From a virus: a stretch of 36,959 nucleotides of DNA. The notes beneath the pieces were generated by a model, which saw only the letters and a list, made by a program, of their open reading frames with translations, had not been told where the DNA came from and did no database searches. The translations under genes and the position numbers were made by a program. This document shows, piece after piece, positions 1 to 36,959 of this stretch. The stretch is from positions 1 through 36,959 of IMG/VR virus record IMGVR_UViG_3300010885_007576, one strand, 5' to 3'. Position 1 is the stretch's first letter, and every line of letters starts with the position of its first letter.

Positions 1-5
1 ACAAG

Positions 6-923
6 ATGCCGAGCGGCAACTTCAGCGGCAACATCTCGTTCAAGGATGTCGAGCAGTCCAAGGCGCAATTGGTAGTCAAAGGCGGTATCCCCGTGAAGTG
101 GGTCTTCGAGTCCGTCGAGGTTGATGGAGACACCATCACAGAAGGCAGCGACTACTATGCGGTTGAAGGAACTGTGGACAATCAGCCAGGAGGAGCGCAA
201 ACGGCTCCAACAATGCAAGAAGCAGAGCATTACGCCAAAGCAATGTTTGCCTATCTGAAAAAGGGAAACCCAAAAGCCAAGAAAATAACAGTAGAGATTT
301 ACAAAGTTGTAAATTATGAGCGTAAAAATACGCCTATGAAAGTTCTCACAGTTGCTGAAGGTATCGGCGACGATATCAACGAATCGGTGAAGCCGAAGTT
401 GATCACCCCGAAGGAGATGGCTGACTACAAGGTGAAGAAGGTTCTCGCCGTGGGAACCAAGCCGAACAACGAGTCCATCGTTGCCACCAGCGAGTGGGGC
501 GAGAAGAAGTTCGTACAACTTGAGAAGATGGGTAAGACATCAAATATCAATCAGATCGTGCAAGCCACCTTCTTCGACACGGAGAAGGAAGCGATGGACG
601 AGATGCGGGACAGAGGATTCAAGATCCTGAAGCACCACGGCATCGCCATCCCGCACTTGGAATCGGTCGATCAGGATGAGGAGATGGTCAACGAGTACCA
701 CCGCCGTGGGAGGGTTCGCTCGTCTTCGCACTCAGGCAGTCCCCGATGGATCACGGCGAAGTACGCAGGGGTCGATGCCTACGGCAAGCCGTTCAAGAAG
801 GGCGAGGAAGTCCTGTACTTCCCGATTGGTCCGAATTTCTACACGGGAGCCGAGGCTGAAAGGGCATGGCGTGAGTTCCTCTCCGCCAAGGGCGACGAAG
901 AGGGAATGCCCTACGCAAGTTGA
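6..923 (+). CDS. Conserved-type phage protein of unknown function, possibly 5'-truncated by the window
   Basis: An open frame of 305 codons ends at TGA 921-923. Only five bases precede the ATG and the frame is open to the window edge, so the true start may lie upstream and no ribosome-binding site can be judged. No catalytic motif is recognised. The last ~60 residues (SPRWITAKYAG then KPFKKGEEVLYFP) resemble a small module seen at the C-termini of various phage proteins, in which Cys pairs often form a zinc ribbon; the Cys residues are absent here, so that likeness is only suggestive. Bases ~165-345 are clearly more A/T-rich than the rest, which could mark a patch of different origin. A strong terminator follows 24 bases after the stop, so this is the last gene of its transcript. 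I am confident it is coding and have no functional call. Confidence 0.7.
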   Translation: MPSGNFSGNISFKDVEQSKAQLVVKGGIPVKWVFESVEVDGDTITEGSDYYAVEGTVDNQPGGAQTAPTMQEAEHYAKAMFAYLKKGNPKAKKITVEIYKVVNYERKNTPMKVLTVAEGIGDDINESVKPKLITPKEMADYKVKKVLAVGTKPNNESIVATSEWGEKKFVQLEKMGKTSNINQIVQATFFDTEKEAMDEMRDRGFKILKHHGIAIPHLESVDQDEEMVNEYHRRGRVRSSSHSGSPRWITAKYAGVDAYGKPFKKGEEVLYFPIGPNFYTGAEAERAWREFLSAKGDEEGMPYAS

Positions 924-946
924 ACGAACCAACTGAATAAGATAGG

Positions 947-977
947 AAACCCCCTGCCACACAACGGAGGGGGTTTT
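947..977 (+). terminator. Rho-independent terminator
   Basis: The arms AAACCCCCT (947-955) and AGGGGGTTT (968-976) are perfect reverse complements around a 12-base loop, and the 3' arm runs into TTTT. It closes the transcript of the preceding gene and separates it from the outer-membrane-protein unit. Confidence 0.9.
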
Positions 978-1049
978 CATTTCCAACCTTTTGGCTTGAC
1001 CCACAGAACCGACCCGACCGAGGCGATATCCTCCATAAGTAGACGCACC

Positions 1050-1066
1050 CCCCTCAATCGGAGGGG
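1050..1066 (+). promoter_or_regulatory. Leader hairpin and possible variant late promoter upstream of the outer-membrane protein gene
   Basis: CCCCTC (1050-1055) and GAGGGG (1061-1066) form a 6-bp stem with a 5-base loop and no U-tract, so this is an mRNA leader structure rather than a terminator. Just upstream, ATAAGTA at 1035-1041 differs by one base from the ATAAATA motif found before other genes and could be a weak late promoter. A good ribosome-binding site (TAGGAG, 1074-1079) lies between hairpin and start codon. Regulation through the hairpin is inference only. Confidence 0.35.
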
Positions 1067-1088
1067 ACAACATTAGGAGCAAAGACAG

Positions 1089-1835
1089 ATGATTCGACAG
1101 ACAATCACAGGACTCGCACTCGCCACCACCATCGCCGCCGCAGCACATGCAGAGGGAACCGATGTCCCCCAAGCAGAGGCGGCAATCTCGTCACAGACCA
1201 AGTGGTCGGTGACGGAGGACTTCACCTACTTCAACTACGAGAGCGACGACACCCTGCTCTCGTTCAACACCACCTTCGCCCTCGCCCTCGACAACGGCGG
1301 CACCCTCTCGCTGTCGCTCCCCGTCTACAACGGTGACGGCGACACGAATGTCGGCGACCTCAAGGTCGGCGGCGACTTCAACGCCTTCAAGGGCGATGGT
1401 TGGAACCTCGGACTCGGTGGCGGCGTGTACCTCCCCGTGGGTGACGAGGAGTTCGACTCGACCAACATCAATCCGTTCTTCACGGGCAAGTTCTCGGCAA
1501 AGTTGGGTGACTTCGACTTCATGCAGACCGCCGAGTACCGCTTCGTCGGCAGCGAGGCGTACACCCCGTGGCTCGGCACTAGCACCGATTCGGACATCCT
1601 CGCCCTCGGTACGCTTCTGTCGCACTCGTGGGGCAACCTGACGGTGGGAGCCGACCTGACCCAACTCTACTACATTCAGTCCGAGGAAAACCAAATCTTC
1701 GTCGGACCCGCTGCCGCCCTGAAGATCAACGATTCGATCACTCTCGACGGTGGGGTTCAGTTCCCGCTCTCGCAGGATGTCTCGACCACCGAGGTTGACA
1801 TCGTGGTCAGTATCGGACTCAGCATCAAGTTCTGA
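1089..1835 (+). CDS. Outer-membrane beta-barrel-type protein with signal peptide
   Basis: This 248-residue protein begins with a classic Sec signal peptide: R3, a hydrophobic A/L/I/T-rich core, and an AHA cleavage site (residues 19-21). The mature part consists of alternating polar/apolar strands rich in G, S, T, N, D and aromatic residues, with no Cys and no long hydrophobic helix. It ends in a terminal Phe (SIKF), the usual C-terminal signal for insertion by the BAM complex. Overall it resembles porin-like or Phenol_MetA_deg-type transporter barrels, though I cannot assign a family. It probably ends up in the host outer membrane during infection, where it could alter permeability or block superinfecting phages; that role is inferred. 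The start is supported by TAGGAG nine bases upstream. It shares a terminator-bounded unit with the next small gene. Confidence 0.8.
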   Translation: MIRQTITGLALATTIAAAAHAEGTDVPQAEAAISSQTKWSVTEDFTYFNYESDDTLLSFNTTFALALDNGGTLSLSLPVYNGDGDTNVGDLKVGGDFNAFKGDGWNLGLGGGVYLPVGDEEFDSTNINPFFTGKFSAKLGDFDFMQTAEYRFVGSEAYTPWLGTSTDSDILALGTLLSHSWGNLTVGADLTQLYYIQSEENQIFVGPAAALKINDSITLDGGVQFPLSQDVSTTEVDIVVSIGLSIKF

Positions 1836-1875
1836 TATGTACTTTCCCGTACACGACAGAAAGGAGGGAAGAGAG

Positions 1876-2034
1876 ATGAACAGCAAGAGCAACTGCCCCA
1901 TTATGGGCTGCGGTTTCTGTTGGAAGAACCCCGTCCATGCGGTTCTGTTCCTCGCCGTGCTTCCGTTCGCCCTGAACGGACTCACCACGGCGTGGAACGC
2001 CCTTCACACCACATTCTGCACCATGACCAAGTGA
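1876..2034 (+). CDS. Small Cys-rich single-pass membrane peptide
   Basis: A 52-residue reading frame is preceded by a near-perfect ribosome-binding site, AAGGAGG (1861-1867), with ATG at 1876. The N-terminus carries C7, C12 and C15 in a Cx4Cx2C pattern next to W16; residues ~20-39 are a hydrophobic stretch broken by P30, long enough to cross a membrane once; a further Cys is at position 48. Function is not recognised. The Cys cluster could bind metal or form disulfides, and the position directly behind an outer-membrane protein and before a terminator suggests the two are co-expressed in the envelope. An in-frame ATG further upstream (1750) lies inside the preceding gene and has no such ribosome-binding site. 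Confidence 0.7.
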   Translation: MNSKSNCPIMGCGFCWKNPVHAVLFLAVLPFALNGLTTAWNALHTTFCTMTK

Positions 2035-2052
2035 CCTTCACCTTGGCAGCAC

Positions 2053-2089
2053 ACAGGGAGGGAGCCTTGGGTTCCCTCCCTGTCCTTTT
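2053..2089 (+). terminator. Rho-independent terminator
   Basis: A long stem with arms 2053-2066 and 2070-2083, containing one G-T pair and a very short loop, is followed by CCTTTT. It ends the two-gene envelope unit; a late-promoter motif begins three bases later. Confidence 0.9.
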
Positions 2090-2091
2090 GC

Positions 2092-2098
2092 CTAAATA
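2092..2098 (+). promoter_or_regulatory. T4-type late promoter motif CTAAATA
   Basis: CTAAATA sits in the gap after a terminator, six bases before ATG 2105, so here the TAA is not a stop codon of the previous gene. It matches the T4 late-promoter core TATAAATA recognised by the phage sigma factor gp55. T4 late promoters initiate about six bases after the motif, which puts the start within a base of the ATG, and no ribosome-binding site is present. Confidence 0.7.
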
Positions 2099-2104
2099 TC
2101 CTTT

Positions 2105-3052
2105 ATGAAGACTTTCGATCAGTTCATTGTCGAGGCGAAGAACAAGGGTGACGGGGACTGTATGGTCGCCGCCGCCAACCTGCTCATGCTCCTAGCGCAG
2201 TTGGGACAGAGCGGCGGAACTCCGATGAAGAAAGCCGATGCCAAGTCGGGGAAGATCGTGATGGTCCATGCCCTCGTCCATGGTCAGGGTGCCGCAAAGG
2301 AACGAAGGTTCTCCCACGCATGGGTCGAGGACGGGGAGACCGTGTACGACCACTCGAACGGGAAAAGGATCAGCATGGACAAGGTCATCTACTACGCAAT
2401 AGGCAACATCAAGCCGAACGAGAAGGGAGCGTACTTCCGCTACACCTTCGATCAGATGCGTAAGAGGATGCTCTCCACGAAACACTACGGACCTTGGGAG
2501 ATAGACGAGAATCTTGAGGAGAACATGATCTCCGACCCGAGGAGGATGGGAAGGAAGAGGATCAAGGTTCCCCTCGACATAGTCTCCGTGCTGAAGGGGC
2601 AAGTCAGGGAGGCGTTCTCCTACAGGCATCCACGCACGGGCACGGGGGTACGCACGGGCGCACCTGCGCCCACGGGCGAGCATCAATCCGTGGAGTGGAA
2701 CGACCTCAAGAAGTTGGAGTCGATGCTGGATGCCATGTTCGCACAGGTGGGTCTCGACATCACCTTCACCAAGCACATGTGGGAGCGCATCAACGGAAGC
2801 CGTGGATACGGCGGCATGGTGAGCATCCCCGAGTTGCAGGATGCCTTCCGCAAGACATTCGTCAAGTACGGACAGAAGATCAGGGATCACCCGACGAATT
2901 GGAGGGCGATCATCCTCGACATCAGCAAGCAGCATCTCAACATCCCCTTCGTTCTTGATTGGAACCCGAGCAGCAGGGAGATGTCTCTCGTCGTCACCAC
3001 GGCGATGAAGAAGCAGAACTTCATGGCATCCGAACCCAAACTCCCCGTCTGA
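2105..3052 (+). CDS. Putative internal head (injected) protein: capsid-targeting leader + papain/transglutaminase-like peptidase domain + C-terminal domain
   Basis: The first 11 residues, MKTFDQFIVEA, closely match the capsid-targeting sequence of T4 internal proteins (MKTYQEFIAEA in IPIII). They include an I-x-E/A site of the kind cut by the gp21 prohead protease, so processing after E10 is predicted. The next domain shows C19 in a GDC context, H71 in SHAWVE and D82 in YDHS, the order and spacing of a Cys-His-Asp papain/transglutaminase-like triad. A linker at ~176-193 is a GC-rich repeat insert (TGTGVRTGAPAPTG). The C-terminal region (~195-305) contains FTKHMWERING and a downstream strand-rich part, loosely like small RelE/BECR-type domains; that is weak. 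Expression appears to come from the adjacent late promoter. Packaging and delivery into the host are inferred from the leader; the substrate is unknown. Confidence 0.7.
   Translation: MKTFDQFIVEAKNKGDGDCMVAAANLLMLLAQLGQSGGTPMKKADAKSGKIVMVHALVHGQGAAKERRFSHAWVEDGETVYDHSNGKRISMDKVIYYAIGNIKPNEKGAYFRYTFDQMRKRMLSTKHYGPWEIDENLEENMISDPRRMGRKRIKVPLDIVSVLKGQVREAFSYRHPRTGTGVRTGAPAPTGEHQSVEWNDLKKLESMLDAMFAQVGLDITFTKHMWERINGSRGYGGMVSIPELQDAFRKTFVKYGQKIRDHPTNWRAIILDISKQHLNIPFVLDWNPSSREMSLVVTTAMKKQNFMASEPKLPV
2631..2679 (+). repeat. GC-rich CGCACGGG-type repeat insert, copy 1
   Basis: A purine/pyrimidine-alternating stretch built from CGCACGGG and GGGCGCAC units lies in frame inside the preceding-described gene, in the linker between its two domains. 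Two related stretches occur at 21695-21742 and 33316-33377 in unrelated genes. The word CGCACGGGCGCAC is shared exactly with copy 2. Confidence 0.6.
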
Positions 3053-3053
3053 C

Positions 3054-3236
3054 ATGGAAGATCGAATCATCAACCGTGGCAAGGATTGGTTCGCCTTCAA
3101 GAAGGGAATGGACGATTTCATCGTTAGATATGACATGAAGAAGAGGCAAGGCAAGCCGAAGACAAAGGCTCTAGCCAACAACACCGTCATGGCACCGCAC
3201 TCACCACAGAAGAACACCATAAGCACACGGATATGA
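3054..3236 (+). CDS. Small hypothetical basic protein
   Basis: A 60-residue frame starts one base after the previous stop and ends in an ATGA overlap with the next gene, which supports it as a real operon member. It is basic (K/R-rich, especially MKKRQGKPKTKA near the middle) with no membrane segment or recognisable motif. There is no clear ribosome-binding site, so it is probably translated by coupling to the gene before it. Function is unknown. Confidence 0.55.
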   Translation: MEDRIINRGKDWFAFKKGMDDFIVRYDMKKRQGKPKTKALANNTVMAPHSPQKNTISTRI

Positions 3237-4567
3237 GAATGAAGAACTACTTCGACTTCAGGCAGGAACAGGACATTGTCGAGCAGTCCATGCTCGCCGA
3301 GGAGATCGAACGCTACCTTGAGGAGAAACTCCTCGTCCTCGGGAAGGGATCGAACTACGGTCAGGCGGTCATCGTCGCTGGAGGAATGGCATCGGGCAAG
3401 TCGTTCGCCATCGCCAACTTCATGCAGGGTGAGAAGTTCAAGGTGTTCAGTGTCGATGCCTTGAAGGACACCCTCATCTCCATCAGGGAGAGGCTCAAGA
3501 AGAATCCCGATGCCAAGGTGGAGTCCTCTTCGGTAAAGGACATCATCCGTGCGATACAGGACCTGAACAGCAGGAAGCCGTCCGACGCAAGGCGGATGCA
3601 CCTCGCTATGCAGAAACTCGGTTTGTCGGCGGGACCGAATCCTACGAACATCACCGATCCGAAGTTGTGGAAGGACATCGACTTCAAGGATCCCGAGGGA
3701 GTGTCCACGATGAAGGATCTCCTCAAGGGTTTCAATGTCGATCAGAAGCAGCAGATCATGTTCTTCGCCGATCCGAACAGGTCGGAACTGCCGAATGTCA
3801 TGTTCGACCTGACCCTGAGGGACATGGGTCAGGTCGTGGGCAATGTCGGCGGTGATGCGGGGATCGGTCAACTGCTCAACTTGGCGGGATACAAGCCGCA
3901 GAACATCCATGTCGTGTGGATCCTGACGAACTACAAGATCGCCATGAGGCAAAACCTCACCCGTGGTCGTGTCGTTGACAGCGACATCCTCTTCTCGTCC
4001 CATAAGGGCGCAAGCGGGACGATGCAGGACATCATCTTCAAGCAGTACAGTAAGTTCGGCATCAACGGCGACATCGCAGTCATCCTCGGTGGCGGCGAGG
4101 GTCAGGTGCAGTACGAGGTGGGTTCGTACCGAATGATGGATGGCAGGGAGTTCACGATCAACCAACCCCTCAAGTATCCCGTGTTCAGAGACTTCAAGTA
4201 CTTCCGAGTGAAGAAAGCGGGGGAAGGGTCGATAAACCGTGAAGCCCTCATGGCAATACGGTCGTACATCGAAACCATGACACCTCCGCCTAACACCACC
4301 CCCGACAAGGCGCAGAGCGAGGTCATCAAGAAGATCATGTCGGACTTCGCCCGTGCGGAGAAGTTCATCTCGGCGAGCCTTGAGAAGGGACTCCCCGTCG
4401 AGACGATCAAGCGTGAGTACCGTAATAAGTTCCCCCCATTGGTTCCGATCCACAAGGACACGGCGGAGGCACTCGGTCTCTCACTAGATCAGTACATCCC
4501 CACCCTCTCACAGGCAGTCGCAAATATTCTAGGACTGAAACTGGATCAGTACATCTTGCGGAATTGA
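3233..4567 (+). CDS. P-loop kinase-like protein resembling the zeta-toxin/nucleotide kinase group
   Basis: This 444-residue protein has a Walker A loop, GGMASGKS, near residue 50, following a hydrophobic strand (AVIVA). An acidic residue follows the next strand (FSVDALK), as in zeta-toxin-like and small-molecule kinases. Around residues 240-265 an R/H-rich helix (RQNLTRGRVVDSDILFSSHKGASG) resembles the lid region in zeta-like kinases. Zeta enzymes phosphorylate UDP-N-acetylglucosamine or similar substrates; the substrate here cannot be told. The C-terminal ~100 residues contain two similar LGL(S/K)LDQYI motifs that look like a short internal repeat. The start ATG 3233 overlaps the previous stop (ATGA). 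It lies in the same late-type operon as the putative injected peptidase, so a role in takeover of the host is possible but unproven. Confidence 0.6.
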   Translation: MRMKNYFDFRQEQDIVEQSMLAEEIERYLEEKLLVLGKGSNYGQAVIVAGGMASGKSFAIANFMQGEKFKVFSVDALKDTLISIRERLKKNPDAKVESSSVKDIIRAIQDLNSRKPSDARRMHLAMQKLGLSAGPNPTNITDPKLWKDIDFKDPEGVSTMKDLLKGFNVDQKQQIMFFADPNRSELPNVMFDLTLRDMGQVVGNVGGDAGIGQLLNLAGYKPQNIHVVWILTNYKIAMRQNLTRGRVVDSDILFSSHKGASGTMQDIIFKQYSKFGINGDIAVILGGGEGQVQYEVGSYRMMDGREFTINQPLKYPVFRDFKYFRVKKAGEGSINREALMAIRSYIETMTPPPNTTPDKAQSEVIKKIMSDFARAEKFISASLEKGLPVETIKREYRNKFPPLVPIHKDTAEALGLSLDQYIPTLSQAVANILGLKLDQYILRN

Positions 4568-4635
4568 TCACCGCATGGGCAAAATCTGCTAAAGTTCACC
4601 CCTCCCACCTCTCCCACAGGTCGATAAGAGAACAC

Positions 4636-5184
4636 ATGGACAAGTCCCTCACGAGTTCCCTGCTCCTGCAAAACATCGCTCTCCTGCGTGAGAATCAGCA
4701 CCTGATGGACTGCCTCCTCGGGTTGGAGTCTTCTCTCGCCGAGATGGAGAGGAGTGGCAAGGAGTCGGGGATAGTCCGTCTCGACAGGATCGCCGTCATC
4801 CGATGGCAGATCACCGAAGTGATGAAGGCGGAGCATGAGCGGCGTGAGCGTGAAGTCGGTCGGAAGGACAAGCCTTCGCAGAAGGAGATAGGAAAGATCG
4901 CCAAAATCGACAGCGACATCCCCGCCCACTACTTCATCATCGACAACGACCTCGCAAAGGAAATCCTCGACAAGATGATCTCCGACATGTTCTCCATGCC
5001 GAAAGACACAGATCAGGACGATCCGAAGGGATACATCGGGTGGGTGGACTACAAGAAGAAGAATCCCAAGACGGGGGGCAAGGAGTGGTACAAGAACTTC
5101 GGTGCCGACTTGAAGGGGGAATGGCAGGACACGGACAGGGACGATAACGACGATCCTCCGCAGAATCCGCTTGACACCGTGTGA
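4636..5184 (+). CDS. Hypothetical protein with coiled-coil-like N-terminal half
   Basis: I start this at ATG 4636 (182 residues). A TTG at 4564 overlapping the previous stop would add 24 residues, but the extra sequence looks unlike the rest. Residues ~5-90 are heptad-like and rich in L, E, K and R (helical/coiled coil). The C-terminal third is rich in D, K, P and G (GYIGWVDYKKKNPKTGGKEWYKNFG) and ends in an acidic tail. No enzyme motif is seen. It follows the P-loop gene directly and precedes the WYL_2 gene, with no terminator between, so it belongs to the same operon. Function is unknown. Confidence 0.6.
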   Translation: MDKSLTSSLLLQNIALLRENQHLMDCLLGLESSLAEMERSGKESGIVRLDRIAVIRWQITEVMKAEHERREREVGRKDKPSQKEIGKIAKIDSDIPAHYFIIDNDLAKEILDKMISDMFSMPKDTDQDDPKGYIGWVDYKKKNPKTGGKEWYKNFGADLKGEWQDTDRDDNDDPPQNPLDTV

Positions 5185-5210
5185 ATCGTAAGGTATCGTT
5201 TCTTTACGAT
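5185..5210 (+). promoter_or_regulatory. Inverted repeat overlapping the start codon of the WYL_2 gene
   Basis: ATCGTAA (5185-5191) and TTACGAT (5204-5210) are perfect reverse complements around a 12-base loop. The 3' arm includes the first two bases of the start codon at 5209. Such a hairpin could hide the start codon or be a binding site for a repressor; no function is demonstrated. Confidence 0.35.
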
Positions 5211-5496
5211 GCCTATTCTGACTGAACAGCAAATGACTCTCCGAACCGAGATGGTCGATGCTCTGAAGAAGGGCATCGTCACGGTCGTGTTCGTGAAGGG
5301 TGATGGAACGGAGCGCACCATGCGCTGCACCCTGTCCGAGAACCACCTTCCTCCGAGACCCGAGGTTCCCGAGGGTTCCGTTCCCCCACCAAAGAAGAAG
5401 AGACCCGAGTCGATGGTCGCCGTGTGGGATGTCGAGAAGGACGATTGGCGATCCTTCACCATCCCATCGGTCATCTCATGGAAGCCCGACAACTAA
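5209..5496 (+). CDS. DUF2693 / WYL_2 family small phage protein
   Basis: This 95-residue protein has the hallmark segment of the DUF2693 (WYL_2, Sm-like beta-barrel) family common in T4-like phages: TLRTEMVDAL, then VTVVFVKGDGTERTMRCTL, followed by a Pro-rich loop and a basic KKKRPESMVAVWDVEKDDWRSF stretch. The family is thought to bind nucleic acid or small ligands, but its role in phage is not established. The start codon is embedded in an inverted repeat and there is no clear ribosome-binding site. A tRNA gene follows six bases after the stop. Confidence 0.7.
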   Translation: MPILTEQQMTLRTEMVDALKKGIVTVVFVKGDGTERTMRCTLSENHLPPRPEVPEGSVPPPKKKRPESMVAVWDVEKDDWRSFTIPSVISWKPDN

Positions 5497-5502
5497 ATTT
5501 CA

Positions 5503-5576
5503 GCCCTTGTAGCGTAGATGGATAGCGCAGGTCTTTCCTAAAGATCAGGTCACAGGTTCGAGTCCTGTCGGGGGCG
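5503..5576 (+). tRNA. tRNA-Arg (anticodon CCT)
   Basis: The sequence folds into a full cloverleaf. The acceptor arms are GCCCTTG (5503-5509) and CGGGGGC (5569-5575); there is a GCG/CGC D-stem; the anticodon stem is GGTCT/AGATC; the 7-base loop TTCCTAA holds anticodon CCT at 5537-5539; and the T-arm is ACAGG/CCTGT with loop TTCGAGT. The discriminator is G5576 and CCA is not encoded. It reads the Arg codon AGG, which is visibly frequent in these genes. Confidence 0.9.
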
Positions 5577-5593
5577 TTCGCATCGGAGGAACA

Positions 5594-6625
5594 ATGGACG
5601 AGTTCAACCACCTCAAGAACGGCATCTACTCCTTCAACTCCATCGGGGATTCCGCAGCCAAGTTGAGCGAACTGCTCGGCGATGGTTGGGAGGACGAGGT
5701 GGTCCCTCGCCGAATCTCACCCCCAGGAAACTACAACAGCCCGAAGCATTGGTGGGCGATCAGCACGATGAAGGCTTTGTCTCAGAAGATGTTCGGAGAC
5801 AAGAAGGACGATCCGAGGTTCTCGGTGTTCACCACCGAGGAGGTGCAGCGTGAGGTGCATATGTTCAGCGTCACCCACAAGACGCTGCTCGACCATGAAG
5901 CACCCACCTACTTCGTCACGAAGGAACTGATCGAAGCCCTCGACCGAACCGATGTCGAGGACACCATCCCGATGGAGGAACTGAATTGGCCTCACGAGGC
6001 GATGCTCTTCGTCCTGCCGAGGGACATCAGGTACGCCGAGGCGTGTGGGGTATTCAACAAGACCTCCTTCGTCACCATGCTGACCGTGACCCGTGCTAAC
6101 CATGTGAAGTACGGCAAGTCGTACATCGTCACGAGCGTCTACGATGATGGCACGACTTCCTATGCCCACTACCCGTGCGGTGGCACCTACGGCGATCAGA
6201 TTCGTGAGCATGGAGACAAGTTCATTATGGAGAATCCCACGGAGTTCTACCGTGAGGAATACGAACTCTCAATCGACAGGTCGAGGCTCGACGAGGACAA
6301 AAGGCAGATCAACTCCACCGTCCGTCTCGTATGGAAAATCCTTTGCGCCATGAACGCACCGAACGAGACGGTCGTTGTCGGCGGCTCCCTCCTCCGTCCC
6401 TTCCATGAAGGCAAGGGCAGGAGGAAGCAACAGAAGGAACTGTGGTCCCCGAGGATGCTTGACCTGTCGGAGAGGACATCCGTTTCGGATGATTCCGATG
6501 GGGAGGGCGGTAGGGGTGTCAGGCTTCATTGGCGGCGGGGTCACTTCCGCCGACAGGCTCACGGCACGGGTCGGATGCAGCGCAAGATGGTCTGGATTAA
6601 GCCCCACAAGGTGGGCAGTCTCTAA
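5594..6625 (+). CDS. Hypothetical protein with C-terminal HWRRGH...W-P motif
   Basis: This 343-residue protein has a clear ribosome-binding site (GGAGGA) seven bases before ATG 5594. The first ~290 residues show no known domain. The C-terminal 45 residues, LHWRRGHFRRQAHG followed by RKMVWIKPHKVGS, match a tail found in many phage and plasmid-borne proteins of unknown function (HWRRGHWRRQ-type). The conserved Trp/His/Arg cluster suggests nucleic acid binding, but that is inference. Its TAA stop is part of the late-promoter motif of the next gene. Confidence 0.65.
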   Translation: MDEFNHLKNGIYSFNSIGDSAAKLSELLGDGWEDEVVPRRISPPGNYNSPKHWWAISTMKALSQKMFGDKKDDPRFSVFTTEEVQREVHMFSVTHKTLLDHEAPTYFVTKELIEALDRTDVEDTIPMEELNWPHEAMLFVLPRDIRYAEACGVFNKTSFVTMLTVTRANHVKYGKSYIVTSVYDDGTTSYAHYPCGGTYGDQIREHGDKFIMENPTEFYREEYELSIDRSRLDEDKRQINSTVRLVWKILCAMNAPNETVVVGGSLLRPFHEGKGRRKQQKELWSPRMLDLSERTSVSDDSDGEGGRGVRLHWRRGHFRRQAHGTGRMQRKMVWIKPHKVGSL

Positions 6626-6628
6626 ATA
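6622..6628 (+). promoter_or_regulatory. T4-type late promoter motif CTAAATA
   Basis: CTAAATA lies five bases before ATG 6634. With the T4 spacing the transcript would start at the A of the ATG, and no ribosome-binding site is seen there. The TAA doubles as the stop codon of the preceding gene. Confidence 0.6.
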
Positions 6629-6633
6629 ACTCC

Positions 6634-7188
6634 ATGAACGGATTCAACGAACATCTGTTATCGGAGAGCCGCAGGGGTCAGATCTACTGCGACATGGACG
6701 GTGTCCTCGTTGACATCGTGGGTGGAATATGCACCGCTGACGGGAAGCCTCGCTGCGATGCGGCGGACTTCGAGGACTACTTGGAGGCGAACAAGGCAAA
6801 GTTCGACAAGGAGCATCCGAGGATCTTCGCCAAACTCCCGTGGATGGATGACGGCAAGCAACTGTGGAGGTACATCTCGGGGTTCGGGGCGCACATCCTT
6901 TCCGCCCATACGAACTCGTGGCAACCGACGAGCAAGGAAGACAAGATGATATGGATCAAGCGGGAGATGCGACCCATGCCCGAGAAGATCCATATCCCCC
7001 ATCGCAGCAGGAAGAAGGACTACGCCGTGCAGGAGGACGGGACTCCGAACATCCTCATCGACGATTTGAAGCAGAACATCGACGAGTGGAAGGCGGCGGG
7101 AGGGATCCCCATCCATCATAAGAATGCCGCCACCACGATTGCCACGCTCAAGAAGTTGGGATTCATGGAAAAGAAGGTGACCACATGA
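6634..7188 (+). CDS. HAD-superfamily phosphatase, 5'-nucleotidase-like
   Basis: This 184-residue protein carries HAD motif I as CDMDGVLVD with the nucleophile D20 and acid/base D22. A motif II candidate is ILSAHTN and the C-terminal acidic motif is ILIDDLKQNIDEW. This pattern matches the short deoxyribonucleotidase-like HAD enzymes common in phages, which dephosphorylate nucleotides or polynucleotide ends; the substrate is not determinable. The leader MNGFNEHLLSESRRG resembles T4 capsid-targeting leaders in layout (F, then L-x-E at 9-11), so packaging in the head is conceivable but weaker than for the gene at 2105. It is driven by an adjacent late-promoter motif and overlaps the next gene by ATGA. 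Confidence 0.8.
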   Translation: MNGFNEHLLSESRRGQIYCDMDGVLVDIVGGICTADGKPRCDAADFEDYLEANKAKFDKEHPRIFAKLPWMDDGKQLWRYISGFGAHILSAHTNSWQPTSKEDKMIWIKREMRPMPEKIHIPHRSRKKDYAVQEDGTPNILIDDLKQNIDEWKAAGGIPIHHKNAATTIATLKKLGFMEKKVTT

Positions 7189-7406
7189 ACAACGGAAACT
7201 ACACCAAGGGACAGGGCTACAAGGACGGGTGGAACGACCGCACCGAGGGCAAGCCGAGCCGACAGCCATCGGCATGGGGTTCCGCCACAAGCGACAGCAA
7301 GGTCTATTGGGAGGAGTACTCCCAAGGCTATGCCGATGCCTGTCAGAAGGTGATCTCCGATGCCCGCAAGGACCTTGAGGACATGAAGCGGTTCCTCGTG
7401 GACTAA
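7185..7406 (+). CDS. Small hypothetical protein with YxxGYxDG-type repeats
   Basis: A 73-residue frame starts by ATGA overlap with the HAD gene. It has two related aromatic/Gly motifs, GQGYKDGWNDR near the start and YSQGYADACQ near the middle. Such short repeats occur in many small phage and bacterial proteins of unknown role. The C-terminal ~25 residues look helical. No membrane segment is present. Function is unknown. Confidence 0.6.
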   Translation: MNNGNYTKGQGYKDGWNDRTEGKPSRQPSAWGSATSDSKVYWEEYSQGYADACQKVISDARKDLEDMKRFLVD

Positions 7407-7409
7407 ATA
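7403..7409 (+). promoter_or_regulatory. T4-type late promoter motif CTAAATA
   Basis: CTAAATA spans the TAA stop of the previous gene and lies 19 bases before ATG 7429. With T4 spacing this leaves a leader of about 14 bases. Its overlap with the stop makes chance likelier than for the intergenic copies. Confidence 0.5.
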
Positions 7410-7428
7410 CCGCCGTGACGCTCATTAG

Positions 7429-8460
7429 ATGCAGCCCAATTATTCCTTCACCGTAAAGAGTCGATACCACAGTCCCCGCAGTGTCATCCTCCTAGACAGG
7501 AGGCGTGGCATCTTCAAGGTGTCGGGGAAATCCGACTTCGTTCGTAGTGGGGAGGGAATGTTCGACTTCGAGGGGGGACCGTTCTACTTCATCGGAGGTT
7601 GGTTCTATGACATGGGAGAGATCACTTCCGTGACTCCCGTCAACGGAGAAGACGGAAACGCCACCGTGTTGGTCACGGTGAGACTGACCAAGAGCGCACG
7701 GGCGAAGATCGGGCGCACCATCAAGAAGACGAAGGAGACCGCCGATGTATGCGATCAGACTAACCAACGGCAAGGAGGACAGGGGTCTTCTTGTGGTTCG
7801 GCACGGTGTTGCGGCGGTGTATGCCAACGAGAAGGCGGCACAGGCGGATGCCAAGTGGCTCAACGAGATATCGAAGAGGATCGGGTCGGGGACGGTGTAC
7901 GCCCCGATTCCGTTCAAGAAGAAGGACGGTTGGCTGACGGAGATGCAGAAGGTCGAGTCCACGCACAGGTCGAGCGTCTCCACGAGGACATCGCCCGAGG
8001 CAAGGAAAAACGCAGGGAAGCCATCGAAGCGAAGTTCCCCACAGTCTTCGGCGGCGGCGGCGGCACCCGCACCGTCAATCCCGACCGATCTATCGGAACT
8101 GTTTGTTGGGAATTTGGCTACGGGTGGGACAACCTGATAGAGATGCTTGCCGCCGCCCTGAATGCAGAGATCGACAGGGATCCCTCCCTGTTGAACGAAG
8201 ACACCCCGTTCCGCATCGTGCAGATGAAGGAGAAGTTCGCATCCCTCCGCATCTATTCCGAGAACGGCAACCATCGAACCGAGGGGGTTATCAGGATGGT
8301 CGAGAAGATGTCCTCGGGCGTGTGCGAGGTGTGCGGAGAGGTGGGCTTCCTGTCAAGGAGTGCCGTGGGCAAGGGAGGATGGCTCAAGACCCTCTGCGGC
8401 GAATGCTGCGTCCCCCTTCAGTACCGCAGGGTTGAGGAAGAGGAAGCCGACATCCCATAA
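7429..8460 (+). CDS. Open frame joining an N-terminal unknown and a C-terminal phage zinc-binding-type domain; central part probably not coding in this frame
   Basis: The frame is open for 343 codons but looks composite. Residues 1-105 (to about 7744) read as protein with G/C-rich third positions. Residues ~106-175 turn into a Gly/Arg/Gln/Cys-rich run with poor third positions while the +1 frame becomes coding-like (see 7745). From about residue 179 (VERLHEDIARGKEKRREAIEAKFPTVF) the frame again looks real and matches a common phage protein: a GYGWDNLI segment, then VQMKEKFASLRIY, then two CxxC pairs (CEVCGE and CGECC) that probably bind zinc. A TTG at 7930 with AAGGAC upstream could start that second protein. 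Either two single-base indels disturb the sequence, or two genes happen to share a frame around an overlapping third. I trust both ends, not the middle. Confidence 0.5.
   Translation: MQPNYSFTVKSRYHSPRSVILLDRRRGIFKVSGKSDFVRSGEGMFDFEGGPFYFIGGWFYDMGEITSVTPVNGEDGNATVLVTVRLTKSARAKIGRTIKKTKETADVCDQTNQRQGGQGSSCGSARCCGGVCQREGGTGGCQVAQRDIEEDRVGDGVRPDSVQEEGRLADGDAEGRVHAQVERLHEDIARGKEKRREAIEAKFPTVFGGGGGTRTVNPDRSIGTVCWEFGYGWDNLIEMLAAALNAEIDRDPSLLNEDTPFRIVQMKEKFASLRIYSENGNHRTEGVIRMVEKMSSGVCEVCGEVGFLSRSAVGKGGWLKTLCGECCVPLQYRRVEEEEADIP
7745..8137 (+). CDS. Overlapping-frame hypothetical gene; only the first ~73 residues look coding
   Basis: ATG 7745 has an excellent ribosome-binding site, GAAGGAG (7731-7737), seven bases upstream. 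The first ~73 residues (MYAIRLTNGKEDRGLLVV onward to about 7963) have strongly G/C third positions and normal protein composition, with ANEKAAQADAKWLNEISKRI looking helical. After that the frame becomes Ser/Ala/Pro/Arg-rich while the neighbouring frame takes over as coding, so the annotated end at 8137 is probably not the natural one. A one-base change near 7960 would join this protein to the zinc-binding domain ending at 8460. No function is recognised. Confidence 0.45.
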   Translation: MYAIRLTNGKEDRGLLVVRHGVAAVYANEKAAQADAKWLNEISKRIGSGTVYAPIPFKKKDGWLTEMQKVESTHRSSVSTRTSPEARKNAGKPSKRSSPQSSAAAAAPAPSIPTDLSELFVGNLATGGTT

Positions 8461-8463
8461 ATA
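8457..8463 (+). promoter_or_regulatory. T4-type late promoter motif ATAAATA
   Basis: ATAAATA lies five bases before ATG 8469. T4 spacing puts the transcript start on the A of the ATG, and there is no ribosome-binding site. TAA 8458-8460 is also the stop of the preceding frame. Confidence 0.6.
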
Positions 8464-8468
8464 CGGAC

Positions 8469-8861
8469 ATGACCCTCGAAAGCAGCGCAAGGAAGATGGT
8501 GTTTGAAAACAAGACAGTCAGCAGGATCACCACGATCCCCGCAGTAGCGGGATCGAAGGCGCTCAACTACATCGACATATCAGACCCGAACGACCCTCAG
8601 GTGGTTATCAAGGGTTGGGGAACCCTGTCGATGAGGGTCGGGTATGCGGAGATCGGCAGGAGGCTCAAAGAAATGGCAGCGAAGGTGGAGTCGGGGAGGA
8701 TGCCCATGATCGACTTGGCTCGGTCGATGCGGCTGATCGAAGTCGGGGGTTCTCCTGATCAGACCACTCACCTGATACAGGCGCTCGCCGAGGCGGAGAT
8801 CCTCCTACAGACCCCCGCAGCCAAGGCTGCTCTTACCAAGGCGAAGAGGTCAAGGATCTGA
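8469..8861 (+). CDS. Hypothetical protein
   Basis: This 130-residue protein has no membrane segment. Residues ~35-70 (IDISDPNDPQVVIKGWGTLSMRVGYAEIG) look strand-rich and the C-terminal half is helical (LIQALAEAEILLQ, then AAKAALTKAKRSRI). It is preceded by a late-promoter motif with no ribosome-binding site, so it may be translated from a leaderless message. It ends one base before the next gene. No family is recognised. Confidence 0.6.
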   Translation: MTLESSARKMVFENKTVSRITTIPAVAGSKALNYIDISDPNDPQVVIKGWGTLSMRVGYAEIGRRLKEMAAKVESGRMPMIDLARSMRLIEVGGSPDQTTHLIQALAEAEILLQTPAAKAALTKAKRSRI

Positions 8862-8862
8862 A

Positions 8863-9273
8863 GTGGCGAAGAAGAGCCTGACCAACAAGGCTAGGGCTTT
8901 CCGTTGCCGCACCAAGAGATGCGCTCCCACGGGAGAAATGAAGGCTCTGTTGTCCTCCAAGTTGGGTTCTGCTGGAAAGTCCGATAGTAAGGGATTTGTG
9001 GAACTGTTTCAAATCATCGACTTGATGAAAGAGTCGAATGTTTGGGGTGGCTCGATAAAAGGATACCTGTTCAGGGGCGATATCACTTCAGGGATGAAGG
9101 GAAAGATAATCTCGTTCGCCGTGTCAAACGGATGGCAGATCACCCTCGGTAGGAGGATCGTCAAGTACGGGATCATCGTCAAAGGCGGCAAGTTGAGCCG
9201 CCGACATCTCCTCATCTTCGGCTACTACAGGGAGAAGCCGTCAACCGCCTACTGCTCCCTCACCGTCATCTGA
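8863..9273 (+). CDS. Hypothetical basic protein
   Basis: A 136-residue frame starts at GTG 8863, one base after the previous stop, with AAGG about ten bases upstream; an internal ATG at 8938 is an alternative that would shorten it by 25 residues. The N-terminus is basic with C15 and C20 in a Cx4C pair (CRTKRC); the rest looks like an alternating alpha/beta fold ending in HLLIFGYYREKPSTAYCSLTVI. No catalytic motif is recognised. The codon use is somewhat less G/C at third positions than in its neighbours. Confidence 0.55.
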   Translation: MAKKSLTNKARAFRCRTKRCAPTGEMKALLSSKLGSAGKSDSKGFVELFQIIDLMKESNVWGGSIKGYLFRGDITSGMKGKIISFAVSNGWQITLGRRIVKYGIIVKGGKLSRRHLLIFGYYREKPSTAYCSLTVI

Positions 9274-9283
9274 AAGGTATCCT

Positions 9284-9718
9284 ATGTCCTACATCCTCGT
9301 CAGCGAAAGCCACCCGTGGAGGCGCACCGCCTCGTTCGTCGCCGCCACCCTGTCCATCATCGGCATCCTCGGGGCTTCGGGCGGCGTGTGGATGATCCTG
9401 AACGACAAGACGGCAAACGGCATCGTCGCCTCATCCATCGGACTTGTCTTCCTCGCCTGTGCCTTCGTGATCACCAACATCGTCAGGATGTCTGCGGATC
9501 ACGATGCCGCAGCCGACCGTCAGAACGAACTTGACACGATCAACAGGAAGTTCGATGATGACTACAAGTACAGGATCGACTGTGAGGAACGCATCTACCG
9601 CCACATCGACGAGATGAAGTCGGAGATGGAGTCCGACTTCACCACACAGCGTGATGAGTGGTATCGTGAGATCGAACGACTGAGGGATCAGATCGACTCA
9701 ATGAAGACCAAGCGTTGA
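9284..9718 (+). CDS. Two-TM membrane protein with C-terminal coiled coil
   Basis: This 144-residue protein has a short polar N-terminus and two hydrophobic helices (about residues 15-39 and 46-67) separated by a short NDKTAN turn. A long charged, heptad-like helix follows from ~75 to the end. The predicted shape is a hairpin in the inner membrane with a soluble coiled coil. Candidate roles are a lysis accessory such as a holin- or antiholin-like protein, or a membrane anchor; nothing in the sequence decides. GAAAGG upstream serves as ribosome-binding site. It is the last gene before a strong terminator, so it ends this transcription block. Confidence 0.65.
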   Translation: MSYILVSESHPWRRTASFVAATLSIIGILGASGGVWMILNDKTANGIVASSIGLVFLACAFVITNIVRMSADHDAAADRQNELDTINRKFDDDYKYRIDCEERIYRHIDEMKSEMESDFTTQRDEWYREIERLRDQIDSMKTKR

Positions 9719-9739
9719 CCTAGTTCTTTCTCACCACGG

Positions 9740-9778
9740 GGGAGGGAGGAGCGCAAGTTCCTCCCTCCCTTTCCTTTT
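9740..9778 (+). terminator. Rho-independent terminator
   Basis: GGGAGGGAGGA (9740-9750) and TCCTCCCTCCC (9759-9769) form a perfect 11-bp stem around an 8-base loop, followed by TTTCCTTTT. It separates the accessory block from the clamp/clamp-loader operon. Confidence 0.95.
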
Positions 9779-9787
9779 GGAGGAAAC

Positions 9788-10030
9788 ATGACCCTACCTC
9801 ACGAGCAGGTCTATAGCCTCATCAATACTAGGAACTTCCTCCTAGACCTCATGTCCCCCGCAAAGACCCCCCGTGTACCCGCACCCGTGCGCAAGCGGGC
9901 GAGGGACTGCCTCAGGCACTATCCGTGGGAGTCCGAGATGAACACTATTTTGGAGAAGGTTGCACCGAAGCCCTCAAAGAGGGTGCCTTCGGGTCGATCT
10001 ATAGTCAAGACCAAAAGGACAAAACCATGA
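9788..10030 (+). CDS. BPSL0761-like small protein upstream of the sliding clamp
   Basis: This 80-residue protein has GGAGGAA directly upstream of ATG 9788. The core, EQVYSLINTRNFLLDLMSP then VPAPVRKRARDCLRHYPWESEM, matches a small family found across proteobacterial and phage genomes (BPSL0761-like). Those proteins have the same R-x-FL, VP..VR..A..LLRHYP order and no known function. The C-terminal 25 residues are Lys/Arg/Pro-rich. It is the first gene of the clamp operon and overlaps the clamp gene by ATGA. Confidence 0.65.
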   Translation: MTLPHEQVYSLINTRNFLLDLMSPAKTPRVPAPVRKRARDCLRHYPWESEMNTILEKVAPKPSKRVPSGRSIVKTKRTKP

Positions 10031-10707
10031 CCACCGCAACGAAGACCAAGATCAGCCCCGAAACCCTCGCCATCCTCAAGAACTTCGCTTCTATCAACAG
10101 CAATCTTCATGTCAAGGCGGGAAACACGCTCTTCACGGTGTCCCCGTCGATGACCGTCCTCGCCGAGGCGGAGATCACCGAAAACTTCGACAGGGAGTTC
10201 GGCATTTGGGACATGAGCAAGTTCCTGTCCGTGATCAGCATCTTCAAAGAACCCGAGTTCGAGTTCGACGAGAACCATGTCGTGATCAGCGACAAGAGCA
10301 AGGCATCGGTGAAGTACTTCTTCAGCGACCCGCAACTCCTCATCAAGGCTGACAAGAAGATCAACATGCCGAAGACGGTGGTGTCGTTCAGCCTCCGCAA
10401 GGACGACTTCGCCGCCATCCTCAAGGCAGCGTCCGTGCTTCAGGCTCCCGACATGTGCGTGGAGGCTTGCGGCGAGGGTATCTGCATCCGTATCTGCGAC
10501 AAGAAAGACCCGACCGCCCACAGTTGGACGCTCATGGTGGACTGCAACGAGCATCCCGAGTCGTTCCGTGCATGGTTCAAGGTCGAGAACCTCAAGATGA
10601 TCCCGAGCGACTACATGGTGGACATCGCCGAGAAGCGTGTCGCCAAGTTCAGCGGTGCCGTGTTGTATTGGGTCGCCATGGAAGCCGAAGGCAACGGAAA
10701 GGCTTGA
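10027..10707 (+). CDS. 45: DNA polymerase sliding clamp (T4 gp45 family)
   Basis: This 226-residue protein aligns with T4 gp45 across its length. The start SPETLAILKNFASINSNLHVKAG parallels T4's KDTTALLKNFATINSGIMLKSG, and the segments for both clamp half-domains follow (FDREFGIWDMSKFLSVISI, then FKVENLKMIPSDYMVDI near the C-terminus). gp45 is a trimeric ring that tethers the polymerase and, in T4, also activates late transcription together with gp33 and gp55, which fits the late-promoter motifs in this window. I use ATG 10027, which overlaps the previous stop; the upstream in-frame extension to GTG 9925 reads through another gene. In T4 gene 45 directly precedes gene 44; here a methyltransferase gene is inserted between them. 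Confidence 0.92.
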   Translation: MTTATKTKISPETLAILKNFASINSNLHVKAGNTLFTVSPSMTVLAEAEITENFDREFGIWDMSKFLSVISIFKEPEFEFDENHVVISDKSKASVKYFFSDPQLLIKADKKINMPKTVVSFSLRKDDFAAILKAASVLQAPDMCVEACGEGICIRICDKKDPTAHSWTLMVDCNEHPESFRAWFKVENLKMIPSDYMVDIAEKRVAKFSGAVLYWVAMEAEGNGKA

Positions 10708-10709
10708 GC

Positions 10710-11696
10710 ATGGAAGACCACCGCTACAGGATCATCGAAGGGGACTGTATCGAAGGCATGAAGACCTTGGCTGACGGCTGCGTCCACACCTGCGTCACTT
10801 CGCCTCCTTATTGGGGACTGCGTGATTACGGTCACGACGATCAGTTGGGTGCCGAGAAGACACCCGACGAGTTCGTCGGCAATATGGTCAAGGTGTTCCG
10901 TGAGGTGCGTCGAGTCCTGCGTGACGATGGAACGGTGTGGCTGAACCTTGGGGATTCCTATTGGAGCAACACCCTTTCCCGCAAAGACCCTGTCGAGTCG
11001 ATGTGGGGAAACCGTCCCGCTAGTGATCTTTCCGATGGTAGGGACAACATACCGAAAGTCAATAAGCGAGGTGGCTTGGGTGCAGCCCCCGAAGGAGTCA
11101 AGCCCAAAGACCTCGTCGGCATCCCTTGGCGTGTAGCCTTTGCGCTACAGGCTGACGGTTGGTATTTGCGGCAGGACATCATATGGCACAAGCCGAATCC
11201 GATGCCCGAGGCTGTGACCGACCGCTGCACCAAGGCTCACGAGTATATCTTTATGCTTTCAAAGAAGGCTCAATACTACTACAACCACGATGCCATCAAA
11301 GAAGATGCTGTTGGTGTGCCGCATTCGCCAGGAAATAAGAAGGTCACGCAACCAAAGGAAAAGGGAGCAAGAGATCCTGCTCTTGATCCTGATCGTGTAT
11401 GGGCTTCGGATGGAAAGAGAAACAAGCGAACTGTATGGACTGTGACCACGAAGCCATTCCGTGGCGCACACTTTGCCACCTTCCCAAAGGACTTGATCGA
11501 ACCCTGCGTCCTAGCAGGATGCCCTGAAGGCGGAACCGTCCTAGACCCCTTCACGGGATCGGGAACGACTTGTGTTGTGTCCCTCAATCACGGCAGGAAC
11601 TTCATCGGGACTGAACTGAACCCCGACTACATCAAGATCGCAACCGAACGAATCTCCGACGAGGCACCGATGAGCCTCATGGATGTGATGCAATGA
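10710..11696 (+). CDS. DNA methyltransferase, amino-group (beta-class SPPY), paralogue 1
   Basis: This 328-residue enzyme carries motif IV as TSPPYW (S31-Y34) near the N-terminus and the AdoMet-binding motif I as DPFTGSGTT near the C-terminus. That is the permuted order of beta-class N4-cytosine/N6-adenine methyltransferases; SPPY favours N4-cytosine but does not prove it. Two internal segments differ completely from its two paralogues at 16018 and 16986 (about 10965-11105 and 11305-11420), while the three blocks around them are nearly identical, as expected of a shared catalytic frame with exchanged target-recognition parts. Start ATG 10710 has GGAAAGG upstream; the frame further upstream lies inside the clamp gene. 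It splits genes 45 and 44 and overlaps gene 44 by ATGA. Confidence 0.88.
   Translation: MEDHRYRIIEGDCIEGMKTLADGCVHTCVTSPPYWGLRDYGHDDQLGAEKTPDEFVGNMVKVFREVRRVLRDDGTVWLNLGDSYWSNTLSRKDPVESMWGNRPASDLSDGRDNIPKVNKRGGLGAAPEGVKPKDLVGIPWRVAFALQADGWYLRQDIIWHKPNPMPEAVTDRCTKAHEYIFMLSKKAQYYYNHDAIKEDAVGVPHSPGNKKVTQPKEKGARDPALDPDRVWASDGKRNKRTVWTVTTKPFRGAHFATFPKDLIEPCVLAGCPEGGTVLDPFTGSGTTCVVSLNHGRNFIGTELNPDYIKIATERISDEAPMSLMDVMQ
11421..11696 (+). repeat. 276-bp shared 3' block of the methyltransferase paralogues, copy 1
   Basis: This block encodes NKRTVWTVTTKPFRGAHFATFP to the C-terminus. Copies of the same length end paralogue 2 (16714-16989) and paralogue 3 (17658-17933), and the last ~80 bases are almost identical in all three. 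Such long direct repeats are substrates for recombination between the genes. Confidence 0.8.
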
Positions 11697-12625
11697 ACGA
11701 CCTCCTCGTTGAGAAGTACCGCCCACAGAAGGTGTCCGACTGCGTACTCCCCGAGTCGCTGACCGACACCTTCACCGACATCGTCAGGTCGGGCGAGATT
11801 CCGAACATGATCCTCTGCGGGGGCGCAGGGTGCGGGAAGACCACGGTCGCCCGAGCGGTGTGCGACGAACTCGGGCGTGATGTCCTGTTCATCAACGCAT
11901 CCGAGGACGGCGGCATCGACACCCTACGCACCCGCATCAGGCAGTTCGCCTCGACCGTCTCAATGAACGGCGGTCTGAAGGTGGTCATCCTCGACGAGGC
12001 GGACTACCTGAACCCCCAATCGACGCAGCCCGCCCTCCGTGGGTTCATGGAGGAGTTCAGTCGCAACTGCCGCTTCATACTGACCTGCAACTTCAAGAAC
12101 AGGATCATCGACCCGCTGCACTCCCGCTGCACCGCCATCGACTTCAGGATTCCCCCGAAAGAGAAGGCGAGGATGGCGAAGCAGTTCCTCACGAGGCTCA
12201 GGGGCATCCTCGACACCGAGAAGGTCGCCTACGAGGAGCGTGTCCTCGTCGAGGTCATCATCAAGCACTTCCCCGACTTCCGCCGTGTCCTCAACGAGGT
12301 GCAGCGGTACTCGTCCTCGGGGGCGATTGATGCGGGCATCCTCGTGTCAGCCGACATCTCCATGGATGCCCTCATCAAGGCTCTGAAGTCCAAGTCCTTC
12401 TCGGACATCCGCAGGTGGGTGGTGGACAACGCCGACAAGGACACCGCCCATGTGTTCCGCAGGATGTACGAGACTCTGATTGAGTCGCTCCAACCCTCCT
12501 CCGTCCCACAGGTTGTCCTGACACTCGCCGACTACCAGCACAAGGCGGCGTTCGCAGCGGATCGGGAACTCAACCTTGCCGCCTGTTGCGTGATGCTTGC
12601 CTCGGAATGCACCTTCAAGACCTAA
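11693..12625 (+). CDS. 44: Clamp-loader ATPase large subunit (T4 gp44 family)
   Basis: This 310-residue AAA+ protein begins NDLLVEKYRPQKVSDCVLP, typical of clamp loaders. It has Walker A GGAGCGKTT (K49), Walker B VVILDEADYL near residue 100, sensor-1 LTCNF and the SRC arginine-finger motif near residue 140. With gp62 it forms the complex that opens gp45 and loads it on primer-template DNA using ATP. The start overlaps the methyltransferase stop (ATGA). A late-type motif spans its own stop codon. T4 gp44 is 319 residues, so the length fits. Confidence 0.95.
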   Translation: MNDLLVEKYRPQKVSDCVLPESLTDTFTDIVRSGEIPNMILCGGAGCGKTTVARAVCDELGRDVLFINASEDGGIDTLRTRIRQFASTVSMNGGLKVVILDEADYLNPQSTQPALRGFMEEFSRNCRFILTCNFKNRIIDPLHSRCTAIDFRIPPKEKARMAKQFLTRLRGILDTEKVAYEERVLVEVIIKHFPDFRRVLNEVQRYSSSGAIDAGILVSADISMDALIKALKSKSFSDIRRWVVDNADKDTAHVFRRMYETLIESLQPSSVPQVVLTLADYQHKAAFAADRELNLAACCVMLASECTFKT

Positions 12626-12628
12626 ATA
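12622..12628 (+). promoter_or_regulatory. T4-type late promoter motif CTAAATA
   Basis: CTAAATA overlaps the stop codon of gene 44 and lies six bases before a possible TTG start (12635) and 24 bases before ATG 12653. Its position inside a replication operon is unusual for a late promoter, so the match may be partly due to stop-codon context. Confidence 0.45.
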
Positions 12629-12652
12629 CGGTCGTTGAAGGGGGGACATCCG

Positions 12653-13384
12653 ATGCTTGTGAAGAGCCTCAACGATCTTTCGATCTCCATCCATGAGATA
12701 GGGAAGAGGTATTCCATACAGTCCTACATCGATGAGTTCAGAGAATCGCTCACCAACGAGGTGAATCCCAACTTCTGGAAGAACATCGATGAGAACATCA
12801 GGGTCACATCGGTGGGGGAAGTCGTCAATCCCCTTGAGAAGATAATGATGTTGAGTGGGATCATCTCGGACGACGAGTTGGAGAAGGTCTCCAAGATCAA
12901 CCAAAGACTCAACAAGAAGTACGGTTACATCGACTTCATCAGGGAATGCAGCAACGCCCGACAGGAGTTCCTCCGTGAGAGGCGTTCCTACTTCTCCATG
13001 AAGGTCGCCAACATGCACAGCGAGGACTCGGGCAACGGTGGACTCGGGACATACTTCGAGGTGACGGGCATGACGGATGTGATGCTCGCCGAGTGGCTGG
13101 ATGCGGCTTTGGAAAAGGTCTATCCCAACCACATCGACATCGAATACGAGGATATTGGCGGCAAGAAGGCGAAGACCAAGATCGCCCATAGGATCTGCGT
13201 GGTGAGCAAGGATTATGTCGAGGCTCCGCTGATCGACCGCTACCACGGATCGAACGCCTACGACCAATTCCTCCTGCACTCGGCATACGACATCAAGAAG
13301 AGGAAGTGGATCTACATCCCGATGCGGCTCATCGTGAGCATGCGCTCGGACGACATCAATCTCGACGGAGTGAACCTTCTATGA
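12653..13384 (+). CDS. Hypothetical protein between clamp-loader genes
   Basis: I start at ATG 12653, which has AAGGGGGG about eight bases upstream; an in-frame TTG at 12635 would add six residues and sits where a leaderless start would fall. The 243-residue product has no recognised domain: a mixed helical N-terminal half (KSLNDLSISIHEIGKRY, then FWKNIDENIRV), and a C-terminal half with the strand-rich IDIEYEDIGGKKAKTKIAHRICVV and WIYIPMRLIVSM segments. In T4 gene 62 follows gene 44 directly; here this gene is inserted between them and overlaps gene 62 by ATGA, suggesting co-translation with the clamp loader. Whether it helps replication is unknown. Confidence 0.65.
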   Translation: MLVKSLNDLSISIHEIGKRYSIQSYIDEFRESLTNEVNPNFWKNIDENIRVTSVGEVVNPLEKIMMLSGIISDDELEKVSKINQRLNKKYGYIDFIRECSNARQEFLRERRSYFSMKVANMHSEDSGNGGLGTYFEVTGMTDVMLAEWLDAALEKVYPNHIDIEYEDIGGKKAKTKIAHRICVVSKDYVEAPLIDRYHGSNAYDQFLLHSAYDIKKRKWIYIPMRLIVSMRSDDINLDGVNLL

Positions 13385-13782
13385 CGGCGAGACTCTCCCC
13401 CTTCGACTTCATCAAGAGCATCAACGAGAAGACGGGGAACCTGATGGAGGCAAGTCCCGACTGCGAAAGGGATTACACCCCCTTCGTAGTCAACCGTGGT
13501 CTTTCGTTCAGTCCCGACACGGTGTTGTATGCGAACGAGATGAACTGTCTTCCCTTCACTGATAGGAGGATGCAGTACGACTATCTCTATGCCACGGTCA
13601 GGAGGAGGAAGAGGTACGACAAGTGGATTAAGCCCGAGGAAGGGGACAACGAACTTACCGATGCGGTGATGTTCCGCTACAAGGTCAGTCACCGAAGGGC
13701 TTTGGAGTACATCGGGATGATGGATGAGGAGATGAAGCGGTCGATGGTGACCGCCAAGGGTGGTTCCAAGGACGCTAAATAA
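13381..13782 (+). CDS. 62: Clamp-loader small subunit (T4 gp62 family)
   Basis: This 133-residue protein matches the conserved core of T4 gp62: SPDTVLYANEMNCLPFTD then QYDYLYATVRRRKRYDKWIK parallels T4's ECMPAVYAMNLIGSGLSD and NYLMAAVPRGKRYGKWAK. gp62 is the single non-ATPase subunit that joins four gp44 subunits in the loader. It is shorter than the 187-residue T4 protein, lacking most of the C-terminal part. It begins by ATGA overlap and is followed by regA, the T4 order (62 then regA). Confidence 0.85.
   Translation: MTARLSPFDFIKSINEKTGNLMEASPDCERDYTPFVVNRGLSFSPDTVLYANEMNCLPFTDRRMQYDYLYATVRRRKRYDKWIKPEEGDNELTDAVMFRYKVSHRRALEYIGMMDEEMKRSMVTAKGGSKDAK
13775..13781 (+). promoter_or_regulatory. 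CTAAATA motif upstream of regA
   Basis: CTAAATA lies at the end of gene 62, 32 bases before the preferred regA start at 13814. In T4 regA has its own promoter inside the 62-regA region, so a promoter here is plausible, but a late-type motif in front of an early regulator is unexpected. Confidence 0.4.
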
Positions 13783-13813
13783 CTCCTGTTTCATTATCAG
13801 AGAGTTATGCACC

Positions 13814-14224
13814 GTGGAAGACATCGTAGACAGCCTCGTGGAGGTGAACCTTCCCTCCCCTGAGAACTTCTTGAAGGTAAAGGAGACCCTGACGAGAATC
13901 GGGATCTCCTCCAAGACCGAGAAGAAGTTGTGGCAGTCCTGCCACATCCTGCACAAGCGGGGGAAGTACTACATCGTCCACTTCAAGGAACTTTTCCTAC
14001 TAGACGGTCTTGAGACGGATTTCTCCGACTCGGACAAGGGCAGGAGGAACACCATCACCAACCTGCTTGAGCAATGGGGTCTCGTCAAGGTGGTCGATCC
14101 CGAGAGGACGAAGGATCCCTCATGCTCGATCAGCCACTTCAAGATCCTCTCCTTCGGTGAGAAGGGCGAGTGGGAACTGATTCCGAAGTATCGCATAGGT
14201 GTCCGCAAGAAAACACCCGAGTGA
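13814..14224 (+). CDS. regA: RegA-type translational repressor
   Basis: The segment PENFLKVKETLTRIGISSKTEK, then LWQSCHILHKRGKYYIVHFKELF, and the end WELIPKYRIG match T4 RegA almost residue for residue (PEDFLKVKETLTRMG; LYQSCHILQKKGLYYIVHFKEM; WKLVPKYTIG). RegA binds early mRNAs near the start codon and shuts off their translation, including its own and those of clamp-loader genes. The start is uncertain: GTG 13814 gives 136 residues with AGAG upstream; GTG 13838 would align most closely with T4; the open frame reaches GTG 13760 inside gene 62. Its position after gene 62 is as in T4, but here dUTPase and modification genes separate it from the polymerase. Confidence 0.92.
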   Translation: MEDIVDSLVEVNLPSPENFLKVKETLTRIGISSKTEKKLWQSCHILHKRGKYYIVHFKELFLLDGLETDFSDSDKGRRNTITNLLEQWGLVKVVDPERTKDPSCSISHFKILSFGEKGEWELIPKYRIGVRKKTPE

Positions 14225-14243
14225 TGTCGAAGAACACTACAGA

Positions 14244-14780
14244 ATGAGACATGCGACCCTCGGCTACAAAGCCCTCCATCTCGAAGCCTTCGTTCCCACC
14301 TACGCCACCTCGGGCAGCGCATGCTTCGACATCCGTGTCTGTCTCCCATCGGGACACAGGACAGTCGATGTATGGACGGCGGCGAATATCCCTTCCCGTG
14401 CGATGGCTTTCCTCGATCCCATGACGGGATCGACTGATGCGGTGCTTCGCCTTGAGTCGGGCGACCGTGCCCTGCTCCCGACCCAACTGATCCTCAACAT
14501 CCCCGAAGGATTCTCCGTGCGGCTGCACATGCGCTCGGGACTCGCCATCAAGGGCGGTCTCATGCTGTCCAACTGCGAGGGGGTCATCGACTCCGACTAC
14601 ACACAGCAACTCATGGTTCCCGTGACCAACACGGCGAGATCGGCGATCAGGATCAACCATGCGGACAGGATTTGCCAAGGGGAGATCGTCGAGAACATCC
14701 ACGCCGAATTCGTGCCTATGGGGGAAATCCCCACGAAGGGCGACCGCACGGGCGGCTTCGGCTCCACAGGAAAGGCTTGA
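14244..14780 (+). CDS. dut: dUTP diphosphatase (dUTPase)
   Basis: This trimeric-type dUTPase shows motif 1 (TSGSACFDIR), motif 2/3 (MRSGLAIKGGLMLSNCEGVIDSDY), motif 4 (DRICQGEI) and the Gly-rich motif 5 (DRTGGFGSTG) at the C-terminus. It hydrolyses dUTP to dUMP and pyrophosphate, keeping uracil out of DNA and feeding thymidylate synthesis. An insertion of about 30 residues between motifs 1 and 3 (VDVWTAANIPSRAMAFLDP) makes it longer than the ~150-residue norm. I prefer ATG 14244 (178 residues); a GTG at 14199 would overlap regA and add 15 residues. Confidence 0.92.
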   Translation: MRHATLGYKALHLEAFVPTYATSGSACFDIRVCLPSGHRTVDVWTAANIPSRAMAFLDPMTGSTDAVLRLESGDRALLPTQLILNIPEGFSVRLHMRSGLAIKGGLMLSNCEGVIDSDYTQQLMVPVTNTARSAIRINHADRICQGEIVENIHAEFVPMGEIPTKGDRTGGFGSTGKA

Positions 14781-14782
14781 AC

Positions 14783-15229
14783 ATGAACCGTGAACAACTA
14801 CTGAAGAACCACGAGAGGCTCTGCACGACCGCACTCAACCTGATGAGGAGGAAGAACCACGACTATGCGGGTCGTGGGGGCGAGTCCCCGTTCGCCAACT
14901 TCACCCGCTGCGAGGGCATGGGCATCTGCTCCACCGAGCAGGGCTTCCTCGTGAGGATGACCGACAAGATGAGCCGACTGTCCTCGTTCATCGAAGCGGG
15001 TACGCTTCAGGTGAAGGACGAGTCGGTCGAGGACACCATCCTCGACATCATCAACTACGCCGTCCTGTTCCAATCGTTTCTTCAGGAGAAGAAGGAGAGC
15101 CATGATCCCGTCGAGCATGATCGCAACGCTGTACCTTTGCACAATCATCTTCCCGCCACCGTCACTACGGATGTTCGACTCGGTTCGTTCCGCAACGGTC
15201 TGCTCGTCAGCCGTGCAGAGGGGGCGTGA
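14783..15229 (+). CDS. DUF1599-like (nucleotide-modification-associated) protein
   Basis: ATG 14783 has GGAAAGG upstream and lies two bases after the dUTPase stop. The 148-residue protein contains LMRRKNHDYAGRGGESPFANFTR, then GFLVRMTDKMSRLSSFIEAG and ESVEDTILDIINYAVLF. This all-helical K-x-DY ... NF ... R..DK..R layout is typical of DUF1599, a domain found in phage nucleotide-modification loci and related in fold to MazG-like pyrophosphatases. A role in nucleotide handling next to dUTPase is plausible. The last ~40 codons have poorer third-position G/C and are overlapped by a second frame with its own ribosome-binding site, so the C-terminus may not be conserved. The stop TGA is immediately followed by the ATG of the next gene. 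Confidence 0.65.
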   Translation: MNREQLLKNHERLCTTALNLMRRKNHDYAGRGGESPFANFTRCEGMGICSTEQGFLVRMTDKMSRLSSFIEAGTLQVKDESVEDTILDIINYAVLFQSFLQEKKESHDPVEHDRNAVPLHNHLPATVTTDVRLGSFRNGLLVSRAEGA

Positions 15230-15278
15230 ATGTCGCAGGAACGAGTCGTCATCGAACTTGGGGGAACTGTTCGAGTGA
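15102..15278 (+). CDS. Possible overlapping small gene with hydrophobic N-terminus
   Basis: A 58-codon frame at ATG 15102 has AAGGAG (15092-15097) just upstream and better third-position G/C than the overlapped end of the DUF1599-like gene. Residues 5-22 (SMIATLYLCTIIFPPPSL) are hydrophobic, like a short signal or anchor, followed by a Cys/Arg-containing soluble part. It overlaps both neighbours in a different frame and is too short for a family call. It may be a small membrane peptide or a chance frame. Confidence 0.3.
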   Translation: MIPSSMIATLYLCTIIFPPPSLRMFDSVRSATVCSSAVQRGRECRRNESSSNLGELFE

Positions 15279-16021
15279 ACTACGAGGTCTTCAACTCCGA
15301 TGCCATCGACTTCATGGTCGGTGAGCCTTCCGACAAGTACGACTTCATCTACCTCGACCCGCCGTACTACTGCGACAGGGACTTCGGGGAGTTCAGCGAC
15401 AAGTGGAACAGCATCGAACACTACATGGGGATGCTGATCTCGACCTTCGTACAGGCACGGCGCATCCTCAAGCCCCACGGCAACCTGTGCGTCCATGTCG
15501 ATTGGCATGCCTCCCACCGTGTGAGAGTGTCCCTTGAGAACATCTTCCTCCCGAGGAACTTCCGCAACGAGATCATTTGGTGCTACGCCTCGGGCGGGGC
15601 ATCGAAGCGTCATTTCTCACGGAAGCACGACAACCTGTTCGTCTATGCCAAGGATGCCGACCTCTGCCGCTTCAACCTGATCCGTGAGCCGTACCCGAGG
15701 GACTACAGCGGCAGAGAGGGGTTCCATCCCGATGGTCGCATTATGAACGATTGGTGGCAGATCGGCATCCTCTCCACCACGGCGAAGGAGCGGAACGGCT
15801 ACCCCACACAGAAACCTTTGGGACTGTTGGAGAGGTTGGTAAAAGCCTACACGGATGAGGGCGATCTAGTGCTAGACCCCATGTGCGGCTCGGGCACGAC
15901 CGTGGAGGCGGCTTTGCGCCTCGGCAGGAATGTGGTCGGCGTGGACAGCAATCCAAACGCCGTCCTCATCACCAAGGATCGTGCGGAGAGGTGCATGGGT
16001 CTGTTTGGACTCATGCAATGA
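15230..16021 (+). CDS. DNA adenine-type methyltransferase (DPPY), unrelated to the three paralogues
   Basis: This 263-residue methyltransferase has motif IV as YLDPPYYCD (D43-Y46) and motif I as LDPMCGSGTTVEAALRLGRNVVGVD near residue 217, again beta-class order. DPPY is typical of N6-adenine enzymes, and the WHASHRVRVSLENIF, RNEIIWCYASGG and YPTQKPLGLLERLV segments resemble the type III Mod/MboII-like group. No restriction partner is seen, so it is an orphan enzyme, probably protecting phage DNA. Sequence outside the motifs is unlike the paralogues at 10710, 16018 and 16986. It overlaps the next methyltransferase by ATGA. Confidence 0.9.
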   Translation: MSQERVVIELGGTVRVNYEVFNSDAIDFMVGEPSDKYDFIYLDPPYYCDRDFGEFSDKWNSIEHYMGMLISTFVQARRILKPHGNLCVHVDWHASHRVRVSLENIFLPRNFRNEIIWCYASGGASKRHFSRKHDNLFVYAKDADLCRFNLIREPYPRDYSGREGFHPDGRIMNDWWQIGILSTTAKERNGYPTQKPLGLLERLVKAYTDEGDLVLDPMCGSGTTVEAALRLGRNVVGVDSNPNAVLITKDRAERCMGLFGLMQ

Positions 16022-16989
16022 CCAAAGACCACCGCTACATTATCATCGAAGGCGACTGCATCAAGGGAATGGCTACGCTTCCTGACGGCTGCGTCCACAC
16101 CTGCGTCACTTCGCCTCCTTATTGGGGCTTGCGTGATTACGGTCACGACGATCAGATCGGGGCGGAGAAGTCCCCCGAAGCGTATGTTGAGAACATTATC
16201 AATGTGTTCCGTGAGGTCAAGCGTGTCCTCCGTGACGATGGCACGGTGTGGCTCAACTTGGGGGATAGTTATGCTAGGAATGGTGGTGGTGTTGAATCTC
16301 GTATGAACAGTATTGATAAAATGGGTGTGGGGCAAAAAGCAACTTATTTGGCGGGTGCAATGCAAACCATCAACAAAGTACCATTTGGTCTTAAATCAAA
16401 AGACCTCATAGGCATCCCGTGGCGTGTTGCCTTCGCCCTCCAAGCAGACGGGTGGTACTTGCGTCAGGACATCATATGGCATAAGCCCAATCCCATGCCT
16501 GAAAGCGTGACCGACCGCTGCACCAAGGCACACGAATACATCTTCCTGCTTGCCAAGTCGCAGAGGTACTACTACGACAACGATGTGATCAAGGAAGCGG
16601 CCACGACTGCTCCTGCCAAGCGGGACAAGGCGGGTGAGGGCTACCAAGCCGATTACCCCCACGGGGATCGTTTCTCCGAAGGTGAGCGAGTGTGGGGTGC
16701 TGACAACAAGAAGAACAAGCGTTCTGTGTGGACTGTGACCACGAAGCCGTTCCGTGGCGCACACTTTGCCACCTTCCCGCCCGATCTCATCGAACCGTGT
16801 GTCCTTGCGGGATGCCCTGAAGGCGGGACGGTCTTTGATCCATTCACGGGCAGCGGAACCACCTGTGTCGTTGCTCTGAACAACAACCGACGATTCGTTG
16901 GAACCGAACTGAACCCCGAGTACATCAAGATCGCAACCGAACGAATCTCCGACGAGGCACCGATGAGCCTCATGGATGTGATGGAATGA
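16018..16989 (+). CDS. DNA methyltransferase, amino-group (beta-class SPPY), paralogue 2
   Basis: This 323-residue enzyme shares its N-terminal block (EGDCIKGM through TSPPYWGLRDYGHDDQ to GTVWLNLGDSY), its central block (DLIGIPWRVAFALQADGWYLRQDIIW) and its C-terminal block (NKRSVWTVTTKPFRGAHFATFP through DPFTGSGTT) with paralogues 1 and 3. Two intervening segments (about residues 85-128 and 195-232) are unrelated to theirs. Within the first variable segment the codons are A/T-rich (16261-16400), unlike the flanks, which points to import of a recognition segment by recombination. I start at ATG 16018, overlapping the previous stop; the longer upstream frame lies inside the previous gene. The predicted reaction is methyl transfer from AdoMet to a cytosine N4 or adenine N6. 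Confidence 0.88.
   Translation: MTKDHRYIIIEGDCIKGMATLPDGCVHTCVTSPPYWGLRDYGHDDQIGAEKSPEAYVENIINVFREVKRVLRDDGTVWLNLGDSYARNGGGVESRMNSIDKMGVGQKATYLAGAMQTINKVPFGLKSKDLIGIPWRVAFALQADGWYLRQDIIWHKPNPMPESVTDRCTKAHEYIFLLAKSQRYYYDNDVIKEAATTAPAKRDKAGEGYQADYPHGDRFSEGERVWGADNKKNKRSVWTVTTKPFRGAHFATFPPDLIEPCVLAGCPEGGTVFDPFTGSGTTCVVALNNNRRFVGTELNPEYIKIATERISDEAPMSLMDVME
16714..16989 (+). repeat. 276-bp shared 3' block of the methyltransferase paralogues, copy 2
   Basis: This is the second copy of the block described at 11421-11696, encoding NKRSVWTVTTKPFRGAHF to the C-terminus. Confidence 0.8.
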
Positions 16990-17933
16990 CTGAAGACCCC
17001 CGCTACAGGATCATTGAAGGCGACTGCATCAAGGGGATGAAGACCCTTCCTGAAGCCTCCGTTCAGACTTGCATCACCTCTCCTCCCTACTTTGGTCTGC
17101 GTGACTACGGGAACGGTGATCAGATCGGTCTTGAGGAGACTCCCGATCAGTATGTCGCCAAGATGGTCGAGGTGTTCCGTGAGGTTCGCCGTGTCCTGCG
17201 TGACGATGGCACCGTGTGGCTGAACTTGGGTGACTCATACTCCGCAGGAGGCAGGGGCGGGGGACAGGATGGAAGCATCCAACAGGGAAACAAGGGTTCC
17301 GTGACGGGAGCCGTATTCGGCACATGGAAGGTCGAAGGCTTCAAGAACAAGAATCTCTTGGGCATCCCGTGGCGTGTAGCCTTTGCGCTACAGGCTGACG
17401 GTTGGTACTTGAGGCAGGACATCATTTGGTCGAAGCCAAACCCGATGCCCGAGTCCGTCACCGACCGCTGCACCAAGGCGCATGAGTACATCTTCCTGCT
17501 CTCCAAGTCGCAGAAGTACTACTACGACCACGATGTCATCAAGGAACCCGCCGTTATGGCTTCGGGCAAGAGTGGCTTTGGTGGTCCCAAACTGAACAGT
17601 AATGAAAAGGCGCATACCAACGAACTCGGCAAGGCTTGGGAAAAGACAACCACTCGCAACAAGCGTTCCGTGTGGACTGTGACCACGAAGCCGTTCCGTG
17701 GAGCGCACTTCGCCACCTTCCCAAAGGACTTGATCGAACCCTGTGTCCTAGCAGGATGCCCTGAAGGTGGGACCGTTCTTGATCCGTTCACGGGATCGGG
17801 AACGACCTGCGTCGTGTCCCTCAAGCACGGCAGGAATTTCATCGGAACCGAACTGAACCCCGAGTACATCAAGATCGCAACCGAACGAATCTCCGACGAG
17901 GCACCGATGAGCCTCACGGATGTGATGGAATGA
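16986..17933 (+). CDS. DNA methyltransferase, amino-group (beta-class SPPY), paralogue 3
   Basis: This 315-residue enzyme is the third copy, with TSPPYFGLRDYGNGDQ near the N-terminus and DPFTGSGTT near the C-terminus. Its first variable segment is Gly-rich (SAGGRGGGQDGSIQQGNKGS) and its second reads PAVMASGKSGFGGPKLNSN; neither resembles the other two paralogues. The C-terminal 276 bases line up base for base in length with those of paralogues 1 and 2. It joins its neighbours by ATGA overlaps on both sides. No restriction endonuclease gene is present nearby, so protection of phage DNA or regulation is more likely than a restriction-modification system. Confidence 0.88.
   Translation: MTEDPRYRIIEGDCIKGMKTLPEASVQTCITSPPYFGLRDYGNGDQIGLEETPDQYVAKMVEVFREVRRVLRDDGTVWLNLGDSYSAGGRGGGQDGSIQQGNKGSVTGAVFGTWKVEGFKNKNLLGIPWRVAFALQADGWYLRQDIIWSKPNPMPESVTDRCTKAHEYIFLLSKSQKYYYDHDVIKEPAVMASGKSGFGGPKLNSNEKAHTNELGKAWEKTTTRNKRSVWTVTTKPFRGAHFATFPKDLIEPCVLAGCPEGGTVLDPFTGSGTTCVVSLKHGRNFIGTELNPEYIKIATERISDEAPMSLTDVME
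17658..17933 (+). repeat. 276-bp shared 3' block of the methyltransferase paralogues, copy 3
   Basis: This is the third copy of the block described at 11421-11696; it differs at the end in DVME preceded by Thr instead of Met. Confidence 0.8.
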
Positions 17934-18559
17934 GCGATGAGCATCTCCTGATAAAGGTTCCCAACACCACCATCAAATCAAATGATGGGTTGTATGTTCT
18001 TGGGTCTACCAACGGTGATATAGTTCGCCCATCAACTCTCGAAGACATCCCATACATCCTAGATCTCACCAAAAAGGAAGCACACTCTCTTGGTTTCATT
18101 CCGAAGCCAGCATATGCTGCTGCCATTACGGGTATCAAAACAGGAAAGCGGTGGTCTAATGTGTGCAATGATAGAATGTGGGTATGCTCAAACAACGATG
18201 ATCTTGTTGGGTTTGTGCTTGCATCTTTCGGTAATCCAAGAGGAGAGTCACGCCGAGGAAAGATAGCGCAGATATGCATTCAATCCGATGCAAGAAAGTT
18301 CGAGCGAGGCAGGAACCTATTGGCTCATGTGATTGCGTATGGTGCGGGCAAAGGATGCAATGACTTTGGGTGTGGCTGTGCTGCCGATCTTGAATCGAAT
18401 ATCTTCTGGGCGGCAATGGGTTGGAACCCTGTGGGGGATCGAATGGGGATATCGCATACCAACACATGGAAGCAGACGAGCAAGCGAGTGGTGAACCTAT
18501 ATGAATATGATGATCCGACTATCATTCGACCTGCAAATCTGAAAGACTTTTTACTATGA
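17930..18559 (+). CDS. GNAT-fold acetyltransferase-like protein, base composition unlike neighbours
   Basis: This 209-residue protein has the GNAT layout: an N-terminal IVRPSTLEDIPYILDLTKKEAHSLGF, a central strand WVCSNNDDLVGFVLASFG, motif A as KIAQICIQSDARKFERGRNLLAHVIAYG (acetyl-CoA loop RKFERGRN), and a C-terminal NIFWAAMGWNPVGDR. The gene is markedly richer in A/T at third positions than the genes around it, a sign of recent transfer. It sits between the methyltransferase array and the polymerase, joined to both by ATGA overlaps. GNAT-fold proteins include the Mu Mom enzyme, which modifies adenine in DNA; a Mom-like function is possible from context but the sequence alone supports only the fold. 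Protein or small-molecule acetylation is the alternative. Confidence 0.7.
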   Translation: MSDEHLLIKVPNTTIKSNDGLYVLGSTNGDIVRPSTLEDIPYILDLTKKEAHSLGFIPKPAYAAAITGIKTGKRWSNVCNDRMWVCSNNDDLVGFVLASFGNPRGESRRGKIAQICIQSDARKFERGRNLLAHVIAYGAGKGCNDFGCGCAADLESNIFWAAMGWNPVGDRMGISHTNTWKQTSKRVVNLYEYDDPTIIRPANLKDFLL

Positions 18560-21090
18560 GCAAGTTCTATACGAATGTAGCCATTCGAGGCAATCGCATC
18601 CTCCACCGTGGCTACGGCAAGGACGGCAAGCGTCTGCACGAGTCGCTCACCTACCGACCGACTCTGTTCGTCACTACGAGCAAGCCCAAGGCGACCTCGT
18701 GGCGAACCATCGACGGCAGGATGGTCGATCCCATCGACTTCGACACCATGTACGAGGCGAGGCAGTTCGTCAGTCAGTACGATGGGGTCAACGGCTTCGG
18801 GGTGTACGGGGACATCGACCCTGAGTATCAGTTCATCGGCGACACATATGGCAGCGGCGGGGAGATCGACTACAATCCTTCCCTGATCCGCATCCTCTCC
18901 ATCGACATAGAGGTCGAGAGCGAGAGCGGCTTTCCCACGGTGGAGGATCCCCGTGAGCGTGTCAATGCGATAACCATCATGCAGGGAGAGGTCGTACATG
19001 CACTCGGGCTAGGCGAGTTCTCGGTTGATGGGGTGAACTGCCATTCCTTCTCGGATGAGACGAGTCTCCTCCGAAGGTTCCTCGACCTGTGGGAGGAACT
19101 CGACCCCGACATTATCACGGGATGGAATGTCCAACTGTACGACATGCCGTACCTGTACCGAAGGATCGAACTCCTGCTCGGTGCGAAGGTGGTCAAGAGG
19201 CTGTCGCCGTGGGGCGAGATCAGGAGCCGCAAGAAGGTGTTCATGGACAGGGAGAACCTGACCTACGACTTCTACGGGATATCCATCCTCGACTACTACG
19301 ACCTCTACAACAAGTTCACCTTCGTCAAGCGTGAGTCGTACAAGTTGCAGCACATCGCCATGATCGAACTCGGCGAGGGCAAGATCAACTACGACGATGT
19401 CGGGACGCTCGCCGACCTGTACCGCAAGGATTTCCAGCGGTTCATGGAGTACAACATCAAGGACAGCCGACTCATCCTCCAACTTGAGGACAAGTTGCGG
19501 CTGATCGAACTCGCACAGGCGCTCGCCTACAGCGCACGGACGAACCTCGACGATGTGTTCTCGCAGGTGCGGATGTGGGACAGCATCATCTACCACCACC
19601 TGCGGGAGAGGAAGATCGCCATCCCACCGAAGCCCTCGGTCGAGAAGAACGAGCAGTTCGCAGGGGCGTATGTCAAGGAGCCGAAGCCGAATCCATACGA
19701 CTGGGTGGTGTCGTTCGACCTCGACTCCCTCTATCCCCACCTCATCATGCAGTACAACCTCTCGCCCGAGACCATCGTCGAGGAGAGGATACCCGACCTG
19801 ACTGCGGACACCCTGCTTGCGGATCCCGAGAGGTTCGCCCCCGCACTCGCCTCCGCACGGGAGCGTGACCTGTCCGTGGCGGGGAACGGCACCGTGTATC
19901 GCAGGGACATTCAGGGGTTCCTTCCTGAACTCATGGACACGATGTACAAGCAGCGCAAGGAGTACAAGACGCTTTCGGTGGAGGCGAAGGGCTGGCTGAA
20001 GAAGAACTCAGACAACGCCTCACTCGAAGAGATCCGTGCGAAGAAGAAGGAGGTGTCGAAGTACCACAATTTCCAACTCGTCCGCAAGGTGCAGTTGAAC
20101 TCCGCCTTCGGTGCCATGGGGAACCAGTACTTCCGCTACTACGACCTCCGCATCGCAGAGGCGATCACATGGTCGGGTAAGTTGTCGATCAAGTGGATCG
20201 AACGGAAGATCAACGCATTCCTCAACAGGACATGCGGCACGGAGGGGAAGGACTATGTCATCGCCTCCGACACCGACTCCGTGTACCTCGACCTCGACCC
20301 GCTCGTGGCTGCGGTCATCGGGAAGAAGCCGACCGAGGAGACTGTCGCCTTCATCGACAAGTCCTGCAATGAGATCATCCTGCCGAGGATCGCAAGGTGG
20401 TACGACGAACTCGCCAAGGGGATGAACGCCTACACCAACAGGATGTCGATGAAGCGTGAGAACATCGCCGTCCGAGGGATATGGGCTGCGAAGAAGAGAT
20501 ACTGTCTCGCCGTCCACATGGGCGAGGACAATGTCTACATGGAGGAACCCGACATCAAGGTGACGGGCATGGAGGTCGTCCGCTCCTCCACCCCTCAGGT
20601 CGTCCGTGCCGACCTCCATGATGCCATCAGGCTCGTCCTCACCTCGGACGAGGGTTCGCTCAGGGAGTTCGTCGGCAGGTGCTGTGACCGCTTCCTCTCG
20701 CTTCCCGTGCAGCAGGTGGCTTTCCCGAGGTCGTGCAACAACATGGACGACTATGCGGATGCCGCATCGATTTACAAGAAGTCAACCCCCATCGCCGTGA
20801 AGGGGAGCCTCCTCTACAACCATTGGCTGCGGAGGAAGAACCTCACGAAGAAGTATCCGCTCATCAGGGACGGGGACAAGATCAAGTTCTGCTACATGAG
20901 GATCCCAAATCCCATGCGTGAGCATGTGATCGCCTTCGTGACCGTCATCCCAGAGGAGTTCGGACTCGACACCTACATCGACAGGGAGATGCAGTTCGAG
21001 AAGTCGTTCCTCGAACCGCTGAACAAGATACTCAAACTCGTGGGATGGAGCGTGACCGAAAAGTCCTCCCTTGAGAGCCTCTTCGGTTAA
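18556..21090 (+). CDS. 43: Family B DNA polymerase (T4 gp43 family)
   Basis: This 844-residue polymerase carries the 3'-5' exonuclease motif LSIDIEVE near residue 115, and ITGWNVQLYDMPYL and further exo motifs up to ~300. Polymerase motif A is SFDLDSLYPHL near 387, motif B is KVQLNSAFGAMGNQYFRYYD near 515, and motif C is ASDTDSVYLD near 570. It is the replicative polymerase that works with the gp45 clamp. T4 gp43 has 898 residues, so it is slightly shorter. It overlaps the GNAT gene by ATGA and is followed by a late-type motif. No intein or intron interrupts it. Confidence 0.97.
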   Translation: MSKFYTNVAIRGNRILHRGYGKDGKRLHESLTYRPTLFVTTSKPKATSWRTIDGRMVDPIDFDTMYEARQFVSQYDGVNGFGVYGDIDPEYQFIGDTYGSGGEIDYNPSLIRILSIDIEVESESGFPTVEDPRERVNAITIMQGEVVHALGLGEFSVDGVNCHSFSDETSLLRRFLDLWEELDPDIITGWNVQLYDMPYLYRRIELLLGAKVVKRLSPWGEIRSRKKVFMDRENLTYDFYGISILDYYDLYNKFTFVKRESYKLQHIAMIELGEGKINYDDVGTLADLYRKDFQRFMEYNIKDSRLILQLEDKLRLIELAQALAYSARTNLDDVFSQVRMWDSIIYHHLRERKIAIPPKPSVEKNEQFAGAYVKEPKPNPYDWVVSFDLDSLYPHLIMQYNLSPETIVEERIPDLTADTLLADPERFAPALASARERDLSVAGNGTVYRRDIQGFLPELMDTMYKQRKEYKTLSVEAKGWLKKNSDNASLEEIRAKKKEVSKYHNFQLVRKVQLNSAFGAMGNQYFRYYDLRIAEAITWSGKLSIKWIERKINAFLNRTCGTEGKDYVIASDTDSVYLDLDPLVAAVIGKKPTEETVAFIDKSCNEIILPRIARWYDELAKGMNAYTNRMSMKRENIAVRGIWAAKKRYCLAVHMGEDNVYMEEPDIKVTGMEVVRSSTPQVVRADLHDAIRLVLTSDEGSLREFVGRCCDRFLSLPVQQVAFPRSCNNMDDYADAASIYKKSTPIAVKGSLLYNHWLRRKNLTKKYPLIRDGDKIKFCYMRIPNPMREHVIAFVTVIPEEFGLDTYIDREMQFEKSFLEPLNKILKLVGWSVTEKSSLESLFG

Positions 21091-21095
21091 CCTCC

Positions 21096-21102
21096 ATAAA
21101 TA
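21096..21102 (+). promoter_or_regulatory. T4-type late promoter motif ATAAATA
   Basis: ATAAATA lies in the short gap after the polymerase gene, not overlapping its stop (TAA 21088-21090). With T4 spacing the transcript begins about four bases before ATG 21112, and no ribosome-binding site is present. Confidence 0.65.
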
Positions 21103-21111
21103 CCACATGAG

Positions 21112-21852
21112 ATGAAACTTGCAAAAGGACTGCCTTTCCCCCATGTCCACCTGTGCTTCGACGACCACTCGGTCTCAAGTTGGCACTCGGTCAGGGGCTT
21201 GCTCTCCGACCACGGAGCGAAGGCGGTCTTCTATGTTGACTCCTTCCACCTGCTGACTGATTCTGACTTGGGGATGCTCGCCGACCTCCGTGAGGATGGT
21301 CACATCATCGGTTGCCACGGGAAGCGACACATAGATGCCCTCTCCTACTCCAAGAGGTTCGATGTGGACAGGTACATCGACGACGAGGTTCTCCCTGCGA
21401 TGGAGGACATGGCGGGGATGGGGTTTGAACCCACTCACTACGCATTCCCCTATTCTCACTTCGACGAAACCCTGTACTCTGCGGTCGCACCGCTCTTCTG
21501 CTATGTCCGACCTGGACACGAGAGCCACTACTACTCAGGAGACCGCATGTTCTTCAGCCCAACACGCTTCACGAAAAGCGAGATCCCCCGTGAAAAGAGG
21601 ATTCGTGACGGAGATTTGTCGGGTGTGCTTGAAGGACTGCGTACAACTGCCGAATCACAGAGGGGGATTAGCATCATCTTCCACGACATCCGCTCCACGG
21701 GCGCACGGGCGCACACAGGCACCCACGCACGGGGGCACATCACGCAGGAAGAACTCTCCGCCGTGCTGAAGACCCTGAACGGATGCGGATACGCATACGA
21801 GACATTCAAAGACCGTTGCCACGGGGCAGACAAGCCAAACTCTCTCGCCTGA
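21112..21852 (+). CDS. Polysaccharide deacetylase (NodB-like)
   Basis: This 246-residue protein shows the carbohydrate esterase family 4 signature. Motif 1 is HLCFDDHS (D17, D18), followed by AKAVFYVDSF; motif 2 is HGKRH (H69, H73), the metal-binding Hx3H; motif 3 is YAFPYSHFDE. These enzymes remove N-acetyl groups from amino sugars such as GlcNAc. There is no signal peptide, so it would act in the cytoplasm on precursors or a soluble glycan. Residues ~195-211 (TGARAHTGTHARGH) are encoded by a GC-rich repeat also seen in two other genes. It lies between the polymerase and uvsX; its late-type promoter and sugar chemistry link it to the glycan island at 23442-31854. Confidence 0.8.
   Translation: MKLAKGLPFPHVHLCFDDHSVSSWHSVRGLLSDHGAKAVFYVDSFHLLTDSDLGMLADLREDGHIIGCHGKRHIDALSYSKRFDVDRYIDDEVLPAMEDMAGMGFEPTHYAFPYSHFDETLYSAVAPLFCYVRPGHESHYYSGDRMFFSPTRFTKSEIPREKRIRDGDLSGVLEGLRTTAESQRGISIIFHDIRSTGARAHTGTHARGHITQEELSAVLKTLNGCGYAYETFKDRCHGADKPNSLA
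21695..21742 (+). repeat. GC-rich CGCACGGG-type repeat insert, copy 2
   Basis: GGGCGCAC and CGCACGGG units are embedded in frame in the deacetylase gene. The stretch shares CGCACGGGCGCAC with copy 1 (2631-2679) and GGGCGCACGGGCG with copy 3 (33316-33377), although each host gene reads it as a different peptide. Confidence 0.6.
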
Positions 21853-21856
21853 CCAC

Positions 21857-21863
21857 CTAAATC
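21857..21863 (+). promoter_or_regulatory. Weak late-promoter-like motif CTAAATC before uvsX
   Basis: CTAAATC is one base off the CTAAATA motif and lies 18 bases before ATG 21882 in the short gap after the deacetylase gene. No good ribosome-binding site is seen. It may be a degenerate promoter or chance. Confidence 0.25.
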
Positions 21864-21881
21864 ACTTGTGAGATCTACACC

Positions 21882-22919
21882 ATGAATTTCCTGAAATCTC
21901 TCGTCAAGAGCAGCGGAAATGAGTACGCAGCCATCGCCAACAACGGTCTTGAAGCCGATGTATCTGGCTTCATCGACACGGGTTCCTACGCCTTCAACGC
22001 CCTCGTGTCGGGTAGCCTGACGGGAGGGATCCCCGACAACAAGATCCTCGGCATCGCAGGGGAGTCTGCCACGGGCAAGACCTACTTCGCCCTCGGCATC
22101 GCCTCGCAGTTCCTCAACGACAATCCCGAGGGAGTGATCCTCTACTTCGACACGGAACAGGCGGTCACGAGCGAGATGATCGTCGGTCGTCGGCTGGACA
22201 CCAAGCGAATCGCCGTGTTCCCCATCTCCACCGTCGAGCAGTTCCGCTTCCAACTGCTTCAGATCCTCGAAGGCTACAGCAAGTTGGCGAAGGAGGATCA
22301 GAAGCCCACGATGGTCGTCCTCGACAGCCTCGGCATGCTCTCGACCTCGAAGGAGATGAACGACACGGCGGAGGGCAAGGAGACCCGTGACATGACCCGC
22401 AGTCAGATCATCAAGTCGATCTTCCGCACGGTCACCCTGAAGTTGGGCAAGTTCAACATCCCGCTGATCGTCACCAACCACACCTACGATGTCGTGGGTG
22501 CGTATGTCCCTACGAAGGAGATGGGCGGCGGCAGCGGTCTGAAGTACGCCGCCACCACCATCATCTACCTGTCCAAGAAGAAGTTCAAGAACGGTGACGA
22601 GGTCGTGGGCAACATCATCCATTGCAAGACGCAGAAGAGCCGCCTCACGAAGGAGAACCGAACCATCGATGTCCTCCTCAACTACGACAGCGGACTCGAC
22701 CGCCACTACGGTCTGATCGAACTCGGGATCAAGCATGGTGTCCTCAAGAAGGTGTCCACCAAGGTGCAGTTCCCCGATGGGAGGTCGGACTTCGAGTCCC
22801 GCATCAACAAGGAGCCGCAGAAGTGGTTCACCCCCGATGTGATCAAGGCTCTCGGCGAGGCGGCTGTGAAGGAGTTCAGGTACGGTCAGGACGAGAAGGA
22901 GGTGGCTGATGCAGAGTGA
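21882..22919 (+). CDS. uvsX: UvsX/RecA-like recombinase
   Basis: This 345-residue protein has Walker A GESATGKTY near residue 60 and the strand LYFDTEQAV following it. Walker B is MVVLDSLGML, L2-type residues are in IPLIVTNHTYDVVG and MGGGSGLKYAATTIIYLSK, and the C-terminus is acidic. This is the T4 UvsX pattern of a strand-exchange protein for recombination-dependent replication and repair. T4 UvsX is 391 residues, so it is shorter mainly at the ends. The next gene overlaps it by 11 bases. Confidence 0.95.
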   Translation: MNFLKSLVKSSGNEYAAIANNGLEADVSGFIDTGSYAFNALVSGSLTGGIPDNKILGIAGESATGKTYFALGIASQFLNDNPEGVILYFDTEQAVTSEMIVGRRLDTKRIAVFPISTVEQFRFQLLQILEGYSKLAKEDQKPTMVVLDSLGMLSTSKEMNDTAEGKETRDMTRSQIIKSIFRTVTLKLGKFNIPLIVTNHTYDVVGAYVPTKEMGGGSGLKYAATTIIYLSKKKFKNGDEVVGNIIHCKTQKSRLTKENRTIDVLLNYDSGLDRHYGLIELGIKHGVLKKVSTKVQFPDGRSDFESRINKEPQKWFTPDVIKALGEAAVKEFRYGQDEKEVADAE

Positions 22920-23445
22920 TGGCGAGGACAAGAAGGAGGACAAGACCTTTCTCATGCGGGGCTTCGACGAGGCTTTCGTGGGGGGTCTCCGCAGGTTCGG
23001 ACAGTCCATCCCGATAGCGGTCTACGACTTCGGCGAGGTCATGGAGATCCTGATGAGGGATGGGTTGGAGGAGGACGAGGCGGCTGAACACATCGAATTC
23101 AACATGCTCGGTGGATACCTCGGAGAGGGAACCCCGTGCATGATCCTCCGATGCTCCCTCCGTGAGTTCATGGAGGACTGCGGGGTGGAGGTCGCCGATG
23201 GTCGTGACTTCGGGGACGAGGATCCCACCATGTTCCCCGACGAGGAGACCATGACGAAGGACGAGCGGAGGCTGTACCGACAGGCTATCAGCGACTTCTG
23301 CCTGAACTTCATCCGCTATGTCAAGGAGACGGAGCCGAAACTGTACTCCCGTGCGAAGGACTACGCCAAGGACTACTCGGGCAACTCCATGATTGAGTTC
23401 GTGGATATCGAGGAAGACGAGAAGAAGGAGGATGACAAGGAATGA
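22909..23445 (+). CDS. Conserved phage protein of unknown function downstream of uvsX
   Basis: This 178-residue protein has a charged N-terminus and then FDEAFVGGLRRFGQSIPIAVYDFGEVMEILMRDGLEEDEAAEHIEFNMLGGYLGEGTP. That helix-rich segment with a FN..G.Y.GE.TP end is seen in many unrelated phage genomes without known function. The C-terminal half is mostly acidic helices. It starts inside the end of uvsX and has a small overlap with the first glycosyltransferase gene (ATGA), so it links the recombination genes to the glycan island. No catalytic residues are apparent. Confidence 0.65.
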   Translation: MQSDGEDKKEDKTFLMRGFDEAFVGGLRRFGQSIPIAVYDFGEVMEILMRDGLEEDEAAEHIEFNMLGGYLGEGTPCMILRCSLREFMEDCGVEVADGRDFGDEDPTMFPDEETMTKDERRLYRQAISDFCLNFIRYVKETEPKLYSRAKDYAKDYSGNSMIEFVDIEEDEKKEDDKE

Positions 23446-24170
23446 GGATGGTCATCAAGTTCCCCACGAGGGGTCGTCCCGACAAGTTCGTGTCGGTGCT
23501 GAACAAGTACATCAACTTCCTCTCGGGGATGCACGAGGTCAAGTTCGTGGTGTCGTTCGACCACGACGATCCCACGATGAACAACGACAACATGTGGTCG
23601 CTGTTCAACAGGATGAACCAACAGTTGAACGGACAGATCATCCCCGTTTGCGGTGCGTCAACGGGAAAGATCTCGGCGGTCAACGCAGACCTCGACAAGG
23701 TGATCGCTTGCAAGCCCGATGTTATTCTTCTTGCATCGGACGACATGATCCCCGTCCTCGGGGGCTACGACGACATCATCGCCAAGCAGATGGGCAGGAA
23801 CTTCCCCGACACGGACGGGGTGCTGTGGTTCAATGATGGCTTCTCGGGTCAGAACAGGCTCATCACGCTTTCGATCCTCGGTCGCAAGTACTTCCACAGG
23901 TTCAACTACCTGTACTATCCTGGGTACAAGTCGGTGTTCTGCGACAACGAGTTCACGGATGTCGCACGGCTGCTCGGCAGAGCGGTCTACATCGACCAAG
24001 TCATCATTCAGCACCAATGGGTCGGGGCGATCAATCCGAACGACTCCCTGCACCGCCGCAACGAGTCTCCCGAGATGTACGCCCACGACAAGGCGATCTA
24101 TGATGAGAGGGTGGCTGCGAACTTCGGACTCAAGCAGGAGGAGATCGTCCATGTGGCGACCAACGCATAA
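23442..24170 (+). CDS. Glycosyltransferase-like protein (GT-A type)
   Basis: This 242-residue protein opens with MVIKFPTRGRPDKFVSVLNKYINFL and has FVVSFDHDDP and later VILLASDDMIPVLGGYDDII, the strand-DD pattern of GT-A family 2 glycosyltransferases that bind a metal and a nucleotide-sugar. There is no signal peptide or membrane segment. It is the first gene of a ten-gene run of sugar-related genes with tight overlaps. The donor and acceptor are unknown. Confidence 0.65.
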   Translation: MRMVIKFPTRGRPDKFVSVLNKYINFLSGMHEVKFVVSFDHDDPTMNNDNMWSLFNRMNQQLNGQIIPVCGASTGKISAVNADLDKVIACKPDVILLASDDMIPVLGGYDDIIAKQMGRNFPDTDGVLWFNDGFSGQNRLITLSILGRKYFHRFNYLYYPGYKSVFCDNEFTDVARLLGRAVYIDQVIIQHQWVGAINPNDSLHRRNESPEMYAHDKAIYDERVAANFGLKQEEIVHVATNA

Positions 24171-24744
24171 GTTGTCGATCCTGATCCCCACCCTTGAGGA
24201 TCGCAAGGAGAGCCTTGCGGAACTCCGTGCGGAACTCGACAGGCAGGTGGGCAAGCGGAATGTCGAGGTGCTGCACCTGTCCGACAACAGGCAGATGAGC
24301 ATCGGGCAGAAGCGGAACATGCTGCTCAACCAATCGCAGGGCGAGTATGTCGCCTTCGTGGACGATGACGACATGGTGTTCCCCGACTATGTGGACAAAG
24401 TGCTGAACGCCTTGGCGAAGAACCCCGACTGCACCTCGCTCACGGGCGAGATCGTATTCTCGGATGGCTACTGCCGCCCGTTCATCCACTCGCTCCGCTA
24501 CGACAGGTGGATCGACGACCACGGCAACAAGGTCTACTACCGACCACCAAACCACCTCAACGCCGTGAGGCGCAGCATCGCCGTGCAGGTGGGGTTCCCG
24601 CCACGGAACAGCGGCGAGGACCGCTCGTTCAGCATGGGCATCCGACATCATCTCAAGACCGAACAATGGATCGACGGCTGCATCTACACCTACAGGTGCC
24701 GCAACACATTCGAGGCGACCCACAACGATCAGGTGGCTAGGTGA
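24151..24744 (+). CDS. Glycosyltransferase family 2-like protein
   Basis: I start at ATG 24151 (197 residues), with AGGAGGAG about ten bases upstream; the longer open frame runs inside the previous gene out of phase. The protein shows LSILIPTLEDRKESLAELRAEL, then SIGQKRNMLLNQSQGEYVAFVDDDDMVFPDYV, the classic GT2 start and DxD region, followed by a region with NAVRRSIAVQVGFP and GEDRSF. It overlaps the previous gene by 20 bases and the next by GTGA. It resembles the protein at 25415 in the IGxKR..LL and DDDD segments, so the two may be diverged duplicates. Confidence 0.75.
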   Translation: MWRPTHKLSILIPTLEDRKESLAELRAELDRQVGKRNVEVLHLSDNRQMSIGQKRNMLLNQSQGEYVAFVDDDDMVFPDYVDKVLNALAKNPDCTSLTGEIVFSDGYCRPFIHSLRYDRWIDDHGNKVYYRPPNHLNAVRRSIAVQVGFPPRNSGEDRSFSMGIRHHLKTEQWIDGCIYTYRCRNTFEATHNDQVAR

Positions 24745-25400
24745 AGGAATTCGTCTACATTCACACCCCGCTGCTAGAGACATGGCAGTCGGTGTACTCG
24801 GATGTGATTTCTTTTATTCCTGATCGACTGAAGGAAACCACTTACTCCGTGATCGTTGGTGAAGGAAGATCGGACGAGACGATCAATCCCATTCACTTCA
24901 GAAACTACGGATGTGACTACGATGAGGTAGCCACCCTACAGGCGATTTGGAACCACGCTAGGTATGCACAGGAAGAGTGCGCCTTCTACTACCTTCACCT
25001 CAAAGGCGTGACTCGCAGGGGCATGGAGAGAGAAAACTGCGATGAGTGGCGCAGGATGATGTGTCACTTTCTGTTCGGAGACACCATGATGAACCAACAG
25101 ATCATGGGAAACCATGATTGCATCGGTTCACTCCTCCTCACCAATCCACTTCACTATCAAGGCAACTTCTTCGTAACCAAGTCCTCGCACATTAGGAAAT
25201 TGCCGTTTCCTCTCTACCACCACGGGCATCGGTATCACGAAACCTGGATTACCTCCTGTGAAGGAAAGTATGTCGATCTGTTGGGAGACAGGAATCTCGC
25301 CAACATGTACCTAGAGAAGGTGGATTGGCGTAATTGGAGGGTATCCCCTGCCGTCAAGACCCAAATCAAGTTCCCCCACGGAACCACTTTCCTGATGTGA
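24741..25400 (+). CDS. Putative glycosyltransferase with YLHLKGVTR motif
   Basis: This 219-residue protein starts at GTG 24741 in a GTGA overlap. The segment FYYLHLKGVTRRG followed by W..MM.HFL resembles sugar transferases of O-antigen and capsule clusters in which YxHxKG(V/S) marks the donor pocket. Later PLYHHGHRYHETWITSCEG provides several His and Glu residues. The family is not certain. Third codon positions are less G/C than in the neighbours. Position inside the glycan island supports the call. Confidence 0.5.
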   Translation: MKEFVYIHTPLLETWQSVYSDVISFIPDRLKETTYSVIVGEGRSDETINPIHFRNYGCDYDEVATLQAIWNHARYAQEECAFYYLHLKGVTRRGMERENCDEWRRMMCHFLFGDTMMNQQIMGNHDCIGSLLLTNPLHYQGNFFVTKSSHIRKLPFPLYHHGHRYHETWITSCEGKYVDLLGDRNLANMYLEKVDWRNWRVSPAVKTQIKFPHGTTFLM

Positions 25401-25414
25401 TTCGAGAATTACCC

Positions 25415-26062
25415 ATGAAAAATCAACCCCTGCTCACCATCGGAATCCCCTCCATCCCGTCCCGAATACGGATGAACCTCCAACCCTTCTTCTCCCGCCT
25501 CATGGTGCAGATAGGGGACAGGAAGGATGTCGAGGTGGTGTCCATCCTCGACAACAAGGCGATGACCATCGGGAGGAAGCGACAGTTGCTTCACAAGATC
25601 GCACAGGGACGCTACACGGCGATCATCGATGACGACGACGATGTCACATCCGACTATGTCGCCGAGGTCACGAAAGCGATCTCCGAGCATGACGGGGTGG
25701 ATGTCATCTGCTACGACCAAGAGGCGGTCATCGACGGAACCTCGTTCCTGATCTCGACCGACATCAGGCATCCCATGCATCCGTTCGACCAACTTCCCCG
25801 CACTCCGAGGGATGCATCGGGGAACTTCATTCCCTGTCGCCGACCGCCATGGCATTGGTGTGCGTGGAGGACGGACTTCGCAAGGCAGTTCTCGTTCGGG
25901 GATTCCTTCTCGGGAGAGGATGCCGTGTTCGTGGAGGATGCGATCCCGCAGACCAAGACACAGCACAAGATCGACAAGATGCTCCACATCTACAGGTGGT
26001 CTTCAGCCACGACATCTGCGCCGCTCATCCCCGACAACCCGAACCGCCCCGTGACGCTTTGA
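25415..26062 (+). CDS. Glycosyltransferase family 2-like protein
   Basis: The start is ATG 25415 (215 residues); an open extension upstream overlaps the previous gene out of phase. The protein reads LLTIGIPSIPSRI, then MTIGRKRQLLHKIAQGRYTAIIDDDDDVTSDYV with a run of five Asp providing the metal/nucleotide site, then CRRPPWHWCAWRTDFA and SFSGEDAVFVEDA near the acceptor side. It parallels the protein at 24151 in these two segments. The predicted role is transfer of a sugar from a nucleotide donor; the acceptor is unknown. Confidence 0.75.
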   Translation: MKNQPLLTIGIPSIPSRIRMNLQPFFSRLMVQIGDRKDVEVVSILDNKAMTIGRKRQLLHKIAQGRYTAIIDDDDDVTSDYVAEVTKAISEHDGVDVICYDQEAVIDGTSFLISTDIRHPMHPFDQLPRTPRDASGNFIPCRRPPWHWCAWRTDFARQFSFGDSFSGEDAVFVEDAIPQTKTQHKIDKMLHIYRWSSATTSAPLIPDNPNRPVTL

Positions 26063-26814
26063 GCATCTGCACCCCCCACATCGTCTTCCACTCCTCCCTC
26101 CACGAGAATCAGTACGAGGGGGTCGAGGACAGGTTTGCCTTCGCCAAGGTGGGGTCGCATCCCCTCTCGGTGTCCAATCCGAAGATCGTCGATAGGGTCG
26201 TCTTCTGCGAATCCTTGTCGGGATTCGAGCCTATGGGCAGTCATTGGGCGGAATCGGAGTTCCTGTTCGCACTCTACCGAACGATGCTCAAGGAACCCGA
26301 GAGAATCACCACTACTTGGATCGGTTTCCTACAGTACGACAACTCAATCACATCGGTAGACGGCGGTTCGCTGGTCGATTTCATCGATGGTCTCCTCGCC
26401 GAGATGGAGGACGGGGTGGTCTCTTTCGCCCCCATCGACATGAAGTACGAGATCCACGGCAACCACATCGCCATGGACTTCTCCGACCCGCAGAAACTAC
26501 AGGGCGATCCTCGGTGCTACTTCCCGATGATCGCACAGTACAACAAGTTCCACGGGACGAAGTGGTCGTATTCCGACCTCATCTCCAACGACACCATCGC
26601 CCTCTGCTCGTCCTTCATCATGCGGAAGGACAGGTTCATGGACATGATGCGGTTCTGCGTCTGGGCGACATCGGTCACCGACCTCAATCTCTTCGATCCC
26701 CTCCGCAAGCACAGGATGGCGGGTGGATTGATGGAAAGGTACTACGGAACATGGATAGCACTCCGTCGTCTGCGACTACATAAGTTCAAGTTGGCTGGCT
26801 TGAGCCGACTGTGA
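26059..26814 (+). CDS. Putative glycosyltransferase, DUF4422-like
   Basis: I infer a TTG start at 26059 in a TTGA overlap with the previous stop, giving 251 residues; the open frame further upstream lies inside the previous gene. The segment WAESEFLFALYRTML then TTWIGFLQYDNSI has the layout of DUF4422 and related sugar transferases (S.Y..LY..., IG..HYRR), and the later SSFIMRKDRF fits their C-terminal half. The match is partial. No ATG or good ribosome-binding site is found near the start, so translation is probably coupled to the gene before it. Confidence 0.5.
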   Translation: MSICTPHIVFHSSLHENQYEGVEDRFAFAKVGSHPLSVSNPKIVDRVVFCESLSGFEPMGSHWAESEFLFALYRTMLKEPERITTTWIGFLQYDNSITSVDGGSLVDFIDGLLAEMEDGVVSFAPIDMKYEIHGNHIAMDFSDPQKLQGDPRCYFPMIAQYNKFHGTKWSYSDLISNDTIALCSSFIMRKDRFMDMMRFCVWATSVTDLNLFDPLRKHRMAGGLMERYYGTWIALRRLRLHKFKLAGLSRL

Positions 26815-26824
26815 GGTCTACTGC

Positions 26825-27622
26825 ATGAACACCCCCACTTATAGCATTTCCATCACGACATTCGTGTATCGGCTTGAGAAGTACTACAAGCCCCTGATGA
26901 ACGCCATCAGCAGGATGCGTCCGAACACCGACAAGATCGTGTTCGTCAACGGGCAGCACAAGAAGGACTTCGATCAGGACTACCGCAGGGAGATCATGCG
27001 GTTCTCCTCGCTGTGCCCCCGAACCTACCTCGTGATGTCCCCGATAGTCCGTGGCTGCTCCTTCATGTGGAACACGGCGTTCAACTTCACGAACACGGAC
27101 TACATCCTCAACCTGAACGACGACCTCGTCATACAGGACGGGTTCTTCGAGGACTTCGAGGAGATGCTCCGCAAGAACGCCGAGGCGGGGCATGAATCCT
27201 TCAGGATCAACTGGTCCTTCTCCCACTTCTGCGTCCACCGCCGTGACCTGTTCGATGTCGGCTACTTCGACGAACGGCTCCTCGGCTTCGGTGAGGAGGA
27301 CGGTGACTGGCTGTGGAGGTGGGAGGTCGCCAAGGGCAGACCCATGCGCTGCTACGGGTCGGGGAGGATCCTGAACTGCATCGACCAATCCTCCACGAAC
27401 AGCGAGAACATGGCCAAGCACAACGAGGGAGGGGGCAAGTACTCCTCCTTCAACAGGCAACTCATACTCGACCACATCTACGAGTTCCCGAAGGAACCCG
27501 ACCCGACCCGACCCGCACACTCGGGTCTGTACGGTCGCCCCGCACAGATGCGCAGGGGTGCGGAGACTCCGAACTACTACCCCGCAGAGAAGTGGTACAG
27601 GGACAACATCAACTCTGTCTAA
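26825..27622 (+). CDS. Glycosyltransferase family 2-like protein
   Basis: This 265-residue protein starts YSISITTFVYRLEKYYKPLMNAI and shows DKIVFVNGQHKKD and TDYILNLNDDLVIQDGFFEDFEEML, a GT-A NDD motif, then DERLLGFGEEDGDWLWRWEVAKG, the ED motif that usually holds the catalytic base of GT2 enzymes. It is separated by a ten-base gap from the gene before it. Substrates are unknown. Confidence 0.75.
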   Translation: MNTPTYSISITTFVYRLEKYYKPLMNAISRMRPNTDKIVFVNGQHKKDFDQDYRREIMRFSSLCPRTYLVMSPIVRGCSFMWNTAFNFTNTDYILNLNDDLVIQDGFFEDFEEMLRKNAEAGHESFRINWSFSHFCVHRRDLFDVGYFDERLLGFGEEDGDWLWRWEVAKGRPMRCYGSGRILNCIDQSSTNSENMAKHNEGGGKYSSFNRQLILDHIYEFPKEPDPTRPAHSGLYGRPAQMRRGAETPNYYPAEKWYRDNINSV

Positions 27623-27631
27623 AGGATCGTC

Positions 27632-28261
27632 ATGCTTCACATGGACTTCAAGGGATTCCTCACCAAGTACGGAAAGAACAACAGGAGCGGCATCATCCAT
27701 GTCGGTGCCCATCTCGGTGAGGAGATCGACTTCTACAAGGAACTCGGTTTCGGCAGGATCCTCCTGTTCGAGCCGCTCCACGCCCCGTTCGACAAGATTC
27801 CCGTGTCGGACGGTGTCTACAAGGTGAACGCAGCACTCGGCAACACCAACGAAACGGTGGCGATGAATGTCGCAAACAACGGCGAGTCCTCCTCGCTGCT
27901 GAAGCCGAAGCACCATCTCGTCGCCCACCCCGAGGTCAAGTTCGACGGCACCGAGCAAGTCACCGTCAGGAGGCTCGACGACTGGTTTGCGGGAAACGAG
28001 TTCGGTCTGAAGATGGAGGACTTCTGCTGCATGGTCATGGATGCGCAGGGCTATGAGGGCAGGGTCGTGATGGGTGCGGCTGAAACCGTGAAGCACATGG
28101 ATGTGGTCTACTCCGAGGTCAGCGTGAAGGATCTTTACGAGGAGAACACGAACATGAACTACCTCGACTACCAACTCGCTAGATACGGTCTCGCACGAAA
28201 GGAGACTTGGATCTCCTTCTCGGGATCTGGCGAGGCGATCTACATCAAGGGAGTCGCATGA
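27632..28261 (+). CDS. FkbM-family methyltransferase
   Basis: This 209-residue protein has GIIHVGAHLGEEIDFYKELG followed by RILLFEPL, the AdoMet-binding GAHxGE and acidic E of FkbM-type enzymes, then VNAALGNTNETVAMNVANNGESSSLL and MVMDAQGYEGRVVMGA, the usual FkbM order. FkbM enzymes O-methylate sugars or related hydroxyls, often as the last step of a glycan. AAAGGATCG precedes the start. Placed among glycosyltransferases, it probably caps or decorates the same product. Confidence 0.85.
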   Translation: MLHMDFKGFLTKYGKNNRSGIIHVGAHLGEEIDFYKELGFGRILLFEPLHAPFDKIPVSDGVYKVNAALGNTNETVAMNVANNGESSSLLKPKHHLVAHPEVKFDGTEQVTVRRLDDWFAGNEFGLKMEDFCCMVMDAQGYEGRVVMGAAETVKHMDVVYSEVSVKDLYEENTNMNYLDYQLARYGLARKETWISFSGSGEAIYIKGVA

Positions 28262-29127
28262 AGATCGACAAGATTCTCTTCTGCTCCTCCGAGTTGTTCA
28301 GCCCCTTCTGGAACATCCAATCTCGGATATGGAAGACAAAGTTCGGAATCGAACCCGTGTGCCTTCTTTATGGAAGCAAGGAGAAGTGCGGGATTTCGGA
28401 GGAACATGGTCAGGTGATCGAATGCCAATTCGATCCATCCCTCCCCGACATTATTCAGTTGCAGTTCTCCAAGTTCTTCCACACGACCACGGAGCCGAAC
28501 ACGACATGGATGACGGGGGACATCGACCTGATCCCGTTGCAGACGGAGTATTTCATGCAGGGAATGGAAAGCATTCCCGACGATGGATACTGCCATCTCA
28601 ACTACTCCATGTGCGGTCAGATGTGGAAGATGCCTCCGAGGGCATTCTTCGATAGGGGTTCTAGGCTTACGGGAGGATTTGACCTTCCTGGTCACTACCA
28701 TTGTGCCAAGGGTTCTCTGTTCAAGGAGATCTTGTTCGGGGAGGATTCGTTCCAACAGGTCATCCGCAAGGTGGTCGATTCCAACCGATACGGGATGATC
28801 GGTGCATTCAAGGATGAACAGTCGATCCGTGGAAACTACTGGGTCGCAGAGGAGACCTATACCTCCGAGCGACTGTGGAACCACTTCAGCAAAAGATCCT
28901 TCTCCAAATTCTTTGTCAAAGACTACGACAGATCCTCAAGGTCGATGGAGGGAAAGTACGGGGGTGCTAACGGTTCGATATGCCCAACCGCATGGGATGG
29001 TCAGAACTACATCTACGACAGAAACAAGGTGCTGTCTAAGCACTATGTCGAAGTCCATTGCCCTCTTCCCTTCGAGAAGCAAGAGAAGTCCCTGATCTCG
29101 TTGCTGACTCTTGCAGGGATGATCTGA
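28258..29127 (+). CDS. Putative DxD-type glycosyltransferase or sugar-processing protein
   Basis: The start is ATG 28258 in an ATGA overlap (289 residues). The segment TTWMTGDIDLIPLQTEYF places a DxD-like D-I-D after a strand, as in GT-A-like enzymes that act at surface-polysaccharide loci. Later parts are aromatic- and Gly-rich (LTGGFDLPGHYHCAKGSLF, GGANGSICPTAWDGQNYIYD) with no further known motif. The function is inferred mainly from the DxD and from its neighbours. It overlaps the next gene as TGATG. Confidence 0.45.
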   Translation: MKIDKILFCSSELFSPFWNIQSRIWKTKFGIEPVCLLYGSKEKCGISEEHGQVIECQFDPSLPDIIQLQFSKFFHTTTEPNTTWMTGDIDLIPLQTEYFMQGMESIPDDGYCHLNYSMCGQMWKMPPRAFFDRGSRLTGGFDLPGHYHCAKGSLFKEILFGEDSFQQVIRKVVDSNRYGMIGAFKDEQSIRGNYWVAEETYTSERLWNHFSKRSFSKFFVKDYDRSSRSMEGKYGGANGSICPTAWDGQNYIYDRNKVLSKHYVEVHCPLPFEKQEKSLISLLTLAGMI

Positions 29128-30557
29128 TGACCCATCGCCTGATCTGCATTTCGGGTAGTTCGGGTGTTGGTAAGACAACCATTGCCACCCTGATCCGATC
29201 AATGCTCGGAGACGGAAACACCACCCATGTCAGCGGGGACGATCTTCATCGATGGGAGCGAAACGACCCTGTATGGAAGAAGGTGACTCATCTAGACCCA
29301 AGCGCCAACATGATCGAATTGGGTCATAGCCACATAGCCTCCCTCGTGGGTGGGCAGGACATACTCCGCAGCAGATACAACCACGACACGGGAAAGTTCG
29401 ATGCCGATCCCGTGTTCGTATCTCCCAAAGAATGGATAATCTACGAAGGACTGCATGCCTTGTGGCATGAACCGACCTTTCGCATGGCTGACCTGCGAAT
29501 CTTCGTGGACACAGACGAATCCTTGAAGACCGAGTGGAAGGTGAAGCGTGACACCAAGAAGCGTGGCTACACCGAGTCGGAGGTGATGGATACCATTCGT
29601 CGCCGCAGGGAGGACGAGAAACTCCACATCTCCCCACAGAGAAGCAACGCTGATGTGGTGATCGGGTTCTCACGGGAAGGGGAGTCGAAGGTATCCCTCG
29701 ACTACACCCTGTCGGGGGACATTGGCGACGAGTTCATGTCGAGGCTCAAGGACTTCTACGACAGTACCTTCGACTTCCTGTGGACATGCAGGAGTCTTTC
29801 GATGGAACCTCACTTGGTGCAGGGTAGGGGAGGGAATGTCTCGGTCAAGTCCGACAACGGAGAGATGATCATCACCCGATCTGGATGCAGGATGGAGGAT
29901 GTTTCACTAGGCAACGATTACTGCGTGTGTCGCATGGGCGAGGGATTCCCTTCCTTCTCATCCGAGGGGGACTACCTCTCCTTCGTACAGTCGCTCGTGA
30001 TCTCGGGAGCGGGCAGACCCTCCATGGAAAGCGGATTCCATGCCGTCATTCCCCATCGGGTGGTGGCGCATACCCATCCAATCCATCTGAATGCCGTGCT
30101 TTGCAGCACCGAGTCGAGGAGGATTGTCCATGAACTCTTCTCGGATACCAACATCGCCTACATCCCCTACACCGCACCTGGATTTCGGCTGACCAACGCC
30201 ATCATGCAGACGAAAATCCGAAGGGATCTCCCATGTGCGGTGTTCCTTGAGAATCACGGAGTCATCGTTGGATCCGATGGTCGTGGCGAAGCGGTTTCCA
30301 CGATAAACAGGATCAACGACAGGTGCATGGACTGGCTGGGAAACCGCTCTGACTCCTTCGTGGAAAGAGGAGCCGATCCTGAGCCGCAACCCTTGTTTCC
30401 TGATGCTGCTGTTCTTCCATCGGAGATGTTCCAAACAAACCGATACATACTCCGTCTGATGGAGGATGCCCGTCTTTCGCCTAGGTTCCTGACCGAGGTC
30501 GATGTGAGGGAACTCAACGGAATGGACTCCGAGAAACATAGGAAGGCTTTGGCATGA
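29127..30557 (+). CDS. Kinase - class II aldolase fusion enzyme
   Basis: The start is ATG 29127 in a TGATG overlap (476 residues). The N-terminal domain (1-~215) has Walker A SGSSGVGKTT, then HVSGDDLHRWERND and EWIIYEGLHALW, then RD.KKRGYTESEV...IRRR, the plan of uridine kinase/phosphoribulokinase-type enzymes. The C-terminal domain (~225-450) is a class II aldolase/adducin fold: GRGGNVSVK, MIITRSGCRMEDV, E in SMESGFHAVI, the zinc ligands in VAHTHPIHLNAVL and the third His in LENHGVIV. Fusion suggests that a sugar is phosphorylated and then cleaved, built or epimerised in sequence, feeding the pyrophosphorylase next door. The exact sugar is not evident. The pairing is unusual for a phage. Confidence 0.85.
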   Translation: MTHRLICISGSSGVGKTTIATLIRSMLGDGNTTHVSGDDLHRWERNDPVWKKVTHLDPSANMIELGHSHIASLVGGQDILRSRYNHDTGKFDADPVFVSPKEWIIYEGLHALWHEPTFRMADLRIFVDTDESLKTEWKVKRDTKKRGYTESEVMDTIRRRREDEKLHISPQRSNADVVIGFSREGESKVSLDYTLSGDIGDEFMSRLKDFYDSTFDFLWTCRSLSMEPHLVQGRGGNVSVKSDNGEMIITRSGCRMEDVSLGNDYCVCRMGEGFPSFSSEGDYLSFVQSLVISGAGRPSMESGFHAVIPHRVVAHTHPIHLNAVLCSTESRRIVHELFSDTNIAYIPYTAPGFRLTNAIMQTKIRRDLPCAVFLENHGVIVGSDGRGEAVSTINRINDRCMDWLGNRSDSFVERGADPEPQPLFPDAAVLPSEMFQTNRYILRLMEDARLSPRFLTEVDVRELNGMDSEKHRKALA

Positions 30558-31384
30558 AGATTGTGATTCCGATGGCGGGCACGGGAAATCGCTTCGTTCA
30601 GAAGGGATACCACGACCCCAAGCCACTCATCAAGGTGAACGGCAAGAGGATCATAGAGTACATCCTCGACATGTTCGCCGAGGATCACGACGAGTTCGTG
30701 TTCATCTGCAACGACGACCACCTCACCAACACTGACATGGAGAGCGTCCTCCTCTCGCTCCGACCGAACGCCAAGGTCGTCTCCATGCCGAAGCACAAGT
30801 TGGGTCCAGTCTACACGGTGAAGGCGGTCTACGATCACATCAAGGACGATGAGGAAGTCATCGTCTCGTACTGCGACAATCCCCACCTGTGGGACCGAAA
30901 GGACTTCAACAGGACTGTCACCGAGAAGCGCATGGACGGGTGCGTCCTCACACACACGGGCTTCCATCCGCACACCCTCGCCGCCACCAAGATGGCTTTC
31001 GTCAAGGGGCATGACGGCATCCTTGAGGAGATCAAGGAGAAGTCCTGCTACACGGACAATCCGATGCAGGAACACGCATCGACGGGGGTCTACTACTTCC
31101 GAAGGGGTTCGGATGTCAAGAAGTACTTCGACAGGGCGATGGAGCGTGGCATCACCTACAACGGCGAATACTATGTCACCCTCGTGTACAACCTCTTGGT
31201 AGAGGACGGTCTCCGTGTCGGCTACTACGACACTCCTTTCGTTACCGTGTTCGGAACCCCCGAGGAGGTGGAGAACTTCGAGGCATGGGCGACGATCATC
31301 AGGGGAGATCAGGTGAAGGACACCTTCGACCTGATATCATGCTACAAGTATTGGCGTGAATACCACAGGAAGGCACGATGGTGA
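30554..31384 (+). CDS. Sugar-phosphate nucleotidyltransferase
   Basis: This 276-residue protein opens KIVIPMAGTGNRFVQKGYHDPKPLIKVNGKRIIEYIL, the GxGxRF and PKPL signature of sugar-1-phosphate nucleotidylyltransferases, followed by VSYCDNPHLWD in the metal-binding position and STGVYYFRRG and NGEYYVTLVYN near the sugar site. It makes an NDP-sugar from NTP and sugar-1-phosphate. With the kinase-aldolase upstream and glycosyltransferases beside it, it is the likely supplier of the activated donor for the island. The start overlaps the previous stop by ATGA. Confidence 0.88.
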   Translation: MKIVIPMAGTGNRFVQKGYHDPKPLIKVNGKRIIEYILDMFAEDHDEFVFICNDDHLTNTDMESVLLSLRPNAKVVSMPKHKLGPVYTVKAVYDHIKDDEEVIVSYCDNPHLWDRKDFNRTVTEKRMDGCVLTHTGFHPHTLAATKMAFVKGHDGILEEIKEKSCYTDNPMQEHASTGVYYFRRGSDVKKYFDRAMERGITYNGEYYVTLVYNLLVEDGLRVGYYDTPFVTVFGTPEEVENFEAWATIIRGDQVKDTFDLISCYKYWREYHRKARW

Positions 31385-31854
31385 CCACCCCCGTATTCAT
31401 CTCCCACAGGGGCAACCTCGACGGAGTGAACCCCGCTAGGGAGAACTCCCCCGACTACATCGACGAGTGCATCGCCTCGGGCTATGACTGCGAGATCGAC
31501 CTTCGGATCAAGGACGGGGTTCCCCACCTCGGTCACGACACACCCGACCACCCGATCTCCGCCGTATGGATCTACAAGCGCATGGATCGCCTTTGGATCC
31601 ATGTCAAGGAATACGATGCCCTCGTGTGGCTGATGGACTACTGCCCCAACGCCACCTACTTCTGCCATGAGGGGGACAGGTACACCCTCGTCAGCAACGG
31701 ATTCGTGTGGTCGCATGATCTTTCCAACAGGATGACGGACAGGTGCGTCATCCCCCTACTGTCCAAGGAATCCGTCGAGACATACGCACAAGATGGATTC
31801 GGTGCGGTATGCTCGGATTTCATCCTCGACTGCATCCAAAAATGGGCAAAGTAG
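31378..31854 (+). CDS. Glycerophosphodiester phosphodiesterase-like protein
   Basis: This 158-residue protein has ISHRGN (H10, R11) then ARENSPDYIDECIASGYDCEIDLRIKDGVPHLGHD. That is the HRG...ENS...E.D....DG...HD layout of the GDPD/PI-PLC fold, whose members cleave glycerophosphodiesters with a metal. It is shorter than the usual ~230-250 residues, so the C-terminal part of the barrel is missing or reduced. In polysaccharide loci similar proteins occur with unclear roles. A GTG at 31381 (GTGA overlap) is an equally good start. It ends the glycan island. Confidence 0.75.
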   Translation: MVTTPVFISHRGNLDGVNPARENSPDYIDECIASGYDCEIDLRIKDGVPHLGHDTPDHPISAVWIYKRMDRLWIHVKEYDALVWLMDYCPNATYFCHEGDRYTLVSNGFVWSHDLSNRMTDRCVIPLLSKESVETYAQDGFGAVCSDFILDCIQKWAK

Positions 31855-31891
31855 TGCCGAGACACCGACCTACTACCCTGCCGAAAGCAAC

Positions 31892-31919
31892 TTGATGTTT
31901 TTGGTTTACGAGATAAAAT
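31892..31919 (+). promoter_or_regulatory. Sigma70-like promoter upstream of helicase gene 41
   Basis: The 95-base gap after the GDPD-like gene is A/T-rich and holds TTGATG (31892-31897, -35) and TAAAAT (31914-31919, -10) with a 16-base spacer. This is a decent host-type promoter for early or middle expression of gene 41. The remainder of the gap has no other feature. Confidence 0.55.
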
Positions 31920-31949
31920 CAGATTTGTCCCCGTGAGTCCCATAATAAG

Positions 31950-33407
31950 ATGATCGCCCCCACCGACAAGATCGAACTCGTCATCCTGCGGAGCATCCTG
32001 CACCTGCCCGAATACACGAGGCGGGTGCTTCCTTTCCTGAAGGACGAGTACTTCCACGACACCTGCGAGAAGAGGCTGTTCAGGACGATCTCGGAGTTCA
32101 CGACGAAGTACGCCGCAGCCCCGACTCAGGAAGCACTCGCCATCATCCTCGGGCAGCAGGAGGGGATGTCACAGAGCGAGTTCGACTCGTGCAGTAGGTT
32201 GCTGCCCGTCTTGGGCGCACCCGAGCAGCACCCCGACCTCCAATGGCTCGTGGACCAGACCGAGAAGTTCTGCAAGGACAAGGCGGTCTACAACGCCCTC
32301 ATGGAGTCGGTGCAACTTCTCGACGACACGAAGTCGCAGGGTCGCAGCAAGGCAGCGATCCCCGAGATCCTCAAGGAAGCCCTGAGCATCTCGTTCGACG
32401 AGCATATCGGACACGACTTCATTGAGGATGCCGAGCAGAGGTACGAGTTCTACCACAGGATCGACAAGAAGACCCCGTTCGACCTTGAGTGGTTCAACAA
32501 GATTACGAACGGCGGGGTTCCCGACAAGACCCTGAATGTGATCCTTGCGGGCACGGGCGTGGGTAAGTCCCTGTTCATGTGCCACCATGCCACCAACTGC
32601 CTGACGCAGAGCAGGAATGTCCTGTACATCACCTGCGAGATGGCTGAGGAGAGGATCGCCGAGCGCATCGATGCCAACCTCATGGACATCTCGCTCGACG
32701 AACTCAAGAAACTGCCAATGGACATCTACGCCAAGCGCCTCCACAAGGTGACCTCGGGGATCACGGGGAAGTTGATCATCAAGGAGTACCCCACGGCATC
32801 GGCGAACGCCAATCACTTCAGGCACCTGCTCGACGAACTGCGGCTCAAGAAGGACTTCAAGCCCAATGTCGTGTTCATCGACTATCTCAACATCTGCGCC
32901 TCGGTCAGGTACAAGCCTGGGGCGAATGTCAATTCCTACACCTACATCAAGGCGATTGCCGAGGAACTCCGTGGCATGGCTGTGGAACTCGGGGTGCCGA
33001 TCTTCACCGCCACGCAGACGAACCGCTCGGGCTTCGGCAACACGGATGTCGATCTCACCGACACCTCGGAGTCGTTCGGACTCCCCGCCACCGCTGACTT
33101 CATGTTCGCCCTGATCGCCACCGAGCAGTTGGACGAACTCGGTCAGGTGATGGTCAAGCAGTTGAAAAACCGCTACAGCGATGTGGCGAGCAACCGAAAG
33201 TTCGTCATCGGCATCGACCGCTCGAAGATGAAGTTGTTTGATGTGGACAATGCGACTGCGGGACTCGTGAACGCCGCCATCAACGGCGACGACGAGGATG
33301 ACGATGACCGTCCTCGTGCGCAGGGGCGCAGGGGCGCACACGCACACGCCCCCACACGGGCGGGCGCACGGGCGAAGCCGCCGATTGAGGATGACGGTTG
33401 GACTTGA
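31950..33407 (+). CDS. 41: Replicative DNA helicase (T4 gp41 family, DnaB-like)
   Basis: This 485-residue protein has an N-terminal helical domain and then a RecA-type core with Walker A LAGTGVGKSLF near residue 200, VLYITCEMAEERIAERID, Walker B NVVFIDYLNICAS, FTATQTNRSGFG and the arginine-finger region GIDRSKMK. gp41 is the hexameric 5'-3' helicase at the fork, working with primase gp61 (not in the window). The C-terminal ~35 residues are an acidic run (GDDEDDDD) followed by a GC-rich repeat insert (GRRGAHAHAPTRAGARA) and the end PPIEDDGWT. T4 gp41 is 475 residues. A host-type promoter precedes it; the ribosome-binding site is weak. Confidence 0.95.
   Translation: MIAPTDKIELVILRSILHLPEYTRRVLPFLKDEYFHDTCEKRLFRTISEFTTKYAAAPTQEALAIILGQQEGMSQSEFDSCSRLLPVLGAPEQHPDLQWLVDQTEKFCKDKAVYNALMESVQLLDDTKSQGRSKAAIPEILKEALSISFDEHIGHDFIEDAEQRYEFYHRIDKKTPFDLEWFNKITNGGVPDKTLNVILAGTGVGKSLFMCHHATNCLTQSRNVLYITCEMAEERIAERIDANLMDISLDELKKLPMDIYAKRLHKVTSGITGKLIIKEYPTASANANHFRHLLDELRLKKDFKPNVVFIDYLNICASVRYKPGANVNSYTYIKAIAEELRGMAVELGVPIFTATQTNRSGFGNTDVDLTDTSESFGLPATADFMFALIATEQLDELGQVMVKQLKNRYSDVASNRKFVIGIDRSKMKLFDVDNATAGLVNAAINGDDEDDDDRPRAQGRRGAHAHAPTRAGARAKPPIEDDGWT
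33316..33377 (+). repeat. GC-rich CGCACGGG-type repeat insert, copy 3
   Basis: The C-terminal tail of gene 41 contains the same GGGCGCACGGGCG word as the deacetylase gene and related CGCACACG units, encoding a basic Ala/Arg/Gly/His tail after an acidic run. Confidence 0.6.
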
Positions 33408-33414
33408 GATTCAT

Positions 33415-33489
33415 GGACGGGTGCCTGATAGTGGTAAAAGGTGGTGACTTATAATCGCCCTCATGTGGGTTCGACTCCCACTCCGTCTA
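33415..33489 (+). tRNA. tRNA-Ile (anticodon TAT)
   Basis: The sequence folds as a cloverleaf. The acceptor arms are GGACGGG (33415-33421) and TCCGTCT (33482-33488); the D-stem is CCT/AGG; the anticodon stem is GGTGA/TCGCC with loop CTTATAA and anticodon TAT at 33450-33452; the T-arm is GTGGG/CCCAC with loop TTCGACT; the discriminator is A33489. CCA is not encoded. It would read the Ile codon AUA, usually a rare codon in G/C-rich hosts. Confidence 0.88.
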
Positions 33490-33500
33490 CTTCCATGACC

Positions 33501-33507
33501 ATAAATA
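33501..33507 (+). promoter_or_regulatory. T4-type late promoter motif ATAAATA
   Basis: ATAAATA lies between tRNA-Ile and ATG 33523, outside any gene. Unlike the near-leaderless cases it leaves a short leader with a ribosome-binding site (AGGAGG, 33513-33518), so both translation modes occur in this phage. Confidence 0.65.
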
Positions 33508-33522
33508 TCCCTAGGAGGTTTC

Positions 33523-34671
33523 ATGCTTTCTTTCAGGGATGTGAATGTTGATGTTGTTCGCAAGAACAAGAGGATTCCTCATGTCGAGGATCTGATGTTC
33601 TCCGAGGGCAGGGAGGGTCTCGCCGCCTCCCTTCGGATGATCGGCGAGGTTCTCGACCGCTCCGAGAATATCGGAATGACCGTGAAGTGGGACGGAAAGC
33701 CCGCCGTGGTCTGTGGGATCAATCCCGACAACGGACGGTTCTTCGTCGGCACGAAGTCTGCGTTCAACAAGGATGTGCGGGTGTTCCATACCGTTCAGGA
33801 GATCGTCGGGGGAACCGACAATCCCGAACTCGCATCCAAGTTGTCGCAATCCCTCGTCCACCTGCCGAAACTTGGAATCAAGGGAGTGCTTCAGGGAGAC
33901 CTGCTGTTCACCCCCGACTCCCTGACGGTCGCCTCCGAGGAGATCTCGTTCACCCCGAACGCAATCAGGTACTCGGTTGACCGTGACACGGAGGCGGGTC
34001 GAAGGATCGCAAGGGCGAAGATCGGCATCGCATTCCACACCGTCTACGAGGGTAGGACGATGGCGAACCTCTCCGTAGCATCGTACAGGTTCGACCCCCT
34101 GTCGGTGACCCCCGATCCCTCTGTTTGGATGCCGAACATCTCCGTCAGGAGCATCGTCGAGAGCGATTCCGATGCCGAGGAGGAGTCACTCCATGAGTGC
34201 CACCTGATGGCGGAGAAGGTCGGTTCCTTCCTCCCAACGCTCATCTCCAACGGGGATCTGATGCCCTTCCTGATGCCGTACATCAACTCCACGGTCATGG
34301 CGGGGATGTCCCAACTCTCGGCAAGGGGCTTCGCCAAGTACATCGAGGCGAAGTCGGAGAAGGAGATCGACAAACTCAAGACGGACAAAGGCAAGGAGAA
34401 GAAGAGGCTCGCCGCCTCGAACATCATCAATTTCACCGAGACCTACGCCGCCCACATCAACAGGGGGTTCGACCTACATAGGAAGATGGCTGTGGTCAAG
34501 GAATCCGTCCTGTCGAGGATACCCCTCACCGAGTTCAGGCATCACTTCGTGGACGGGGATGCGCTCCGTCCAACGGAACCCGAGGGAATCGTCGTGAGCG
34601 ATTACGACAGGGTAGTGAAGTTTGTCCGAAGGTCGGGGTTCTCCGCTCATAACAGGAAGGTAAACGGGTGA
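33523..34671 (+). CDS. DUF6267-like protein with nucleic-acid-ligase (covalent nucleotidyltransferase) motifs
   Basis: This 382-residue protein resembles a family common in marine T4-like phages and annotated as unknown (HVEDLMF, GMTVKWDGKPAV, LGIKGVLQGDLLF). Read by motif, it has the order of ATP-dependent ligases and capping enzymes: motif I KWDG (K55-G58) with the candidate AMP-accepting Lys, a motif III-like QGDLLF near 126, IGIAFHTVY near 165, motif IV EGIVV (E354) and motif V VVKF (K366). A long helical insert lies before motif IV. If real, it would join or adenylylate nucleic-acid ends. The start has AGGAGG five bases upstream. The next gene, which begins with a nucleotidyltransferase domain, overlaps it as TGATG. 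Confidence 0.65.
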   Translation: MLSFRDVNVDVVRKNKRIPHVEDLMFSEGREGLAASLRMIGEVLDRSENIGMTVKWDGKPAVVCGINPDNGRFFVGTKSAFNKDVRVFHTVQEIVGGTDNPELASKLSQSLVHLPKLGIKGVLQGDLLFTPDSLTVASEEISFTPNAIRYSVDRDTEAGRRIARAKIGIAFHTVYEGRTMANLSVASYRFDPLSVTPDPSVWMPNISVRSIVESDSDAEEESLHECHLMAEKVGSFLPTLISNGDLMPFLMPYINSTVMAGMSQLSARGFAKYIEAKSEKEIDKLKTDKGKEKKRLAASNIINFTETYAAHINRGFDLHRKMAVVKESVLSRIPLTEFRHHFVDGDALRPTEPEGIVVSDYDRVVKFVRRSGFSAHNRKVNG

Positions 34672-36959
34672 TGAAGAGGTTCGCCATCCAAGGGGAAGAG
34701 CAGGTTCCGAATGATACAGCGGTGTTCTCGGTCGGGAGGATGAATCCCCCGACCACAGGACACGGCATGGTCATCCACACCGTGGTCGAGGAGGCGAAGC
34801 GGCTCAATGCCGATCACTTCGTCTTCGTGTCCAAGACGCAAGACAGCAAGAAGAACCCCCTCGCCGTCGAGGCGAAGGTCGAGTACCTACGGAAACTGTT
34901 CCCACATGCGAACATCTCTACCGAGGCGATAAATGCGTTCGATGCCGTCCTGCACCTCTGCGAGATGGGCTATAAGCACCTCGTCCTCGTGACGGGGGAT
35001 GACAGGAACAAGGACTACCTCCGCATCACCGACTACAAGGGCAAGGTGGCGCAGCGGGATGCGAAGGGTCGATCTTACGCATTCGAGTCGATTGATGTCA
35101 AGGTGGCGGGGGATACCCGCTCGACCGAGGCAACGGGACTAGCGTCCGTTCGGTCGTTCGATGCCCGTGCGGCGGCGTTCAACGGCGACTTCGCCAAGTT
35201 CGCCGCTCTAATCCCAACCGATGACGGGATGCTCAAGGAACGGCTCTACAACGATGTCCGTAAGGGCTTGGGGCTGAACGAGGAGTATGTCGCCGAGGCA
35301 CGGAAGGACAGCAAGGACGAGGTCACGATCCTCGCCCTCACCTCCTCCGAGAAGGACTTGTCCGACACGATTGAGAAGATGGGCGAACTCTGCAAGAAGC
35401 GGAAGATCCCCTTCTATGTGGTCAAGACCAAGACGGCGCAGATCGAGTTGTCGAATGTCGTGTCGAAGAAGATCACGATCAAGAACTACGATGGCGAGGG
35501 CAAGGACATCTCCGTCGTGCCGAGCGACACGGTTGCGGTCGTCCGTGGTGGCGTGATGAACAGCGAGGTCGGGGTAGCCATCCTGACCATCCTTCAGAAC
35601 AACGGCGTGTTCATGGTGAACGAGCGTGGCGGCATGGAACTCTGTGCCAACAAACTTGAGACGGCGATTGCCTTCAAGAAGCACGGTCTGCCCCATCCGA
35701 AGACCGCCTATGTCGCCAACGAGGAGAACATCGAGTCGGCGGTTAAGGAGATCGGCGGCAAGTTCCCCGTCATCTGCAAGACCCTGACGGGCGCAGAGGG
35801 CATCGGTGTCTCCAAGATCGAAAGCATGGAGAGCCTGAAGTCGGTGCTTCAGACGCTATGGAAGTACGGTGCCGAGATCATCATTCAGGAGTTCCTCCCG
35901 AACTTCAAGAACGATGTCCGTAGCATCGTTCTCAACGGCAAGATCTTCGCCTGTGCGAAGCGTGACAAGGCACCCAAGGACTTCCGCACCAACATCGCCC
36001 GTGGCTCCAAGGGCGGCTCCATGCAACTCTCCGACGAGGAGATCAAGTTGGTCGAACAGACTGCTCGTGTGAGCAAGTGCTACTATGTCGGTATCGACCA
36101 TGTCATCAACGATGGCAAGCCGTACATCATTGAGATGAACGCAAGCCCAGGCAGCGGAAACATCTACTACCGCTACTACGACGAGGGCAAGGGCAAGGAC
36201 AATGTGAAGGGAGAGGAACTCGTAGAGGACTTCCTCGACCACATCATCGTCAAGGCGAACTGGAAGTTGTTCTCGAACCTCGCCGTCCATGAGACCATCA
36301 AGATCGAAGGTGTCAAGTACGAGGCAAAGGTGGACACGGGGAACAGCGGCTACAACATGATCCACGCTACGGACATCAAGGACAACGGCGATCATACCGT
36401 CACCTTCGCATTGGCGAACGGCAAGAAGGTGACGAAGAAGATCATCAGCCGCATCAAGGTCAAGTCGGGCGTGGGTGAGAAGAAGCGCATCGTCGTACTC
36501 ATGGACATCGACTTCCACGGCAAGCACTTCCCGAACATCAAGTTCTCGCTCGGGGACAGAAGCCATATGTCGAGTCAAGTGCTGATCGGTCTTCGGTTCC
36601 TCGGTCAGATGGGCGTGATGGTCGATCCCACAGAGGCGATCTACCCCCACTCGGAGTCCTCGAAGGCGGACGAAGAGGACGAGGAGGAGATGAAGGAGAC
36701 CGCCAAGTACAAGACGAAGACGGGTCGAGTCCGCAAGTCCCCCGAGGACAAGGCATCGGGACTCCCCAAGAAGTATGTCTCGTTAGGGGAGGCATCCGCA
36801 TATAATTTCAGTGTGCTGAAGCGTCCCAAGTACGGACCAAGTGCCATGCCCAAGGGACATTCCCTTATCAAGTACCGAAACCAGTACTTCTGCTTTACAT
36901 CCGAACCCCCAAGCCAAGGGCAAGGGTCAACAAATCAGAATTGGACAAAAGCCGCCATA
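34671..36959 (+). CDS. Three-domain protein: HxGH-type nucleotidyltransferase + RimK-like ATP-grasp ligase + retropepsin-like protease (3' end beyond window)
   Basis: The ATG overlaps the previous stop (TGATG) and the frame stays open for 763 codons to the window edge. Residues ~15-190 form a NadM/cytidylyltransferase-like domain: FSVGRMNPPTTGHG (H31 in TTGH), LVLVTGDD, and DTRSTEATG as the ISSTxxR-like end. Residues ~320-526 are a RimK-type ATP-grasp ligase: NKLETAIAFKKHGLPHPKT, VICKTLTGAEGIGV, and IIEMNASPGSG (metal ligands E488, N490). Residues ~550-645 match the RimB/ATP-dependent-protease-like aspartyl protease fold: AKVDTGNSGYNMIHA (D555) and LGDRSHMSSQVLIGLRFLG. A charged tail follows. 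RimK enzymes add amino acids (often glutamate) to protein ends, and the linked protease can trim them. The three-part fusion suggests that tagging, trimming and nucleotide transfer act together; the target is unknown. Confidence 0.85.
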   Translation, partial: MKRFAIQGEEQVPNDTAVFSVGRMNPPTTGHGMVIHTVVEEAKRLNADHFVFVSKTQDSKKNPLAVEAKVEYLRKLFPHANISTEAINAFDAVLHLCEMGYKHLVLVTGDDRNKDYLRITDYKGKVAQRDAKGRSYAFESIDVKVAGDTRSTEATGLASVRSFDARAAAFNGDFAKFAALIPTDDGMLKERLYNDVRKGLGLNEEYVAEARKDSKDEVTILALTSSEKDLSDTIEKMGELCKKRKIPFYVVKTKTAQIELSNVVSKKITIKNYDGEGKDISVVPSDTVAVVRGGVMNSEVGVAILTILQNNGVFMVNERGGMELCANKLETAIAFKKHGLPHPKTAYVANEENIESAVKEIGGKFPVICKTLTGAEGIGVSKIESMESLKSVLQTLWKYGAEIIIQEFLPNFKNDVRSIVLNGKIFACAKRDKAPKDFRTNIARGSKGGSMQLSDEEIKLVEQTARVSKCYYVGIDHVINDGKPYIIEMNASPGSGNIYYRYYDEGKGKDNVKGEELVEDFLDHIIVKANWKLFSNLAVHETIKIEGVKYEAKVDTGNSGYNMIHATDIKDNGDHTVTFALANGKKVTKKIISRIKVKSGVGEKKRIVVLMDIDFHGKHFPNIKFSLGDRSHMSSQVLIGLRFLGQMGVMVDPTEAIYPHSESSKADEEDEEEMKETAKYKTKTGRVRKSPEDKASGLPKKYVSLGEASAYNFSVLKRPKYGPSAMPKGHSLIKYRNQYFCFTSEPPSQGQGSTNQNWTKAAI

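Follow-up and report, generated by a model that had tools for sequence, protein, structure and literature searches.

The window analyzed here, a virus record of 36,959 bases, ends within a gene that encodes a HIGH-type nucleotidyltransferase (NTase), a RimK-type glutamate ligase and a RimB-type retropepsin-like protease on a single chain. The same fusion is conserved in related viral contigs. We consider it an even chance that the protein is a head-packaged, processed enzyme of T4-like phages that would serve in glutamylation and deglutamylation.

The 5' 764 codons of the fusion gene lie at positions 34668..36959 of the plus strand (GTG start, with an ATG at 34671), and the frame has no stop before the window end, which thus cuts the gene. 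Extension of the contig, which the earlier note had proposed as a way to the C-terminus, was successful: contig L045 overlaps the last 4428 window bases with 99.98% identity and carries the frame on to 1137 aa (L045:2137-5550), in the order HIGH-type NTase, RimK glutamate ligase, RimB retropepsin and tail. The tail starts inside the window (36699..36959, plus strand, with an LPKKYVS motif at 36762-36782) and continues in L045:4429-5550; its end matched DUF3140 and, weakly, DUF6321. Further along L045 lies a gene that, by eye, we take to resemble that of the T4 gp61 primase. On its upstream side the fusion gene overlaps by 4 bases a DUF6267 gene (33523..34671, plus strand; KWDG motif; PF19782, 3.9e-75). 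Its pairing with this neighbor, put forward earlier on the strength of ligase-like motifs, was borne out by synteny: DUF6267 adjoins the homologous NTase in cyanophage ACG-2014a and is found near the NTase gene in Melnitz, and the PHROG family phrog_455 covers both. The ligase resemblance of the DUF6267 protein itself is a lead only. Elsewhere, the window encodes a T4-family DNA polymerase, a RecA-like protein and a DnaB-like helicase; its G+C content is 56%, and we take its source to be a T4-like phage.

The motifs from which three enzymes on one chain had been deduced (TTGH, DTRSTEATG, IIEMNASPGSG, VDTGNS and LGDRSHMSSQVLIG) are all present in the ORF, and a separate fold check of the three segments matched a nucleotidyltransferase, an ATP-grasp enzyme and PF05618, respectively. 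The NTase domain (34701..35297, plus strand) was recognized in profile searches over residues 12-219 as a member of phage cytidyltransferase families (phrog_3041, 4e-39; phrog_395, 5e-26). Its NPPTTGH motif (34743-34763) carries the (H/T)xGH signature of the HIGH superfamily, and NPPTxGH is invariant in an alignment of 31 homologues. The second signature of the superfamily, ISSTxxR, is not preserved in the window copy, where the alignment places VRSFDAR (35148..35168, plus strand) at the position occupied by MSASKMR in most homologues. Since the HIGH fold is present, this degeneration casts doubt on the activity of the window copy more than on its ancestry. The earlier note had assigned the second motif to DTRSTEATG, which instead falls in a variable loop of the alignment. 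Support was lacking for its NMNAT assignment too: the modeled fold scored Z about 14 against CoaD and 12.7 against NaMNAT, which makes it at least as near to CoaD, and the NMNAT family phrog_3462 scored only 0.04. Nothing supported the further idea that a nucleotide is transferred to the same target as the glutamates.

The RimK domain, with its own N-terminal subdomain, spans 35313..36257 (plus strand), with the ATP-grasp core at 35649-36161. Residues 328-498 matched PF08443 (1e-29) and the PDB RimK entry 7qyr (1e-23), and the model was nearer to RimK/LysX than to other ATP-grasp enzymes (Z 27.8 to 7qys versus about 20 for Ddl). The RimB domain (36279..36647, plus strand; catalytic DTG at 36333-36341) matched PF05618 over residues 543-657 with 2e-9, better than the family cut-off. 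Its model resembled the DUF785 structure 2pma (Z 14.7), the entries 9g58/9g59 (Z 13.6-13.7) and HIV-1 protease (Foldseek E 2e-4), that is, a retropepsin fold bearing the DTG motif. Two models were used: the first, full-length one was poor (mean pLDDT 58) and served for the NTase and RimB parts only, and the second covered RimK-RimB (mean pLDDT 78); the row of Pelagibacter phage Mosig was left out of one structure-model alignment. The window copy retains the metal/ATP residues of RimK (D477, E489, N491 and DFRTN), and DTGNSG is invariant in the homologues. Fused and stand-alone RimK-RimB proteins share only about 30% identity; nonetheless, the RimK metal-site residues and the RimB DTG, whose replacement had been named as a possible weakness of the assignment, were invariant across 35 sequences of both kinds. 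The RimK and RimB of the window copy look intact, and the ligase with a trimming protease that had been suggested is well matched by the profiles and models.

A viral contig search returned the NTase-RimK-RimB architecture in about 79 loci, including 60 complete ORFs of 784-1388 aa, which rules out an assembly artefact as the source of the fusion. In the tree, the fused RimK-RimB sequences grouped as a single clade apart from the stand-alone marine type (support 100/100), with a very long branch between the two. Bacterial genomes, searched with a RimK-RimB alignment and narrow patterns, yielded two weak relatives. Among phage isolates, none had a match over 80% of the fusion protein; cyanophages carry the NTase alone and Mosig carries RimK-RimB alone. 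A GTD...TPG module is common to the tail of the window protein (IGTDEIVKTYKRDTPGE) and to the NTase-only proteins of ACG-2014a and Melnitz. Because it occurs in both, we infer that RimK-RimB was probably inserted between the NTase core and its tail.

Ahead of the NTase core, the window protein has a short N-terminal extension (34668..34712, plus strand) in the position of a capsid-targeting-like peptide. N-termini in the fusion family are typically like MTKRFADHITEAKKK, with MTKRFADHITEA and similar forms also occurring, and a pattern search placed [LIMV]xE ahead of this core in 20 of the 25 cluster representatives; the window copy keeps MKRF and has lost the (I/L)xE (AIQGEE). Nearly all of the about 80 stand-alone RimK-RimB proteins begin with M(Q/L)V..FK.(Y/F)(I/L).E or a close variant (e.g., MQVQPFKNYLEEA), and the cyanophage NTases begin with MKSFLQFLKEA, MKNFSSFLTEA or MKKFSAFLNEA. 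The extension is absent from a RimK-only cyanophage protein. These N-termini follow the pattern of MKTYQEFIAEA, the targeting peptide of T4 IPIII, a resemblance that is short and was judged by eye and with a simple pattern. Among 703 ORFs, the strict pattern was present at 11 ORF starts, whereas 18 internal offsets gave 1.7 matches on average (range 0-7); the related sequences in this set are not independent. In T4, targeting is conferred by the first ten residues of the protein, gp21 cleaves after L/I-X-E leaving a C-terminal Glu, and Alt is processed at both ends (PMC9026906).

Independently of these patterns, relatives of the NTase have been found in virions. The window NTase is homologous to S-SCSM1 ORF91 (phmmer, 3e-23) and S-CREM2 gp154 (2e-16), both detected by mass spectrometry in purified virions, the latter through 3 peptides; S-SCSM1 ORFs 89, 90, 92, 93 and 97, from the helicase-primase slot, were also marked as virion proteins, as are most genes of that slot (PMC9602691, PMC10665884). 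The published detections concern NTase-only proteins; for phages bearing the fusion or RimK-RimB, we found no virion proteome. The capsid-targeting-like N-terminus of the family, the C-terminal tail and the occurrence of NTase relatives in virions are observations that go beyond the earlier note.

Right behind RimB, 15 of the 25 clusters carry 6-8 consecutive Glu, encoded by a mixture of GAA and GAG that broadly matches the usage of each gene. Outside the fusion gene, the same loci and the window contain 260 ORFs (69,710 aa), none of which has a run of at least five Glu. Directly behind the run, or behind a trailing KE, all 18 clusters with at least four Glu have [LIMV]xE (background, 2.1%), a motif resembling a prohead-protease site. 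Most homologues have E6-E8 followed by [LI]xE, and the window has the Asp-interrupted DEEDEEE followed by MKE (36669..36698, plus strand). Pseudomonas RimB cleaves where about six Glu or more stand in a row, also at an internal Glu8, and leaves Asp runs uncut (PMC11957791). By analogy, we read the run as a putative RimB substrate, though it may instead serve gp21 or be structural, and the DEEDEEE of the window should be cut poorly. The description of the protein as self-modifying receives unexpected support from the poly-Glu that most homologues have behind RimB, although the run of the window copy itself is broken. Four changes suffice to account for the run on the tree, which we read as probably a single gain and three losses, one of them in the window. 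The stand-alone RimK-RimB proteins and the deepest fused branches (L060, L064-L069) lack it, so it is not required for RimK-RimB as such. The window copy is the odd one of its family: its Glu run is interrupted, its N-terminal (I/L)xE is missing and its NTase motif is degenerate.

We propose that an old virion NTase, encoded beside DUF6267 between the genes of gp41 and gp61, would have gained RimK-RimB between its catalytic core and its tail. The N-terminal peptide would bring the fusion into the prohead core, where the prohead protease gp21 would cleave it off at (I/L)xE and would probably cut also behind RimB at [LIMV]xE, releasing NTase-RimK-RimB from the tail. In most members, the poly-Glu before this second site would act as a built-in RimB substrate, either cut in cis or in trans or filling the active site. 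The enzyme would then be injected into the host together with the DNA. There, along with whatever purpose the NTase may serve, RimK would add and RimB would trim Glu tails on a Glu-ended protein, the default candidate being host ribosomal protein S6.

It is possible, if rather unlikely, that the fusion is instead an unpackaged host-takeover enzyme, made from the replication module in the course of infection, that polyglutamylates and trims host S6 inside the cell and thereby tunes translation. In that case, the N-terminal motif would be incidental, and the Glu run would serve only as an acidic linker. Bacterial RimK acts on S6, and a comparable role for phage RimK was proposed by Monier in 2008 (PMC2530865). 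The genomic context is also compatible with such a role, as the fusion gene lies amid replication genes, with the DnaB-like helicase upstream and the primase-like gene downstream, and the stand-alone RimK-RimB adjoins regA, a translation repressor. However, NTase relatives from the equivalent genomic slot occur in virions, and the N-terminal extension is common to otherwise unrelated NTase and RimK-RimB proteins. Moreover, an acidic linker should mix Asp and Glu, whereas the runs are nearly pure Glu and, except for gp22, unique in the proteome.

The exception of gp22, the head scaffold, which we identified by its position between gp21 and gp23 and by annotated relatives, bears on a further reading. 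Fewer than 0.01 runs of at least six Glu would be expected in the six large records that we scanned (985 ORFs, 278,898 aa), where runs of at least five Glu were found only in the fusion and the gp22 of G001 and G006. Glu7-Glu11 was present in 30 of 37 gp22 relatives, with at most four Glu in the gp22 of nine phages outside the group, and in G002 and Mosig the run was absent both from gp22 and from the RimK-RimB-bearing protein. These data, together with the C-terminal Glu left by gp21 cuts, would be compatible with RimB being a second, retropepsin-type head-maturation protease, which cuts poly-Glu in gp22 and in itself within the prohead, and with RimK extending the Glu-ended peptides made by gp21 into acidic head peptides. 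We regard both parts, the protease role and the peptide extension, as improbable. Both genes were visible in four genomes only, which are the informative ones: no gp22 was found in 30 further fusion contigs and no fusion in 11 gp22 contigs. The gp22 loci with the G+C of the window group (L330, L331, L333 and L334) lack the run, although the fusions of the window relatives L002 and L007 have Glu8; the coupling thus appears imperfect, and these loci speak against a strict one. The gp22 of the window phage itself was not among the sequences seen. Acidic head peptides are said to condense DNA, an idea attributed to Laemmli in 1975 that we have not used in the argument.

We judge it very improbable that the poly-Glu codons work like a Shine-Dalgarno sequence from which the tail is translated internally, as several members do have a GAGGAGG-like stretch with an ATG a few codons later but GAA and GAG are mixed, broadly as in the rest of the gene, and many members have no suitably spaced ATG; the mixed codons also disfavor slippage as the source of the run.

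Phage RimK-RimB pairs, bacterial RimBK and multi-enzyme injected proteins in general are already known. RimK with a C-terminal DUF785/PF05618 domain was described in marine T4-like contigs by Monier et al. in 2008 (PMC2530865). This marine type, also present in Mosig (QOI68969), shares with the fusion the RimK-to-RimB order, the T4-like phage background, the catalytic residues and a similar N-terminal motif, but is a stand-alone protein of 461 aa encoded beside regA, without the NTase, the tail or the poly-Glu. In 2025, Little et al. reported the bacterial RimBK hybrid together with its protease and the rules for its substrates (PMC11957791). The hybrid likewise combines a RimK ligase with a retropepsin-like RimB and poly-Glu chemistry, but it has RimB N-terminal of RimK, no NTase and no known virion link. 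The "cytidyltransferase" or NMNAT-like proteins of cyanophages and Methylophilales phages (phrog_395, phrog_3041) have the homologous NTase, a similar genomic slot and the N-terminal motif, without an inserted RimK or RimB. T4 Alt and the internal head proteins are comparable by analogy, as they carry an N-terminal peptide, are packaged, undergo cleavage by gp21 and are injected; they are unrelated enzymes, and the packaging of the fusion is only predicted. Finally, the polyvalent proteins (Iyer et al. 2017, PMC5512222) also bring unrelated enzymatic domains together on one chain that is expected to be co-injected with DNA, and the text of that article mentions neither RimK nor pepsin, although it does refer to ATP-grasp and nucleotidyltransferase.

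In the phage isolates and the open-license papers searched, we saw no case of an NTase and a tail joined to RimK-RimB. Those papers also gave no account of the poly-Glu runs or of a head-targeting-like N-terminus in phage RimK-RimB, and we found no demonstrated function of phage RimK, known since 2008. The head-targeting-like N-terminus common to RimK-RimB and the NTase shifts the question about these proteins from "auxiliary gene" to "virion enzyme," a question that is directly testable in the cultured phages Mosig and Melnitz and in cyanophages. An encoded RimB-type substrate, placed beside RimB and also in the scaffold of related phages, would give the RimB protease of phages a specific candidate target.

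The gene for the gp22 head scaffold encodes a Glu7-Glu8 run close to the N-terminus in two large virus records, G001 (contig locus L258, 15179-16273, minus strand) and G006 (99909-101018), and runs of Glu7-Glu11 were found in 30 of 37 gp22 relatives. In the window, two further ORFs, at 2105-3052 and 6634-7188, encode N-termini (MKTFDQFIVEAKN and MNGFNEHLLSES, respectively) that resemble the head-targeting peptide. Their products are candidate internal head proteins.

The DUF6267 gene (window 33523-34671), upstream of the NTase-RimK-RimB-tail fusion gene, encodes KWDG close to the N-terminus and EGIVV...VKFVRR close to the C-terminus, both apparently similar to RNA/DNA ligase motifs. A relative of the fusion in viral contig L177 (G004 68315-71323) has its reading frame interrupted by multiple stops and shifts, reflecting either sequencing errors or a decayed gene.

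The window also holds three N6/N4 DNA methylase (PF01555) paralogues, two of them in tandem (15883-16989 and 16986-17933); the first (10455-11696) shares 67-68% identity with each of the others. A single ORF (29058-30557) fuses a phosphoribulokinase/uridine-kinase domain to a class II aldolase. Together with the adjoining nucleotidyl transferase (30554-31384) and a nearby glycosyltransferase (26825-27622), it possibly constitutes a sugar-modification cluster.
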